Assembly: GCF_010211745.1 (NCBI RefSeq)
Contig: NZ_PDWQ01000003.1
Span: forward strand, 248,001-312,000
Reading direction: 5' to 3'
From: Pseudoxanthomonas kalamensis DSM 18571
Lineage (GTDB): Bacteria > Pseudomonadota > Gammaproteobacteria > Xanthomonadales > Xanthomonadaceae
Length of the DNA stretch: 64,000 nucleotides
Shown here: positions 1-64,000 of the stretch, in pieces
Numbering within the stretch: position 1 is the stretch's first letter
Layout of the letters: every line of letters begins with the position of its first letter
Program-made: the position numbers and the translations under genes
The notes under the pieces: model-generated
What the model was told of the DNA's origin: nothing
What the model saw: only the letters and a program-made list of their open reading frames with translations
The model's database searches: none

Positions 1-238
1 CGGCATGTAGGGCCTGGCGGTCGTCGCCGAACGCGAGCAGGCGCGGCACATCCAGGCCGGCGGTGAATACTTTGTCGTTGCCGGACAGCACGATGCCGTC
101 GACGCCGTCGGTCTGCGCCTGTTCGACCGCGGCGATCAGTGCCCGGCACAGCTCGGGGTTCAGCGCGTTGACCGGCGGACGCGCCAGCCGGATTTCGCGG
201 ATGTTGCCGTGGTCGCGGGTCTGGATCAGCTCGCTCAT
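1..238 (-). CDS. Enoyl-CoA hydratase/isomerase family protein, N-terminal part (cut by window edge)
   Basis: The first 79 residues are visible; the gene runs off the left edge. The protein starts MSELIQTRDHGNIREI and contains RPPVNALN, a short helix and IVLSGNDKVFTAGLDVPRL. That is the N-terminal crotonase fold, with the NALN turn and the oxyanion-hole strand (SGxxxxFxAGxD) that binds the acyl-CoA thioester. Family members hydrate or isomerise enoyl-CoA in fatty-acid breakdown; the exact substrate cannot be read from this fragment. It lies 34 bases downstream of an acyl-CoA thioesterase gene on the same strand, which supports acyl-CoA metabolism and a shared transcript with uvrA and the thioesterase. 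The ATG at 238 is the only sensible start visible. Confidence 0.8.
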   Translation of the reverse strand, partial: MSELIQTRDHGNIREIRLARPPVNALNPELCRALIAAVEQAQTDGVDGIVLSGNDKVFTAGLDVPRLLAFGDDRQALHA

Positions 239-272
239 GCGTACTCCGGAAACGATGGGAATGGGATACGGC

Positions 273-689
273 TCAGCTTGACGCGGCGCGGATCGCGTCC
301 GGCAGCGGTACGCTCTTGCCGGCGTGGGTATCGATCCATGCTGCGGTGGCGCTGCCGTCGCAGTACAGCACTGATTCGTCGTCGGCATCGAGGATGCGAT
401 GGCCGATGGTCACGCTACTGCTGCCCAGGCGCATGATGAACAGTTCGACCATCAGTTCGGCCGGCCACGTGATCGGGCGGCGATAGTTGATGTCTGCATT
501 GACCAGCACCGGCAGGCAGCGGTCCTGCATGCTGAAACCGGGAATGGTGGCCAGCCAGCGCACGCGTGCTTCCTCGATGTAGGACAGGTACATGGCGTTG
601 TTGACATGGCCGAAGCTGTCCATGTCGCGCCAGCGCACACTCAGCGGAATGCGGGCCAGCAGTCTGGGGGAGGAGTCGGTCGTGTTCAT
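273..689 (-). CDS. Acyl-CoA thioesterase, hotdog fold (4HBT/YbgC-like)
   Basis: A 138-residue cytoplasmic protein of normal length for a single hotdog-fold thioesterase. Residues 16-40 read [25 protein letters not shown], the signature in which Asp ([11 protein letters not shown]) and the following helix form the acyl-CoA thioesterase active site. The family hydrolyses acyl-CoA thioesters to free acid and CoA; chain-length preference is not visible. Its ATG overlaps the uvrA stop codon by four bases (ATGA), so it is probably translationally coupled to uvrA. An enoyl-CoA hydratase-like gene follows, suggesting a small acyl-CoA module appended to uvrA. Confidence 0.85.
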
Positions 690-3586
690 GCGGTTTTCTT
701 GCGGCGGGGGGAACGGGTGCCGCGCCCGGAGGCGGGCGCAGCAGGGTCGAGCAGCTTGGCGAGGAAGCGACCGGTGTGCGAAGCCGGGTTCGCGGCGATC
801 TCCTCGGGGGTGCCGGTGGCGATCACGCTGCCGCCGCGGTGGCCGCCTTCCGGTCCCAGGTCGACCACCCGGTCGGCGGTCTTGATCACATCCAGGTTGT
901 GCTCAATGACGACGATGGTGTTGCCGTCGTCGCGCAGCTTGTGCAGCACTGCCAGCAGATGCTCGATGTCGTGGAAATGCAGGCCGGTGGTCGGTTCGTC
1001 GAGAATGTACAGCGTGCGCCCGGTATCGCGGCGCGACAGCTCCTTCGACAGCTTGACCCGCTGCGCCTCGCCGCCGGACAGGGTGGTCGCGCTCTGGCCC
1101 AGGCGGATGTAGCTCAGGCCCACGTCCATCAGTGTTTCCAGCTTGCGCGCGATCGCCGGCACCGGCTCGAACAGGGCCAGCGCGTCTTCGACGGTCATTT
1201 CCAGCACGTCGTTGATGTTGTAGCCCTTGTACAGGATCTCCAGCGTCTCGCGGTTGTAGCGCTTGCCGTGACAGACGTCGCAGGGTACGTACACGTCAGG
1301 CAGAAAGTGCATCTCGACCTTGATCAGGCCGTCGCCCTGGCAGGCTTCGCAGCGGCCGCCGCGCACGTTGAAGCTGAAGCGCCCGGGTGAATAGCCGCGC
1401 GCGCGCGCCTCGGGCACCTGCGCGAACAGTTCCCGCAGGGGGGTGAACAGGCCGGTGTAGGTGGCCGGATTGCTGCGCGGGGTGCGCCCGATCGGCGACT
1501 GGTCGATGTCCACGACCTTGTCGAACAGGTCGAGGCCCTCGATTTCGCGGTACGGCGCCGGTGCGTGCGAGGCGCCGTTGATCTCGTTGGCGGCCAGCGA
1601 ATACAGCGTGTCGTTGACCAGGGTCGACTTGCCCGAACCGGACACGCCGGTGATGCAGGTGAACAGCCCGGCGGGGATGTCCAGATCGACGTCCTTCAGG
1701 TTGTTGCCGCTGGCGCCGCGCAGGTGCAGGGTCATCTTGTGATTCGGCTTGTGCCGGGTCTTCGGCACCTCGATCCGGCGCTTGCCGGACAGGTACTGCC
1801 CGGTCAGCGAGCGCGGTGCCCGCAGGATGTCCCGCAGCGATCCCTGACCGACGATTTCGCCGCCGTGCACGCCGGCGCCGGGGCCGATGTCGAGGATGTG
1901 GTCGGCGGCGCGGATGGCGTCCTCGTCGTGCTCGACCACGATCACCGTGTTGCCGAGGTCGCGCAGCCGGACCAGGGTGCCCAGCAGGCGTTCGTTGTCG
2001 CGCTGGTGCAGGCCGATCGACGGCTCGTCCAGCACGTACATCACCCCGACCAGACCGGCACCGATCTGGCTGGCCAGGCGGATGCGCTGCGCCTCGCCGC
2101 CGGACAGAGTGTCGGCCTTGCGCTCCAGGGTCAGGTAGTCGAGGCCGACGTCGACCAGGAAGCCCAGCCGCTCGCCGATCTCCTTGACGATCCTGGCGGC
2201 GATCTCGCCGCGCCAGCCCGGCAGGCTGAGATGGCGGAAGAAGGTCAGCGCCTCGTCCACCGGCATCACCACGATCTCCGGCAGCGGCTTGTCGGCGACG
2301 AACACATTGCGCGCGGCCTTGTTGAGCCGGGCGCCGCCGCATTCGGGGCAGGGCCGCTCGCTGATGTACTTGGACAGTTCCTCGCGCACCGCCGACGACT
2401 CGGTTTCGCGATAGCGCCGCTCCAGGTTGGGCAGGATGCCCTCGAACTTGTGCTTGCGCTGGTTGCGACCGCCGGCTTCGGTGAGATAGGTGAACACGAT
2501 CTGCTCGTCGCCGCTGCCGTACAGCACCGCCTGACGCACGTTGTCCGGCAGCGACTGCCACGGTGCGTCGACGTCGAACCGGTAGTGCCTGGCCAGTGAG
2601 GCGATCAGCTGGAAGTAGTAGGCGTTGCGCCGGTCCCAGCCGCGCACGGCGCCGGCGGCCAGCGACAGCTCCGGATGCACGACCACGCGGGCGGGGTCGA
2701 AGAATTCGGCCATGCCCAGACCGTCGCAGCCGGGACAGGCGCCGACCGGCGAGTTGAAGGAGAACAGTCGCGGCTCCAGCTCGGGCAGCGAGTAGTCGCA
2801 GACCGGGCAGGAGTACTTCGACGAAAACAGCATCGGCGTCGCGTCGGCCCGGTCCAGCGACATCACCGCGGCCATGCCGTCGCCCAGCTTCAGCGCGGTC
2901 TCGAAGCTCTCGGCCAGCCGTTGCTTCAGTTCGGCGCGCGGACGGAAACGGTCGATCACCGCCTCGATGGTGTGCTTCTGCCGCAGCGCCAGCGCCGGCA
3001 CCGCGTCGATTTCGTGCAGCTCGCCGTCCACCCGTACCCGCACGAAGCCCTGCGCGCGCAGCTGTTCGAACACCTGCACGTGCTCGCCCTTGCGTTCGCG
3101 CACCACCGGCGCCAGCAGCATCCAGCGCTGCTCGGCAGTGTCCGGATCCTCGCCCAGCGCCAGCACCTGGTCGACCATCTGGCTGACCGTCTGCGCCTCC
3201 AGCGGATAGCCGTGGTCGGGGCAGCGCGGCAGGCCGGCGCGCGCGTACAGCAGGCGCAGGTAGTCGTAGATTTCGGTGATGGTGCCGACCGTCGAGCGCG
3301 GGTTGTGGCTGGTGGACTTCTGCTCGATCGAGATCGCCGGCGACAGGCCCTCGATGTGGTCCAGGTCGGGTTTTTCCATCACGCTGAGGAACTGCCGGGC
3401 GTAGGCCGACAGCGATTCGACGTAGCGGCGCTGGCCCTCGGCATAGATGGTATCGAAGGCCAGCGACGACTTGCCCGAGCCGGACAGGCCGGTGATCACG
3501 ATCAGCCGGTCGCGTGGCAGGTCGAGATCGATGTTCTTGAGGTTGTGCGTCCGCGCGCCGCGGATGCGGATGAAATCCATGGCCAT
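686..3586 (-). CDS. uvrA: Excinuclease ABC subunit A
   Basis: A 966-residue ATPase that scans DNA for helix-distorting lesions as UvrA2(B) and loads UvrB in nucleotide excision repair. Two ABC modules are visible: Walker [10 protein letters not shown] at residues 33-41 and GVSGSGKST in the second half, each with an LSGGEAQR signature ([13 protein letters not shown] and [13 protein letters not shown]). Zinc-binding cysteines occur as [11 protein letters not shown]...CPGC and as CEACQGDG...CDVC. The length matches the family. An upstream in-frame extension of 13 residues is possible, but the ATG at 3586 ([16 protein letters not shown]) or 3580 fits homologues; neither has a strong Shine-Dalgarno. 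The last codon overlaps the thioesterase start. No LexA box was recognised upstream. Confidence 0.97.
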
Positions 3587-3760
3587 CGGGTGGGGGAGTC
3601 CGGTCGGGTCTGGAGGAGGCCGCAAGGCAATCCGTCAGCGTACCGGCCCGCGGATTCCGGGGCAAATGACTGTCAGCTCCGCTTCCCAGCCCGGCCGCCG
3701 GGCCGTCATTGCCTCGGGATCGCCCCGGGGAGCCGGCCTGCTCGCGTCGGCAGGAGGTTC

Positions 3761-3790
3761 TTGCGCATAACTTGCTGAATCCCCTATAAT
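3761..3790 (+). promoter_or_regulatory. Promoter of rplU-rpmA
   Basis: TTGCGC at 3761-3766 and TATAAT at 3785-3790 are separated by 18 bases, 64 bases before the rplU start codon. The -10 hexamer is a perfect consensus. The leader contains AGAGGA before the ATG. This is a sigma-70 type match by eye. Confidence 0.7.
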
Positions 3791-3853
3791 TCCGCTTCTG
3801 TCTGCCCGGTCAGGGCGGCAGCGACCACAATAACTACAGAGGAATGCCTGGTC

Positions 3854-4162
3854 ATGTACGCAGTACTGGTCACCGGCGGTAAGCAATACCGCGTTGCGCA
3901 GGGCGAAACGCTCCGCGTGGAAAAGCTCGAGGCCGATGCCGGCAGCGAGGTCAAGTTCGACAATGTCCTGATGCTGGGCGATGGCGAGTCCATCACCGTC
4001 GGCGACGCCCTGAAGGGTGCCACCGTCACCGCCAAGGTCGTCGGCCACGGCCGCGCCGACAAGGTGCGCATCATCAAGTTCCGCCGCCGCAAGCACCACA
4101 TGAAGCAGCAGGGGCACCGGCAGCATTACACCGAAATCGAAATCACCGGCATCAGCAAGTAA
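3854..4162 (+). CDS. rplU: 50S ribosomal protein L21
   Basis: A 102-residue large-subunit protein that binds 23S rRNA and L20. It starts [20 protein letters not shown], the hallmark L21 N terminus, and ends in the basic [16 protein letters not shown] segment that contacts rRNA. Length is normal. It is the first gene of the rplU-rpmA unit, followed after 12 bases by rpmA, with a consensus promoter 64 bases upstream. The order rplU-rpmA-obgE is widely conserved in proteobacteria. Confidence 0.98.
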
Positions 4163-4174
4163 GGAGAAGCAGTC

Positions 4175-4435
4175 ATGGCACACAAAAAGGGCGTAGGTTC
4201 ATCGCGCAACGGCCGCGACTCCAACCCGAAGATGCTCGGCGTGAAAGTCTACGGCGGTCAGGCCATCGAGGCCGGCAACATTATCGTGCGTCAGCGCGGT
4301 ACCCAGTTCCATCCGGGTGCGGGCGTCGGCCTGGGTCGCGATCACACGCTGTTCGCGCTGGTCGACGGCAAGGTGGAGTTTTCCATCAAGGGCCCGAAGA
4401 AGCGTCGCACGGTCAGCGTGGTCGGCGAAGCCTGA
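4175..4435 (+). CDS. rpmA: 50S ribosomal protein L27
   Basis: An 86-residue ribosomal protein whose N-terminal tail reaches the peptidyl-transferase centre. It starts [19 protein letters not shown], the standard proteobacterial sequence without the cleavable extension seen in Firmicutes. The motif [20 protein letters not shown] is characteristic. It has a good ribosome-binding site (AAGGAGAAG) before the ATG and is followed by a strong intrinsic terminator at 4459-4481, so obgE is probably transcribed separately or by read-through. Confidence 0.98.
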
Positions 4436-4458
4436 GGCTCGCCGCCGCTTCGCGAAGG

Positions 4459-4481
4459 GCCCCGCCGCGTGCGGGGCTTTT
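4459..4481 (+). terminator. Intrinsic terminator after rpmA
   Basis: A perfect 7-bp GC stem, GCCCCGC (4459-4465) and GCGGGGC (4471-4477), with a 5-base loop, followed directly by TTTT. It ends the rplU-rpmA transcript 24 bases after the rpmA stop. Confidence 0.8.
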
Positions 4482-4568
4482 CGTTTGCGGGCCGCGCCGA
4501 CTTCATGTTCGCCTCACGCGGCGCGCGCATCCTCATTCCACATATTCGGTATTGGGTTGGTGATTGTC

Positions 4569-5795
<1,227 letters not shown>

Positions 5796-5835
5796 AGTAG
5801 GCGTCGTCGCCGGCGATTTTCACACCGGCAACGAA

Positions 5836-5857
5836 AAACCCGGCCGAAGCCGGGTTT
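5836..5857. terminator. Bidirectional terminator between convergent obgE and rpsT
   Basis: A perfect 9-bp stem, AAACCCGGC (5836-5844) and GCCGGGTTT (5849-5857), around a CGAA loop. The A-run on one side and T-run on the other allow termination of both the + strand obgE and the - strand rpsT transcripts. Confidence 0.8.
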
Positions 5858-5910
5858 CCGCTCATCCTCGCAATGACCGCCGCTGCCGCGCGCGTGCGCG
5901 GCGTGCGGGA

Positions 5911-6180
5911 TCAGGCGGCCTGCAGCGCCTTGATGCGGGCGGTCAGGCGGCTCTTGTGGCGAGCGGCCTTGTTCCGGTGGATCAGGCCGCGCGAGCTGAA
6001 GCGGTCGATCAGCGGCTGGGCCGCGGCGAAGGCTTCCTGGGCGCCGGCCAGGTCGTTGGCGTCGAGCGCCTTGATGACTTTCTTGATGGAGGTGCGCAGC
6101 TGCGAACGCTGGGCCGTGTTGCGCGCATTGCGCACGACGGTCTGCTTGGCGCGCTTCTTGGCGGACTTGATGTTGGCCAC
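5911..6180 (-). CDS. rpsT: 30S ribosomal protein S20
   Basis: An 89-residue, very basic helical protein that binds 16S rRNA early in 30S assembly. The sequence [20 protein letters not shown] at the N terminus is diagnostic. The start codon is GTG at 6180: the residue before ANIKSAKK is encoded by GTG, an AGGA ribosome-binding site lies just upstream, and the resulting length matches the family. An upstream in-frame ATG would add 32 non-conserved residues. In E. coli rpsT also uses a non-AUG start, tied to autoregulation at initiation, so the weak start may be functional. It has its own promoter at 6280-6308. Confidence 0.96.
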
Positions 6181-6279
6181 GATGGAATCCTGGAATTCGG
6201 TTGTACGGGGTTGCGGGATGAGGTTCGGCGAACGCGAAACCGCCGGCAGGCGCCGGGTTTTCGCGGTAAAGAGCAAGAA

Positions 6280-6308
6280 ATTATGGCGGATTCAGTAACT
6301 TGCGTCAA
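6280..6308 (-). promoter_or_regulatory. Promoter of rpsT
   Basis: On the minus strand TTGACG (6308-6303) and CATAAT (6285-6280) are spaced by exactly 17 bases, about 100 bases upstream of the rpsT GTG. This near-consensus sigma-70 promoter predicts a leader of roughly 90 nucleotides. Confidence 0.75.
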
Positions 6309-6334
6309 CCATCCCGGCCGGCGGCGGTGCCGCC

Positions 6335-7993
6335 ATGACTGAGCCGGCCGCGACCTCCGCCGCAGCGGCGGCAACGCCCCGCCGGGCCGGCCTGCTGCGC
6401 TCCAGCGCGGTGTTCAGCGCGATGACCCTGTTGTCGCGGATCTCCGGCCTGGTCCGCGACCAGGTCTACGCCAACACCTTCGGTGCCAGCCCGGCGATGG
6501 ACGCCTTCCTGGTCGCCTTCCGCATCCCCAACTTTCTGCGTCGGCTGTCGGCCGAGGGCTCGTTTGCCATGGCCTTCGTGCCGGTGCTGGCCGAGTACAA
6601 GGAAAAGGGCGACCGGCAGGCGGTCAAGGAACTGGTCGACCGGGTCACCGGCACCCTGCTGGCCGCGCTGCTGGTGGTCACCGCCGTGGTGGTGCTGGCC
6701 GCGCCGTGGGTGATGCGGGTGTTCGCACCGGGCTTCGACCCGATGTCCGAACAGGGGCAGCTGGCGGTGCAGATGCTGCGCATCACCTTCCCGTACCTGC
6801 TGTTCATATCATTGGCTGCGCTGGCCGGCGGCATCCTCAACAGCTACCAGCGCTTCGCGGTACCGGCGCTGTCGCCGGTGCTGCTGAACCTGGCGATGAT
6901 CACCGCCGCGCTGGCGCTGGCGCCGCGCCTGCAGCAGCCGGTGATGGCGCTGGCTTGGGGCGTGTTCGTCGCCGGCATCCTGCAGCTGGCGTTCCAGTTG
7001 CCGTCGCTGGCACGGCTGGGCCTGCTGCCGCGACCGCGGCTGGCCGGTGGGCATGCCGGGGTCGGCAAGGTGATGCGGCTGATGGTGCCGACCCTGTTCG
7101 GCTCCTCGGTGGCGCAGTTGAACATGCTGCTGAACACGGTGGCGGCCTCGCTGCTGGTCAGCGGCAGCGTGACCTGGCTATATTTCGCCGACCGCCTGCT
7201 GGAGTTCCCGCTGGGGATGTTCGGGGTGGCGATCGGTACGGTGATTCTGCCGCACCTGTCCAGCCGGCATGCGGCCACCGACCCGGACGGCTATTCGAAG
7301 GCGCTCGACTGGGGCCTGCGGCTGTGCCTGTTGATCGGCCTGCCGGCGTGCCTAGGCCTGATCCTGTGCGCGCAGCCGCTGGTGTCGACCCTGTTCCAGC
7401 ACGGCCGCTTCGATGCCGACGACACCCGCATGGCGCAGTGGGCGGTAATGGCGCTGGCCAGCGCGTTGCCGGCGTTCCTGCTGGTGAAGGTATTGGCGCC
7501 GGCGTTCTATTCGCGCCAGGACACCCGCACGCCGGTGAAAGCGGCGGTGATGGCGGTGCTGGGCAACCTGCTGGTCAACCTGTTGCTGCTGGCCGGACTG
7601 GTGTACCTGACCGAGCCGGGCAGGGCGGCGTTGGCGCTGACCGGCGGTTCGCCGATCGCGGCGCTGGGCGAGATTCCCGGTGCGCATGTCTGCCTGGCCA
7701 TCGGTACCGCGGTGGCGGGCTGGCTGAATGCGCTGCAGTTGTGGTGGTACCTGCGCCGGGCGCGGGTCTATCGGCGCGAGCCGGGCTGGGCGAAGTTCCT
7801 ATTGCGGCTGGGCGTGTCCTGTCTGGCGATGCTGGCGGCGGTCGTCGCCCTGCTGTGGCTGTGGCAGGACTGGAGCAGCTGGCACTGGAGCGAACGCGCC
7901 TGGAAGCTGGCGGTGGTGGTGGGTGCGGGCGCAGCGGCCTATGTGCTGACGCTGTGGCTGCAGGGCATGCGCCTGCGCGATCTGCGGCATTGA
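6335..7993 (+). CDS. murJ: Lipid II flippase MurJ
   Basis: A 552-residue polytopic inner-membrane protein of the MOP superfamily that flips lipid II to the periplasm for peptidoglycan synthesis. It shows about 14 hydrophobic segments and the conserved N-terminal region LLRSSAVFSAMTLLSRISGL followed by VRDQVYANTFGASPAMDAF. Length is in the normal 510-550 range; the first 18 residues are Ala-rich and variable. It is divergent from rpsT and followed by ribF, the usual Xanthomonadaceae order (murJ-ribF-ileS-lspA-ispH). The ATG at 6335 is followed by no better internal start. Confidence 0.96.
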   Translation: MTEPAATSAAAAATPRRAGLLRSSAVFSAMTLLSRISGLVRDQVYANTFGASPAMDAFLVAFRIPNFLRRLSAEGSFAMAFVPVLAEYKEKGDRQAVKELVDRVTGTLLAALLVVTAVVVLAAPWVMRVFAPGFDPMSEQGQLAVQMLRITFPYLLFISLAALAGGILNSYQRFAVPALSPVLLNLAMITAALALAPRLQQPVMALAWGVFVAGILQLAFQLPSLARLGLLPRPRLAGGHAGVGKVMRLMVPTLFGSSVAQLNMLLNTVAASLLVSGSVTWLYFADRLLEFPLGMFGVAIGTVILPHLSSRHAATDPDGYSKALDWGLRLCLLIGLPACLGLILCAQPLVSTLFQHGRFDADDTRMAQWAVMALASALPAFLLVKVLAPAFYSRQDTRTPVKAAVMAVLGNLLVNLLLLAGLVYLTEPGRAALALTGGSPIAALGEIPGAHVCLAIGTAVAGWLNALQLWWYLRRARVYRREPGWAKFLLRLGVSCLAMLAAVVALLWLWQDWSSWHWSERAWKLAVVVGAGAAAYVLTLWLQGMRLRDLRH

Positions 7994-8058
7994 GGGAAGG
8001 ATTCCCGATCGGGCGATGGCGGGCGGGACCGTCCGGCCCGCTATACTTGCCGCTTCAT

Positions 8059-9006
8059 ATGGGCAGGCTGTTTCGTGACGTCGACGGCGGGGTGTTGTTC
8101 CCGCAGGGTAGCGTGGTCTGCATCGGCGCCTTCGACGGCCTGCACCAGGGCCATCGTGCGCTGGTGCGCCACGCCGTTTCGCGTGGGCGGCAGTCGGGCT
8201 TGCCGGCGGTGGCGTTGAGTTTCGAGCCGCTGCCGCGAGAGTTCTTCGCCCGCGACACGCCGCCGCCGCGGCTGACCCTGCCGCGGGCCAAGGTGGAAGG
8301 GTTGCTGGGTCTGGGCGTCGAAGGCATCGGCCTGCTGCGATTCAATGCCGCACTGTCGGCGATGCCGGCCGAGGATTTCGTCCAGCGCCTGCTGGTCGGC
8401 CGCCTGCAGGCGCGTGAAGTGTGGATCGGCCCGGACTTTCGCTTCGGCCACCGCCGCGGCGGCGACTTGGCGCTGCTACGGACGATGGGTGCCGGGCTCG
8501 GTTTCGCCGCCGGCGAGATCGAGCCGGTCGATCACCACGACGGCCGCGTATCCAGCACGCGCATCCGCGAATGCCTTCGCCAGGGCGACTTCGCCAGTGC
8601 GGCACGACTGCTGGGGCGTCCGTACGCGATCGGCGGGCGGGTGGTGCGCGGGCGGCAACTGGGGCGCACGCTGGGCTTTCCGACCGCCAACCTGCGTTTC
8701 CCCAAGACCCCGGCGCTGTCCGGCATCTATGCCACCCGGGTGCACGGAGTCGGTGCGCAGCCATGGCCGTCGGTCTCCAGCTTCGGCACCCGGCCGACGG
8801 TGGACGGCGTCGAACCGTTGCTGGAAGCACATCTGTTCGACTTCGACGGCGATCTGTACGGGCGCCACATCGAAGTCGAATTCGTCGCCAAGCTGCGCGA
8901 CGAGCTGAAATTCCCCGACTTGCCCAGCCTGACCGAGCAGATGCATCGCGATGCGGCCGAGGCACGTTCCCTTCTTTCCGAACACCAACGACGAGCGACG
9001 GCGTGA
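8059..9006 (+). CDS. ribF: Bifunctional riboflavin kinase / FAD synthetase
   Basis: A 315-residue cytoplasmic enzyme converting riboflavin to FMN and FMN to FAD. The N-terminal nucleotidyltransferase domain shows [18 protein letters not shown] (HxGH-type motif) and [23 protein letters not shown]. The C-terminal riboflavin kinase domain shows [10 protein letters not shown], the GFPTAN flavin/ATP motif. A TATACT box at 8042-8047 would place the transcript start only a few bases before the ATG, so the mRNA may be nearly leaderless. Its TGA overlaps the GTG start of ileS (GTGA), indicating translational coupling. No FMN riboswitch was seen. Confidence 0.96.
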
Positions 9007-11834
9007 GCCAGGACTACAAAGCCACCCTCAACCTGCCGGCCACGGACTTCCCGATGCGCGGCGACCTGCCCAAGCGCGAGCCGGCGATGCTGGAGCGCTG
9101 GTATGCCGAGGATCTGTACTCGCGGCTGCGTGAGAACGCCAGCGGACGGCCGCTGTTCGTGCTGCACGACGGCCCGCCGTACGCCAACGGTGCCATTCAT
9201 CTGGGCCACGCAGTCAACAAGATCCTCAAGGACATCATCGTCAAGTCGCGCTATCTGGCCGGCTACGACGCGCCGTACATCCCCGGCTGGGATTGCCACG
9301 GCCTGCCGATCGAGATCGCCATCGAGAAGAAGTACGGCAAGGTCGGGGTCAAGCTGGACGCGGCCGAGTTCCGGCAGAAGTGCCGCGAATACGCCGAGTC
9401 GCAGGTCGAACTGCAGTGCAGGGACTTCAAGCGCCTGGGCGTGATCGGCGACTGGGACCACCCGTACAAGTCGCTGGATTTCCGCTACGAGGCCAACGAG
9501 ATCCGCGCGCTGGCCAAGATCGTCGCCAACGGCCACCTGACCCGCGGGGTGAAGCCGGTGCATTGGTGCTTCGACTGCGGTTCGGCGCTGGCCGAGGCCG
9601 AGATCGAATACCAGGACAAGGTGTCGCCGGCGATCGACGTGGCCTACGCCGCGCGCGACCCGCAGGCGCTGGCGCGGCGCTTCGGCGTCGAGCTGCCCGA
9701 GGGTGTCGAGGTCGCGCTGCCGATCTGGACCACCACGCCGTGGACGCTGCCGGCCTCGCTGGCGGTGTCGCTAGGGCCGGAGCTGGACTACGTGCTGGTG
9801 GAAGGCCCGGCGCACGGCGGCAAGCGCCGCTGGCTGGTGCTGGCACAGGCGCTGGCCGAGCGCGTGCTGCAGCGTTACGGCGTGACCGACATGGTCGTGC
9901 ACGGGCAGGCGGTCAACGGCACGGGGTTGGAAGGTGCGCTGCTGGCGCATCCGTTCTACGAACGCGATATCCCGGTCATCGTCGGCGAGCACGTGTCCGC
10001 CGAGGACGGTACCGGCGCCGTACACACCGCGCCCGGACACGGCCAGGACGACTACGTGGCGGCCCGGCGCTACGGCATCGTCGAGCAGTACACCGCCGCG
10101 CAACTGAACCCGGTCGACGGACGTGGCGTGTATCTGCCGTCCACGCCGCCGGCCGGCGACACGCCGCTGGCCGGGCTGCATATCTGGAAGGCCAACGATG
10201 TCATCGTCGAGGTGCTGCGCGACAACGGCAGCCTGCTGGCGCTGCAGAAGATCGAGCACAGCTATCCGCATTGCTGGCGGCACAAGTCGCCGATCGCGTT
10301 CCGCGCCACCCCGCAGTGGTTCATTTCGATGGAGCAGGCCCACCTGCGCCGCGACGCGCTGGCCGCAATCAAGACCGTCGGCTGGTTCCCGACCTGGGGC
10401 GAGGCGCGCATCACCTCGATGGTGGAAGGGCGGCCGGACTGGACGATTTCGCGCCAGCGCACCTGGGGCGTGCCGATCGCCTTGTTCATTCACCGCGAAA
10501 CCGGCGAACCGCATCCGCGCAGCGTCGAACTGATGGAGCAGGTGGCGACCTACGTGGAAAAGGACGGCGTCGATGCCTGGTACGCGCTGGACCCGGCCGA
10601 ACTGCTCGGCGACGAGGCGGCCGATTACGACAAGGTCACCGACATCCTCGACGTGTGGTTCGATTCCGGCGTCACCCACGAATGCGTGCTGCGCGAGCGT
10701 GGCCTGGGAAAACCGGCCGATCTGTACCTGGAAGGCTCCGACCAGCACCGCGGCTGGTTCCAGTCTTCGCTGCTGACCGGAGTGGCGATCGACGGCGCGG
10801 CGCCGTACCGGCAATGCCTGACCCACGGCTTCACCGTGGACGAACACGGCCGCAAGATGTCCAAGTCGCTTGGCAATGGCATCGAGCCGCAGGACATCAT
10901 GAAGACACTGGGTGCGGACATCCTGCGCCTGTGGATCGCCTCGGCCGATTACAGCAACGAGATGTCGCTGTCGCAGGAAATCCTCAAGCGCAATGCCGAT
11001 GCCTATCGCCGCATCCGCAACACCGCGCGTTTCCTGCTCGGCAACCTGCATGGCTTCGATCCGGATGCGCATCTGCGTCCGCTCGACGACATGGTGGCGC
11101 TGGACCGCTGGATCGTGCACCGCGCCTGGGAGGTGCAGGAGAAGATCGCCGCCGCCTACGAGCGCTACAATTTTTCCGAGATCATCCAGTTGCTGCTGAA
11201 TTTCTGCAGCGTCGATCTCGGCTCGCTGTACCTGGACGTGACCAAGGACCGCCTGTACACGATGCGCGAGGATTCGCGTGGACGGCGCAGCGCGCAGAGC
11301 GCGATGTACCGCATCGCCGAGGCCTTCGTGCGCTGGATCGCGCCGGTGCTCAGCTTCACCGCCGACGAGATGTGGGGTTACCTGCCGGGTGCGCGCAAGG
11401 ACAACGTGCTATTCGCCACCTGGTACGAAGGGCTGGCCCCGCTGCCGGCCGATGCGCCGCTGTCGGCGGCCGATTTCGACGCTCTGCTGGCCTTGCGCGA
11501 GCAGGTGGCCAAGGTGCTGGAGCCGATGCGCGCCAACGGCGTGATCGGCGCGGCGCTGGACGCGGAAATCCAGGTGTCGGCGAATGCGGCCACGGTGGCG
11601 AAGTGGGCGCCGCTGGCCGATGAGCTGCGCTTCCTGTTCATCAGCGGCGACGTCGGCCTGAGCACGGTCGAGGCCGACGAGGTGTTCGTGCTGGCCGAGG
11701 CCAGCGCCAAACCCAAGTGCGTGCGCTGCTGGCACCACCGCGCCGATGTCGGTACGCATGCCGCGCATCCGCAGCTATGCGGCCGATGCGCGTCCAACGT
11801 CGACGGTCCCGGCGAAGATCGGAGCTGGTTCTGA
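9003..11834 (+). CDS. ileS: Isoleucyl-tRNA synthetase
   Basis: A 943-residue class I aminoacyl-tRNA synthetase charging tRNA-Ile. Motifs in order: HLGH in [16 protein letters not shown] (HIGH motif), the CP1 editing domain with [14 protein letters not shown] in [11 protein letters not shown], the anticodon-binding region, and a C-terminal zinc finger [10 protein letters not shown]...CGRC. The GTG start at 9003 overlaps the ribF stop and gives [20 protein letters not shown], the usual bacterial N terminus. Its stop TGA shares one base with the lspA ATG. Operon ribF-ileS-lspA-ispH. Confidence 0.97.
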
Positions 11835-12364
11835 TGCCGGTTCGCGCCAGACCCAATGCGCTGGTCTGGCTGCTGCTGTCGGCGGCAGTCATCGCCCTGG
11901 ACCAGTGGAGCAAGGCCTGGGTGCTGTCTTCGCTGCCGGAATTCACCCCGGTCGCGGTCATCGACGGATTCTGGAACTGGTACCGCACCTACAATACCGG
12001 CGCAGCGTTCAGCTTCCTCAGCGGCGCCGGCGGCTGGCAGACCTGGCTGTTCACCGCGCTCGCGGTCGGCGTCAGTGGCCTGTTGGGCTACTGGCTGTGG
12101 AAGCTGCCGCGCGGCGACTGGCGGCAGGCGCTGCCGTATTCGCTGGTGATCGGTGGTGCGCTCGGCAACGTCATCGACCGCCTGTTGCACGGCCACGTGA
12201 TCGACTTCATCCAGTGGTACTGGCGGGACCACTACTGGCCGGCCTTCAATCTGGCCGATTCGGCCATTGTTGCCGGCGCCATCGGCATCGCCTTGCTGGG
12301 TCTGACCGGCGGAGGCGGGAAGCGGGTGGAGAGAAACGAGGGACGAGTCGAGAGAAGCGAGTAA
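11834..12364 (+). CDS. lspA: Lipoprotein signal peptidase (signal peptidase II)
   Basis: A 176-residue inner-membrane aspartyl protease that removes signal peptides from diacylglyceryl-modified prolipoproteins. Four membrane segments are visible. The catalytic aspartates are D115 in GNVIDRLL and D142 in FNLADSAI. The start codon overlaps the ileS stop (TGATG). Odd feature: the last 13 residues, from R164 ([13 protein letters not shown]), are encoded inside the left arm of an inverted repeat that also occurs between rimM and trmD. The natural end of the protein was probably remodelled by repeat insertion; the tail is charged and outside the membrane core, so activity should be retained. Confidence 0.96.
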
Positions 12365-12400
12365 ACGCGCCACCCACTCGTTTCTCGTTCCTCTCCCCTC
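12324..12400 (+). repeat. Imperfect inverted repeat between lspA and ispH (GAGAGGAACGAG family)
   Basis: The left arm at 12324-12349 and the right arm at 12375-12400 pair over 26 bases with 20 matches. The unit is built from GGAGAGRAACGAG and GACGAGT words. The same words make up the larger inverted repeat at 20224-20341. The element overlaps the 3' end of lspA and ends 13 bases before the ispH start codon. It would form a hairpin in the operon mRNA. Confidence 0.75.
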
Positions 12401-12413
12401 TACACTGCTCCCC

Positions 12414-13364
12414 ATGGACGTCCTGCTCGCCAATCCCCGCGGTTTCTGCGCCGGCGTCGATCGCGCGATCGAGATCGTCAAGCGCGCGATCGAAACCCTG
12501 GGCGCGCCGATCTACGTGCGTCACGAGGTGGTGCACAACCGTTTCGTGGTCGATGACCTGAAACAGCGCGGCGCGATCTTCGTCGAGGAACTGGACGAGG
12601 TGCCGGACGGAGCCACTGTGATTTTCAGCGCCCATGGCGTCTCGCAGGCGGTGCGCCACGAGGCCGACCGGCGTGCGCTGAAGGTGTTCGACGCCACCTG
12701 CCCGCTGGTGACCAAGGTGCATCTGGAGGTCTCGCGCCATTGCCGCGCCGGCCGCGACGTGGTGCTGATCGGCCATGCCGGCCACCCCGAGGTGGAAGGC
12801 ACAATGGGGCAGTGGAACCGCGAAAACGGTGCCGGCCGCATCTATCTGGTCGAGGACATCGGCGATGTCGCGAGCCTGCAGGTCTCGCAGCCGGACAACC
12901 TGGCCTACACCACCCAGACCACGCTGTCGGTGGACGACACCGTCGGCATCATCGAAGCCCTGCGCGTGCGTTTCCCGGCGCTGCAAGGGCCGAAGAACGA
13001 CGACATCTGCTACGCCACCCAGAACCGCCAGGACGCCGTGCGCGAACTGGCCCAGCAATGCGACCTGGTGCTGGTGGTCGGTTCGCCGAACAGTTCCAAC
13101 TCCAACCGCCTGCGCGAACTGGCGCAGCGCGATGGCGTCGAGGCCTACCTGATCGACGGCGCACAGGAGATCGATCCGGCCTGGGTCGCCGGCAAGCAGC
13201 GGGTCGGGGTGACCGCCGGTGCGTCGGCGCCGGAAGTGCTGGTGGCGGGGGTGATCGAGCGCCTGCGCGACCTCGGCGCGGGCAGTGTCGGCGAACTGCA
13301 TGGCGAGCCGGAGGGCATGGTGTTCGCGCTGCCGAAGGAGTTGCGGCTGCAGCTGGTCGATTGA
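12414..13364 (+). CDS. ispH: 4-hydroxy-3-methylbut-2-enyl diphosphate reductase
   Basis: A 316-residue [4Fe-4S] enzyme, last step of the non-mevalonate (MEP) pathway, making IPP and DMAPP. Cluster-binding cysteines are seen at C12 ([13 protein letters not shown]), in [11 protein letters not shown] and in [12 protein letters not shown]. Other conserved parts are HEVVHN and [12 protein letters not shown]. The ATG at 12414 gives the standard [14 protein letters not shown] start. There is no clear Shine-Dalgarno because the repeat at 12324-12400 occupies the upstream region. Last gene of the ribF-ileS-lspA-ispH unit; the promoter of a downstream tRNA begins at its stop codon. Confidence 0.97.
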
Positions 13365-13389
13365 CCCGGGTACCCCCGGCCCCTAGAAT
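13361..13389 (+). promoter_or_regulatory. Promoter of tRNA-Thr
   Basis: TTGACC at 13361-13366 and TAGAAT at 13384-13389 are 17 bases apart. The -35 box overlaps the ispH stop codon. The expected transcript start is about 30 bases before the mature tRNA 5' end. Confidence 0.7.
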
Positions 13390-13426
13390 TCCCGCCTTGC
13401 GCCGGCCCTCGGCTGCGCCGCTTTTT

Positions 13427-13502
<76 letters not shown>

Positions 13503-13510
13503 GGTGACGA

Positions 13511-13535
13511 AAAAGCCGCCCATGGGCGGCTTTTT
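13511..13535. terminator. Bidirectional terminator after tRNA-Thr
   Basis: A perfect 16-base palindrome, GCCGCCCATGGGCGGC (13515-13530), is flanked by AAAA on the left and TTTTT on the right. It can end the tRNA transcript on + and the dioxygenase transcript on -. Confidence 0.8.
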
Positions 13536-13556
13536 CGTGGTTGCGGCGGCTGTGGA

Positions 13557-14549
13557 TCAATGGCTGCCGTCGCTGGTCGGCCTGCGCTGACCCGGTGGCG
13601 GGCCAGGCGGCCGGCGGCCATCGGGCGGTGGTCCGAAACCCTCCGGCGGCGGGCCGCCCGGTCCACCAGGACCGCCGCCCGGAGGCATCTGTCCTTGGGC
13701 TTCGCAAACCGTTTCGTCCAGTGAAGTGCGGATCACCAGGGTCTTCGAAGCGAACATCACCCCATCGTCCATCCGTTGCACGTCGAACAGGTAGGGTGTG
13801 AAGTCTTCCTCGGCGCCGACGATGCCGTCGGTGGCCAATTGCGTGTCCGGTTGGCCATAGTCCCGATACAGCGACTGTGCGGTGAAGATCTGCTGGTTCA
13901 GTGCATCGGGGAACAGCAACTGAGTGGTGACGCTGCTCTGCGCGCCGTCGTCAGCGTCGTAGTCGCCGGTCATCACACGCAGATGAATGTGCACGGCACG
14001 ACCGCGATACCAGCCTGGATAGCAGGTATCGAAGTTCACCACGCCGTTTTCGTCGGTGCGCTGATAACCGCGGAAAAACTGTTTGTCCAGATCATTCTCG
14101 TCGTTGGTACACATGGCCTGGATCTGTCCGGAATAGCCCCCGGTGTAGTTGGTGTGCCAGATCTCGACGATGGCGTCGCGGACGGGCTGGCATTGTGCAT
14201 CGACCACGCGCAGGGCCAGTCTGAGCGGAATGCCTGCCCAGCCATCGCTGACGTCGCTGCGGAGCGGAGACAGGTCGTGGCAGGGACCGATCGTGGTCAT
14301 GCAGGTCAGCACACAGGCGCCGCCAAGATCGGACGAGAATGGGTCCGGGAAACGTGCCGGATCGCCGATGGCGGCGGTGCCGCCGCTGGCCCATTCGCCA
14401 TCGGCGGGGGCATTTCCGCCTTGCGGTTCGGCCGAAGCCGCAGGGCTGCGACAACCGATCAGCCCCAGCACTGGGGCGGCCAGCAGACTGGAGCCGGCCA
14501 GGCGCAGCAGCCGGCGGCGTTGGAAAAGGAGATCCTGGGAATTTGGCAT
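13557..14549 (-). CDS. Exported intradiol ring-cleavage dioxygenase-like lipoprotein
   Basis: A 330-residue protein related to protocatechuate 3,4-dioxygenases, which use non-heme Fe(III) to cleave catechols between the hydroxyls. Iron-ligand motifs are visible: Tyr in EIWHTNYTGGYSG, Tyr in CYPGWYRGRAVHIHLRV, and the His-x-His pair there. The N terminus has RRRLLRL (residues 11-17), a hydrophobic stretch and a lipobox ending at C33 (LGLIGC), so it may be a Tat- or Sec-exported lipoprotein, unlike the classical cytoplasmic enzymes. The C terminus is a Pro/Gly-rich tail of about 45 residues. AAGGA precedes the ATG at 14549. No catechol-pathway genes are nearby; the substrate is unknown. Confidence 0.85.
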   Translation of the reverse strand: MPNSQDLLFQRRRLLRLAGSSLLAAPVLGLIGCRSPAASAEPQGGNAPADGEWASGGTAAIGDPARFPDPFSSDLGGACVLTCMTTIGPCHDLSPLRSDVSDGWAGIPLRLALRVVDAQCQPVRDAIVEIWHTNYTGGYSGQIQAMCTNDENDLDKQFFRGYQRTDENGVVNFDTCYPGWYRGRAVHIHLRVMTGDYDADDGAQSSVTTQLLFPDALNQQIFTAQSLYRDYGQPDTQLATDGIVGAEEDFTPYLFDVQRMDDGVMFASKTLVIRTSLDETVCEAQGQMPPGGGPGGPGGPPPEGFGPPPDGRRPPGPPPGQRRPTSDGSH

Positions 14550-14718
14550 GTTGGCGTCCTTGGGATGTCGGGCATGCAACGCTCCGGGAGCAGTCACGTT
14601 GACAGATGTGCCGCATGGCGTTGCTCGGTATTCAGTTGCTGCTTGGCCCCGTGGCGATCTCGCCTGCGGAGACCGAGGGACGCTACAGTTGGGCCTGTTC
14701 TCGCAACCGGTGTATTCG

Positions 14719-16110
14719 ATGGTCAAGGCCGTGCCGAAATCGCGTTCCTCCCGTGCCGCCTATGTCTGCGGCGAGTGCGGGGCCAGTTTCAGCAAGTGGC
14801 AGGGTCAGTGCGGCGAATGCGGCGCGTGGAACACGCTGAGCGAAGTCGCCGTGGAGACGGCTGCGCCGGCCGCGCGCCGCGGCGGTTGGGCCGGCAAGAT
14901 CGATCCGCCCAAGGTCACCGCACTGAAGGACGTGCGTCACGGCGAACAGGCGCGGGTCTCCACCGGCATCGGCGAGCTGGACCGCGTGCTGGGCGGCGGA
15001 CTGGCCGACGGCGCGGTGGTGCTGGTGGGCGGCGACCCCGGCATCGGCAAGTCGACCCTGCTGTTGCAGGCGCTGGCGCGGCTGGCCGAGTCGATGCCGG
15101 TGCTGTACGTCACCGGCGAGGAGTCGCTGGCCCAGGTCGCCGGCCGTGCGGTGCGGCTGGACCTGCCACTGGACAACCTGCAGGCACTGGCCGAAACCGG
15201 GATTGAGAAGATCCTGGAGCATTCGGTGGCCGCGCAACCGCGGGTGATCGTGGCCGATTCGGTACAGACCCTGTGGACCGAAACCCTGACCGCTGCGCCC
15301 GGCTCGGTCAGCCAGGTGCGCGAGAGCGCGGCGCGATTGGTGCGTTACGCCAAGGAGACCGGTACCGCAGTATTCCTGGTCGGCCATGTCACCAAGGAAG
15401 GCGGGATTGCCGGCCCGCGCGTGCTCGAGCACATGGTTGATGCGGTGCTGTACTTCGAAGGCGAAAGCGGCAGCCGTTTTCGCGTGCTGCGCGCGTTCAA
15501 GAACCGCTTCGGTGCGGTCAACGAACTTGGCGTGTTCGCGATGGGCGAAAAGGGCCTGAAGGAAGTGCCCAACCCGTCGGCGATCTTCCTGTCCGGCGGC
15601 AGCACCGGTCAGCCCGGCAGTTGCGTGATGGTCACCCGCGAAGGCACGCGGCCGTTGCTGGTGGAAGTGCAGGCGCTGGTGGACAGTTCGCCGCTGTCGA
15701 ACCCGCGCCGGGTGGCGGTCGGCCTGGAGCAGAATCGTCTGGCGATGCTGCTGGCGGTCCTGCACCGGCATGGCGGGGTGGGGGTCGGCGACCAGGACGT
15801 GTTCGTCAACGTGGTCGGCGGCATCCGCGTGCAGGAAACCGCCGCCGACCTGCCGGTGCTGCTGGCGGTGCTGTCGTCGTTGCGCGACCGGCCACTGCCG
15901 GAAAAGACCGTCGCCTTCGGCGAGATCGGACTGTCCGGCGAGATCCGCCCGGTGCCCAACGGCGAGGAGCGCCTGCGCGAAGCGGCCACCCACGGCTTCC
16001 GGCGTGCGATCGTGCCGAAGGGCAATGCGCCGAAGTCGGGTGCGTTCAAGGGGCTGGAGGTGATCGCGGTCGAGCGGTTGTCGCAGGCGCTGGAAGCGGC
16101 GGCGGAATAG
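14719..16110 (+). CDS. radA: DNA repair protein RadA (Sms)
   Basis: A 463-residue RecA-like ATPase that drives branch migration of recombination intermediates. It contains the N-terminal zinc finger CGECG...CGECG, Walker A GGDPGIGKST, the RadA-specific KNRFG motif (KNRFGAVNELGVF) and a C-terminal Lon-like domain (VAVGLEQNRLAMLLAVL, GEIGLSGEIRPV). The start was set at ATG 14719 (MVKAVPKSRSSRAAYVCGECG) because homologues begin just before the zinc finger; the frame stays open well upstream. It has no clear Shine-Dalgarno. It is divergent from the dioxygenase gene. Confidence 0.95.
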   Translation: MVKAVPKSRSSRAAYVCGECGASFSKWQGQCGECGAWNTLSEVAVETAAPAARRGGWAGKIDPPKVTALKDVRHGEQARVSTGIGELDRVLGGGLADGAVVLVGGDPGIGKSTLLLQALARLAESMPVLYVTGEESLAQVAGRAVRLDLPLDNLQALAETGIEKILEHSVAAQPRVIVADSVQTLWTETLTAAPGSVSQVRESAARLVRYAKETGTAVFLVGHVTKEGGIAGPRVLEHMVDAVLYFEGESGSRFRVLRAFKNRFGAVNELGVFAMGEKGLKEVPNPSAIFLSGGSTGQPGSCVMVTREGTRPLLVEVQALVDSSPLSNPRRVAVGLEQNRLAMLLAVLHRHGGVGVGDQDVFVNVVGGIRVQETAADLPVLLAVLSSLRDRPLPEKTVAFGEIGLSGEIRPVPNGEERLREAATHGFRRAIVPKGNAPKSGAFKGLEVIAVERLSQALEAAAE

Positions 16111-16137
16111 CGGCGGGGCGGCAGCCGGCTGCGGCGG

Positions 16138-16929
16138 TCAGGTCCGCTGCAGCACCAGTTCCAGCACGAAGCGGCTGCCGAAAAACGCCAGCGCCAGCAA
16201 GGCCATCGCGACCAGGGTCCAGTGCGCGGCTTTCCTGCCGCGCCAGCCATAGCGCCAGCGGCCAATCAGCAGGGCGCCGAACACCAGCCACGACAACACG
16301 CTGAGCACGGTCTTGTGCGCCAGATGCTGGGACATGAAGTCCTCGACGAACAGGACGCCGGTCAGCAGGGTCAGGGTCAGCAGGACGAAGCCGGCGGTGA
16401 TCGAGCGAAACAGCAGCGTCTCCAGTTCGGTCAACGGCGGCAGCACCTTCAGCCAGGCGTGGAAGTCGCGGCGGCGCAGGGCGCGTTCCTGCAGCCACAG
16501 CATGATTGCCAGCCAGGCCGATATGCTCAGCGTGGCGAACGCCAGCAGCGCGATCCAAGCGTGCATCTGCAACTGCCAGCTCAGCGCCGGCGCCGGCGCG
16601 TGCCCGTACAGGTGATAGATCGCCAGCAGCAGCGCCGCCAGCGGCAGCACGATCACGCCCAGCGCGGCCATGCGCCGGCGCGTGCCGAACAGGGTGGTCA
16701 GCGCGGCCATGCCCAGACCGACCAGGGACAGGGCGGCGAAGAAGTGCATGTCGGCGCCCCCCGGCGTGTGCCGCGCCACCCACAGGTGGTAGCCGCCGTG
16801 CAGCAGGACCGCCCCCAGCGCCGGCCACAGCCAGGCGCGGGTCGCGTCCAGCCGGTCGTGGCGCGCGGCCTGGACCAGCAGTCCGGCCGCAGTCAGGTAC
16901 AGAACGATGGCGATGAGAACGATTGTCAT
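16138..16929 (-). CDS. CcsA/HemX-like cytochrome c assembly family membrane protein
   Basis: A 263-residue protein with about eight transmembrane helices, resembling the CcsA/YpjD (HemX-like) family often found divergent from ffh in gammaproteobacteria. A conserved pattern is the His-containing loop HMHF-like MHFFAALSLVGLG and the region VEDFMSQHLAHKTVLSVLSW. The family is linked to heme handling or cytochrome c maturation, but most stand-alone members have no proven function. The start at 16929 (MTIVLIAIVLYLTAAGLL) puts the first helix at the N terminus; a 31-residue upstream extension is open but not hydrophobic. Confidence 0.82.
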   Translation of the reverse strand: MTIVLIAIVLYLTAAGLLVQAARHDRLDATRAWLWPALGAVLLHGGYHLWVARHTPGGADMHFFAALSLVGLGMAALTTLFGTRRRMAALGVIVLPLAALLLAIYHLYGHAPAPALSWQLQMHAWIALLAFATLSISAWLAIMLWLQERALRRRDFHAWLKVLPPLTELETLLFRSITAGFVLLTLTLLTGVLFVEDFMSQHLAHKTVLSVLSWLVFGALLIGRWRYGWRGRKAAHWTLVAMALLALAFFGSRFVLELVLQRT

Positions 16930-16995
16930 CTGGCTCAGTGTCGCACAGGCGTGGCGAAGTTGGGCGCATCCGGCGGTCGATTCCGGCGCTGCCGC

Positions 16996-17001
16996 TATAA
17001 T
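16996..17001 (+). promoter_or_regulatory. Candidate -10 box of ffh
   Basis: TATAAT lies 36 bases before the ffh start codon. No convincing -35 hexamer is seen at the correct spacing, so this is a partial promoter match only. Confidence 0.4.
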
Positions 17002-17036
17002 TCCGGGCCATTTTCCCATCATCTGCCCGTCCCGAC

Positions 17037-18419
17037 ATGTTCGAATCCCTGACCCAGCGACTTTCCGGCACCATCGAACGCCTGCGCGGGCGCGGCCGGC
17101 TCAGCGAGGAGAACATCCGCGAAGCCACCCGCGAGGTGCGCATCGCCCTGCTGGAGGCCGATGTGGCCCTGCCGGTGGTGCAGGCCCTGATCGAGCGGAT
17201 CAAGGTGCGCGCGGTCGGCCAGGAGGTGCTGAAGTCGCTGACCCCGGGCCAGGCGCTGATCAAGATCGTCCACGACGAACTGGCCGCGGTGATGGGCGCG
17301 GCCGCCAGCGAGCTGAACCTCAACGTGCCGGCACCGGCGGTGATCCTGATGGCCGGCCTGCAGGGTGCTGGCAAGACCACCACGGTCGGCAAGCTGGGCC
17401 GCCACCTGAAGGACAAGCAGAAGAAGAAGGTGATGGTGGTCAGCGCCGACGTCTATCGTCCGGCCGCCATCGAGCAGCTGAAGACGCTGGCCGAACAGGT
17501 CGGCGTGGCCTTCTTCCCGTCCGACGCCGGGCAGAAGCCCGTGGACATCGTCCGCGCCGCCATCGCCGAAGCGAAGAAGACCTTCATCGACGTGCTGATC
17601 GTCGATACCGCCGGTCGCCTGAGCGTGGACGAGGCGATGATGGCCGAGATCCAGGCCCTGCACGCGGCGGTCGCCCCGGTCGAAACGTTGTTCGTGGTCG
17701 ATTCGATGACCGGTCAGGACGCGGCCAGCACCGCCAAGGCCTTCGCCCAGGCGCTGCCGTTGACCGGCGTGGTGCTGACCAAGACCGACGGCGACGCCCG
17801 CGGCGGCGCGGCGCTGAGCGTGCGCTACGTCACCGGCAAGCCGATCAAGTTCATCGGTACCGGCGAGAAGACCGACGGCCTGGACGTGTTCCACCCCGAG
17901 CGCGTGGCCAACCGCATCCTCGACATGGGCGACGTGCTGTCGCTGGTCGAACAGGTGCAGCACAACGTCGACGAGGAGAAGGCCGCCAGGCTGGCCGCCA
18001 AGGTCGCCAAGGGCAAGAAGTTCGACCTCAACGACATGCGCGACCAACTGGAACAGATGCAGAGCATGGGCGGCCTGTCCGGGTTGATGGACAAGCTGCC
18101 GGGCCTGGGCCAGGTCCCGGAGCACCTGAAGCAGCAGGTGGCGCAGAACAGGGAAGTGCCGCGGATGGTGGCCATCATCAATTCGATGACGCCGAAGGAG
18201 CGCCGCAATCCGGCGCTGCTGAACGGTTCGCGCCGCGCCCGCATCGCCCGCGGTTCCGGCACCACCCCGGCCGACGTCAACAAGCTGATGAAGCAGTATC
18301 AGCAGATGGAGAAGATGATGGGCAAGCTGGGCCGCGGCGGCATGAAGGGAATGAAGGGCATGATGCGCGGCCTGCAGGGCATGATGGGCGGTCGCGGCGG
18401 CTTCCCGCCGATGCGTTGA
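17037..18419 (+). CDS. ffh: Signal recognition particle protein Ffh (SRP54)
   Basis: A 460-residue GTPase that binds 4.5S RNA and signal sequences of nascent membrane proteins. The N domain occupies residues 1-90 (MFESLTQRLSGTIERLRGRG). The G domain has G1 GLQGAGKTTT, G3 DTAGRL and G4 TKTDGDARGG. The Met-rich M domain (MEKMMGKLGRGGMKGMKGMM and following) binds signal peptides and SRP RNA. Length is normal. The 4.5S RNA gene was not found in this window. Confidence 0.98.
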   Translation: MFESLTQRLSGTIERLRGRGRLSEENIREATREVRIALLEADVALPVVQALIERIKVRAVGQEVLKSLTPGQALIKIVHDELAAVMGAAASELNLNVPAPAVILMAGLQGAGKTTTVGKLGRHLKDKQKKKVMVVSADVYRPAAIEQLKTLAEQVGVAFFPSDAGQKPVDIVRAAIAEAKKTFIDVLIVDTAGRLSVDEAMMAEIQALHAAVAPVETLFVVDSMTGQDAASTAKAFAQALPLTGVVLTKTDGDARGGAALSVRYVTGKPIKFIGTGEKTDGLDVFHPERVANRILDMGDVLSLVEQVQHNVDEEKAARLAAKVAKGKKFDLNDMRDQLEQMQSMGGLSGLMDKLPGLGQVPEHLKQQVAQNREVPRMVAIINSMTPKERRNPALLNGSRRARIARGSGTTPADVNKLMKQYQQMEKMMGKLGRGGMKGMKGMMRGLQGMMGGRGGFPPMR

Positions 18420-18509
18420 TGCTGCGATTTCCGTGATCTCTTCTTCCGTACGGGAGAAGGTGCTGCAGGCGGATGAGGGCGTGAGAGCGGATACCGACAT
18501 GGCTGGCGC

Positions 18510-19310
18510 ATGACGATTGCATTCCTCAACGGCCAGCCGGCCACTGCGGATGACCTGCGTGCGCTGGCGATCAGCAACTACGGGCACTTCACCTCGATGC
18601 CGGTGCGTGGCGGCGCGGTGCGTGGCCTGGACCTGCACCTGCAGCGGTTGCGCGAGGCGACCGCCGAGCTGTTCGCCACCGAACTGGACGAGGCGCGGGT
18701 GCGGGAAGCCCTGCGACATGCCACGCGGATGGCGCAGGGCGACGGCTCGCTGCGGTTGACCGTGTTCTCGCGCGACTTCGATTACCGGCAGCCGCTGCAG
18801 TCAGTGCCGCTGGACCTGCTGACCACCTGGTCGCCACCGGCGCCGCCGTCCGTGGCGTTGCGGCTGAAGTCGTACCCGTTCGTGCGGCCTTTGCCGCAGA
18901 TTAAGCATGTCGCCACCTTCCCGCTGTTCCACTACCGCCGCCTGGCGCGGCTGGCGTGCTTCGACGATGCCCTGTTCGTCGAGGGAGCGGGGCCGCAGGC
19001 TGCGGTGGTGGAGGGCACGGTATGGAACCTGGGCCTGTGGGACGGGCAGGGCATCGTCTGGCCGCAGGGACCGGCGCTGCGCGGCACCAGCGAGCGGATG
19101 CTGCAGTCCGGGCTGGAACGCATCGGCGTGCCGCAGCAATGGCGGCGGGTGCGGCTGGACGAGCTGGCCGGCTTCTCCGGGGCCTTTGCGGCCAATGCCA
19201 GCCAGATTCAGCTGATCGCCGAGGTGGATGGCCAGGCGCTGCCGCAGCCACCGGAACTGGATGACCTGCTGATACGGGCGCTGGCGCAGACGCCCTGGCT
19301 GCCGCTATAG
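18510..19310 (+). CDS. Class IV aminotransferase family protein (possible aminodeoxychorismate lyase)
   Basis: A 266-residue PLP-dependent fold-type IV protein. The lysine expected to bind PLP lies in [19 protein letters not shown], and the cofactor-site segment [12 protein letters not shown] matches the family pattern (E-x-x-x-x-N). Related enzymes include 4-amino-4-deoxychorismate lyase (PabC, folate p-aminobenzoate step), branched-chain and D-amino acid aminotransferases. The short length and the N terminus [20 protein letters not shown] favour a PabC-like enzyme, but no folate genes are next to it. It lies between ffh and rpsP, 90 bases after ffh. Confidence 0.75.
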
Positions 19311-19351
19311 CCGGACCCCGACAGGGGCCTGTCGTGCCAGCGCCGGACAGG

Positions 19352-19380
19352 TTTCCTTCCCCCGATCAATGGCTTACAAT
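19352..19380 (+). promoter_or_regulatory. Candidate promoter of the rpsP operon
   Basis: TTTCCT (19352-19357) and TACAAT (19375-19380) are 17 bases apart, 47 bases before the rpsP ATG. The -35 is weak. The -10 is followed by GTGCGGCT, the same bases that follow the candidate -10 upstream of rplS. Confidence 0.45.
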
Positions 19381-19427
19381 GTGCGGCTTACCTCGCCATC
19401 CTGGCGACTGGGCAACACTGGAAAATC

Positions 19428-19688
19428 ATGGTCAAGATCCGCCTCACCCGTGGCGGCGCGAAGAAGCGCCCCTTCTACCACATCATCGTCACCGACTCGC
19501 GCAGCGCGCGCGATGGCCGCAACATCGAGCGCCTGGGCTACTACAATCCGGTCGCTTCCGGCAACGACAAGCGTGTCGAGCTGGACATCGCCCGCGTCGA
19601 CCACTGGGTCGGGCAGGGTGCGCAGCTGACCGACAAGGTCCGCAACCTGTACAAGGAAGCGGTCAAGGTCCAGGCCCCCGCGGCCTGA
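19428..19688 (+). CDS. rpsP: 30S ribosomal protein S16
   Basis: An 86-residue small-subunit protein. [19 protein letters not shown] is diagnostic, followed by [19 protein letters not shown]. Length is normal. It opens the conserved rpsP-rimM-trmD-rplS operon; rimM begins 23 bases downstream. Confidence 0.98.
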
Positions 19689-19711
19689 TCCCGCGGCGGC
19701 TGTTTCCGCCA

Positions 19712-20224
19712 ATGAACGAGACCGGGCGCCGCATCCTGCTGGGCAGGATCGTCGGTGCCTTCGGCGTGCGCGGCCAAATCAAGCTGGAATCGTGGACCGA
19801 GCCGCGTGCGGCGATCTTCCGCTACCAGCCGTGGATCCTGCGCGACCCGGCTGGCCGCGAGCGTGAGCTGGATGGTGCGCGCGGCAAGGAATCGGGCAAG
19901 CACCTGATCGCCAATTTTCCCGGCGTCGAGGATCGCGACACGGTCGAAGCCCTGCGCGGCACCGAGGTCTGGGTGCCGCGTTCGGCGTTGCCGCCGCCGG
20001 GGCCGGACGAATACTACTGGGTCGATCTGGAAGGGCTGCGGGTGCTCAACGTGGACGGCACCGACTTCGGCAACGTGTCCCACCTGTTCTCCACCGGCGC
20101 CAACGAGGTGCTGGTGGCGCGCGGCGAACGCGAGCGCCTGATTCCGTTCGTGCAGCCCGAGTACGTCAAATCGGTCGATTTCGACGCCGGCGTGGTCACC
20201 GTGGACTGGGATCCTGAGTTCTAG
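19712..20224 (+). CDS. rimM: Ribosome maturation factor RimM
   Basis: A 170-residue protein that binds S19 and assists 30S head assembly. The N-terminal domain has [23 protein letters not shown], and the PRC-barrel domain has [15 protein letters not shown] and ending [23 protein letters not shown]-type sequence. The ATG at 19712 fits the family; the open frame further upstream is a shadow of rpsP. Its stop codon forms the first base of a long inverted repeat that fills the space to trmD. Confidence 0.96.
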
Positions 20225-20341
20225 GGGCGAGGAACGAGTGGAGAGGAACGAGGAGCGAGTGGGTTCCTGCCCGGAGCCACTTTTGCTTTAGTCTCACACT
20301 CGCTCCTATCCACTCGTTCCTCTCCACTAGCTCCTCGCCCC
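20224..20341 (+). repeat. Long inverted repeat filling the rimM-trmD junction
   Basis: The left arm starts at 20224 (last base of the rimM stop) and reads GGGGCGAGGAACGAGTGG and so on for about 38 bases. The right arm, 20297-20341, is its reverse complement with two substitutions and one 7-base insertion, and ends on the base just before the trmD ATG. The arms are built from GAGAGGAACGAG and GAGCGAGT words, as in the element at 12324-12400. In mRNA it would form a very stable hairpin inside a conserved ribosomal operon, and it leaves trmD without a Shine-Dalgarno. Confidence 0.85.
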
Positions 20342-21094
20342 ATGCGTATCGACGTCATCAGCCTGTTCCCCGAATTCGTCGCCCAGTGCGCCGGCTTTGG
20401 CGTGGTCGGGCGGGCGCAGGAGCGTGGCCTGCTGTCGCTGCATGGCTGGAATCCCCGCGACCATGCCCAAGGCGGTTATCGGCGGGTCGACGACAAGACC
20501 TTCGGTGGCGGGCCGGGCATGGTGATGATGATCGAGCCCTTGCAGGCCTGCCTGGCCCAGGCACGCGCCGCCGATTCCGCCCTCGCGCCGCTGATCTACC
20601 TGAGCCCGCAGGGGCGCCCGCTGGATCAGGCCCGGGTACGCGAACTGGCGGCGATGCCGCGGCTGATCCTGCTGTGCGGACGCTACGAAGGCGTGGACGA
20701 GCGCTTCGTCCGGGCCGAGGTGGACGAGGAAATCTCGATCGGCGACTACGTGCTGTCCGGTGGCGAACTGCCGGCGGCGGTGCTGGTCGATGCGTTGGCG
20801 CGGCTGCAGGACGGGGCGCTGAACGACGCCGAATCGGCGGCCCAGGACAGCTTCGAGGACGGCCTGCTGGACTGCCCGCACTACACCCACCCGGCCAGCC
20901 ACCCGCTGGGCGAGGTGCCGGCGGTGCTGCGCTCGGGCGACCATGCCGCCATCGCCCGCTGGCGGCGCCAGCAGGCCTTGGCCCGGACCTGGCGGCGGCG
21001 TCCGGACCTGCTGGAGCGGGCAGGGCTTTCAGAGCAGGATCGGGCCCTGCTGCAGGCCTGGCGGGACAAGCACGAAAACGGCAGCGAACCCTAG
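20342..21094 (+). CDS. trmD: tRNA (guanine-37-N1)-methyltransferase
   Basis: A 250-residue SPOUT methyltransferase making m1G37 in tRNAs reading CNN codons, which prevents +1 frameshifting. The start [12 protein letters not shown] is standard. Conserved parts are [18 protein letters not shown], the AdoMet-binding trefoil knot ([26 protein letters not shown]) and the C-terminal [22 protein letters not shown]. No ribosome-binding site precedes the ATG, since the inverted repeat abuts it; translation may depend on that structure or on coupling. Confidence 0.97.
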
Positions 21095-21114
21095 CCAAAG
21101 CCCTGAAGAATCAG

Positions 21115-21120
21115 TATGAT
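21115..21120 (+). promoter_or_regulatory. Candidate -10 box in the rplS leader
   Basis: TATGAT lies 137 bases before rplS and is followed by GTGCGGCT, matching the bases after the rpsP -10. No good -35 is seen. The 162-base trmD-rplS gap is long for this operon and may hold an internal promoter or an rplS leader. Confidence 0.35.
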
Positions 21121-21256
21121 GTGCGGCTCGCTGGCCGGTCTGGCCTGCGGTCACAACAACAAACGTGCGGCGCAATCCCGCGACCGCATCCGCCTGAAGT
21201 TGTCCGACAACGACACGCCCACGCGCCCACCGGCGCACGAACCACACGGTACCGAC

Positions 21257-21670
21257 ATGAGCCGTCTCAACAAGTCCATCGTTTCCGAATTCGAATCCGC
21301 GCAGATCCAGCGCGAACTGCCCGCCTTCAGCCAGGGCGACACCGTCGTGGTCAACGTCAAGGTGAAGGAAGGCAACCGCGAGCGCGTGCAGGCCTACGAA
21401 GGTGTGGTCATCGCCAAGAAGAACGCCGGCCTGAACTCCTCGTTCACCGTGCGCAAGATTTCGCACGGCTACGGCGTCGAGCGCGTGTTCCAGAGCCACA
21501 GCGCCACCATCGAGTCGGTTCAGGTGAAGCGTCGCGGCAAGGTCCGCGCCGGCAAGCTGTACTACCTGCGCGGCCTGCAGGGCAAGAAGGCGCGCATCAA
21601 GGAAGACCTGGCCGCCACCGCGCAGGCCAAGGCCGCCAAGCTGGCCGCCGAGGCTGCCGCCGCCGAGTAA
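21257..21670 (+). CDS. rplS: 50S ribosomal protein L19
   Basis: A 137-residue large-subunit protein at the 30S-50S interface. [20 protein letters not shown] and the SH3-like region [20 protein letters not shown] identify it, as do [26 protein letters not shown]. The C-terminal 20 residues are Ala/Lys-rich and extend past the 115-residue core, as in other Xanthomonadaceae. The start at 21257 was chosen because an upstream open frame is non-conserved. A terminator follows at 21696-21729. Confidence 0.97.
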
Positions 21671-21695
21671 TCGCGGCGCGAAGCTGGCAGCATGC

Positions 21696-21729
21696 GAACG
21701 GCCGCCCTCGGGTGGCCGTTCTGCTTTTT
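21696..21729 (+). terminator. Terminator of the rpsP-rimM-trmD-rplS operon
   Basis: An 8-bp stem GAACGGCC (21696-21703) and GGCCGTTC (21714-21721) is followed by TGCTTTTT. Confidence 0.75.
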
Positions 21730-21757
21730 GCCGGCATGCTGACGGTGGCGGCGTGAA

Positions 21758-22183
21758 TCAGGGACGTTCCCAGGATTCGATCGGCCCTTCGACGATGCGG
21801 AACAGCGGATGCGGCTGCGGCAATTGCGTGCGCAGTTCCCGATAGCGCGCCGGATCGCGTTGCTGCAATTTGGCCAGCAGGTGCCGCCATTCGTGGTCGA
21901 GCTGTCCCCGGCTGCACGCAACAGGAGTCACGCCGCGGGCCGGCCCCAGCTTGCTGCGATCGAAGCAATAGCCGCGTTCGGCGGCTTCATCGGCCACGAC
22001 CTTCAGGTAGGCGTTGATCGTGGAAACCGGCGCGGTCTGCTGGCGGAAACGCTGCAATTGCGGGTGATGCCGGTAGCCGCGGGTCTGGCCGCGCAACACG
22101 GCGCGCGCCAGCAGGCCTTCGCGCCACAGGGCGACGATGCCCTTGGCGTCGAGGAAGCGGGGATGCAGGGACCACAGGCGCAT
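21758..22183 (-). CDS. Pyrimidine dimer DNA glycosylase/endonuclease V family protein
   Basis: A 141-residue protein beginning MRLWSLHPRFLDAKGIVALW, typical of the bacterial branch of the T4 endonuclease V (Pyr_excise) family. Those enzymes act as N-glycosylase/AP lyases on UV-induced pyrimidine dimers using the N-terminal amine; bacterial relatives are little studied. The segment REGLLARAVLRGQTRGYRHHPQLQRF is family-conserved. The ATG at 22183 is the correct start; the longer open frame upstream is antisense to the next gene. It is divergent from the Hsp15-like gene. Confidence 0.8.
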   Translation of the reverse strand: MRLWSLHPRFLDAKGIVALWREGLLARAVLRGQTRGYRHHPQLQRFRQQTAPVSTINAYLKVVADEAAERGYCFDRSKLGPARGVTPVACSRGQLDHEWRHLLAKLQQRDPARYRELRTQLPQPHPLFRIVEGPIESWERP

Positions 22184-22267
22184 GGTGCTTCCGGGCGAAT
22201 ATCCGTGATGAATGACGTGCCTTCGCGGCGGGCGGATAATACGCCGAATTCCGCATTCCCCCATCGC

Positions 22268-22666
22268 ATGCAATCCGAATCCGCTTCCGTTCGTCTCGAC
22301 CTCTGGTTGTGGGCCGCGCGCTTCTACAAGACTCGCGCATTGGCCAAGCAGGCGGTGGAAACCGGCAAGGTCGAAGTGGGCGGACAGCGGCCGAAGCCGT
22401 CGCGCGCGCTGCGCGAGGGCGATGCGTTGCAGGTTGTCCGCGGCGAGGAATGTTTCGAGGTCGTGGTGCTGGCGTTGAGCGATACCCGTGGCCCGGCCAG
22501 CGTCGCCCAGACCCTGTATCGCGAGAGTGAGGAATCGCGCCGGCGGCGCGAGGAAGCACGCGCATTGCGCCGCGCCGCGGCCGATGGCTACCGGCCGCCG
22601 ACCCAGAAACCCGACAAGCGGGCCCGGCGCCTGATCCAGGCCCTGGGCGACATCGACGCGATGTAG
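22268..22666 (+). CDS. hslR: RNA-binding S4 domain heat-shock protein (Hsp15)
   Basis: A 132-residue protein with an S4 RNA-binding domain: SVRLDLWLWAARFYKTRALA and VETGKVEVGGQRPKPSRALREGD. The C-terminal half is basic and Arg-rich. Hsp15 binds 50S subunits carrying stalled nascent chains and helps recycle them. The start MQSESASVRLDLWLW (ATG 22268) matches homologues; an in-frame ATG at 22208 would add 20 residues without similarity. Confidence 0.88.
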   Translation: MQSESASVRLDLWLWAARFYKTRALAKQAVETGKVEVGGQRPKPSRALREGDALQVVRGEECFEVVVLALSDTRGPASVAQTLYRESEESRRRREEARALRRAAADGYRPPTQKPDKRARRLIQALGDIDAM

Positions 22667-22679
22667 GCCGGCCCCGGCG

Positions 22680-23135
22680 TCAGCTGGCTTCCGGTGCCTG
22701 CTGCTCCAGTGCTTCGAAGTCCTCTTCGCGCAGCGCCAGGAAGGCCCAGAACGGCGCGTCATGGGTTGCCCAGTAGCTGCAGGCCTCGTCGAGAATCGAC
22801 AGCAAGGTGTCGAAATCGCCCTCGTTGGCGCCATGCAGGTCGCTTGCCTGGTCGAACAGCAGCGCATGGCCGCGCGCCGGCAGCCATTGCAGGTCGCGCA
22901 GGCTGTCCGCCAGCGCATCCCAGTTGCGGCCGGAACCGGGCGGGAAATCCAGCGCCACGGCGACGCGCAGCAACAGCGTGCGCTTGTCGCGGCAACCGGC
23001 CAGGTCGATGCGGCAGGGGCGCAGGTCGGCATCGCGTGCGGCGACCTCCAGCGTGTCCAGATCGTCGGCGGTGACGAAGAACACGCCGGCGCGCAGCGGG
23101 TCTTCCAGGCCCAGGTCGAATCCGGAACCGGTCAT
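22680..23135 (-). CDS. Barstar-family ribonuclease inhibitor
   Basis: A 151-residue cytoplasmic protein. The segment NWDALADSLRDLQWLP (residues 71-86) matches the barstar inhibitory helix; D73 and D77 correspond to barstar D35 and D39, which plug the RNase active site. It is about 60 residues longer than classical barstar, with an added N-terminal strand region. It overlaps the preceding RNase gene by four bases (ATGA), so inhibitor synthesis is coupled to the RNase. The pairing with a barnase-like gene supports the role of protecting the cell from its own secreted RNase. Confidence 0.88.
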   Translation of the reverse strand: MTGSGFDLGLEDPLRAGVFFVTADDLDTLEVAARDADLRPCRIDLAGCRDKRTLLLRVAVALDFPPGSGRNWDALADSLRDLQWLPARGHALLFDQASDLHGANEGDFDTLLSILDEACSYWATHDAPFWAFLALREEDFEALEQQAPEAS

Positions 23136-23557
23136 GGCGTCACCTCGAAACGGCGGAAGCTGTCGTAGTGGTCGTCGGTGTAGTAGTACTCGCTTGGTGG
23201 TTGTCCGCCGGTGACGATGCGGCGGGCGCCGCGATGATTCAGCCCGGGCGTGTCCACGGTGTACTCGCGGTAGTAGCCGCGCGCCCGCGACGGCAGGTGG
23301 CCTTCGCGGTTGCCGAACACGCCGCCGTCCTGCGGATGGGGGAAGGGGCCGCCTTGGCGGATCAGGCGCAGGGTGTCGTGCGCCTCGCGCGGAAGGAAGG
23401 CGGGCAGGGTGTCCGTGTCCGAGACATCGTTCGTTTTCGCGGCCGGCGCCGATGCCTGCGGGACCGGGACCGGTGCGGCGCCGGGTCGCTGTTGCGACCA
23501 CCAGGCGAGGGCCAGCAGCAGTGCAATCGCGATCCAGAGGGCCGGGGATTTGCGCAT
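23132..23557 (-). CDS. Exported guanyl-specific ribonuclease, barnase-like
   Basis: A 141-residue protein with an N-terminal signal or anchor (residues 7-20, LWIAIALLLALAWW), a Pro/Ala linker to about residue 45 and a barnase/N1-type domain. Catalytic residues align with barnase: E98 in YYREYTVDTPG, R113 in GARRIVTGG and H130 in TDDHYDSF; FGNREGHLPSR is also shared with barnase. The enzyme would cleave RNA after guanosine in the periplasm or outside the cell. The barstar-like inhibitor gene follows with overlapping codons and a small lipoprotein gene precedes by 14 bases. Confidence 0.9.
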   Translation of the reverse strand: MRKSPALWIAIALLLALAWWSQQRPGAAPVPVPQASAPAAKTNDVSDTDTLPAFLPREAHDTLRLIRQGGPFPHPQDGGVFGNREGHLPSRARGYYREYTVDTPGLNHRGARRIVTGGQPPSEYYYTDDHYDSFRRFEVTP

Positions 23558-23571
23558 GTACCAAAGCGTCC

Positions 23572-24045
23572 TCAGTCGAACAGGAAGCGGCCGCAGCCGC
23601 GGTATTCGCGGTCGCCGACGCCGAGCATGGCCGAGGCCGGGTAGATCTGGTCGCTCATGCCGTCGCTGCAGTCCTCGCGAACGATGACGAGCTTCACCGC
23701 GCTGCCGTCGTCGGCGGTGCCGGCAAAGCCGACGGCGTCGGCCAACGGCTGCGATTGCGCCACCTCGAGCATGCGCTCGCCATAGTCCAGCGACAGATGC
23801 ATGGCGGGCGCTTCGCCCATCGCCACTTCCACCGACCAGCCCGGCTCGTTGCCGACGCCGCGGAAACCGATGCCGCGCTCACGTGCGGCGTCCCAGGGCG
23901 ATGAGGCGAGCGGAACCGTTTCGGCATCGGTGGGCGTTGCTGTGACCTCGCCGGCATCCGTTGCCGGTTCCGTAACCGATGCCGTCCTGTCGCAGGCAAC
24001 CAGTCCCAGCGACAGCATCAGCAGGCAGGGCAGACGGGGGTTCAT
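23572..24045 (-). CDS. Small lipoprotein, COG3650-like
   Basis: A 157-residue protein with a signal peptide and lipobox ending at C18 (LGLVAC). After a Thr/Ala/Pro linker the globular part has GFRGVGNEPGWSVEV and the C-terminal YRGCGRFLFD, a pattern found in predicted periplasmic proteins of the COG3650/META-related group. Two more cysteines (REDCSDGM and YRGCGR) may form a disulfide. The function is unknown. It is the first gene of a three-gene unit with the RNase and barstar-like genes, but nothing proves a shared role. Confidence 0.7.
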   Translation of the reverse strand: MNPRLPCLLMLSLGLVACDRTASVTEPATDAGEVTATPTDAETVPLASSPWDAARERGIGFRGVGNEPGWSVEVAMGEAPAMHLSLDYGERMLEVAQSQPLADAVGFAGTADDGSAVKLVIVREDCSDGMSDQIYPASAMLGVGDREYRGCGRFLFD

Positions 24046-24182
24046 GGCGCGTTCCGGTTTCGCATGTGCTGCGGGAAGTCCGGTCGATTGTAGGGGGTGC
24101 GGCTGTACGCAAGCCGAAGCGGCGCCGGTGCGCCGCAGCATCGGTTAGGCTTGCCGTTCCGCCATCCTGGAACCGCGAACCG

Positions 24183-25775
24183 ATGACGAATGCCGCAGCC
24201 CCGCCCGGGGCGGACCCCACGGGCCGATTGCCGCGCCAGATTCCCTACATCATCGGCAACGAGGCCTGCGAGCGCTTCAGCTTCTACGGCATGCGCAACA
24301 TTCTGGTGCCGTTCCTGGTCAGCAGCATCCTGTTGGCCTATCTGCCGGAAGCGGAGCGCGAGGGCACGGCGAAGGACGTGTTCCATACGTTCGTTATCGG
24401 CGTGTACTTCTTCCCGCTGCTGGGTGGCTGGCTGTCGGACCGCTTCTTCGGCAAGTACAACACCGTGCTGTGGTTGTCGCTGGTGTACTGCGCCGGACAT
24501 GCCTGTCTGGCCCTGTTCGAGGACAACCGCAACGGTTTCTACACCGGCCTGTTCCTGATTGCGCTGGGTTCCGGGGGTATCAAGCCGCTGGTGTCGGCCT
24601 TCGTCGGCGACCAGTTCGACCAGAGCAACAAGTCGCTGGCCAAGGTCGTCTACGACGCTTTCTACTGGACGATCAACTTCGGCTCGTTCTTCGCTTCGCT
24701 GTTGATGCCGATCTTCCTGCGCAACTACGGGCCGTCGGTGGCGTTCGGCATTCCGGGTCTGCTGATGTTCGTGGCCACGGTGGTCTTCTGGGCCGGCCGG
24801 CACAAGTACGTGCACGTGCCGCCGTCGCCGCCGGACCCGGACTCCTTCCTCAAGGTGGTGCGCAGCGCGCTGCTGGGACCGGCGCCGGGCAAGGGCGCGG
24901 GGACGCTGCTGGCCGGCATCGGTGTGGTGCTGGCGCTGGCTTCGCTGGCGCTGATCCCGTCGATGGGCTTCGTCAAGGCGGTGCTGATCGGCCTGGGGCT
25001 GCTGATCGCGCTGGTCGGAAGTGGCGCCTCGATGCAGTTGGAGCGCGCCGGCGCGAAGCATCCGCAGCAAGCCATCGAAGGCGTGCGCGCGGTGTTGCGG
25101 GTACTGATCGTGTTCGCCCTGGTCACCCCGTTCTGGTCGCTGTTCGACCAGAAGGCGTCGACCTGGGTGCTGCAGGGCCAGACCATGCATATCCCGCACG
25201 AGGCCTGGTGGTGGCCGAGCTGGCTGGTGGTGACGGCCGGGCAGATGCAGGCGTTGAATCCGATCATGGTCATGCTGCTGATCCCGTTCAACAACCTGGT
25301 GCTGTACCCGCTGCTGCGGCGGGCCGGTTTCGAAACGACCGCGCTGCGGCGGATGGGCTTCGGCATCGCCTTTTCCGGTCTGGCCTGGGTGGTGGCCGGC
25401 CTGATCCAGCTGTGGATCGACGGCGGCGATCCGGTATCGCTGGCCTGGCAGGTCCTGCCGTACCTGCTGCTGACCTTCGGCGAGGTGCTGGTTTCGGCGA
25501 CCGGGCTGGAATTCGCCTACAGCCAGGCGCCGCGGGCGATGAAGGGCGTGATCATGAGCTTCTGGCTGCTGTCGGTGTCCTACGGCAACCTGTGGGTGCT
25601 GCTGACCAATGCCGGGGTCCGCCACCCGGCGGTGATCGAACGGATCGCCGCGACCGGTCTCAGCGAGAACGCGTTCCTGATGTTCTTCTTCGCCGTCTTC
25701 GCCTTCGTGGCCGCGCTGGCGTTCGCCCTGTACGCCAGGCGCTACCCGATGCAGGACAATTACCGCACCACCTGA
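24183..25775 (+). CDS. POT family proton-dependent oligopeptide transporter
   Basis: A 530-residue inner-membrane permease with about 12-14 helices. The POT signature lies near the N terminus: IIGNEACERFSFYGMRNIL (ExxERFxYYG type), whose charged residues couple protons to di- and tripeptide uptake. The segment FVGDQFDQSNKSLAKVVYDAFYW is the second POT motif. The start at ATG 24183 places 15-20 residues before the motif as in homologues. A rhomboid gene follows after 20 bases and is probably co-transcribed. Confidence 0.92.
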   Translation: MTNAAAPPGADPTGRLPRQIPYIIGNEACERFSFYGMRNILVPFLVSSILLAYLPEAEREGTAKDVFHTFVIGVYFFPLLGGWLSDRFFGKYNTVLWLSLVYCAGHACLALFEDNRNGFYTGLFLIALGSGGIKPLVSAFVGDQFDQSNKSLAKVVYDAFYWTINFGSFFASLLMPIFLRNYGPSVAFGIPGLLMFVATVVFWAGRHKYVHVPPSPPDPDSFLKVVRSALLGPAPGKGAGTLLAGIGVVLALASLALIPSMGFVKAVLIGLGLLIALVGSGASMQLERAGAKHPQQAIEGVRAVLRVLIVFALVTPFWSLFDQKASTWVLQGQTMHIPHEAWWWPSWLVVTAGQMQALNPIMVMLLIPFNNLVLYPLLRRAGFETTALRRMGFGIAFSGLAWVVAGLIQLWIDGGDPVSLAWQVLPYLLLTFGEVLVSATGLEFAYSQAPRAMKGVIMSFWLLSVSYGNLWVLLTNAGVRHPAVIERIAATGLSENAFLMFFFAVFAFVAALAFALYARRYPMQDNYRTT

Positions 25776-25795
25776 TCGAGACGAAACGGAATCCC

Positions 25796-26413
25796 ATGGA
25801 AAGCATGTTCACCTGGATCATCATCGGCGCCACCGTGCTGGTGTCGTGGCTGGCCTTCAACGACCGCCGGCTGATGGATCGGCTGATCCTGTGGCCGCCG
25901 GCCATCGACAAGTCGAAGCAGTACGACCGGCTGCTGACCTACGGCTTCCTGCACGCCGACTTCGCCCATCTGCTGTTCAACATGGTCACCCTGTACTTCT
26001 TCGGGCGCTACATCGAGGCGGTCATGAGTCGCTGGAGCGGGCCGTGGGTGTTCCCGCTGTTCTACCTGTCGGCACTGGTGGTATCGATCCTGCCCAGCTA
26101 CCTGAAGAACCAGCACAACCCGCGCTACTACAGCCTGGGCGCCTCGGGCGCGGTGTCGGCGGTGCTGTTCGCCTTCATCCTGCTGCAGCCGTGGACGTGG
26201 ATCTTCGTGTTCTTCATTCCGGTGCCGGCCATCGTCTATGCGGTGGCCTACGTGGCCTACAGCATCTGGATGGACCGCAAGGGCGGGGACCATATCAACC
26301 ACAGCGCGCATCTGGCCGGTGCGGCCTATGGGGTGATGTTCATGCTGATCATGCGCCCGGATGTGCTGGGGCATTTCCTGAATGCGGTAGCCAACCCCGG
26401 CTTTCCGCGCTGA
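25796..26413 (+). CDS. Rhomboid family intramembrane serine protease
   Basis: A 205-residue membrane protein with about six helices. The catalytic serine is S117 in SLGASGAVSAV (GxSG) and the catalytic histidine is H172 in HSAHLAGAAYG. The HLLFNMVTLYFFG segment (residues 58-70) is the oxyanion-hole helix of rhomboids. These proteases cut transmembrane substrates within the bilayer; the substrate here is unknown. The gene is 20 bases downstream of the peptide transporter and followed by a terminator-like hairpin. Confidence 0.9.
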   Translation: MESMFTWIIIGATVLVSWLAFNDRRLMDRLILWPPAIDKSKQYDRLLTYGFLHADFAHLLFNMVTLYFFGRYIEAVMSRWSGPWVFPLFYLSALVVSILPSYLKNQHNPRYYSLGASGAVSAVLFAFILLQPWTWIFVFFIPVPAIVYAVAYVAYSIWMDRKGGDHINHSAHLAGAAYGVMFMLIMRPDVLGHFLNAVANPGFPR

Positions 26414-26424
26414 GCCAAAAGAAA

Positions 26425-26456
26425 CGGCGCGCCGGAGTCCCCACTCCGACGCGCCG
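26425..26456. terminator. Hairpin between convergent rhomboid and small-protein genes
   Basis: The arms CGGCGCG-C-CGGAGT (26425-26438) and ACTCCG-A-CGCGCCG (26443-26456) pair over 13 of 14 positions around CCCC. There is no long T-run, so it may be a bidirectional, partly Rho-assisted terminator. Confidence 0.55.
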
Positions 26457-26513
26457 CGGATCCGTCCTGGTGTGCTGGATTGGCGCCGCTTCCGTGCGAC
26501 GTTCCGAGGATGC

Positions 26514-26714
26514 TCAGGCGGCGAAGGCCGACGGTGGCTGCGAGTCCTGCAGGTCTTCCCCGTAGGAAGAGATCAGTCGCTCGTACACGGCGTTGTTCAG
26601 TCGCTCGAATTCCCAATCCTGGGTGTTGCCGGTGACGGCCAGTTGATAGAGGCCTTCAAGCAGGCTGAAGTCGCTGACCGTGTCGTTGCTGGCGATGGCG
26701 TCCTGGAAGCTCAT
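26514..26714 (-). CDS. Uncharacterised 66-residue protein behind a sigma-54-like promoter
   Basis: A small soluble protein: MSFQDAIASNDTVSDFSLLE, then a predicted helical stretch (GLYQLAVTGNTQDWEFERLN, NAVYERLISSYGEDLQ) and an Ala/Pro tail. It is acidic, with no signal peptide, membrane segment or metal motif. It is not recognised as a characterised family. The start is supported by AGGGGA six bases upstream, and a strong -24/-12 sigma-54 match lies 48-64 bases upstream. This suggests conditional expression, for example with motility, pili or nitrogen control. The neighbours are a convergent rhomboid gene and a divergent lipoprotein gene. Confidence 0.65.
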   Translation of the reverse strand: MSFQDAIASNDTVSDFSLLEGLYQLAVTGNTQDWEFERLNNAVYERLISSYGEDLQDSQPPSAFAA

Positions 26715-26761
26715 AGTGGTTCCCCTGGATGGATGTGGAAAAAGACTCTCGAAGGGGTATA

Positions 26762-26778
26762 TGCAGTAACCGTGCCAA
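26762..26778 (-). promoter_or_regulatory. Sigma-54 (RpoN) type promoter
   Basis: On the minus strand the sequence is TTGGCACGGTTACTGCA. It matches the RpoN consensus TGGCAC-N5-TTGC with one change (C for the first T of the -12 element), and GG and GC have the required 10-base spacing. The predicted start near 26751 gives a leader of about 37 bases to the 66-residue protein. Confidence 0.6.
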
Positions 26779-27046
26779 CATTCCCTGGCAGGCCGAATCC
26801 GCCCGTGGCAAGGGGCCTCGCGGCGAACGGCGGGGCCGAAACGGGCCGAAAGTGACCCATTGCGTCGGCATTTGCCGCTTGCGACGGTCGCAGTGGGCCG
26901 GGGACTGCCAGACGGTGGAAATGCGGGGCTTATATACTGGTCCGGCCATCGGGGCGCGGCAGGATGGGGGTGGGCGCGAACCGGCGACGCCCCGCGGGGC
27001 AAGGGCCGTACCGATGGAATCGCATCCGCTACCGAGGATTCCGGAC
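26779..27046. other. Intergenic region upstream of the DUF3298-like lipoprotein
   Basis: Together with 26715-26761 this is a 332-base gap between divergent genes. It holds the sigma-54-like site on - and a TATACT box at 26933-26938 on + that could serve the lipoprotein gene. No RNA gene or conserved reading frame was recognised in the rest. Confidence 0.5.
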
Positions 27047-27883
27047 GTGACATCGCATCGCATCATCCTGGCCGCCGTTTGCTTGTTCGCCCTGCTGGCC
27101 GTGGCCGGCTGCAAGCCGGATTCCGACAGCGCATCGCCATCCGTGGCGCCTACGGCGCCGGTGGCGGACGATCAGGCCGTGCCGCCGGCCGAACCGGAGA
27201 CGGTCGAGCTGAAGGACGTCATCGAGACCAACGACCGCTACGTCATCGGCATCAGCTACCCGCCGGGGATCAACCGCTATCCGGGGCTGGCGCGCGCCAT
27301 CGGCGCCTATGTGCAGGAAGCGAAGGACGGGCTGATGGCGGCGGTCGAGGGTTTCGGCAACGACAAGCCGTCGATTCCCTACGAACTGTCGCTGAATTTC
27401 GAACAGGTGCTGGACAGCCCCGATCTGGTCGCGATCGCCGCCGACGGCAGCCGCTACACCGGCGGTGCCCACGGCGAGCCGCTGGTGGCGCGCTTCGTCT
27501 GGCTGCCGAAGCAGGACAAGGCATTACAGGCCGATGAGCTGATTCCGGGCGCCGACGGCTGGATGGCGATCAGCGGCTACGTGCGCGAGCAACTGCGCAC
27601 GGCGGTCTCGGTGCGCGCCGATGCCGACGAGATGGCGCCCGAGGATCGCGCGCGGCTGGTGCGTACGGCCAACAAGGTGATCGACGAGGGTACCGAGCCG
27701 GATTCGGACAATTTCCGCCAGTTCCAGCCGCTGGTCGATGCGCAGGGCAAGCTGTCCGCGCTGCGCTTCGTGTTCCCCCCGTACCAGGTCGGCCCCTACG
27801 CCGACGGTACACAGAGCGTGGACGTGCCGATCGAAGTGCTGCGCCCGTATCTGGCCCCGGAATACGCCGGGTTGTTCGAATGA
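27047..27883 (+). CDS. DUF3298/PdaC-like periplasmic lipoprotein
   Basis: A 278-residue protein with a signal peptide and lipobox ending at C22 (LLAVAGC), a Pro/Ala linker and a globular domain. Residues after NDRYVIGISYPP, through GGAHGEPLVARFVWLP, resemble the DUF4163/DUF3298 pair found in RsiV and PdaC-type proteins; GGAHG-type sequence is a typical DUF3298 feature. In RsiV this fold binds lysozyme, but that role cannot be assumed here. The GTG at 27047, with GAGG nine bases upstream, gives a compact signal peptide; an ATG at 27014 would add 11 residues. cfa follows after 20 bases. Confidence 0.75.
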   Translation: MTSHRIILAAVCLFALLAVAGCKPDSDSASPSVAPTAPVADDQAVPPAEPETVELKDVIETNDRYVIGISYPPGINRYPGLARAIGAYVQEAKDGLMAAVEGFGNDKPSIPYELSLNFEQVLDSPDLVAIAADGSRYTGGAHGEPLVARFVWLPKQDKALQADELIPGADGWMAISGYVREQLRTAVSVRADADEMAPEDRARLVRTANKVIDEGTEPDSDNFRQFQPLVDAQGKLSALRFVFPPYQVGPYADGTQSVDVPIEVLRPYLAPEYAGLFE

Positions 27884-27903
27884 GGTGATCCCGCCGGGAG
27901 GTC

Positions 27904-29023
27904 ATGCACCAGGTCCGTTTCCAGCGCCGTGTCGAAATGCTGCTCGCCGAAGCCGACGTGCAGGTCGGCGGTGGTCGTCCCTGGGACCTGCGGGTCAACG
28001 ATTCCGGTTTTTACCCACGGGTACTGGCGCAGGGTTCGCTGGGTCTGGGCGAAAGTTACATGGATGGCGACTGGGATACCGGCTCGCTCGACGGATTGCT
28101 GCATCGGCTGATGATGGCGCGGCTGGACGAGCGCGTGCATGGCCGCGGCGAAGTCTGGGATGCACTGCGCGCCCGGGGTGTTCAATCTGCAGAACCGCCG
28201 CCGCAGCCGTGCGGTCGGCGAGCGCCATTACGACCTCGGCAACGACCTGTACGCGGCGATGCTCGGCGAGCGCCTGGTCTACAGCTGCGGCTACTGGCGA
28301 CAGGCCGACGATCTGGATCAGGCGCAGCTGGCCAAACTGGACCTGGTCTGCCGCAAGCTGCAATTGAAGCCGGGGATGAAGGTGCTGGACATCGGCTGCG
28401 GCTGGGGCGAGGCGCTGAAGTACGCGGCCGAGCGGTACGGCGTCAGCGGAGTCGGAGTGACGATCTCGGCCGAACAGGCGGCCTATGCAAGCGAGTTGTG
28501 CGTGGGTCTGCCGGTTGAGATCCGCCTGCAGGATTACCGCGACATCGACGAGCGCTTCGATGCGGCGTTCTCGATCGGCATGTTCGAGCACGTCGGGGTG
28601 AAGAACTACCGCGGCTATTTCGAAACCGTGCGCCGGCTGCTGCCGGAGGATGGCTTGTTCCTGCTGCATACCATCGGCGGCAACGTGTCGGTGCAGCGCA
28701 CCGATCCATGGATCGCACGCTACATCTTCCCCAATTCGATGCTGCCTTCGGCACGCCAGATCGCCGAAGCCAGCGAGGGTCTGTTCGTGATCGAGGACTG
28801 GCACGGTTTCGGCACCGACTACGACCGCACGCTGCAGGCCTGGCGCGACAACGTCGAGGCGGCATGGGAACGACTTGATGAGCGCTACGACGAGCGCTTC
28901 CGCCGCATGTGGCGCTTCTACCTGGCGGCCTCGATGGCAACCTTCCGCAGCCGTCGTTCGCAGTTGTGGCAGCTGGTGCTGTCGCCGCACGGGGTGCCGG
29001 GCGGTTATGTCGCGCCGCGCTAG
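27904..29023 (+). pseudogene. cfa: Cyclopropane-fatty-acyl-phospholipid synthase, frameshifted
   Basis: Cfa transfers a methylene group from S-adenosylmethionine to cis double bonds of membrane phospholipids. The N-terminal part (27904 to about 28176, MHQVRFQRRVEMLLAEADVQ, SLGLGESYMDGDWD) and the main part (VFNLQNRRRSRAVGERHYDL, VLDIGCGWGEALKYA, ISIGMFEHVG-like SIGMFEHVGVKNY, DYRDID) lie in different frames. Reading switches by +1 at the GGGG run 28175-28178; removing one G restores DALRARVFNLQN. The combined protein would be about 372 residues, close to E. coli Cfa (382). A good Shine-Dalgarno (GGGAGG) precedes the ATG. No other defect is seen, so a recent mutation or a one-base homopolymer error are both possible. 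Confidence 0.85.
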
Positions 29024-29039
29024 GCAACGCCGGAAACGA

Positions 29040-29063
29040 CTGCGCCGCCCGAAGGCGGCGCAG
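29040..29063. terminator. Hairpin between convergent cfa and dcp
   Basis: A perfect 10-bp stem CTGCGCCGCC/GGCGGCGCAG around a stable CGAA tetraloop, with no T-run. Confidence 0.55.
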
Positions 29064-29086
29064 CGCGAGGCGGAACAGAGCCGGGC

Positions 29087-31237
29087 TCAGGGAGTGGTCA
29101 GGCCGCGTTTCTCCAGCAGCGGACCGATCTGCGGCTCGTGGCCGGAGAAGTCCAGGAACAGCTGCGAGGCGTCCTTGTTGCCGCCCTGCGACAGCACCGT
29201 CTGGCGGAAGTGCTCGCCGTTGGCCACCTTCAGGCCGCCGTGCGCCTTGAACCATTCCACGCTGTTGGCGTCCAGCACTTCCGACCAGATGTAGGCGTAG
29301 TAGCCGGCCGCGTAGCCGCCCATGATGTGGCTGAAGTACGGTGTGCGATAGCGCGGCGGGACCGGCGCGTAGTCGGTGCCGTTCTTCTTCAGCGCTTCGG
29401 CTTCGAAGGCCATCACGTCCTTGGCTGCCGGTACCTGCTCGGGGCGCAGCTGGTGCCAGCTTTGGTCCAGCATCGCCGCGCCGAGGTACTCGGTGGTGGC
29501 GAAACCCTGGTTGAACTTGGCTGCCGCCAGCACCTTGTCCAGCAACGCCTGCGGCATGGCTTCGCCGGTCTGGTAGTGCTTGGCGTAGTTGGCCAGGACC
29601 GACGGCCAGTCGGCCCACATCTCGTTGACCTGCGACGGATACTCGACGAAGTCGCGCGGTACGTTCATGAAGAAATACGGGTATTTCACATCGGAGAACA
29701 TGCCGTGCAGGGCATGGCCGAATTCGTGGAACGCGGTAGTGACCTCGTCCCAGGTCAGCAGGGTCGGTTTGCCTTCCACCGGCTTGGGCACATTGAGATG
29801 GTTGGCGACCACCGGCAGATTGCCGGTCAGATCGCTTTGCTGCACATAGCTGTTCATCCACGCGCCGCCGCGCTTGGACGGACGCGCGTACGGATCGAAG
29901 ATGAAGATGGCCAGCTGCGAACCGTCGGCGTTGAACACGTCGTAGGTCCAGGTGTCCGGATGGTACTTCGGCAAGTCTGTGCGTTCCTTGAAGCTGATGC
30001 CGTACAGCTGGTTGGCGGCATAGAAGACGCCGTTTTCCAGCACGTTCTTCATCTCGAGGTAGGGTTTGAGCTGCGACTCGTCGAAGTCGTACTTCTGCTG
30101 ACGCACCTTTTCGGCGTAGAACGACCAATCCCAGGGCTGCAGCTGGAAGTCACCGCCTTCGGTATCGATCACCGCCTGCATGTCGGCGGCCTCGCGCTTG
30201 GCGTTGGCGACCGCGGCCGGCGCCAGTTCGCCCAACATGCGGTTGACCGTTTCCGGGTTGCCGGCGCCTTCGTCGGCCAGCACGAAGGCGGCCGGGGTGT
30301 CGTAGCCGAGCAGGTTGGCGCGCTCGCCGCGCAGGCGCACCACCTCCGAGACGATGGCGGTATTGTCCCACTGATTGCCACGGCTGCCGCGGGCGATCGA
30401 GGCCTCGTGCAGGCGCTGGCGCAGGGCGCGATTCTCCAACTGCGACTCCGGCGGCTGGCCGGTGGTGTTGAGCAGGGTGATGACGTACTTGCCTTCCAGC
30501 CCGCGGGAAACGGCTTCCTTGGCGGCGGCATCGATCTGCTCGTCGGTCAGGCCTGCGAGCTCGGCGCGGCTGTCCACGACCACGGCAGAATCGTTGACTT
30601 CGGCCAGCACGTTGTCGCTGAACTGGGTCGACAGCTCGGCCAGGCGGGCGTTGATCTCGCGCATGCGCGCCTTGTCTTTTTCCGACAGGGCGGCGCCGGC
30701 GCGGACGAAATCGGTGTAGTAGCGCTCGATCAGGCGGGTGTCGAGGGCATCCAGGCCCAGCGCCTCGCGCTGGTCGTACAGCGCCTTGACCCGGGCGAAC
30801 AGGCGCTCATTGAGATAGATGCTGTCGCGGTGCGCGGACAGCTTGGGCGCATATTCGGCGCGCAGCTTGTTGCGGGTGTCGTTGGTATCGGTGCCGACCA
30901 GGTTGAAGAATACGGTCAGCGCGCGGTCCAGCACCTGGCCGCTCTTCTCCATTGCCACGATGGTGTTTTCGAAGGTCGGCATCGAGCGCTGGTTGACGAT
31001 CGCGCCGATCTCCTTCAGCTGTTCGGCCATGCCGGCGTCGAAGGCCGGGGCGAAATCGCTGTCGTGGATCTTGTCGAACTGCGGGTAGTGAAGCGGCAGC
31101 GGGCTTTCGGCGAAGAACGGATTGGCCGCCTGGGCATTGGCGGCGGATGGGGTGGCAGCCTGGGGGCTGGCCTGGGAGTGGGCGGGCATGGCGAGTCCGA
31201 GGGTGACGGCGATGGCGAGGGCCAGACGTTGGCTCAT
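29087..31237 (-). CDS. dcp: Peptidyl-dipeptidase Dcp (M3 family zinc metallopeptidase)
   Basis: A 716-residue exported zinc peptidase that removes C-terminal dipeptides from oligopeptides. The signal peptide covers about residues 1-23 (ALAIAVTLGLAMPAHSQA). The zinc site is HEFGH at 504-508 within TAFHEFGHALHG; the third ligand Glu is in the EYPSQVNEMWADW segment. Substrate-binding tyrosines are in FSHIMGGYAAGYYAYIWS. The length is typical of periplasmic Dcp. The ATG 31237 gives the signal peptide directly. It is convergent with cfa and divergent from the glutathione peroxidase gene. Confidence 0.95.
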   Translation of the reverse strand: MSQRLALAIAVTLGLAMPAHSQASPQAATPSAANAQAANPFFAESPLPLHYPQFDKIHDSDFAPAFDAGMAEQLKEIGAIVNQRSMPTFENTIVAMEKSGQVLDRALTVFFNLVGTDTNDTRNKLRAEYAPKLSAHRDSIYLNERLFARVKALYDQREALGLDALDTRLIERYYTDFVRAGAALSEKDKARMREINARLAELSTQFSDNVLAEVNDSAVVVDSRAELAGLTDEQIDAAAKEAVSRGLEGKYVITLLNTTGQPPESQLENRALRQRLHEASIARGSRGNQWDNTAIVSEVVRLRGERANLLGYDTPAAFVLADEGAGNPETVNRMLGELAPAAVANAKREAADMQAVIDTEGGDFQLQPWDWSFYAEKVRQQKYDFDESQLKPYLEMKNVLENGVFYAANQLYGISFKERTDLPKYHPDTWTYDVFNADGSQLAIFIFDPYARPSKRGGAWMNSYVQQSDLTGNLPVVANHLNVPKPVEGKPTLLTWDEVTTAFHEFGHALHGMFSDVKYPYFFMNVPRDFVEYPSQVNEMWADWPSVLANYAKHYQTGEAMPQALLDKVLAAAKFNQGFATTEYLGAAMLDQSWHQLRPEQVPAAKDVMAFEAEALKKNGTDYAPVPPRYRTPYFSHIMGGYAAGYYAYIWSEVLDANSVEWFKAHGGLKVANGEHFRQTVLSQGGNKDASQLFLDFSGHEPQIGPLLEKRGLTTP

Positions 31238-31392
31238 GGGTGGTTTCCTGACACGGGCATGATCGCACAGCGTAGCGCAGCTACCCGGTGCGAACCCGTG
31301 ACAAATGGCATAGGCTTCCGATCTTGCCGTCTGCGCCGACGGGCGGGCGCAAGTGCCTGATTCACAATAGTGCGGACGCAGGGAGGAGTAAC

Positions 31393-31884
31393 GTGACCCG
31401 CTTCCACGATTTCATTGCCGAGGATATCGACGGCCAGCCAGTGCCGATGGACCGCTACCGGGGCAAGCTGGTGCTGGTGGTCAACGTGGCCTCCAAGTGC
31501 GGTTTTACCCCGCAATACGCGGCGCTGGAGGCGCTGTGGCAGCAATTCGGCGAGCACGGGCTGGTGGTGCTGGGTTTCCCCTGCGACCAGTTCGGCCACC
31601 AGGAACCCGGCGACGAGGCGCAGATTCGGGAGTTCTGCTCGTTGAACTTCGGCGTCAGCTTCCCGATGTTCGCCAAGGTCGAGGTCAACGGCGCCCATGC
31701 GCACCCGCTGTGGACGTGGCTGCAGCAGCAGAAGCGCGGCCTGCTGGGCAGTGGCAGGATCAAGTGGAATTTCACCAAGTTCCTGGTCGATGGCGAAGGC
31801 CGGGTGATCGCCCGTCACGCGCCGGTGGTGAAGCCGGAAAAGCTGGCCGGCGAGATCGCCGCGGCACTGGGTGCGGCGGCATGA
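31393..31884 (+). CDS. Glutathione peroxidase family (thiol peroxidase)
   Basis: A 163-residue cytoplasmic peroxidase reducing hydroperoxides. The peroxidatic cysteine is C36 in VNVASKCGFTPQY, and LGFPCDQFGHQEP and IKWNFTKFLVD supply the Gln and Trp of the catalytic tetrad. It is a Cys, not selenocysteine, form. The GTG at 31393 is chosen because a strong GGAGGAG lies just upstream and the N terminus then matches homologues. It is divergent from dcp. A short weak frame follows. Confidence 0.92.
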   Translation: MTRFHDFIAEDIDGQPVPMDRYRGKLVLVVNVASKCGFTPQYAALEALWQQFGEHGLVVLGFPCDQFGHQEPGDEAQIREFCSLNFGVSFPMFAKVEVNGAHAHPLWTWLQQQKRGLLGSGRIKWNFTKFLVDGEGRVIARHAPVVKPEKLAGEIAAALGAAA

Positions 31885-31909
31885 GATCGCGGGTAATGGT
31901 CCAGATCGA

Positions 31910-32071
31910 ATGCCGCAATACCGGCTACGTTGCACCTTTGGGGTGTCAACGGTACTGGAACCGGTGGTCGACGAAATGGAAGGCGGGTCGCCGCCGGAGT
32001 ATCACCTGATCCAGTTCGTGTGTGCACTGATTGAGGAGGCGATCCGTGATGCCCGCACGGGGAAAGTCTGA
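31910..32071 (+). CDS. Possible 53-residue protein after the peroxidase gene
   Basis: An open frame starting MPQYRLRCTFGVSTVLEPVV and containing PEYHLIQFVCALIEEAIRDA, which looks protein-like and helical. It has no clear Shine-Dalgarno and no family is recognised. A longer version from a GTG at 31871 would overlap the peroxidase gene. It could be a real small gene, a fragment, or chance coding in high-GC DNA. Confidence 0.28.
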   Translation: MPQYRLRCTFGVSTVLEPVVDEMEGGSPPEYHLIQFVCALIEEAIRDARTGKV

Positions 32072-32086
32072 GCTCCCGGTCGCGGT

Positions 32087-32626
32087 CTATTTCGCGGCGA
32101 CGGGGCGGTTGCGTACCTCTTCCGGCAATAGCGCCAGTACTTCCTCAACGATGCCAGGCAGCGACTTTTCGGAATAACCGCGATGGACGTGGGCGATGCG
32201 TCCGTCCTGATTGATCATGAACATGTTGGGCAAGGCTTGCACGCCGTAGCGATCGCTGACGGTGCCTTCGGCATCATGGATGTAATCCAGATCGAACTTG
32301 CTGTTGGCGCGCAGAACCGCCTTGAAGTCCTGTTTGGGTTCCTTGAAGTTGACCGCGAAGACCTGAAGGGCGTCGCGGCCGACAGTCTTCTGGAAATGCG
32401 CCAGAACTGGCAGCTCCTTGCGACAAGGTCCGCACCAGGAAGCCCAGAAGGTCACGATCACGACTTTGCCGCGGTGGTCGGCCAGATTGACGAGATCGCC
32501 TTTCCATTGCGTTCCCAGCTCTTGTGGCGGGATATCGCCGACCTTGGGTTGCGGGGACAGGTCACCGGCGTGGATGGGCAGGGCGGCCAAACACAGCCCC
32601 GCGATGATCAGCAGCGGTTTCAGCAT
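32087..32626 (-). CDS. TlpA-like periplasmic thioredoxin
   Basis: A 179-residue exported thiol-disulfide protein. The signal peptide is residues 1-20 (LLIIAGLCLAALPIHA), followed by a thioredoxin fold with WASWCGPCRKELP (C65, C68) and the cis-Pro in VQALPNMFMI. TlpA/ResA proteins reduce disulfides in apocytochromes or other periplasmic proteins; the target here is unknown. The ATG at 32626 follows GAGGA. An upstream in-frame start would add 13 non-signal residues. The neighbours are redox genes (peroxidase, ferredoxin-NADP reductase). Confidence 0.88.
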   Translation of the reverse strand: MLKPLLIIAGLCLAALPIHAGDLSPQPKVGDIPPQELGTQWKGDLVNLADHRGKVVIVTFWASWCGPCRKELPVLAHFQKTVGRDALQVFAVNFKEPKQDFKAVLRANSKFDLDYIHDAEGTVSDRYGVQALPNMFMINQDGRIAHVHRGYSEKSLPGIVEEVLALLPEEVRNRPVAAK

Positions 32627-32668
32627 CACGCCATCCTCCCCCTTGGCACAGGGGCAATCTAGCACGGT

Positions 32669-33463
32669 TTACTTCTCGACGAAGGCGCGCTCGAACACGT
32701 ATTCGCCCGGGCTGCCGATCCGTGGCGCGGCACTGAATCCTCGCCCGTCCAGCAGGCTGCGGAAGTCGGCGAGCATCTGCGGGCTGCCGCAGATCATGGC
32801 GCGGTCGTGCGCCGGGTCGAGCGGCTCGATGCCCAGCGTGCGCATCATCTCGCCGCTGGCCATTAGGTCGGTCAGCCTGCCACGGTTGCGGAAGTCCTCG
32901 CGGCTGACCGCCGGGTAGTACAGCAGCTTCTCGCGGATCGTCTCGCGCAGCAGTTCGTGCTGGGGCAGTTCCTTCTCGAAATAGTCGCGGTAGGCCAGAT
33001 CCTTTTCGTGGCGTACGCCGTGGGTCAGGATCACCTTGTCGAAGCGTTCGTAGGTTTCCGGGTCCTTGACGATCGACAGCCACGGCGCCAGCCCGGTGCC
33101 GGTTCCCAGCAGGTAGAGGTTGCGGCCGGGGTGCAGGTCGCTGATCAGCAGGGTCCCGGTCGGTTTGCGGCCGATCAGGATCGTATCGCCGGGGCGGATG
33201 TGCTGCAGGCGCGAGGTCAGCGGGCCGTTGGCCACCTTGATGCTGAAGAATTCCAGCTGTTCTTCCCAGTTCGCGCTGGCGATCGAATAGGCGCGCAGCA
33301 ACGGCCGCGACGAACCGTCCGGTTGCGGAGTCTCCAGACCGATCATCACGAACTGGCCGTTGTCGAAACGGAAGCCGTCGTCGCGGGTGGTGGTGAAGCT
33401 GAAGTAGTCGTCGGTCCAGTGGCGGACGTCGAGCACCGTCTCGGTGCCGTAGGCAGAGGCCAT
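32669..33463 (-). CDS. fpr: Ferredoxin--NADP reductase
   Basis: A 264-residue FAD enzyme shuttling electrons between NADPH and ferredoxin or flavodoxin, supporting Fe-S cluster assembly and oxidative-stress defence. The FAD motif is RAYSIAS (LLRAYSIASANW). NADP-binding parts are LLGTGTGLAPWLSIV, LTHGVRHEKDLAY and MICGSPQML. The C terminus YVFERAFVEK is the typical bacterial class I FNR end. Start at 33463 (MASAYGTETVLDVRHW); the extra open frame upstream is not conserved. Confidence 0.93.
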   Translation of the reverse strand: MASAYGTETVLDVRHWTDDYFSFTTTRDDGFRFDNGQFVMIGLETPQPDGSSRPLLRAYSIASANWEEQLEFFSIKVANGPLTSRLQHIRPGDTILIGRKPTGTLLISDLHPGRNLYLLGTGTGLAPWLSIVKDPETYERFDKVILTHGVRHEKDLAYRDYFEKELPQHELLRETIREKLLYYPAVSREDFRNRGRLTDLMASGEMMRTLGIEPLDPAHDRAMICGSPQMLADFRSLLDGRGFSAAPRIGSPGEYVFERAFVEK

Positions 33464-33561
33464 GCGGGTCTGGGAGGGGGAGGAAATCAGCCGTGAATTG
33501 TAACTCAACCCAGCAAGGTTCCCGGGGGGCACGAGGCCCCGGATCCCGCGTCTGCAGACGC

Positions 33562-34734
33562 TCAGCGCGGGTCCTGCACCAGCCGGAAACCGAGGTGGTT
33601 GGTGCCGGACGAAGGCTCGCCCTTGCCACGGGTGCCGATCATGTAGCGCGAACAGTACTGCTCGGTGCAGAGGAAGGAGCCGCCGCGATGGACGCGCTTC
33701 GGGATACCCGGCTCATCCGGGTCGTGAGAAGAATCAGGGCCATGGGGGTCGCGCGCGACGCCGGCAGCCGCGAGGTCGCGGTAGTAGTCCGGACGGTACC
33801 AGTCGCTGGTCCATTCCCAGACGTTGCCGGCGACGTCGTACAGGCCGTAGCCGTTCGCCGGAAACTGCGCGACCGGCGCGATGCCGCCGTGCGCATCCGC
33901 ATGGGTGTCCTCGTTGGGGAAATGGCCCTGGTGGGTGTTGGCCATGTATTTCCCGTCGACGAGAAATTCGTTGCCCCAGGGATAGAGCGCGCCGGAGAGC
34001 CCGCCGCGTGCGGCGAACTCCCATTCGGCCTCGGTCGGCAGCCGCTTGCCGGCCCAGCGTGCGTAGGCTTCGGCGTCCTCGTAGGCGATGTGCACGACCG
34101 GGTAGTCCTGGTGCCCTTCGATATTGCTGTCCGGGCCCAGCGGATGCCTCCAGTCGGCGCCGCGGACATACGACCACCAGCGATAGAACGAATCGAGCGG
34201 CACCTCATGGTCGGGCGGCGAAAACACCACCGAACCCGCGACCAGGTTTTCCGGCGGCGCATCGGGGAAGTCCTTGGCGCTTGGCGCGCGTTCGGCGACC
34301 GTGACATGGCCGGTCGCCTGCACGAAACGGGCGAACTGCCGGTTGGTGACTTCGGTGGCGTCCATCCAGAAGCCGTCCACGGCCACGCGGTGGATGGGCC
34401 TGGAGTCCGTGGTCGCCTGCATGCCGACAATGTTGGCGTCGCGGCCCAGCGGATCGGCGGCGCCCATCGAGAACTCGCCGCCGGGGATCCATACCATGCC
34501 TTCGGGCGCGGGTCCGGGCGCGGGTGCCATGTTCGGCACCGTGGGTTCGAAGCCATCGGCTTGGGTCGCCGGGGCAGCGTTCGCCTCGGCGGTCGGTTTA
34601 GGCGAATCCTGCCGGTGCATCAGCAGGGCGAAGCTCAGCCCGGCGATGGCGCTGGCGACGATCACCAGCAGGGTGGGAAGCCGGGAGCGGGGCCTGGATT
34701 CGGACCCGGGCTTGGACTTTGGCTTGGACTTCAT
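33562..34734 (-). CDS. Membrane-anchored formylglycine-generating enzyme (SUMF1/FGE family)
   Basis: A 390-residue protein. The N terminus is Lys/Arg-rich (MKSKPKSKPGSESRPRSR) and followed by one membrane helix (about residues 20-40), so the catalytic domain should face the periplasm. The FGE-sulfatase domain starts at MVWIPGGEFSMG. The copper-binding cysteine pair of true FGEs is present: C356 and C361 in GGSFLCTEQYCSRY. FGE oxidises the cysteine of a sulfatase C-x-P/A-x-R motif to C-alpha-formylglycine. A sulfatase with such a motif lies two genes away, with a HAD lipoprotein between. FGEs are usually cytoplasmic or in the ER, so the anchor is notable. Confidence 0.88.
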   Translation of the reverse strand: MKSKPKSKPGSESRPRSRLPTLLVIVASAIAGLSFALLMHRQDSPKPTAEANAAPATQADGFEPTVPNMAPAPGPAPEGMVWIPGGEFSMGAADPLGRDANIVGMQATTDSRPIHRVAVDGFWMDATEVTNRQFARFVQATGHVTVAERAPSAKDFPDAPPENLVAGSVVFSPPDHEVPLDSFYRWWSYVRGADWRHPLGPDSNIEGHQDYPVVHIAYEDAEAYARWAGKRLPTEAEWEFAARGGLSGALYPWGNEFLVDGKYMANTHQGHFPNEDTHADAHGGIAPVAQFPANGYGLYDVAGNVWEWTSDWYRPDYYRDLAAAGVARDPHGPDSSHDPDEPGIPKRVHRGGSFLCTEQYCSRYMIGTRGKGEPSSGTNHLGFRLVQDPR

Positions 34735-34757
34735 CGGGCGTGCTTCCGTAGGGGGCC

Positions 34758-35744
34758 TTATTGGGCCGGGAAGACAACCTTCCAGTCCTGCTTCATGTCG
34801 ACGACGGTCCAGCCCTTGGCGTGCGCCTCGTCCAGACCGAGGTCGAGCTTGCCGATATGGGACTGGCGATCATAAGCCCATTCGCGCTGCTCGTCGGTGT
34901 GATGGATGTAGGTGCACAGCCGGGCTCCCGGTGCCGCACAGGTCCATTGCAGCATCTGCAGGTCGCCATCGGAGTTGCCGAAGGCGGCAATCGGGCGCCG
35001 GCCGATGTGGCGCTGAATGCCGACCGGTTTGCCGGCCTTGTCGTCGTTCAGCACCAACTCCGGGAGCTTGCGCAGGGTGTACTGGCCGTTCTTGTCCTCG
35101 AACGCCAGGCCGCCGCTGGTGCCGACCACCTGCTCGGGCGGGATGCCGTAGACCTGTTCGCTCCAGGGGCGCATGAAATCGATGCCGCCGCCGGAGACGA
35201 TGAAGGTCTTGAAGCCGTTCGCACGCAGGTATTCGAGAAGCTCCAGCATCGGCTGGTAGGTCATCTGGGTGTAGGCCGCGCCGGTTTTCGGGTGGCGCGC
35301 CGTCTCGATCCATGCGAGCACGTCGTGGCTGAACTCGTCGGTGCTCATGCCGGCATGGGGCGCTGCGAGCAGTGCCGCGACTCCCGCCTCGCCGGATGCC
35401 ATGACGCCCTGCATGTCGCCCGCGAGCAGGGACGCGAACGGCTCGGTCGTATTCCACTCCGGATGCTGCGGCGCCATTGCCTTGATCTGGTCGATGATGA
35501 AGGCCAGCTGCGTGTAGACGGGTTGCTCGGCCCACAGGGTTCCGTCGTTGTCGAACACGGCGATACGTTCGGGCACCGGCACGAAATCCGGCGACCCCTT
35601 TGTGGTCACCCGCGCGACGAATTCGATGACAGCCTCCTTCGGCGCGGTATCGTTCCAGGATGGCAATGGACCAGCATCCGGGACCATGGCGCATGCGCTG
35701 GCCAGTGCAGCGATGCAGGCCGCAAGCAGAATGGGCTTCTTCAT
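34758..35744 (-). CDS. HAD-superfamily phosphatase, predicted lipoprotein or secreted
   Basis: A 328-residue protein with an N-terminal signal peptide and possible lipobox at C18 (ALASAC). HAD motifs: I FDNDGTLW (D65, D67), II FIVSGGGIDF, and IV GNSDGDLQML. It resembles bacterial periplasmic HAD phosphatases related to phosphoserine phosphatase; the substrate is unknown. It sits between the FGE and the sulfatase, all on the minus strand with short gaps (23 and 66 bases), so the three probably form one unit for periplasmic release of phosphate and sulfate from organic esters. Start at 35744 gives the signal peptide. Confidence 0.82.
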   Translation of the reverse strand: MKKPILLAACIAALASACAMVPDAGPLPSWNDTAPKEAVIEFVARVTTKGSPDFVPVPERIAVFDNDGTLWAEQPVYTQLAFIIDQIKAMAPQHPEWNTTEPFASLLAGDMQGVMASGEAGVAALLAAPHAGMSTDEFSHDVLAWIETARHPKTGAAYTQMTYQPMLELLEYLRANGFKTFIVSGGGIDFMRPWSEQVYGIPPEQVVGTSGGLAFEDKNGQYTLRKLPELVLNDDKAGKPVGIQRHIGRRPIAAFGNSDGDLQMLQWTCAAPGARLCTYIHHTDEQREWAYDRQSHIGKLDLGLDEAHAKGWTVVDMKQDWKVVFPAQ

Positions 35745-35810
35745 GGGCGATTTTCGTGCATGTCGCAGAAAAGAACGACGGGGCAAGGCCTCGCCGATGT
35801 TGCTGCCGGA

Positions 35811-37391
35811 TCAGTTGCCGCCACTCATGGAAGTGATGCGCCGGACTTCTTCTTCAAGCCCGCCCAGGCTCCAGTCGCCCGGCATCTGGCTTGGCGGATA
35901 GTCCTTCATCGTTTTCAGGAAATTTGCGGCAGCCATCTGCATCGGCACGGCAAGATAAGTGCGGTCAATGGCCCAATCCTCGTAGGTGTTGGAGCCGGTC
36001 TTGGCCTTCTCGAACGGGTCGCGGCGCAGGTTGTAGACGTTGGGGGCGCGCAGCACGGTGAACGGTTCCTTCCATATTTGCAGTCGTTCGGCGTTGTTTT
36101 CCAGATAGGTCTCTTTCCAGTCACCGACGCGGATAGCGGCAATCTCGCCGCCGTCGTTGACGTAGATGAATTCATTGCGCGGTGATTTCTGGGTCTTGCC
36201 GGACAGGTAATCGAGCAGGTTGTGGCCGTCGATGTAGTTCCGGTAGCGGCGGCCGTTGAGCGTCACTCCGGATTTGAGCTGGGCGACGATGTTGGCGTTG
36301 CCGCCGACGGCGGCAAAGGTGGGTAGCCAGTCTTCGTGAGCCACGATGCCATTGAGGGTCGTGTCGGCGGGGAAGTGGCCCGGCCAGCGTACAAACGCCG
36401 GAACCCGGTAGGCACCCTCCCAGTTGGTGTTCTTCTCGCCGTGGAACGGTGTCGTGCCGGCATCTGGCCATGTGTTGTAGTGCGGGCCATTGTCTGTGGA
36501 ATAGAACACGATGGTGTTGTCGGCGATGCCAAGGTCGTCGAGCAGCTTCAGTAGCTCGCCGACGTGGCGGTCGTGTTCGACCATGCCGTCGTGGTACTCG
36601 TCGCCGCTGGGGCCCGAAATGCCCTTGTGGTCTTCGCGCACGTGGGTGCGGAAATGCATGCGCGTGGCGTTCCACCAGGTGAAGGCCGGCTTGCCGGCGC
36701 TGTTCTGGCGCTTGATGAAGTCCATGGCCTTGGCCAGGGTCTCGTCGTCCACCGTTTCCATGCGCTTCTTGGTCAGCGGGCCGGTGTCCGTGCAACTCTG
36801 CTTCCCAGGGCCGGTGGTCTTGCAGTCCAGCACACCACGCGGACCGAAGGTCTGACGGAAGGTCTTGCCGTTGGCCAGCATCAGGTCGCCCGGGTAGTCG
36901 CGGTTTTCAGGTTCTTCCTCGGCGTTGAGGTGATAGAGGTTGCCGTAGAATTCGTCGAAGCCGTGCATTGTCGGTAGATGCTCGTCGCGATCGCCCTGGT
37001 GGTTCTTGCCGAACTGGCCGGTGGCGTAGCCAAGGCTTTTCATGACCGTGGCGATGGTCACGTCGGTCTTTTGCCAGCCTTCTTTCGCGGCAGGCATGCC
37101 GACCTTGGTCATGCCGGTACGCAGCGGAACGCTGCCATTGAGAAATGCGGCACGACCGGCAGTGCAGCTTTGCTGGCCGTAATAGTCGGTAAAGCCGACA
37201 CCCTCTTCGGCAATGCGATCTATGTTGGGCGTCCGGTAGCCCATCATTCCACGATTGTTGTGACTGATGTTCCAAGTGCCGATGTCATCTCCCCAGATGA
37301 CGAGGATGTTCGGCTTGGCATTCTGGGCGAATGCGAACGACGGAATCGCTGCAACGATTACTGCCAAGGCAATAGCACGCAACACGTTCAT
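35811..37391 (-). CDS. Arylsulfatase family sulfatase
   Basis: A 526-residue exported sulfatase. The signal peptide is residues 1-22 (IALAVIVAAIPSFAFA). Metal-binding NILVIWGDDIG (D35, D36) opens the alkaline-phosphatase-like fold. The formylglycine site is C76-T77-A78-G79-R80 in QQSCTAGRAAFLNG, the C-x-A-x-R variant with Cys, needing FGE or anSME maturation. FYSTDNGPH supplies further metal ligands. It would hydrolyse sulfate esters in the periplasm. Base composition is somewhat lower in GC than neighbouring core genes, and the upstream region is AT-rich with paired operators. The FGE gene two places downstream is the likely maturase. Confidence 0.93.
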   Translation of the reverse strand: MNVLRAIALAVIVAAIPSFAFAQNAKPNILVIWGDDIGTWNISHNNRGMMGYRTPNIDRIAEEGVGFTDYYGQQSCTAGRAAFLNGSVPLRTGMTKVGMPAAKEGWQKTDVTIATVMKSLGYATGQFGKNHQGDRDEHLPTMHGFDEFYGNLYHLNAEEEPENRDYPGDLMLANGKTFRQTFGPRGVLDCKTTGPGKQSCTDTGPLTKKRMETVDDETLAKAMDFIKRQNSAGKPAFTWWNATRMHFRTHVREDHKGISGPSGDEYHDGMVEHDRHVGELLKLLDDLGIADNTIVFYSTDNGPHYNTWPDAGTTPFHGEKNTNWEGAYRVPAFVRWPGHFPADTTLNGIVAHEDWLPTFAAVGGNANIVAQLKSGVTLNGRRYRNYIDGHNLLDYLSGKTQKSPRNEFIYVNDGGEIAAIRVGDWKETYLENNAERLQIWKEPFTVLRAPNVYNLRRDPFEKAKTGSNTYEDWAIDRTYLAVPMQMAAANFLKTMKDYPPSQMPGDWSLGGLEEEVRRITSMSGGN

Positions 37392-37785
37392 GATCCAGGT
37401 TCCCCATGGTTTTCAGGCCATGTCTCCAAAGTCCTTGAGAACCCGGAAACGAAAGGCCCGTGTGGTGATCAAAAGGCGCCATCCATCAATTTGCAATGTG
37501 ATAATATATCACTATAAATGTGACAATATATCAAGCATTGATGCGAGACAAGCTCCATTGATCAACGGTTCCACGGGGAGCAGCTTTGCTGGGGATCAGG
37601 GAGATGAGGCATGGCACGGCATGCGGAAGCGTGTGGTACCACGATTGCATCGACGACTTGCAGACTGCACGCACAACATCACGCACAGCATTAATGAGTC
37701 GAGGGTTAGCTCGATCTCTGCCGTGATGTCTTACCGAGGGCGACGAATCAAGCTCCGCGAGCACACGGAGCTATTTAAAGCCGGA
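37392..37785. other. 394-base gap between sulfatase and rluB
   Basis: It contains the paired operators at 37498-37534 in an AT-rich core of about 60 bases. The rest returns to moderate GC. Weak open frames occur on both strands (for example 37531-37764 on -), but none shows a recognisable protein, ribosome-binding site or codon pattern. It may include decayed sequence from insertion of the sulfatase module. Confidence 0.5.
37498..37534 (-). promoter_or_regulatory. Tandem palindromic operators upstream of the sulfatase
   Basis: Two related 15-bp sites: GTGATAATATATCAC (37498-37512), with perfect GTGATA/TATCAC arms, and GTGACAATATATCAA (37520-37534), a one-arm-degenerate copy. Their centres are 22 bases apart, about two helical turns, which would put two repressor dimers on one face. 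They lie 107-143 bases upstream of the sulfatase start in an unusually AT-rich patch. The size suggests a GntR-, MarR- or TetR-type regulator; none is encoded nearby. Confidence 0.55.
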
Positions 37786-39249
37786 TCAGCCGCGCTGACC
37801 TGACCCACTGCCACGAGGTCCTCCGCGACGACCGCCCGGACGCGGGCCGGTTTGCTTGTTTCCCGGACGTCCTTGTGGGCGGGGGCCGCGCTGTCCATAA
37901 GGGGAGTGCCCCGGGGTGGCGTGGTCGGAAGGGAAGTTGGGCGCGCTGTCCGGATGGCCGTAGGGGCGGGCGGCCCGTTGCGGCTTGCCGCTTCCCTGGC
38001 CTTGCCCCTGGCGCTTGCCGCCGGCGCCGGGCTTGCCGCCATAGGGCTTCTTCGCGCCGCCGGGGCCGGCATTGCGGTGCCCCGACGGGCCGGTGGCCAC
38101 GCCTTCGGGCACGTACCAGGAGCGGAAAGCGGCCGGGTTGCCATCCGGCAGCGGCTTGGGGCCCTTCTGCTTGCGCTGCTTGAACGGTTTCTGCGACTGC
38201 TTGGCTGCGGCTTCGCCGCTGACGGTCAGGCCGCCGTGTGGTTTCTTGCCGCGACCGCGGCCGCGGTCTTCGCGGACATGGTCGAAGCGGCGCAGTTCGC
38301 GGCCTTCGTCGGCGGTGTTGTGACCGTTGACATAGGCGCTGCCGCTGCGGCCGCCGCCGACGTGCACGGTGGCCTTGGCCGCCTTGCGCTGGCCGATCAC
38401 CGGCAGCAGGGTCAGTGCGGCGGGGGCGCCGTCTTCAAGCCCCAGAGCCTTGCGCAATGCCTGCACCTGCGGGTCGGACAGTTCCTGCGACTGACCACGC
38501 AACAGCGGTTGCGGCAGGCCGATGCTGCCGTAGCGCACGCGCTTGAGGCGGCTGACCTGGCAACCCTGCGATTCCCATAGCCGGCGCACTTCGCGGTTGC
38601 GGCCTTCCTTGACCACCACCCGGAACCAGTCGTGCGAATCGGTACCGCCGATGCGTTCGACCTCGTCGAACCTGGCCGGGCCGTCGTCCAGCGCCACCCC
38701 GCGGCGCAGGCGGTCGACTAGGTTGTCCGGCACGCTGTCCTGGCCTTCCGGCGCGCGCACGCGAACCACGTATTCGCGTTCGACCTCGTGCGAGGGATGC
38801 ATCATCGCGTTGGCCAGTTCGCCGTCGGTGGTCAGCAGCAGCAGGCCGGTGGTGTTGATGTCGAGGCGGCCGATGGCGATCCAGCGCGCGCCCTTCAGCG
38901 CGGGCAGGGCATCGAAGATGGTCGGGCGGCCTTCGGGGTCTTCGCGCGTGGTCACTTCGCCTTCGGGCTTGTTGTAGATCAGCACGCGCGAGGGTTCGGT
39001 CAGCGCGCTGGCGACGAAGCTGCGGCCGTCCAGTTCGACCTTGTCGCCGCCCTTGACCGACATGCCGGTCTGCGCGACTTCGCCGTTGACCCGGATCAGG
39101 CCGTCGGCGATGCGTTGTTCCAGCGCCCGGCGCGAGCCCAGGCCGGCCTGGGCCAGCACCTTGTGCAGGCGTTCTTCCAGGCGCGGGGCCTCGGCGGATT
39201 CGGTGGCGTCGCGTTTCAGCGACAGTTTGTTGCGGGGAGGGGTGCTCAT
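37786..39249 (-). CDS. rluB: 23S rRNA pseudouridine synthase RluB with long low-complexity tail
   Basis: A 487-residue RsuA-family enzyme converting U2605 of 23S rRNA to pseudouridine. The S4 domain is at residues 23-70 ([20 protein letters not shown]). The catalytic Asp is in [14 protein letters not shown]. The catalytic part ends near residue 270. The remaining 200 or so residues are Gly/Pro/Lys/Arg/Gln-rich, probably disordered and RNA-binding, as in other Xanthomonadaceae RluB. Its ATG overlaps the scpB stop by four bases (ATGA). Order scpA-scpB-rluB is conserved. Confidence 0.94.
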
Positions 39250-40040
39250 GCGTTGTGCTCCTGTGCCGCGCGCGCGAATTCGTCGTCGGCGTCCTCGGCG
39301 GGTGTTTCGGGGGCTGCCTCGGCGGCAGCGATGTCGTCGGGATCGATCGCCGGATCGTCGCCGGCGATATCGGCGGTCATGACCGTCGTTTCGGTGTCGA
39401 TGTCGGTGTCGGCGTCCGCCGTCGTGTCGTCATCGATATCTGTGGCGTCGGCGACGGCCACGCCGCCGGCCGGGGTCGGAGCGTCGTCGCCGAACAGTTG
39501 CGGCTCCAGTTCGCCGATGTCCTTCAGCTCCGACAGCGGCGGCAGCTGGTCCAGGCTCTTCAGGCCGAAATAGTCGAGGAAACCCTTGGTGGTGCCCAGC
39601 AGTTCCGGGCGGCCCGGCACGTCGCGGTGGCCGACCACGCGGATCCACTCGCGCTCTTCCAGCGCCTGGATGGTGTTGCTGCTGACCGCCACGCCGCGAA
39701 CCTGTTCGATCTCGCCGCGGGTGATCGGCTGGCGGTAGGCGATCAGCGCCAGCGTTTCCAGGGTGGCGCGGGTGTACTTGGTCTTGCGCTCGGTCCACAG
39801 GCGGGCGATCCAGGCATGCACGTCGGCCTTGACCTGGAAGCGGAAGCCGGAAGCGACTTCCACCAGTTCCACGCCGCGCTCGGCGCAGGATTCGCGCAGG
39901 TGTTCCAGCGCCTGTTCGACGCTGCCGGGCGGGGCCGGCTGTTCTTCGGTGAACAGGCCGTGCAGTTGCACCAGGGACAACGGCTGGTTGGCGGCCAGCA
40001 GTGCGGCTTCGACGATGCGGTTGATGAGTGGTTGGTCCAT
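39246..40040 (-). CDS. scpB: Segregation and condensation protein B
   Basis: A 264-residue kite-subunit protein that dimerises and binds ScpA and SMC to condense chromosomes. Winged-helix features: [40 protein letters not shown] and [20 protein letters not shown], followed by [11 protein letters not shown]. The core ends near residue 190. The tail is Asp/Ala/Thr-rich and strongly acidic, with short DTDIDTE-type repeats. The ATG at 40040 gives the standard start. It is 87 bases after scpA and overlaps rluB. Confidence 0.94.
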
Positions 40041-40127
40041 GCGTCGGTTCGTGGTTCGTATGTCGTGGGCGGATGCCCGGATGCAGGGTGTCGGTCGGGC
40101 GCCGGGTCGCGGCGTCATCGTCGCCGC

Positions 40128-41039
40128 TCAGGCGGCGTCATCGTTGGCCGGGTCGGCGTCGTCGAACTCGCTGGAGAACTGCAGCGGTTCGTTGGTGTTG
40201 TTCAGTGCCAGCGACTTGACGTAGATCGGCGCCAGCGGCGCTTCCTGGACGATGTCCAGCAGCTGTTCCTTGGCCAGTTCCAGCAGGGCCAGGAAGGTCA
40301 CCAGCACGCCCTGCTTGCCTTCCTCGGCCGAAAAGATCGACTCGAAGCGGTGGAACTTGCCGTCCTGCAGGCACTCCAGTACGTCGCTCATGCGCTGGCG
40401 CACGCTGAGCGCATCGCGACGCACCGCATGGCCGCCGAACAGTTCGGCGCGCTTGAGCACGTCGTGCAGGGCCAACAGCATCTCGCGCAGATCCACCGGT
40501 GGCGGCAGCCGGACCACGGCGCGGTCGGGCACGAAGGCCTGCACCGGGGCGGTGTCGCGTTCCTGCCGGGGCAGGGCGTCCAGGTCCTCGGCGGCCTGCT
40601 TGTAACGCTCGTATTCCTGCAGGCGGCGGACCAGTTCGGCGCGTGGGTCGCCTTCCTCGCCGTCCTCGCTGACCGGGCGCGGCAGCAGCATGCGCGACTT
40701 GATCTCGGCCAAGATCGCGGCCATGACCAGGTATTCGGCGGCCAGTTCGAAGCGCAGCTCGCGCATGACCTCAATGTAGTCGACGTACTGGCGGGTGATC
40801 TCGGCGACCGGGATGTCGAGGATGTCCAGATTCTGCCGGCGAATCAGGTACAGCAGCAGGTCGAGCGGGCCCTCGAAGGCCTCCAGGATCACTTCCAGCG
40901 CATCCGGCGGGATGTACAGGTCCTGCGGGACCTGCAGCAGCGGCTGCCCATGCACCACCGCCAGCGGCATTTCCTGCTGCTGGGGACGCGGAGCTTCGGC
41001 AGTGGGCGGGGTCGCGTCGGGCGCGAGTTCGGAAGTCAT
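40128..41039 (-). CDS. scpA: Segregation and condensation protein A (kleisin)
   Basis: A 303-residue kleisin that bridges the SMC heads. Its first 40 residues are Pro/Gln-rich; conserved sequence begins at [20 protein letters not shown], then [20 protein letters not shown] and [20 protein letters not shown]. The C-terminal winged helix is in the last 80 residues ([20 protein letters not shown]). It starts the scpA-scpB-rluB operon. Confidence 0.95.
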
Positions 41040-41354
41040 CTACAAAAGATCGAAGCCGTGGTACGGGTATTGCGACGAAAGCGGCGGCAAGTCGTGGCGC
41101 CAACGGCCGGGCATGCCCCTCGCATGCGGTACGGCCGGCGCTGCCGGGGCAGCGGCACAAACAACGGACAGGTCGCTGTGCGTGGGGCGGGAAAGGGCGG
41201 TCGGAGTGTCGGGAATGGCGGCCGGAGGGCCGCTTCGCGACAGGCCGCTGCTGCCGGCCACGCTGATGGTTCGGGAGATTACCGTGCGTGCGGGCCGGCT
41301 GTCCAGCTGGGGCGCCTACAATGTTCAGCCCCGCCATCACCCCCGGAACCGAGC
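41040..41354. other. 315-base gap between divergent scpA and yciI
   Basis: GC-rich throughout. It should contain promoters for both divergent units, but no convincing -35/-10 pair was found by eye. Short open frames here show no recognisable protein. Confidence 0.5.
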
Positions 41355-41654
41355 ATGTGGTACGCCATCGAAGGTCATGACGCTGCCGACAGCCTGCAAC
41401 GCCGCCTGCAGGCGCGTGTCGATCATCTGGCCCGGCTGGAAGCGTTGCGCGACGCTGGACGCCTGCTGGTGGCCGGCCCGTGCCCGGCGATCGACGCCCC
41501 CGACCCGGGCCCGGCCGGGTTCAGCGGCAGCATCGTCATCGCCGAGTTCGAATCGTTGCAGGCCGCCCGCGACTGGGCCGATGCCGACCCCTACGTGGCC
41601 GCCGGCGTCTATGCCAGGGTCGATGTGCGGCCGTTCCGCAAGGTGCTGCCCTAG
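41355..41654 (+). CDS. yciI: YciI family protein
   Basis: A 99-residue ferredoxin-like-fold (dimeric alpha-beta barrel) protein. It starts [20 protein letters not shown], with [20 protein letters not shown] and the typical AGP turn, and [19 protein letters not shown] near the C terminus; the His/Asp pair in these positions is conserved in the family. YciI proteins have no settled physiological role; relatives act as dehydrochlorinases. In other proteobacteria it often lies near septation or scp genes. Confidence 0.88.
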
Positions 41655-41703
41655 CCGTTCCGGCGACTGCGGCGAAATGCCGCGACAGGGATTCCCTCGA
41701 CCC

Positions 41704-41719
41704 ATGTAAACGTTTACAT
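41704..41719. promoter_or_regulatory. LacI-family operator upstream of the GH3 gene
   Basis: ATGTAAACGTTTACAT is a perfect 16-base palindrome with the central CG step typical of LacI/GalR operators. It lies 35 bases before the GH3 start codon, a position suited to repression. Three related sites occur at 44261, 45382 and 63209. Confidence 0.75.
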
Positions 41720-41754
41720 TCCCCGCATTCGACATCGACGACTGCGGAGGGGCA

Positions 41755-44043
41755 GTGAAACATTCGACCCATGCCAGGCGGGCGGGCATCGCGCGCGCAC
41801 TGATTCCGTTGCTGCTGCTCGCCGGCGGCCTGGCGCAGGCCAGACCGCAGGGCGACGAGGCCGCCGTGGTCGAATCCCTGATCGGCCGGATGACCTTGGA
41901 CGAGAAGCTCGGCCAGCTGAACCAGCCGCCGGGACCGGACAACCGGACCGGGCCGGAGGCCGAGGCCGGTGGACTGGATCAGGTGCGCAGGGGCGAGGTC
42001 GGTTCGTTCCTCGGCCTGCACGGCGCGGCGCGTACCTGCCAGTACCAGCACGTGGCGGTGGAAGAGACCCGGCTGGGGATTCCGCTGCTGTTCGCCGGCG
42101 ACGTCATCCACGGCTTCCGCACCGTGTTCCCGCAGTCGATCGGCGAGGCGGCGACCTTCGACCCGGCGGCCGTCGAGCGTTCGGCGCGGATCTCCGCCAC
42201 CGAGGCCGCGGCGCACGGTCTGCACTGGACCTTCGCGCCGATGGTTGATGTTGCCCGCGACCCGCGCTGGGGGCGCATCTCCGAAGGCTCGGGCGAGGAC
42301 GTTTACCTTGGCAAGGCATTGGCACGCGCGCGAGTGCGCGGCTTTCAGGGTGGCGACCCGGGGCCGGCGCTGGAGCAGGCGCTGCGCCGCGACGACACTG
42401 TGCTGGCGACGGCCAAGCATTTCGTCGCTTACGGCGCCGCCGAGGCGGGCCGCGACTACAACACCACCGACATGTCCGAGCGTGTGCTGCGCGAGGTCTA
42501 CCTACCGCCGTTCCGCGCCGCGGTGGAGGCAGGCGCGGGTTCGGTAATGGCCGCGTTCAACGACCTCAACGGCGTGCCGATGCACGCCAACAAGTCGCTG
42601 ATTGAAGACGTGCTGCGCAAGCAGTGGGGCTTCGACGGCATCCTGGTCAGCGATTACACCGGCGTGTGGGAGTTGGTGAAGCACGGTGTGGCCGCCGACG
42701 AAACCGACGCCGGCGTGCTGGCGCTGGAGGCGGGCGTCGATATCGACATGGTCAGCGACATCTATCGCCGCAAGCTGCCCGGGGCACTGCGCGAGGGTCG
42801 GGTGACGATGGCGCAGATCGACGAGGCCGTGCGCCGCGTGCTGCGGGCCAAGTACCGGCTGGGCCTGTTCGAGGACCCGTATCGCTACTGCGATGTCCAG
42901 CGCGAAGCGCAGCGGACGCTGACCCCGGAGTTCCGCCAGGCCGCGCGCGAGGTGGCGCGCGAGTCGATGGTGCTGCTGAAGAACGAAGGCAATGTGCTGC
43001 CGTTGTCGAAGGACAAGATCCGCACGCTGGCGGTGATCGGTCCGCTGGCCGACTTGGGCAAGGCCATGATCGGCAACTGGGCCGGCGATGGCCGCCCGGA
43101 CGAGGCGGTCACGCCGCTGCAGGGGCTGCGCGAGGCGCTGGGGCCGGAGGTCCGCATCCTGCATGTCGGTGGGGCGCAGATCGAGGGCGACGACCGTTCC
43201 GGTTTCGACCAGGCGGTGGTGGCAGCCAAGCAGGCCGACGCGGTGGTGATGTTCCTTGGCGAGCATCCGGACATGAGCGGCGAAGCCAGCAGCCGTACCC
43301 GCCTCGACCTGCCCGGCGTGCAGTCGCAGTTGGCGCTGGCCGTGCAGGCGGTCGGCAAGCCGACGGCGGTGGTACTGCTGAACGGCCGGCCGCTGACGAT
43401 CAACACGCTGCAGGAAAACCTGCCGGCGATCTTGGAGGCCTGGTATCCGGGCGTCGAGGGCGGCCGCGCGATCGCCGACGTGCTGTTCGGCGACTACAAC
43501 CCGGCCGGCCGCCTGCCGGTGTCGTTCCCGCGCACGGTCGGGCAGGTGCCGCTGTACTACGACCACAAGAACACCGGGCGCCCGATCCGCTTGAATGCAA
43601 ACGGTACCGAGGAGAAGTACACCTCGCGTTATCTGGATTCGCCGAACACGCCGCTGTATCCGTTCGGGTACGGATTGAGCTACACGCAATTCCGCTATTC
43701 CGCGCCAAAGGTCAAGCACCCGACCCTGGTCGCCGGGCAGGCGCAGCAGGTCGAGGTCACGGTCAGCAATATCGGCTCCCGCGCCGGCGACGAAGTGGTG
43801 CAGCTGTACCTGCGCGACGACGTCGCCAGCATCTCGCGGCCGGTGCGGCAGTTGCGCGGGTTCCGGCGCATCCATCTGGAACCGGGGCAGTCGCGCACGC
43901 TGACCTTCGTGCTGGAAGCCGAGGACATGGCCTTCCTCGATGCCAACCTGAAAAGCACGGTCGAGCCGGGCACGTTCACGGTCTTCGCCGGCGGCAGTTC
44001 GGAGGCCGAGCAGGAGGCGAAGTTCGAGGTGAGCGCGAAGTGA
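41755..44043 (+). CDS. bglX: Glycoside hydrolase family 3 beta-glucosidase (BglX-like)
   Basis: A 762-residue exported enzyme. The signal peptide covers about residues 1-30 (RALIPLLLLAGGLAQA). The (beta/alpha)8 domain has the nucleophile D300 in GILVSDYTGVWEL. The alpha/beta sandwich (VLLKNEGNVLPLSKD) and a C-terminal fibronectin III-like domain (GDEVVQLYLRDDVASISRPV) complete the periplasmic BglX architecture. It removes terminal beta-glucosyl residues from oligosaccharides. The GTG start at 41755 follows GCGGAGGGGC, and a LacI-type palindrome lies just upstream. First gene of the saccharide locus. Confidence 0.93.
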   Translation: MKHSTHARRAGIARALIPLLLLAGGLAQARPQGDEAAVVESLIGRMTLDEKLGQLNQPPGPDNRTGPEAEAGGLDQVRRGEVGSFLGLHGAARTCQYQHVAVEETRLGIPLLFAGDVIHGFRTVFPQSIGEAATFDPAAVERSARISATEAAAHGLHWTFAPMVDVARDPRWGRISEGSGEDVYLGKALARARVRGFQGGDPGPALEQALRRDDTVLATAKHFVAYGAAEAGRDYNTTDMSERVLREVYLPPFRAAVEAGAGSVMAAFNDLNGVPMHANKSLIEDVLRKQWGFDGILVSDYTGVWELVKHGVAADETDAGVLALEAGVDIDMVSDIYRRKLPGALREGRVTMAQIDEAVRRVLRAKYRLGLFEDPYRYCDVQREAQRTLTPEFRQAAREVARESMVLLKNEGNVLPLSKDKIRTLAVIGPLADLGKAMIGNWAGDGRPDEAVTPLQGLREALGPEVRILHVGGAQIEGDDRSGFDQAVVAAKQADAVVMFLGEHPDMSGEASSRTRLDLPGVQSQLALAVQAVGKPTAVVLLNGRPLTINTLQENLPAILEAWYPGVEGGRAIADVLFGDYNPAGRLPVSFPRTVGQVPLYYDHKNTGRPIRLNANGTEEKYTSRYLDSPNTPLYPFGYGLSYTQFRYSAPKVKHPTLVAGQAQQVEVTVSNIGSRAGDEVVQLYLRDDVASISRPVRQLRGFRRIHLEPGQSRTLTFVLEAEDMAFLDANLKSTVEPGTFTVFAGGSSEAEQEAKFEVSAK

Positions 44044-44260
44044 GTGGAGGCTAGCGTCGAAGCGAAGATCGCTGGCATGGCGATCGCTTTGCCGGCACGG
44101 GCCGGAGCGCGCGCGAAGTACTATCCGTTTGCGTCGACTGATTCGGTACGGGCATGTCTCAATGTTGCAAAGCAGCAGAAAACTTGATGCGGAATTTAAA
44201 TGCAAGTAACTGAAATACAACAATTTTCAGGCTCCAATAACACTCGCTTTACATCCTTCG

Positions 44261-44276
44261 CTGAAAACGTTTACAG
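44261..44276. promoter_or_regulatory. LacI-family operator upstream of lacI-type gene
   Basis: CTGAAAACGTTTACAG, 43 bases before the regulator start codon. It matches the 41704 palindrome at the core with one arm mismatch and suggests autoregulation. Confidence 0.65.
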
Positions 44277-44318
44277 TTCGCCCACCCCAGTCGAAGGCAT
44301 CACCGCGGAGGGGCGGCG

Positions 44319-45350
44319 ATGACACGTAGCAGCACCGTCACCATCAAGGATGTGGCACGCGAAGCCGAGGTCTCGGTGGCGACCGTGTCGCGCGCGCTCA
44401 ACGGACACGGCAACGTGGCCGAAGAGGTGCGCAAGCTGGTGCTGGCCACTGCGAAGCGGTTGCGCTACCAGCCACATGCCGCGGCGCGCAGCCTCAGCAG
44501 CCGCCGTACCCAGACCATCGGCGTGGTCCTGCCCGACCTCTACGGCGAATTCTTCTCGGAACTGATCCGCGGCATCGACCAAGTCGCGCGCGCGCGCCGC
44601 CAGCATTTGCTGGTTTCCAGCTATCACGGCCATCCGGAAGAGCAGAGTGAAGCCCTGCGCACGATGCGCGGTCGCGTGGATGGCCTGCTGGTGCTGTCGC
44701 CATATGCCGATCGTCCCGGCTTCCTGACCGAAAACCTGCCTGCCGCCTTGCCGGTGGTGCTGATCAACACCCATCTGCCGAATACCGCCTATCCGGTGCT
44801 GAACATTGACAACCACGGCGGTGCCATGGCGATGGTCGAGCATCTGGTTCAGGCCGGCCACCGGCGGATCGCCTTCATCGGCGGGCCGGAAGGCAACTTT
44901 GACGCCGGCGAGCGTCAGCGCGGCTATCTGGAAGCGGTGCAGGCGCTGTCGCCGGGCAACGCGCCGTGGGTGCTGGAAGGCGACTTCAGCGAGGCGTCCG
45001 GCTACGAGGCGGGGTGTCGCCTGCTGGCTTCCGAGCAGCGTCCGGATGCGGTGTTCGCCGCCAACGACATGATGGCGCTGGGCTGCCTGTTCGCGCTGAA
45101 CGAGGCCGGCCTGCGGGTGCCCGAGGACATCGCACTGGCCGGCTTCGACGACATTCCGCTGGCCAGGTTCGTGCATCCGCCGCTGACCACGATCCGCATC
45201 CGCATCGCCGAACTCGGCGCCGGCGCGATGGAGTGCCTGCTGGACATGGTCCAAAACGAGGGAGAGTCCGCACGGCCGACGATGGTCGCCGTGCCGGAGC
45301 TCATTGTCCGCAGCTCCAGTACAGGGAGGGCACCGGTCGACAGCAGCTGA
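44319..45350 (+). CDS. LacI-family transcriptional regulator of the saccharide locus
   Basis: A 343-residue regulator. The N-terminal helix-turn-helix VTIKDVAREAEVSVATVSRALNG (residues 7-29) includes the hinge-proximal HAAARSLSSRRT. The sugar-binding domain runs from TIGVVLPDLYGEF to the C terminus, with FAANDMMALGCLFALNEAGL and ALAGFDDIPLARFVHPPLTT. It belongs to the periplasmic-binding-protein-like group responding to a sugar ligand. Four palindromes of one type precede this gene, the GH3 gene, the TonB receptor and the GH1 gene, so it is the likely local repressor. The ribosome-binding site is GCGGAGGGGC. Confidence 0.93.
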   Translation: MTRSSTVTIKDVAREAEVSVATVSRALNGHGNVAEEVRKLVLATAKRLRYQPHAAARSLSSRRTQTIGVVLPDLYGEFFSELIRGIDQVARARRQHLLVSSYHGHPEEQSEALRTMRGRVDGLLVLSPYADRPGFLTENLPAALPVVLINTHLPNTAYPVLNIDNHGGAMAMVEHLVQAGHRRIAFIGGPEGNFDAGERQRGYLEAVQALSPGNAPWVLEGDFSEASGYEAGCRLLASEQRPDAVFAANDMMALGCLFALNEAGLRVPEDIALAGFDDIPLARFVHPPLTTIRIRIAELGAGAMECLLDMVQNEGESARPTMVAVPELIVRSSSTGRAPVDSS

Positions 45351-45381
45351 GTCCATCCCCCGCGTATTTTTTTCTCCGTTG

Positions 45382-45397
45382 ATGTAACCGTTTTCAT
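45382..45397. promoter_or_regulatory. LacI-family operator upstream of the TonB-dependent receptor
   Basis: ATGTAACCGTTTTCAT, 58 bases before the receptor start codon. It keeps the central CG and the outer ATG/CAT; the arms differ from the perfect site at two pairs. Confidence 0.6.
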
Positions 45398-45455
45398 ACC
45401 CCGTAGTACAGATTTGCCCTGCAGTACGGATTCTCGACCCTGGGAGGGGAACACC

Positions 45456-48434
45456 ATGAAGAGCAAGAAGCCGAACCACCGCCGTCCGACCCGCAAGCTG
45501 CTGACTTGCGCGCTGGCCAGCTGCCTGATGCTGAGCGCAGCCCCCGTAGCGTTCGCGCAATCATCCAATGCGACCCTGCGCGGCCATGCGCCGACCGGTG
45601 CCGAGGTGACGGCGACCAATACCGAAACCGGCCTGACCCGGCGGGTGACCGTCGGCGCGGACGGCAACTACGCTCTGGTCGGCCTGCCGCCCGGCACCTA
45701 TCAGGTCGATGCCGGTCCCGGCACCGAGCAGACGGTCAAGCTGGCGGTGGCGACCTCGGTCAGTTTGGACCTGGGCACCGGTTCCACCACGCCTGCGGGC
45801 GATGCGACCACCCTGGCCACGGTTTCGGTGACCGCGCCGCCGCTGCAGGAAGTGAAGACTTCCGAGGTCGGCACCAATGTGTCGTTGAAGCAGATCAGTA
45901 CCGTGCCGCAGTTGACCCGCAACTTCCTGGAATTCGCCGATGCGGTTCCGGGTATGCAATTCAATACGGCCTCTAACGGTAACGCGTCGATCCGCGGTGG
46001 TGCGCAAACCACCAGTGCGGTCAATGTTTACATCGATGGCGTCGGGCAGAAGAGTTATCTGTTTGGAGGCGTATCGGGGCAATCGGGAAGCGCCGGCAAC
46101 CCGTTCCCGCAACTTGCCATCGGCGAATACAAGGTCATTACTTCCAACTACAAGGCCGAATTCGACCAGGTTGGGTCGGCGGCGATCATTGCGCAAACCA
46201 AGTCCGGCACTAATGAGTTTCATGGCGAGGTGTATGGCCGCCATACTGATTCGAGTTGGCGGGCAAGGACTCCGGCTGAAACCCAGCCCGGCAAGGACAA
46301 GCCGAAGACGCACCAGAACGAGTATGGCTTCGCGCTTGGTGGTCCGATCATCCAGGACAAGATGCACTTCTTCATCAGCTATGAAGGCAAGGGCTTCGTG
46401 ATTCCGGTGGATCCGGTTGCTACGGGCCAGAACATCGCCGGTATCGAACAGTATCTCCCGGCTGGAGTGAACGGAAAACTGGGTCCGGCTACGCGTCCGT
46501 TCAATGAAGATCTGTACTTTGGCAAGATCGATTGGGACATCGGTTACAACGATCGATTGGAGTTGTCGGCCAAGCTGCGTCGCGAGGATGCCCGTGACAA
46601 CATTGGCGGCACCAATACGGCAGATGCCTCCCGGAATTTCAAGAACGACGAGGATCGCTTCGATCTGAAGTGGCAGCATTATGGCGAGAGTTATCTGAAC
46701 GAGTTTGGAGTTTCCTACGAGAAATCGTTCTACAACCCGACGGCGTACAACATTGGAAACCGGGCGATCTATACGTTGGGAACAGACCAGACCAAGGTCA
46801 TCCTGAGCGATGGGGCCGCCAGTGGTCTGGGTATCCAGAACAAGGGCCAGGATGGCTTCTCGATCAAGGATGACATCACCTTCAACTCCATCGAGTGGTT
46901 CGGTGATCATGTGTTAAAGGCCGGAATCAAGTACAAGGAAGTGGACCTGACGCAGAGCGAAAACTCCGTCCTTAATCCATCGTTCTATTACGCGGTTTAT
47001 GAAGGTATCGGTACAGATACGACTCCGTACCGCGTCCAGTTCAACTTGCCCTATGTGGGTGCCACGCCTTCAGTGACTACCAAGGACAAGCAACTGGGCA
47101 TCTACTTCCAGGACGACTGGAACGTAAACGAGCATCTGCAGTTGAATCTGGGTCTGCGATGGGATTACGAGGAAATTCCTTCGTACCTGAATTACGTGAC
47201 GCCAGATGCCGTAATAGATGCTTTGACTGGCCCAGGTACGGATCCATCTGTCAGCGCGACTTATGCGGAACAGTTGGCCAAGGGTGGCATCGACATCAAT
47301 GACTACATCAGCAATGGTCATAACCGCAAGGCGGACAAGAACAATTTCGCGCCTCGGTTGGGCTTCTCGTACGACATCAACGGCGACGAGGCGCATGTGA
47401 TCTTCGGCGGCATCGGTCGCAGCTACGACCGCAACCTCTACGACTACATGGGCCTGGAACAGGTCAAGTCGGCCCTGGCCGCTTATACGATCCTGTTCTC
47501 GGACACTTCGGGGTGCACGCCGGCTCCGAATGCCTGCGCACCGTTCGATCCATCATATCTGGAAGGTGCGGAGGCACTGGCCAGCCTGGTGGATGCGAAG
47601 GGACGTCAGGGTGAAGCCGATCTGATCAACAACGACATAAAGACGCCGTATTCGGACCAGTTCTCCCTCGGTATGCGTAACCGGGTGGGGGAATGGAATA
47701 CTTCCGCTGCGGTAGCCTATATCCACAGTAAGGAAGGCTTCGTGTTTACCTTGGGTAACCGCTATCCCAACGGCGACTTCTTCCAAGGTGGCTCGCAGCC
47801 CTGGGGACACTCGCCGCCGGGGATGGGTGGCAGCTTGATCATCGGCAACAATGGCATCGAGACCAAAACCACGCAGTTGCTGCTCTCGGCTGAGAAGCCG
47901 TATAGCAAGGAGAGTGGTTGGGGCGTGACCGCGGCGTATACCTATTCACATGCGAAGGGCAATCGTGGTGGCGATGAGCATTACGCATTTGACGGTGCAT
48001 TCATCGGGGATTACCCGTTTATCGATCTGGCTGCCGTGCCTGAGCACCGTCTGGTGCTGACCGGCATCTATGACCTGCCGTGGGAAATCACCGCATCGGC
48101 CAAGGTCATCCTGGCTTCGCCTCCGCCCTTCAACGGTATTGCATCCGGGTCCTATTTCGATGGTATCCCGCGCCCAGTAGCGGTGGATGCGCCTGGAACC
48201 TTCGGTACTCGTGAAGTCGATCTGTCGTTGTCCAAGGACATGCTGATCACGGACGACGTGACCGTGCAGGTGCGCGCGGACCTGATCAATGCCTTCAATT
48301 ACGACAATCTGAGCTCCTACAACGTGAATTGGGGGAGTGGAGGCGTTTATGACCCGTCGATAACCTACAACCGTTATGGCGCCCAGCGTACGCCTCCTCG
48401 TACCCTGTTCATGAGCGTGCGGGTCATCTGGTAA
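45456..48434 (+). CDS. Oar-like TonB-dependent receptor with carboxypeptidase-regulatory domain
   Basis: A 992-residue outer-membrane transporter. The signal peptide is residues 1-34 (SCLMLSAAPVAFA). A CarboxypepD-regulatory-like domain follows (NATLRGHAPTGAEVTATNTE to LPPGTYQVDAG), then the plug (TVPQLTRNFLEFADAVPGMQ, IRGGAQTTSAVNVYIDGVG) and the beta barrel ending VRVIW with the terminal aromatic. There is no N-terminal STN signalling domain, so it should transport only. In Xanthomonads such receptors import plant or microbial saccharides. GGGAGGGGA precedes the ATG. The barrel-coding part has clearly lower GC (about 45-50% in sampled 60-base blocks) than adjacent genes. Confidence 0.92.
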   Translation: MKSKKPNHRRPTRKLLTCALASCLMLSAAPVAFAQSSNATLRGHAPTGAEVTATNTETGLTRRVTVGADGNYALVGLPPGTYQVDAGPGTEQTVKLAVATSVSLDLGTGSTTPAGDATTLATVSVTAPPLQEVKTSEVGTNVSLKQISTVPQLTRNFLEFADAVPGMQFNTASNGNASIRGGAQTTSAVNVYIDGVGQKSYLFGGVSGQSGSAGNPFPQLAIGEYKVITSNYKAEFDQVGSAAIIAQTKSGTNEFHGEVYGRHTDSSWRARTPAETQPGKDKPKTHQNEYGFALGGPIIQDKMHFFISYEGKGFVIPVDPVATGQNIAGIEQYLPAGVNGKLGPATRPFNEDLYFGKIDWDIGYNDRLELSAKLRREDARDNIGGTNTADASRNFKNDEDRFDLKWQHYGESYLNEFGVSYEKSFYNPTAYNIGNRAIYTLGTDQTKVILSDGAASGLGIQNKGQDGFSIKDDITFNSIEWFGDHVLKAGIKYKEVDLTQSENSVLNPSFYYAVYEGIGTDTTPYRVQFNLPYVGATPSVTTKDKQLGIYFQDDWNVNEHLQLNLGLRWDYEEIPSYLNYVTPDAVIDALTGPGTDPSVSATYAEQLAKGGIDINDYISNGHNRKADKNNFAPRLGFSYDINGDEAHVIFGGIGRSYDRNLYDYMGLEQVKSALAAYTILFSDTSGCTPAPNACAPFDPSYLEGAEALASLVDAKGRQGEADLINNDIKTPYSDQFSLGMRNRVGEWNTSAAVAYIHSKEGFVFTLGNRYPNGDFFQGGSQPWGHSPPGMGGSLIIGNNGIETKTTQLLLSAEKPYSKESGWGVTAAYTYSHAKGNRGGDEHYAFDGAFIGDYPFIDLAAVPEHRLVLTGIYDLPWEITASAKVILASPPPFNGIASGSYFDGIPRPVAVDAPGTFGTREVDLSLSKDMLITDDVTVQVRADLINAFNYDNLSSYNVNWGSGGVYDPSITYNRYGAQRTPPRTLFMSVRVIW

Positions 48435-48463
48435 TTGTTGTAGTTGTTTGACGCATGGATATG

Positions 48464-48491
48464 GCGAGCCCCATTTGACCGGGGCTCGCCG
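48464..48491 (+). terminator. Intercistronic hairpin after the TonB receptor
   Basis: A perfect 10-bp stem GGCGAGCCCC (48464-48473) and GGGGCTCGCC (48482-48491) with an 8-base loop and no T-run. It may partly terminate or stabilise the receptor mRNA, lowering expression of the downstream genes relative to the receptor. Confidence 0.55.
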
Positions 48492-48599
48492 ATGGCTCCA
48501 GTCGGGTGTGGCCTGTCGGGTATTGAGTTGTTTGTTGCTGCGCGGGCATGTGCAATTCGAAGGGGCTGCGCCTCATATCAGTTCGGGCGATGATTGGGC

Positions 48600-50126
48600 A
48601 TGAGTAATAATTCGATCCGTTCCATCGTCATCGTCGGCGGAGGTACGGCCGGCTGGATGAGTGCGGCTGCTTGCGCGAAGGTGCTTGGGCCGGATTATTC
48701 GATTCGCCTGATCGAATCGGAGGTCATTGGCACGGTGGGTGTCGGCGAAGGGACGGTGCCGTACATCCGTTCCTTCAACAGCATGTTGCAGATCGACGAG
48801 GCGGATTTCGTCCGCAATACCCAGGGTTCGTTCAAGCTGGGGGTGCAGTTTCGCGACTGGCGCCGGATCGGGGATACCTACATCCACGGTTTTGGCAGCG
48901 AGATCGGGCGGGCGCTCGGCTCCTTGCCGTTTCACCAGTACTGGCTCAAGGCTGCCCGCATGGGTGTTGCGAACAAGGATATCGGTGCCTATGTGCTGAG
49001 TTCGCTTGCGGCATCGCAGGACAGGTTCATGGTGTCGGCCAGCGATGTGCCGCCGGAATCGCCGCTGGCGAACATCGCCTACGCCTATCACTTCGATGCG
49101 GGACTGTATGCGCGATACCTGCGCGGCTATTCCGAGGTGAGGGGTGTTCGCAGGACCGAGGGTCGCATTTCGAAAATCGAGGTCGATCCTGGTAGCGGTT
49201 TCGTGCAGGTGGTTGTCATGGAGGACGGCGAAAGCATTCACGGCGATCTTTTCATCGATTGCTCGGGATTCCGTGGCCTGCTGATCGAGGAAACCCTGGA
49301 GACCGGCTACATCGATTACGGAGACTGGTTGCCCTGTGATCGCGCTTGGGCGGTACCGTCGGCGAATGTCGGGCCGCTGCAGCCGTATACGCGGGCAACT
49401 GCACGCGAGGCCGGCTGGCAATGGCGGATTCCGCTTCAACACCGGACCGGTAATGGGTACGTCTATTCCAGCCGTCATGTCAGTGACGACGAGGCGGCGG
49501 CGACCCTGCTGAAGCATCTCGACGGACCAGCACTGGACGAGCCGCGCCAGCTGCGCTTCGCCACCGGCCGACGCAGGAAATTCTGGAACCGCAACGTCGT
49601 CGCGATTGGTTTGTCAGGCGGATTCATGGAGCCGCTGGAGGCGACCGGCATCTATCTGATCCAGTCGGGCATCGCGAAGCTGCTGGGCCTGCTGCCGCGT
49701 GAGGGAATGCCAGAGGCGCTGGCGAACCGGTACAACCTGCAGATGGGATTCGACTTCGACCGGATCCGGGACTTCCTGATACTGCACTATCACGCGACCG
49801 AGCGCGACGACAGCCGTTTCTGGCAGCAATGCGCCAACATGGATATCCCGGAGGAATTGAAGGACGTCATTCGCCTGTTCAGGGATAGCGGCCGCTTCTA
49901 CCGCAATGGCGAGGAGATGTTCGCGGAGATGAGCTGGATCCAGATCATGCTGGGGCAGGGCATCGTGCCCGGGGACTACCATCCGCTGGTTGATCGGTTG
50001 CCTGCGGAGGAACTGGCGAAATACATGACCAGCGTCGGCAACACCATCGAGAACTGCGTGGCTGCGATGCCGCCGCTGCAGGCGTTCATCGACCGTCATT
50101 GCAAGGCGCCGGCGGCGGCGATGTGA
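48600..50126 (+). CDS. Flavin-dependent tryptophan halogenase family protein
   Basis: A 508-residue FAD-binding protein. The dinucleotide motif is GGGTAGWM (13-20). The catalytic lysine of halogenases is present as K79 in SFKLGVQF, the WxWxIP motif is W273-Q-W275-R-I-P, and a glutamate equivalent to the halogenase active-site Glu is E347 in FMEPLEATGIYL. These enzymes use FADH2, oxygen and halide to halogenate indoles. Homologues are regularly found beside TonB receptors in sugar loci, where their real substrate is unknown. No flavin reductase gene is adjacent. ATG 48600 is preferred over a TTG two codons upstream. Confidence 0.88.
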   Translation: MSNNSIRSIVIVGGGTAGWMSAAACAKVLGPDYSIRLIESEVIGTVGVGEGTVPYIRSFNSMLQIDEADFVRNTQGSFKLGVQFRDWRRIGDTYIHGFGSEIGRALGSLPFHQYWLKAARMGVANKDIGAYVLSSLAASQDRFMVSASDVPPESPLANIAYAYHFDAGLYARYLRGYSEVRGVRRTEGRISKIEVDPGSGFVQVVVMEDGESIHGDLFIDCSGFRGLLIEETLETGYIDYGDWLPCDRAWAVPSANVGPLQPYTRATAREAGWQWRIPLQHRTGNGYVYSSRHVSDDEAAATLLKHLDGPALDEPRQLRFATGRRRKFWNRNVVAIGLSGGFMEPLEATGIYLIQSGIAKLLGLLPREGMPEALANRYNLQMGFDFDRIRDFLILHYHATERDDSRFWQQCANMDIPEELKDVIRLFRDSGRFYRNGEEMFAEMSWIQIMLGQGIVPGDYHPLVDRLPAEELAKYMTSVGNTIENCVAAMPPLQAFIDRHCKAPAAAM

Positions 50127-50175
50127 TGCCGGCACGAAATTTTTCCCGCATGCGAATACAAGGTTTGGAAGGGTA

Positions 50176-51675
50176 ATGGTTTCCAGAATTCTATCGAAGT
50201 TGCGTCCCGTAATGGTGTTGGGTCTGCCGCTGTTCCTGCTTGCTTGCGCCGGGTCGCCGGAACCGAAGCGCGGTTCTGCAGGAACATTCGCGCCGCTGGC
50301 AGCGTCTCCCGAAAGTCCGCCGGCATTGCCGCCGTTGTTCGATGACATCGAACGTCGCGCGTTCCGGTATTTCTGGGACACGACCAATCCCGACAACGGG
50401 CTGGCGCCCGACCGCCACCCTTCGCGTCCGTTTTCCAGCATCGCGGCGGTCGGGTTTGCGTTGACCGCCTATCCGATCGGGATCGAGAACGGCTGGGTCG
50501 ATCGCGATCAGGCCATCGAACGCACGCTGAAGACGCTGGAATTCTTCCGCGATGCGCCGCAAGGGCCGCAGCCGCAGGGGACCAGCGGCTACAAGGGGTT
50601 CTATTACCACTTCCTCGACATGCAGACGGGTCACCGCATCAACAGCAACGTGGAGCTGTCCTCCATCGACACCTCGCTGCTGATGATGGGTGTACTGTTT
50701 GCGCAGAGCTATTACGACGGCGACGACCCGCGCGAGGCGCAGATCCGCGAAATTGCGGAGCAGTTGTATGCCGGCATCGACTGGAACTGGATGCAGCGCA
50801 ACGCGCCGCTGGTGTCGATGGGCTGGCATCCGGAGAAGGGCTTCATCGATAACGACTGGAAGGGCTTCGACGAGGCCATGTTCCTGTACGTGCTGGCGTT
50901 GGGCTCGCCGAGCCATCCGGTCGAGCCCGAGGCATGGCAGGCCTGGGCGCGAACCTACGATCGCGTCTGGGGGGAATTCCAGAGACAGGAATACCTGAGC
51001 TTCGCCCCGCAGTTCGGTCACCAATACAGCCAGAGCTGGATCGACTTCCGCGGTATCCGCGACGCGTTCATGCGCGACAAGGAGATGGACTATTTCGAGA
51101 ACAGCCGTCGCGCGACCCTGGCGCAGCAGGCTTATGCGGTCGCCAACCCGATGGGCTGGCGGGATTACGGCGAGAACGTCTGGGGGCTGACAGCCTGCGA
51201 TGGCCCGGGCACCGGCAAGCACGAGTACCAGGGCGAAATCCGCGATTTTCGCGGCTACAGCGCGCGCGGGCCCGGTCTGTCGGTGGCATTCGATGATGGC
51301 ACCCTGGCGCCGACCGCGGCGGTGGCTTCGTTGCCGTTCGCGCCCGAACTGGTGATTCCGGCGACCGAGGAGATGCAGCGGCGCTACGGCGAACACATCT
51401 ATGCCGAGTACGGCTTCCTTGATTCGTTCAATCCCAGCTTCCGCTATGACGTGCCGGTGAGCGACGGCCAGGTGATTCCGGGATTCGGCTGGGTGGCCGG
51501 CGATTACATCGGCATCGACCAGGGGCCGATCCTGCTGATGATCGCCAATTACCGCAACGGCTTCGTCTGGGACGTGATGAAGCGCAATCCGCACATCCGC
51601 ACCGGGCTTGAACGTGCCGGATTCACCGGTGGCTGGCTCGAAAACGACACCGTCGACAGCGGGCCGAACGGCTGA
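50176..51675 (+). CDS. GH144-like (glycoamylase domain) glucanase lipoprotein
   Basis: A 499-residue lipoprotein: lipobox ends at C24 (LPLFLLAC). The catalytic region from FDDIERRAFRYFWDTTNPDN to the C terminus is an (alpha/alpha)6 barrel of the glycoamylase (PF10091) type. Characterised members in GH144 are endo-beta-1,2-glucanases producing sophorose-type oligosaccharides. Conserved parts seen are SSIDTSLLMMGVLFAQ, KGFDEAMFLYVLALGSP, NVWGLTACDGPG and YGFLDSFN. The enzyme would act in the periplasm on polymer taken in by the receptor. It has a good GGAAGGG before the ATG and precedes the ABC binding protein by 10 bases. Confidence 0.85.
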   Translation: MVSRILSKLRPVMVLGLPLFLLACAGSPEPKRGSAGTFAPLAASPESPPALPPLFDDIERRAFRYFWDTTNPDNGLAPDRHPSRPFSSIAAVGFALTAYPIGIENGWVDRDQAIERTLKTLEFFRDAPQGPQPQGTSGYKGFYYHFLDMQTGHRINSNVELSSIDTSLLMMGVLFAQSYYDGDDPREAQIREIAEQLYAGIDWNWMQRNAPLVSMGWHPEKGFIDNDWKGFDEAMFLYVLALGSPSHPVEPEAWQAWARTYDRVWGEFQRQEYLSFAPQFGHQYSQSWIDFRGIRDAFMRDKEMDYFENSRRATLAQQAYAVANPMGWRDYGENVWGLTACDGPGTGKHEYQGEIRDFRGYSARGPGLSVAFDDGTLAPTAAVASLPFAPELVIPATEEMQRRYGEHIYAEYGFLDSFNPSFRYDVPVSDGQVIPGFGWVAGDYIGIDQGPILLMIANYRNGFVWDVMKRNPHIRTGLERAGFTGGWLENDTVDSGPNG

Positions 51676-51685
51676 CGGAGCGCAG

Positions 51686-53038
51686 ATGGCCTCTGTTTCC
51701 GGCAGCAAGCGGGTTCCGGTGATGATCGCCGGCGCATGGCGCAAGACGCAGGCGGGGCTGGGCCTGTTGTTGCTGATGGCGATATTGTCGGGCTGCGGCG
51801 AACGGAACGAATCGCGCGAGAAGCTGGTGTTCTGGGCCATGGGGCGCGAGGCCGAGGTGGTCTCCGGCCTGATCGAGGATTTCGAGCGCGAAAACCCTCA
51901 GATCGAAGTCGATGTGCAGCAGATTCCGTGGACGGCGGCGCACGAGAAGTTGCTGACCGCGTTCGCGGCCGACAGCCAGCCCGACCTGTGCCAGCTGGGC
52001 AATACCTGGATTCCCGAATTCGCTGCGCTGGAAACGCTGGAACCGCTGCAGGCTTACGTCGATGCTTCCGGTGCGGTCGAGCAGGGTGATTATTTCCCCG
52101 GCATCTGGGACACCAACATCGTCGATGATGTGCTGTATGGCGTACCGTGGTATGTCGATACCCGCCTGCTGTTCTACCGCAAGGACATCCTGCGCGAGGC
52201 CGGCGTCGAACGGCCGCCGCAGGACTGGGCGGAGTGGGAGCGGGCGATGGCGGCGATCAAGCGCCAGGTCGGTCCGGACCGTTACGCGATCCTGATGCCG
52301 ATCAACGAATTCGAGCAGCAGCTGTCGCTGGCGCTGCAGACCGGCGACCCATTGTTGCGCGAGCATGACACGCGGGGAAATTTTGCCAGTCCCGGTTTCC
52401 GCAAGGCGCTGGCGTTCTACGCCAACATGTTCGAACAGGGCTGGGCGCCGGAAGTGTCGGAGACGCAGATTTCCAACGTCTGGGATGAATTCTTCAACGG
52501 CTACTACGCGTTCTATCTTTCCGGTCCCTGGAACATCCGCGAGTTCCGCAAGCGCGCGCCGCCGGCGCTGGCCTCGGAGTGGGGCACGATGCCGCTGCCG
52601 GGCCCGGACGGTCCCGGCGCAGGCATCGCCGGCGGCACCAGTTTGGTGGTGTTCCGCGCATCCCGGCACAAGCAGGCGGCGTGGAAACTGATCGAGTTCC
52701 TGTCGCGCCCGCAGGTGCAGCAGCGATTCCATGCGCTGATCGGCGACCTGCCGCCTCGACGCAGCACCTGGGCGTTCCCGCAGCTGGCCGAGGACGAGTA
52801 CGCGCATGCTTTCCGCGACCAGCTGGAGCGGGTGCGGCCGACGCCCAAGGTGCTGGAGTGGGAGCGGATCGTGCAGGAGATGCGGCTGGAGACCGAGCGC
52901 GTGGTCCGCGGCGGCGAGTCGCAGGACGATGCGGTCAAGGCGCTCGATGCACGCGTCGACGGCATTCTGGAGAAGCGTCGCTGGATATACCGCAACGAGC
53001 ATCCCGCAGAAGCAGGCGCGACCGGGGAGGCACGATGA
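51686..53038 (+). CDS. Sugar ABC transporter substrate-binding lipoprotein
   Basis: A 450-residue extracellular solute-binding protein of family 1 (MalE/UgpB type). The lipobox ends at C37 (AILSGC). The mature part starts KLVFWAMGREAEVVSGLIED, with PQIEVDVQQIPWTAAHEKLL and GIAGGTSLVVFRASRHKQAA WK-type sequence typical of oligosaccharide binders. It delivers an oligosaccharide to the two permeases that follow. The start at 51686 has GGAG upstream; a later ATG at 51722 is possible. Its stop overlaps the next ATG (ATGA). Confidence 0.92.
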   Translation: MASVSGSKRVPVMIAGAWRKTQAGLGLLLLMAILSGCGERNESREKLVFWAMGREAEVVSGLIEDFERENPQIEVDVQQIPWTAAHEKLLTAFAADSQPDLCQLGNTWIPEFAALETLEPLQAYVDASGAVEQGDYFPGIWDTNIVDDVLYGVPWYVDTRLLFYRKDILREAGVERPPQDWAEWERAMAAIKRQVGPDRYAILMPINEFEQQLSLALQTGDPLLREHDTRGNFASPGFRKALAFYANMFEQGWAPEVSETQISNVWDEFFNGYYAFYLSGPWNIREFRKRAPPALASEWGTMPLPGPDGPGAGIAGGTSLVVFRASRHKQAAWKLIEFLSRPQVQQRFHALIGDLPPRRSTWAFPQLAEDEYAHAFRDQLERVRPTPKVLEWERIVQEMRLETERVVRGGESQDDAVKALDARVDGILEKRRWIYRNEHPAEAGATGEAR

Positions 53039-53916
53039 AGCGCTCATCGCTCGCCGGCTGGGTCTTCGCCGGTCCCGCGCTGGTGGTGATCGGGGTGTTC
53101 TTTGCCTTGCCCGTGCTGGCGGCGTTGCTGCTGAGCCTGACCGACTTCGACCTGTACGCGCTGGCCGACCCGCAGCATCTGCGCTTCACCGCGCTGGGCA
53201 ACTACATCGAATTGCTGCGCACGCCGATGTTCTGGAAGTCGCTGGGAAATACCAGCTACTTCGTCGTGGTCGGGGTGCCGTTGTCGATCACGGTGTCGCT
53301 GGGGGCGGCATTGCTGCTCAATGCGCCGGTGGCGCGCTTCAAGGGACTGTTCCGGACCGCGCTGTTCGCGCCGGTGGTGACTACGCTGGTCGCGGTGGCG
53401 GTGATCTGGCGCTACCTGTTCCATACCCGTTACGGGCTGGTCAACTGGGGCCTGGGCCATCTCGGCATCGACCCAGTGGACTGGCTGGGCGATCCGCACT
53501 GGGCGATGCCGACGATCATGCTGTTCGCGGTGTGGAAGAACTTCGGCTACAACATGGTGATCTTCCTGGCGGGTTTGCAGGCGATCCCGAACGACCTGTA
53601 CGAAGCCGCGCGGATCGATGGCGCCGGCCGCTGGAAGCAGTTCCTGCACATCACCCTGCCGATGCTGGGCCCGGTGCTGCTGGTGGTCGGGGTGATCACC
53701 GTGTCCGGCTATTTCCAGTTGTTCGCCGAACCCTACGTGATGACCCGCGGCGATCCGCTGCAGAGCACGGTCAGCGTCCTCTACTTCATGTTCGAGGAAG
53801 GCTTCAAGTGGTGGAACCTGGGGCGCGCCTCGGCGGTGGCGTTCCTGCTGTTCCTGATCATCTTGGCGGTGACGACGGTGATGCTGCGCCTGGGGCGCAG
53901 GAAGGGGATGGTATGA
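53035..53916 (+). CDS. Sugar ABC transporter permease (MalF/UgpA type)
   Basis: A 293-residue inner-membrane permease with six helices. The EAA loop that docks on the ATPase is EAARIDGAGRWKQFLHITLP. The start ATG overlaps the binding-protein stop, and the stop overlaps the second permease start (ATGA at both ends), so the three are translationally coupled. It pairs with the next gene to form the channel. Confidence 0.94.
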   Translation: MKRSSLAGWVFAGPALVVIGVFFALPVLAALLLSLTDFDLYALADPQHLRFTALGNYIELLRTPMFWKSLGNTSYFVVVGVPLSITVSLGAALLLNAPVARFKGLFRTALFAPVVTTLVAVAVIWRYLFHTRYGLVNWGLGHLGIDPVDWLGDPHWAMPTIMLFAVWKNFGYNMVIFLAGLQAIPNDLYEAARIDGAGRWKQFLHITLPMLGPVLLVVGVITVSGYFQLFAEPYVMTRGDPLQSTVSVLYFMFEEGFKWWNLGRASAVAFLLFLIILAVTTVMLRLGRRKGMV

Positions 53917-54755
53917 GCGCGGGACGCGAGGTCGGCGGCAGTCGCTGGCATGCAGTGTGGGTCAATGGCGCACTGGTGGCGCTGGCCATCGTCAGCTTGG
54001 CACCGTTGCTGTGGATGGTGTCGGTGTCGTTCATGCCGACCGGCGAGGCCAGCCGCTTCCCGCCGCCGCTGCTGCCTTCGTCCACCACGCTGGACAACTA
54101 TCGCGAACTGTTCATGCGCACCGGGATGGCGCGGAACTTCGCCAATAGCCTGCTGGTGTCCGGGGCGATCACGCTGGGCTCTCTGGCCATCAATGCGATG
54201 GCCGGCTATGCCTTTGCCAAACTGCGTTTCACCGGACGCGAGCGGGTGTTCCAGGTATTGCTGGCGGCGCTGGTGATCCCGGCCCAGGTGGCGATGCTGC
54301 CGCTGTTTCTGATGATGAAGCAGATGGGGCTGGTCAACAGCTACTGGGGCGTGATCGTGCCGGCGCTGGCGACCGTGTTCGGAATCTTCCTGGTTCGCCA
54401 GTACGCGCGCAGCATTCCCGACGATCTGCTGGAAGCCGCGCGGATCGATGGTGCGGGCGAAATGCGCATCTTCTTCCGGATCGTGCTGCCGATGCTCAAG
54501 CCGGTGCTGGTCACCCTGGCCATCTTCACCTTCATGGGCGCGTGGAACGATTTCATGTGGCCGCTGATCGTGCTGACCGACCAGGCGCACTACACCTTGC
54601 CGGTGGCGCTGGCGACCTTGTCGCGCGAGCACATCATGGACGTGGAAATGATGATGGCCGGTGCGGTGGTGACCGTGTTGCCGGTGCTGCTGCTGTTCCT
54701 GGCCTTGCAGCGGTACTACATCCAGGGCCTGCTGCTGGGAAGCGTGAAAGGATGA
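53913..54755 (+). CDS. Sugar ABC transporter permease (MalG/UgpE type)
   Basis: A 280-residue permease, six helices, EAA loop EAARIDGAGEMRIFFRIVLP. The N-terminal LAPLLWMVSVSFMPTGEA and the C-terminal AGAVVTVLPVLLLFLALQRY IQG-type end fit the MalG group. Its ATG overlaps the first permease and its TGA overlaps the ATG of the next gene. Confidence 0.94.
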   Translation: MSAGREVGGSRWHAVWVNGALVALAIVSLAPLLWMVSVSFMPTGEASRFPPPLLPSSTTLDNYRELFMRTGMARNFANSLLVSGAITLGSLAINAMAGYAFAKLRFTGRERVFQVLLAALVIPAQVAMLPLFLMMKQMGLVNSYWGVIVPALATVFGIFLVRQYARSIPDDLLEAARIDGAGEMRIFFRIVLPMLKPVLVTLAIFTFMGAWNDFMWPLIVLTDQAHYTLPVALATLSREHIMDVEMMMAGAVVTVLPVLLLFLALQRYYIQGLLLGSVKG

Positions 54756-57700
54756 GAGAAATGAAGGGAAGGGCGTGCGTCTGCGCGTGGGTGCTGCTGA
54801 TGATCGGCGCGGCACAGGCGCAGGAAAGTCGCGCGCTGGATGGGTTCGACGATCCCGGCGCATGGCGGATCATGGCTTCCAACCAGGTCAGCGGCAGCCT
54901 CCGCACGGTCGATGGTGTCCGCGGTCCGGGCCTGTGTCTGGACTACGATTTCAACGGCGTCTCCGGCTATGTCGGCCTGCAGCGCGACGTGTCGATCGAC
55001 TATCCGGACAACTACCGCTTCGACTTCATGCTACGTGGCGATTCGCCGCGCAACGACCTGCAATTCAAGCTGATCGACGCCAGCGGCGACAACGTCTGGT
55101 GGGTCAATCGTCCGGGCTACGAATTTCCGCGCGATTGGACACCGGTCCGCTACAAGCGCCGGCACGTGAGCAAGGCCTGGGGGCCGGACGCCGACCCGGT
55201 GCTGCGCCACAGCGCCAGGCTGGAATTCACCCTCAACAACAACGTCGGCGGCAAGGGCGAAGTCTGCTTCGACGAACTGAGCTTTACCCTGTTGCCGCTG
55301 GAGCCGCAGACGGCGTATGCGCCGGTGGCAAGCGTCGTCGATACTGACAAAGGTGGCGCGACGGTCGCCGGATACGACGCCGGCAACGCTGTTGACGATT
55401 CGCGTACTACGGCCCTGGTCTGGAACACGGCGCAGGCGTCGCGGCATCCGTTGCAGCTCGACCTCGGCCAGACACGCGAGTTCGGTGGCCTGACCCTGGC
55501 GTGGACGGAAGACTTCGCTTCCGGGTACGAGATCGCCGTGTCCGACGATGCGAAGACGTGGCGGACGGCGAAGACGGTGACCCATGGCAACGGCGGCAAC
55601 GACTGGATCGCGATGCAGGAATCGGAAGCGCGCTACATCCGCCTGCGTCCGTTGAGCGCCAGTGGCAAGCGGATCGGGCTGGAAGACGTGCGCGTGCAGC
55701 CGCTCGGCTTCGCCGCGACGCCGAACGATTTCCTGAAGTCGGTGGCTGCCGGTTCGCCGCGAGGCGCCTATCCGCGAGGCTTCGTCGGCGAACAGCCGTA
55801 CTGGACCATCGTCGGCCTGGACGGCGGCCACGAGCAGGGATTGATCGGCGAGGACGGTGCCATCGAGATCGGCAAGGGCCAGCCCAGCGTGGCGCCGCTG
55901 GTGCAGGTCGATGGTGGCGCGTTGCTGACCTGGGCCGACGTGCAGGTGTCGCAGAGCCTGCAGGACGGCTATTTGCCGATCCCCAGCGTGGCCTGGAAGC
56001 ATGCCGCCTTCGATCTTGGCATCACCGCATTCGTGCAGGGCCAGGCGCGGGACTCGCAACTGGTCGCGCGCTATCGCTTGACCAACACCGACGACAAGCC
56101 GCACGAGTATGTGCTGGTGCTGGCGCTGCAACCCTGGCAGGTCAATCCGCCCAGCCAGTTCCTCAACACGACCGGCGGCTTTTCGCCGATCGACCGGCTG
56201 ACGGTCACGCAGGCGTCGATGGACATCGGTGGCGGTCGGCGCCTGTTCGCCGCGCAACCGGCCGATGCCGTATTGGCTACGGAATTCGAAGCGGGGCTGC
56301 CGGCCGAGCGCCTGGCTTCGGGTTATCTGCAGGCGCCGGCGACATGGGTGCGGCAAGCCACGGCCACTTCCAGCGACGGATTGGCTGCCGGCGCCTGGTT
56401 GTATCCGATCCGCCTGGAGCCCGGCGAGAGCGAGGAACTGGCCTGGGTCGCGCCCTTGCAGGGTGAGTTTGCATCCGCCGAAGGTTTCGACGTGCAGGCC
56501 GCGCAACAAAGCGTCGCCGCGATCTGGCGCGACAAGCTGGACCAGGTGCAATTCCAGGTGCCGGACGAAGGTCGGGCGCTGGTCGATATCCTGCGCACGG
56601 CAACGTCGCACATGCTGATCTCGCGGATCGGGCCGCGGCTGCAGCCGGGTACGCGCTCGTATGCGCGCAGCTGGATCCGCGACGGGGCGATGATTTCCGA
56701 AGGGCTGTTGCGGATGGGGCGGCCCGAGGTGGTGAAGGAGTACCTCGAGTTCTACGCGCCGTACCAGTTCGACAACGGCAAGGTGCCGTGCTGCGTGGAC
56801 GACCGCGGCAGCGATCCGGTGCCGGAGAACGACAGCCACGGCGAGCTGATCTACAACGTCGCCGAATACTGGCGCTACAGCGGGGACCGCGAGTTCCTGC
56901 GGCGGATGTGGACGCACGTGCGCGGCGCCTTCGATTACATGGAAGTGCTGCGCGCCAGCGAGCGCACCGAGGCCGTCCGCAAGGAGAATCCGGCCTTCTT
57001 CGGCATGATGCCGGCCTCGATCAGCCACGAGGGCTATTCGGCCAAGCCGATGCATTCGTACTGGGACGACTTCTGGGCGCTGCGCGGCTACAAGGACGCG
57101 GTCGAGATCGCCCAGGCGCTGGGCGAGACGCAGCAGGCCGCGCGCATGGCGACCGCGCGCGACCAGTTCGCCGACGACCTGCAGGCGTCGCTGCGGGCGG
57201 CGATGGAGCTGCACGGCATCGATTACCTGCCGGGCGCCGCCGAGCTGGGCGACTTCGACCCGACCTCGACGACGATCGCGCTGGCGCCGGGCGGCGAGCA
57301 GGCGCGGTTGCCGGCAGCGGCGTTGAACGGAACCTTCGAGCGTTACTGGCGCGAGTTCGTCGAGCGCCGCGACGGGCTGCGTGAATGGAAGGACTACACG
57401 CCCTACGAGTGGCGCAACGTGGCCGCTTTCGTGCGCCTGGGCTGGCGCGAGCGGGCTTGGGAAGCGATCCGGTTCTTCTTCGACGATCGCACGCCGCAGG
57501 CGTGGAACCAGTGGGGCGAAGTGGTGTCGCGCACGCCGCGCGAACCGTTCTTCCTCGGCGACCTGCCGCATGCCTGGGTGGGGTCGGACTTCCTGCGCTC
57601 GGCGCTGGACATGTTCGCCTACGGACGCGAGTCGGACGACAGCCTCGTGCTGGCGGCGGGGATTCCGGCGCGCTGGCTGGACGGCGATGGCGTGGCGATC

Positions 57701-57934
57701 ACGGGATTGCGCACGCCTTCGGGGACGCTCGGTTATTCCTTGCGGCGCGAAGGCGGGGAATTGCGGCTGCAGATCGATCCGGGCAGCGGGGCGCCTGCTG
57801 GCGGGCTGGTGCTGCCGTGGCCGTATGCCGGGCAGCCGGGGGCGGCGAGCATCGATGGCCAGCCGGCGAAGTTCCGCAACGGCGAGCTGGTGATCCCGGC
57901 CGGCGCCCGCAGCATCGTCGTCGACGTGCGCTGA
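54752..57934 (+). CDS. Large exported discoidin-domain protein with six-hairpin glycosidase-like domain
   Basis: A 1060-residue protein with a signal peptide (cleavage near residue 23, after GAAQA). Residues 25-165 look like a galactose-binding-like carbohydrate-binding domain. Residues 207-310 are an F5/8 type C (discoidin) domain (AVDDSRTTALVWNT). A beta-rich linker domain follows, then an (alpha/alpha)6 region from about 560 to 960, with SYARSWIRDGAMISEGLLRM near 634, NDSHGELIYNVAEYWRYSGD near 692 and WNQWGEVVSRTPREPFFLGD near 917. Acidic residues in WIRDGA and HGELIY are candidate catalytic groups. No exact GH family is assigned. It is coupled to the permease genes by ATGA. Confidence 0.75.
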   Translation: MREMKGRACVCAWVLLMIGAAQAQESRALDGFDDPGAWRIMASNQVSGSLRTVDGVRGPGLCLDYDFNGVSGYVGLQRDVSIDYPDNYRFDFMLRGDSPRNDLQFKLIDASGDNVWWVNRPGYEFPRDWTPVRYKRRHVSKAWGPDADPVLRHSARLEFTLNNNVGGKGEVCFDELSFTLLPLEPQTAYAPVASVVDTDKGGATVAGYDAGNAVDDSRTTALVWNTAQASRHPLQLDLGQTREFGGLTLAWTEDFASGYEIAVSDDAKTWRTAKTVTHGNGGNDWIAMQESEARYIRLRPLSASGKRIGLEDVRVQPLGFAATPNDFLKSVAAGSPRGAYPRGFVGEQPYWTIVGLDGGHEQGLIGEDGAIEIGKGQPSVAPLVQVDGGALLTWADVQVSQSLQDGYLPIPSVAWKHAAFDLGITAFVQGQARDSQLVARYRLTNTDDKPHEYVLVLALQPWQVNPPSQFLNTTGGFSPIDRLTVTQASMDIGGGRRLFAAQPADAVLATEFEAGLPAERLASGYLQAPATWVRQATATSSDGLAAGAWLYPIRLEPGESEELAWVAPLQGEFASAEGFDVQAAQQSVAAIWRDKLDQVQFQVPDEGRALVDILRTATSHMLISRIGPRLQPGTRSYARSWIRDGAMISEGLLRMGRPEVVKEYLEFYAPYQFDNGKVPCCVDDRGSDPVPENDSHGELIYNVAEYWRYSGDREFLRRMWTHVRGAFDYMEVLRASERTEAVRKENPAFFGMMPASISHEGYSAKPMHSYWDDFWALRGYKDAVEIAQALGETQQAARMATARDQFADDLQASLRAAMELHGIDYLPGAAELGDFDPTSTTIALAPGGEQARLPAAALNGTFERYWREFVERRDGLREWKDYTPYEWRNVAAFVRLGWRERAWEAIRFFFDDRTPQAWNQWGEVVSRTPREPFFLGDLPHAWVGSDFLRSALDMFAYGRESDDSLVLAAGIPARWLDGDGVAITGLRTPSGTLGYSLRREGGELRLQIDPGSGAPAGGLVLPWPYAGQPGAASIDGQPAKFRNGELVIPAGARSIVVDVR

Positions 57935-57956
57935 ACGACGCAGACCGCGTCCGGCT

Positions 57957-58616
57957 TCAGGCGATACGGGCTTCGCGGATGATCGCGGCGGCGCGCGCGG
58001 CGCTGTCGCGGACCTTGTCGAATTCGCCGGCGGCGATCCAGCCCGGATTGACCATCCACGAGCCGCCGATGCACAGCACGTTGGACTGCGACAGGAATTC
58101 GCCGGCATTGGATTCGGAGATGCCGCCGGTCGGGCACAGCTTCAGCCCGGCCAGCGGCCCGGCCAGACCCTTCAGCATCGTCAGCCCGCCGACCGCGCTG
58201 GCCGGGAACAGCTTGCAGCAGCGGAAGCCGTGCGCCATCAGTTGCAGGAATTCGGTCGGCGTGGCGCCGCCGGGCACGGCCGGGATCGGGGCGGCGGCCA
58301 GCGCGGTGGCCAGCGCCGGCGGCGTGCCCGGCGTGACCAGAAAATCCGCACCGGCGTCGATCGACTGGCGAATCTGGGTTTCGTTCAGCACGGTACCGGC
58401 GCCGATCACGATGTCCGGCAGGTCGCGTTTCAACGCGGCCAGCGCATCCAGTGCCGCCGGGGTGCGCAGGGTCAGTTCCAGCGCGGTCAGGCCGCCTTCG
58501 AGCAGGGCACTGGCGATGCGCCGCCCCTGATCCACGTTGTCGACGGTGATCACCGGCAGGATGCCAGCCTGCGTCAGCAGTTGTTCGGCCCGGTTCTGGA
58601 GCGCTTCGATCGTCAT
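57957..58616 (-). CDS. eda: KDPG aldolase (2-dehydro-3-deoxy-phosphogluconate aldolase)
   Basis: A 219-residue class I aldolase splitting KDPG to pyruvate and glyceraldehyde-3-phosphate, the last Entner-Doudoroff step; it can also act on 4-hydroxy-2-oxoglutarate. The Schiff-base lysine is K135 in FRCCKLFPAS and the catalytic glutamate is E47 in LELTLRTP. DFLVTPGTPP and the phosphate loop GGISESNAGEF are conserved. Length is normal. It lies 72 bases after edd and faces the discoidin gene tail to tail (22-base gap). Confidence 0.96.
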   Translation of the reverse strand: MTIEALQNRAEQLLTQAGILPVITVDNVDQGRRIASALLEGGLTALELTLRTPAALDALAALKRDLPDIVIGAGTVLNETQIRQSIDAGADFLVTPGTPPALATALAAAPIPAVPGGATPTEFLQLMAHGFRCCKLFPASAVGGLTMLKGLAGPLAGLKLCPTGGISESNAGEFLSQSNVLCIGGSWMVNPGWIAAGEFDKVRDSAARAAAIIREARIA

Positions 58617-58688
58617 TTGTGTGTTCCGTGCAGTCTCGATGGCAGGGCAGGAAGGAGACGTGTCTCCGACTCGCCCGGGTTCCGAAAT

Positions 58689-60605
<1,917 letters not shown>

Positions 60606-60665
60606 GGCGATGGGCGGCTGCTGTGAGTGCCGGTTCCCGCGTCAACCACACGTTAAGACCAGATA

Positions 60666-60774
60666 AATACCAATTTACTGACCGTGCTGCGGGACTTTGG
60701 CTGACGTGCCAATTCTACAGGGTTTCCAAGTAAATTTCCGGTGCGCCGCAGCATTACCACCGGAATACCAGTTT
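60666..60774 (-). promoter_or_regulatory. Edd upstream region with repeated AATACCARTTT
   Basis: AATACCAATTT at 60666-60676 and AATACCAGTTT at 60764-60774 (as read on +) are direct copies 98 bases apart in the glk-edd gap. The first lies about 60-70 bases before the edd start. They could be sites for a regulator of sugar catabolism; no LacI-type palindrome is present here. A weak signal. Confidence 0.3.
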
Positions 60775-60779
60775 GGCGA

Positions 60780-61769
60780 TCACCGGGACCGGTAGAACGC
60801 CATCGCATACGCGGCGGCGCCCAGCAGGCCGGCGCGTGGATGCAGGTTGGCCAGGGTCGGGATTCGCGCCATCGTCGGCGAGAAGCGTCCCTTGTGCTCG
60901 AAGCGCTGGCGGAAACCGGAGTGCTGCAGATTGTCCAGCAGCTTGGGCACCAGCCCGCCGGTCAGGAACACCCCGTCCCAGGCGCCCAGGGTCAGCACCA
61001 GGTCGCCGGCGATGGCGCCGAACACTGCGCAGAACACGTCCAGCGTGCGCATGCAGCGCGGATCGCCGGCGGCGGCGCGCGCGGTGACGTCGGGTGGCTG
61101 CATCGGACCGGGATCTTCGCCGGCGATCAGGCTCAGCGCGCGGTGCAGGTTGACCAGGCCGGGACCGCAGATCAGGCGCTCGTTGGAGACGCGGCCGAAC
61201 TGGTCGGACAGGATTTCCAGGATGCGGACTTCTTCAGGCGTGCCGGGCGGGAAGCTGACGTGGCCGCCTTCGCTCTGCAGCGGGTAGGGATGGCCGTCGC
61301 GGATCATCAGTCCGCCCACGCCCAGTCCGGTGCCGGGGCCGATCACCGCATAGGTGCGGTCTTCGGACAGCGACGCCGGCGTCCACGGCGTGCCGCCGAT
61401 CTGCACCACGTCGGACGGCCTGAGCAGGGATACCGCCATCGCCTGCGCGGCGAAATCGTTGACCAGTTTCAGTTGCTCGAAGCCGAGCGCGTCGCGGGTG
61501 CGTGGAAGCGAGATCACCCACGGGTGGTTGGTGATCCTGGCTTCGTCGCCGTCGACCCGGCCGGCGACCGCGAACACGCCATTGCGTGCGCTGCCGCCGG
61601 TCTGTTCCAGATAGTGGCGCGCGGCATCGGCCAGCGACGGAAAATCGGCGACCGCGAACACCTGCACGCTGTCGTCGATCAGCGGCGCCTCGGTGTCGAT
61701 GTCGGCCAGTGCGAAGCGTGCGTTGGTGCCGCCGATGTCGGCCAGCAGAACCCGATCCGCGGCGCTCAT
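60780..61769 (-). CDS. glk: Glucokinase
   Basis: A 329-residue kinase phosphorylating glucose to glucose-6-phosphate with ATP. The phosphate motif is VLLADIGGTNARFAL. Sugar-binding parts are RITNHPWVIS, LVNDFAAQAMAV and the GPGTGLGVGG motif; SEGGHVSFPP is typical of the proteobacterial Glk (ROK-distinct) family. ATG 61769 (MSAADRVLLADIGG) is preferred over an in-frame GTG three codons upstream. It lies 40 bases after the GH1 gene, so glucose released by GH1 is fed directly into the Entner-Doudoroff route. Confidence 0.95.
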   Translation of the reverse strand: MSAADRVLLADIGGTNARFALADIDTEAPLIDDSVQVFAVADFPSLADAARHYLEQTGGSARNGVFAVAGRVDGDEARITNHPWVISLPRTRDALGFEQLKLVNDFAAQAMAVSLLRPSDVVQIGGTPWTPASLSEDRTYAVIGPGTGLGVGGLMIRDGHPYPLQSEGGHVSFPPGTPEEVRILEILSDQFGRVSNERLICGPGLVNLHRALSLIAGEDPGPMQPPDVTARAAAGDPRCMRTLDVFCAVFGAIAGDLVLTLGAWDGVFLTGGLVPKLLDNLQHSGFRQRFEHKGRFSPTMARIPTLANLHPRAGLLGAAAYAMAFYRSR

Positions 61770-61809
61770 GCAGGGCACCGTTTACTCGAAGGCTTCCGCA
61801 ACTTCCACC

Positions 61810-63171
61810 TCACTCGTCGTCATGGGCAAGATCGGCGCCATGGCTGGCGACAATCCGCGAATAGTACCTTGCGCTGTCTTTCGGTGTACGGGTCTGGGTG
61901 TCGTAATCGACGTGGACGATGCCGAAGCGTTTGGAGTAGCCCAGCGACCATTCCAGGTTGTCCAGCAGCGACCACACGTAGTAGCCGCCGATGTTGCAGC
62001 CGGCCTCAATGGCCTCGTGCACGGCGCGCAGGTGCTGGCGCAAGTAGCTGATGCGCAAGGGGTCGCGGATGCGGCCGTTCTCGGCTTGCGGCGGATCGTA
62101 GAACGCCGATCCGTTCTCGGTGATGAAGACCTGCGGATTGCCGTAGCGATCCTTCAGCCACATCAGGGTGTCGACCAGTCCCTGCGGGAATACCTCCCAG
62201 CCGGTTTCGGTATACGTATGCATCGGCTGCCGCACTGCCGACACTTTCTGCGGCCAGTTGCTCTCGTCGTGGCGGCTGACGTTGCGGGTGTAGTAGTTCA
62301 GGCCGACGAAGTCGATCGGCTGGCGGATCAGTTCCATGTCTTCCTGCGGCCAGTCCTGCCAGGCGTCGCCGAAGACCTCGCGCAGTTCTTCCGGATAGCG
62401 GCCGAAGAAGGCCGGGTCGAGGTATTGCCGGTTCATGTAGGCATCGGCGCGGCGGGTCGCGGCCAGGTCCTCGGCGCTGTCGCTGGCCGGGTACTTGGGC
62501 TCGATGTTCACCACCAGCCCGACCTCGTGCTTGCCGACTTCGCGGTAGACCTTGACCGCCGCACCGTGCGCGCGCATCAGGTTGTGGCTGGCGATCGGGG
62601 TTTCGTACTGGCTGCGGTGGCCGGGCGCCAGCACGCCGTGCAGGTAGCCGCCGTCGGTGACCACCCACGGTTCGTTGAGCGTGGCCCAGCGACGCACGCG
62701 GCCGTCGAGGCGTTCGAACATCGTCCGCGCGTATTCGGCGAACCAGTCGGCGCTGTCGCGGTTGAGCCAGCCGCCGCGGTCGTCGAGCGCGGCCGGCAGG
62801 TCCCAGTGGTACAGCGTGGCCATCGGCTGGATATCGTTCTCCAGCAGGGTATCGACCAGGCGCTCGTAGAAATCCAGGCCTTTCGGATTGACCCGGCCGA
62901 CACCGTCCGGCAGCACGCGCGCCCAGGCGATGCTGAAGCGGTAGCTCTGCAGGCCCAGCTGCTTCATCAGCGCGATGTCGTCGCGCCAGCGGTGATAGTG
63001 GTCGCAGGCGACGTCGCCGTTGTCGTTGTTCAGCATGCGTCCCGGCGTGTGCGCGAAACGCTGCCAGATGCTGGGGCCGGCGCCGTCGGCCAGTGGCGAG
63101 CCTTCGATCTGGTAGGCGGCGGTGGCGCTGCCCCACAGGAAGCCTGGGGGAAAGAGATAAGACTTCGACAT
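61810..63171 (-). CDS. Glycoside hydrolase family 1 beta-glucosidase
   Basis: A 453-residue enzyme of normal GH1 length. The acid/base is E167 in ATLNEPWV and the nucleophile is E352 in FITENGSAFYD. It starts FPPGFLWGSATAAYQIEGSP, the GH1 N-terminal signature. There is no signal peptide, so it acts in the cytoplasm on oligosaccharides brought in by the ABC importer, releasing glucose. The ribosome-binding site GCGGAGGGGC is the same as in the GH3 and lacI-type genes. A LacI-type operator lies 38-55 bases upstream. First gene of the GH1-glk-edd-eda series. Confidence 0.95.
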   Translation of the reverse strand: MSKSYLFPPGFLWGSATAAYQIEGSPLADGAGPSIWQRFAHTPGRMLNNDNGDVACDHYHRWRDDIALMKQLGLQSYRFSIAWARVLPDGVGRVNPKGLDFYERLVDTLLENDIQPMATLYHWDLPAALDDRGGWLNRDSADWFAEYARTMFERLDGRVRRWATLNEPWVVTDGGYLHGVLAPGHRSQYETPIASHNLMRAHGAAVKVYREVGKHEVGLVVNIEPKYPASDSAEDLAATRRADAYMNRQYLDPAFFGRYPEELREVFGDAWQDWPQEDMELIRQPIDFVGLNYYTRNVSRHDESNWPQKVSAVRQPMHTYTETGWEVFPQGLVDTLMWLKDRYGNPQVFITENGSAFYDPPQAENGRIRDPLRISYLRQHLRAVHEAIEAGCNIGGYYVWSLLDNLEWSLGYSKRFGIVHVDYDTQTRTPKDSARYYSRIVASHGADLAHDDE

Positions 63172-63208
63172 GGCCCCTCCGCAGTGCCTTTGGCGGTCGA
63201 ACTTGCTT

Positions 63209-63226
63209 CATGTAAACGATTACATG
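63209..63226. promoter_or_regulatory. LacI-family operator between GH1 and the ABC ATPase gene
   Basis: CATGTAAACGATTACATG, an 18-base near-perfect palindrome with one mismatched pair at the centre. It lies just upstream of the GH1 start and about 140 bases upstream of the divergent ATPase gene, so it may control both. Confidence 0.7.
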
Positions 63227-63364
63227 GCAGAATAGCCTGATCGCGTCCGGCTGTCACCGGGCACGATGCGTCCGTTTCGCGCCGGCGACCGCCGCGGGAA
63301 GCGGACCCTGCCGTCGGGAGGGCCGCTGGCAGCCGGTTCGGGTCATGCCAAGAAGGGAGTGAGG

Positions 63365-64000
63365 ATGGCGAACGTCCGCCTGGAACAGGTACGCAAGGTC
63401 TACGACAACGGCCAGGTGGCCGTGCACGGGGCCAGTTTCGAAGTCGCCGACGGCGAGCTGATGGTGCTGGTGGGGCCGTCGGGCTGCGGCAAGTCGACCC
63501 TGCTGCGGATGATCGCCGGGCTGGAGGAGATTTCCTCGGGCACGCTGAGCATCGGCGGGCGGGTGGTCAACGACGTCGCCCCCAAGGATCGCGACATCGC
63601 GATGGTGTTCCAGAGCTACGCGTTGTACCCGCACATGACGGTGGCCGAGAACCTGGCCTTCGGCTTGAAGCTGCGCAAGCACGACCGCGCCACCATCCAG
63701 GCGCGGATCGACGCCGCGGCGGCGACCCTGGGCTTGCAGGACATGCTGCAGAAACTGCCGCGCGAAATGTCGGGCGGCCAGCGCCAGCGTGTGGCACTGG
63801 GGCGGGCGCTGGTGCGCGAGCCGGAGGTGTTCCTGCTCGACGAGCCGCTGTCCAACCTGGACGCCAAGCTGCGCCACTCGGTGCGCACCGAGATCGCAAG
63901 GCTGCACCGCCAGCTCGGCGCCACCATGATCTACGTGACCCACGACCAGATCGAGGCGATGACTCTGGGGCAGCGGATCGTGGTGCTGAAGGACGGGCGG
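63365..64000 (+). CDS. Sugar ABC transporter ATPase (MalK/UgpC/MsmX type), cut by window edge
   Basis: The first 212 residues are visible; the gene continues past the right edge. Walker A is GPSGCGKST, the Q-loop is [13 protein letters not shown], the ABC signature is [15 protein letters not shown], Walker B is [12 protein letters not shown] and the H-loop is THDQIEA. These fit the carbohydrate-uptake (CUT1) ATPases, which carry a C-terminal regulatory TOBE domain beyond the edge. GGGAG precedes the ATG. It probably energises the permeases at 53035-54755, from which it is separated by about 8.6 kb. Confidence 0.95.

Follow-up and report, generated by a model that had tools for sequence, protein, structure and literature searches.

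The gap between rimM and trmD in the 64-kb window (the whole stretch of DNA analysed here) is filled by a long, near-perfect palindrome that is one copy of a dispersed repeat, shared with other gaps in the same genome. We think it probable that this repeat is a REPIN-like palindrome made of seven-base units (heptads), and that it sits between rimM and trmD as a tolerated passenger, the operon gap being permissive. A copy consists of a variable loop between two inverted arms, each about 38 nt long and built from 7-nt units in a set order; it would be a miniature repeat of the REPIN or MITE type whose copies would have spread genome-wide and persisted where they are harmless, mostly in gaps at gene ends. 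Spreading may have occurred through a hairpin-forming single strand handled by some agent, with heptads gained or lost by slippage and the words possibly homogenised within each genome.

The palindrome is 118 bases long (20224-20341). It starts on the G of the rimM stop codon (TAG, 20222-20224), and its final base, 20341, adjoins the trmD ATG at 20342; the initial annotation, which had placed the repeat between the last base of the rimM stop and the base before the trmD start, was exact on this point. Both flanking genes lie on the plus strand and were assigned from protein family models: rimM upstream (19712-20224; TIGR02273, 163.8 bits for a cut-off of 66.2) and trmD downstream (20342-21094; NF000648, 293.1 bits for a cut-off of 220). 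The genes recognised by eye around this pair are presumably rpsP and rplS. The 5′ arm (20224-20261, plus strand) consists of purine-rich 7-nt units with GAG at their start, and the 3′ arm (20297-20341, plus strand) is the reverse complement of such a heptad arm; the 35-nt loop that separates them (20262-20296) is, by eye, unlike the loops of other copies. When the arms were aligned, 36 of 38 positions were identical, with one additional 7-base insertion in the 3′ arm (20308-20314, plus strand, its placement being ambiguous by a few bases), just as had been described: about 38 paired bases, two changes and a 7-base insertion. The insertion corresponds to exactly one unit, and the arms of this copy differ in length by one heptad. 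The predicted RNA fold of positions 20215-20350 has an energy of -78.6 kcal/mol, whereas 200 dinucleotide-shuffled sequences average -44.58 kcal/mol (sd 3.97); the z score of -8.57 supports the earlier proposal that a strong hairpin would form upon transcription of the operon; this copy is presumably transcribed and strongly folded. An ungapped palindrome scan of the window (26-nt arms, at most 3 mismatches, an exact 9-base inner seed and a span of at most 135 nt) returned this site as its sole match. A search of Rfam gave 11 matches at E values up to 1, all far under the gathering scores and nine of them to microRNA models.

The BLASTN copy-number check suggested alongside the initial annotation was run, and showed that the element is indeed a repeat with copies elsewhere in the genome. 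Against its own genome (G000, a 3.03-Mb draft in 160 contigs) it gave 47 rows, a figure that includes both arms and both strands. In this genome, GAGGAACGAG was found 30 times vs. 5 times for its reversed control, and the two-heptad pattern GAGDRRHGAGDRRHGAG 74 times vs. 3 for exact matches (129 vs. 48 with one mismatch allowed), the exact matches occupying at least 23 places. Among the matches listed, the GAG strand came first in all 12 clusters that had words on both strands. The window itself holds a second copy, in the lspA-ispH gap (12311-12411). The 5′ arm of this copy is translated as the C-terminal tail of LspA, and the lspA stop codon (TAA, 12362-12364) is supplied by its GAGTAAA word. 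The arm-encoded tail falls outside the TIGR00077 match (residues 11-155 of 176), and the other models end at residue 168 or before.

To describe the arms, we used a script that found 108 heptad clusters in loci of four genomes, some of them one-armed or consisting of a single word; it should be noted that the loci of G092, G156 and G282 had been chosen with a hairpin pattern that itself requires two arms in the GAG-first order. Clusters with at least three heptad words entered the copy alignment, and arms containing the anchor word entered the consensus. Aligned on the second unit, this reads approximately aaGCGAG-RARYGAG-YGRAGAG-RARYGAG-RARYGAG-WRAAAGC, and its unit order is fixed: it is identical in the genus of the window (G000 and G092) and in another genus, g39 (G282). 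The commonest units are GAGGAAC, GAGGAGT, GAGAAAC, GAGTGGA and GAGTAAC. The outer end of the consensus, aaGC(G)AG, is occasionally replaced by CTAG or GTAG, as judged by eye, and some copies contain tandem expansions. Word usage is strongly genome-specific (chi-square 294.5, 33 d.f., on counts inflated by the tandem arrays), and G156 has its own word set, with the anchor word present in few of its arms (7 rows). The loops vary between copies by eye, except for a recurrent AAAGC near the arm; those of G156 also hold other, recurring palindromes. At three G156 loci (L309, L310 and L313), a different short palindrome, TAGGAGCGGCTTCAGCCGCGA, lies inside the loop of the heptad palindrome, so that a second family of repeats is nested within the first.

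The copies lie at gene ends. Wherever the neighbours of a copy were recognised in the own genome, by NCBIfam queries with whole proteins or 180-residue pieces (some scoring under the curated whole-protein cut-offs), they were housekeeping genes. Besides rimM/trmD and lspA/ispH, copies occupy the gaps between N-acetylornithine carbamoyltransferase and argG, infB and rbfA, rpsR and rplI, and recO and era; the ftsA/ftsZ and nrdA/nrdB gaps have one-armed or partial copies, and fmt, glyA, guaA and gltD each flank a copy on one side. With genes called by a small codon-usage script, whose starts are approximate, 44 of the 84 hairpin copies in four genomes could be classed by gene orientation and the other 40 could not; 29 of those classed were in codirectional, 11 in convergent and 4 in divergent gaps. 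At the one-armed copy in the nrdA-nrdB gap (L324, G000:C73:516700-519800), the predicted N-terminus of NrdB, PLTPHSSPLTPRLLD, is apparently encoded by pyrimidine-arm heptads.

We also compared the rimM-trmD junction across relatives, including those without the insert, as had been proposed initially. The comparison covered 30 junctions from relatives (19 from the genus, the own genome included, and 11 from the order) and 80 from named genomes. A GAG-type hairpin or its remains was present at 6 of the 19 same-genus junctions (the own genome, G002, G004, G014, G016 and G018) and a GAG-type element at 3 of the 80 named junctions, L121, L164 and L165 (Lysobacter sp. ISL-50); the other 13 and 77 junctions, respectively, are element-free. 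L121 is of the same species as G002, whose trmD is identical to that of Pseudoxanthomonas sangjuensis over the 690 bases compared; the genus of the window is accordingly the one to which P. sangjuensis belongs. At element-free junctions the two genes either overlap or nearly touch, or are separated by unrelated spacers, often of 60-100 nt. The idea that the repeat replaces the whole junction is loosely right. Seven-base arrays of other words occupy the junction at Xanthomonas loci and at L123, L163, L167 and L181, and L142 and L167 have other palindromes, putative GTAG-type REPs. The varied contents of the junction point to the rimM-trmD gap being a permissive landing place. The arrays at L167 and L181 are long; along the one at L167 the word drifts from TTCCGCC through TCCCGCC to ATTCCCG, as if one heptad word had been caught while changing into another.

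The remark that trmD has no Shine-Dalgarno sequence held, but describes the usual state in the family: a core (AGGA, GGAG or GAGG at -18 to -4) precedes trmD at just 11 of 68 junctions, and several of these cores are part of the rimM end. None of the 6 junctions with three or more heptad words had a core vs. 11 of the 62 others. Since trmD mostly lacks the sequence even where there is no element, the insert is not the cause of its absence.

The fate of the element at fixed sites was followed in two closely related species, G004 and G018. All 12 G004 elements could be traced into G018 by their left flanks, at 93-98% identity. At 11 of the 12 sites, G018 has a heptad-like block, variably decayed as judged by eye, with flanks 91-98% identical; at the twelfth, L345, it has no element and the right flank aligns poorly. 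Two sites were little changed (L343, 167 of 179 positions identical, and L344, 178 of 196, flank positions included), and others were largely rewritten. The ratio of TGAG to CGAG word endings was 49:21 in G004 vs. 22:32 in G018 (Fisher p 0.0017, for words that are not independent of each other), L345 being omitted because its G018 partner has no element. In this pair of species, then, sites are conserved and words turn over. No recent insertion matched by an exact empty site came to light, and the alignments of G004 with G018 look like inheritance of the elements in place, not like jumping.

Concerted evolution of the two arms of a copy was not borne out in the own genome and was weakly apparent in three others. 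Among non-overlapping arms scoring at least 17, the same-copy arms of G000 had 23.14 of 33 columns identical vs. 23.29 for permuted partners (n=14). The corresponding values were 24.86 vs. 23.83 in G092 (n=21; 50 of 2000 permutations as high, p 0.025), 27.93 vs. 26.03 in G156 (n=14; 6 of 2000, p 0.003) and 25.57 vs. 24.73 in G282 (n=30; 49 of 2000, p 0.025). In a cruder comparison, with arm spans taken from self-alignment, self scores were slightly higher than cross scores in all four genomes, and self was rarely the best partner. Pairing within a copy is thus due mainly to the likeness of every arm to a shared consensus. These data bear on the possibility that the palindromes are microsatellites that arose in situ, by seven-base slippage at gene ends and arm-to-arm copying through template switching at an imperfect palindrome, with no mobility involved. 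The strict 7-nt period, the one-heptad insertion in the rimM-trmD copy, the tandem expansions, the small self-pairing excess in three genomes and the conservation of 11 of the 12 sites are all consistent with such an origin. Slippage alone, however, does not explain why the same ordered arm recurs at sites that have nothing to do with each other and across genera, and the own genome is without self-concordance; we consider an origin in situ quite unlikely.

A second alternative, put forward in the initial annotation, is that the element is there to attenuate transcription, to be an RNase III site or to control TrmD/L19 output. The hairpin would then be kept to set TrmD/L19 levels, whether as a target of RNase III, as a stem that stabilises or as a barrier to translational coupling. 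We folded junctions of 45 to 260 nt among loci L061-L079 and L121-L169. Besides the very strong fold in the window and the recurrence of the element or its remains in the gap within the genus, 5 of the 8 distinct element-bearing junctions gave z scores below -4 (L061, -10.4; L073, -5.9; L075, -5.9; L164, -4.7; L165, -4.6), as would suit RNA-level control; L063 had a z of -2.8. However, the hairpin is weak or gone at L068 (z -1.9) and L072 (z +0.2), the junctions of the closest species pair, G004 and G018, whose trmD genes are 96.2% identical. The many junctions without the element, and the presence of an identical element type in many unrelated gaps, also argue against a purpose-built control. 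Nor was there a preference for G-U pairs on the sense strand of the 29 codirectional copies from four genomes, which had 57 G-U vs. 51 A-C mismatches (p 0.63; a copy needed at least 20 matched pairs to be included in the four-genome set, which removed 16 of 100). The rimM-trmD stems had 6 G-U vs. 20 A-C mismatches, the reverse of what selection for RNA pairing would give (raw counts without a significance test, L121 not being counted twice). The regulatory roles proposed for the element thus found no support in the sequence tests run, which give no sign of selection for a hairpin in the transcript; any effect on mRNA processing or trmD translation would be mild at most, and we regard retention for this purpose as unlikely. 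A review states that no information is available on regulation of the trmD operon (PMC10931766). That the hairpin is an intrinsic terminator or attenuator inside the operon is very improbable: there is one terminator-like match, in its apical part (20262-20278), but shuffled sequences average 1.2 such matches, no U-tract follows the long hairpin, and an unconditional stop would silence trmD and rplS, two genes that are presumably needed.

A dispersed REPIN-like palindrome, our preferred reading, can be set against several known repeat systems. The element is REPIN-like in build, with no RAYT found, and its behaviour is nearest to that of the Xanthomonas heptamer repeats, without their G-tracts. 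The 2011 paper on REPINs is reportedly by Bertels and Rainey, and Di Nocera is said to be the first author of the 2013 paper on GTAG-tagged REPs. REPINs share with the element a pair of inverted, conserved arms, a spacer that is less conserved, a high copy number, an extragenic location and a single-strand hairpin (PMC3116915); the arms of the element, however, are about 38 nt of heptads and had no RAYT association that we could find. In REPINs, compensatory changes are said to be common (PMC3116915), whereas the same-copy arm concordance of the element is weak. GTAG-tagged REPs are likewise palindromic and uneven between species, and it is often from their ends that a neighbouring gene takes its TAG stop, as here (PMC3733652). 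Unlike them, the element has no constant GTAG terminus, a much longer stem and no repeat-flanked RAYT that was found. A classical MITE would have a conserved interior, a target-site duplication and a parent transposon with the same ends; the interior of the element is unconserved by eye, and the sites compared include no exact empty one that would show a MITE-type duplication.

The nearest published kind is the GGGAATC (GGGANTN) heptamer repeat of Xanthomonas (Rehm et al. 2015), which has in common with the element a 7-nt unit period and an intergenic location near gene ends (PMC4692102). The units of the element are GAG-based, without the GGG tracts that make G-quadruplexes in the Xanthomonas repeats. 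A common origin of the two through the apical word GGGTAAAGCAAGAGC was considered and dropped, as this word is not a repeat: the single 15-base word tried matched 12 times, over 11 of 79 genomes, vs. 30 times for the reversed control. The intergenic tandem heptamers of PMC6344855 and the TAACTGA repeats of Beggiatoaceae (PMC4679880) are also intergenic, with a seven-base period and an unexplained function, as here; they are described as direct tandem arrays, however, whereas the element is an inverted pair of ordered units. No description of a GAG-type heptad palindrome was found in the titles, abstract openings and passages of the open-licence literature searched.

REPINs and GTAG REPs are both linked to RAYT genes (PMC3116915, PMC3733652), which made a RAYT the natural candidate for a carrier. 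No link was found. The RAYT domain Y1_Tnp (PF01797) had no match in the element-bearing genomes G000 (the 160-contig draft), G033 and G176, and was equally common without the element (9 of 12 element-bearing vs. 11 of 13 element-free genomes). None of the 30 Y1_Tnp loci examined (of 53 matches) had an exact pair of heptads in the surrounding 1.5 kb or so; 13 of these loci came from element-bearing genomes, where 28 matches exist. Plasmid and phage records gave no match to the element at E 0.001, and neither these searches nor that for Y1_Tnp revealed a transposase or other carrier.

A broader proposal, which we advance tentatively and hold to be possible rather than probable, is that heptad palindromes form a class of bacterial dispersed repeats independent of RAYTs and of G-quadruplexes, in which sites are inherited while the words are converted, throughout the genome, to the dialect of the species. 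If this were true, an active homogenising or re-copying process would act on hairpins at gene ends. The existence of palindromic heptads without G-tracts, with a similar placement at gene ends and sites kept while words change, suggests that the formation of quadruplexes does not account for such repeats in general. The case also calls for caution: before a strong hairpin between operon genes is called a regulator, one should ask whether it is a genome-wide repeat.

Finally, the occurrence of the repeat is patchy between species. An exact two-heptad match was present in 100 of 297 genomes of the family, with background not subtracted. Among 18 same-genus genomes, two had 433 and 457 matches, the own genome 74, and eight had none. 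The gapped hairpin pattern gave 39 matches in G000, 232 in G092, 142 in G186, 128 in G282, 39 in G156, 31 in G004 and 7 in G018; these are overlapping matches rather than copies, and the reversed controls gave 0 or 1 per genome. In a sample of the phylum, this pattern matched in 10 of 398 genomes, and rose above background (1-2 scattered matches per genome in 11 genomes for the reversed control) only in G000 (39), G058 of the same family (4) and G536 (9). The nine matches in G536 (L393), which belongs to another gammaproteobacterial family, include some with GAGTGAG or GCGTGAG words. In G149, the reversed heptad pattern had 241+105 matches vs. 22+6 for the forward pattern, which suggests that this genome carries another abundant seven-base repeat, with a different word.
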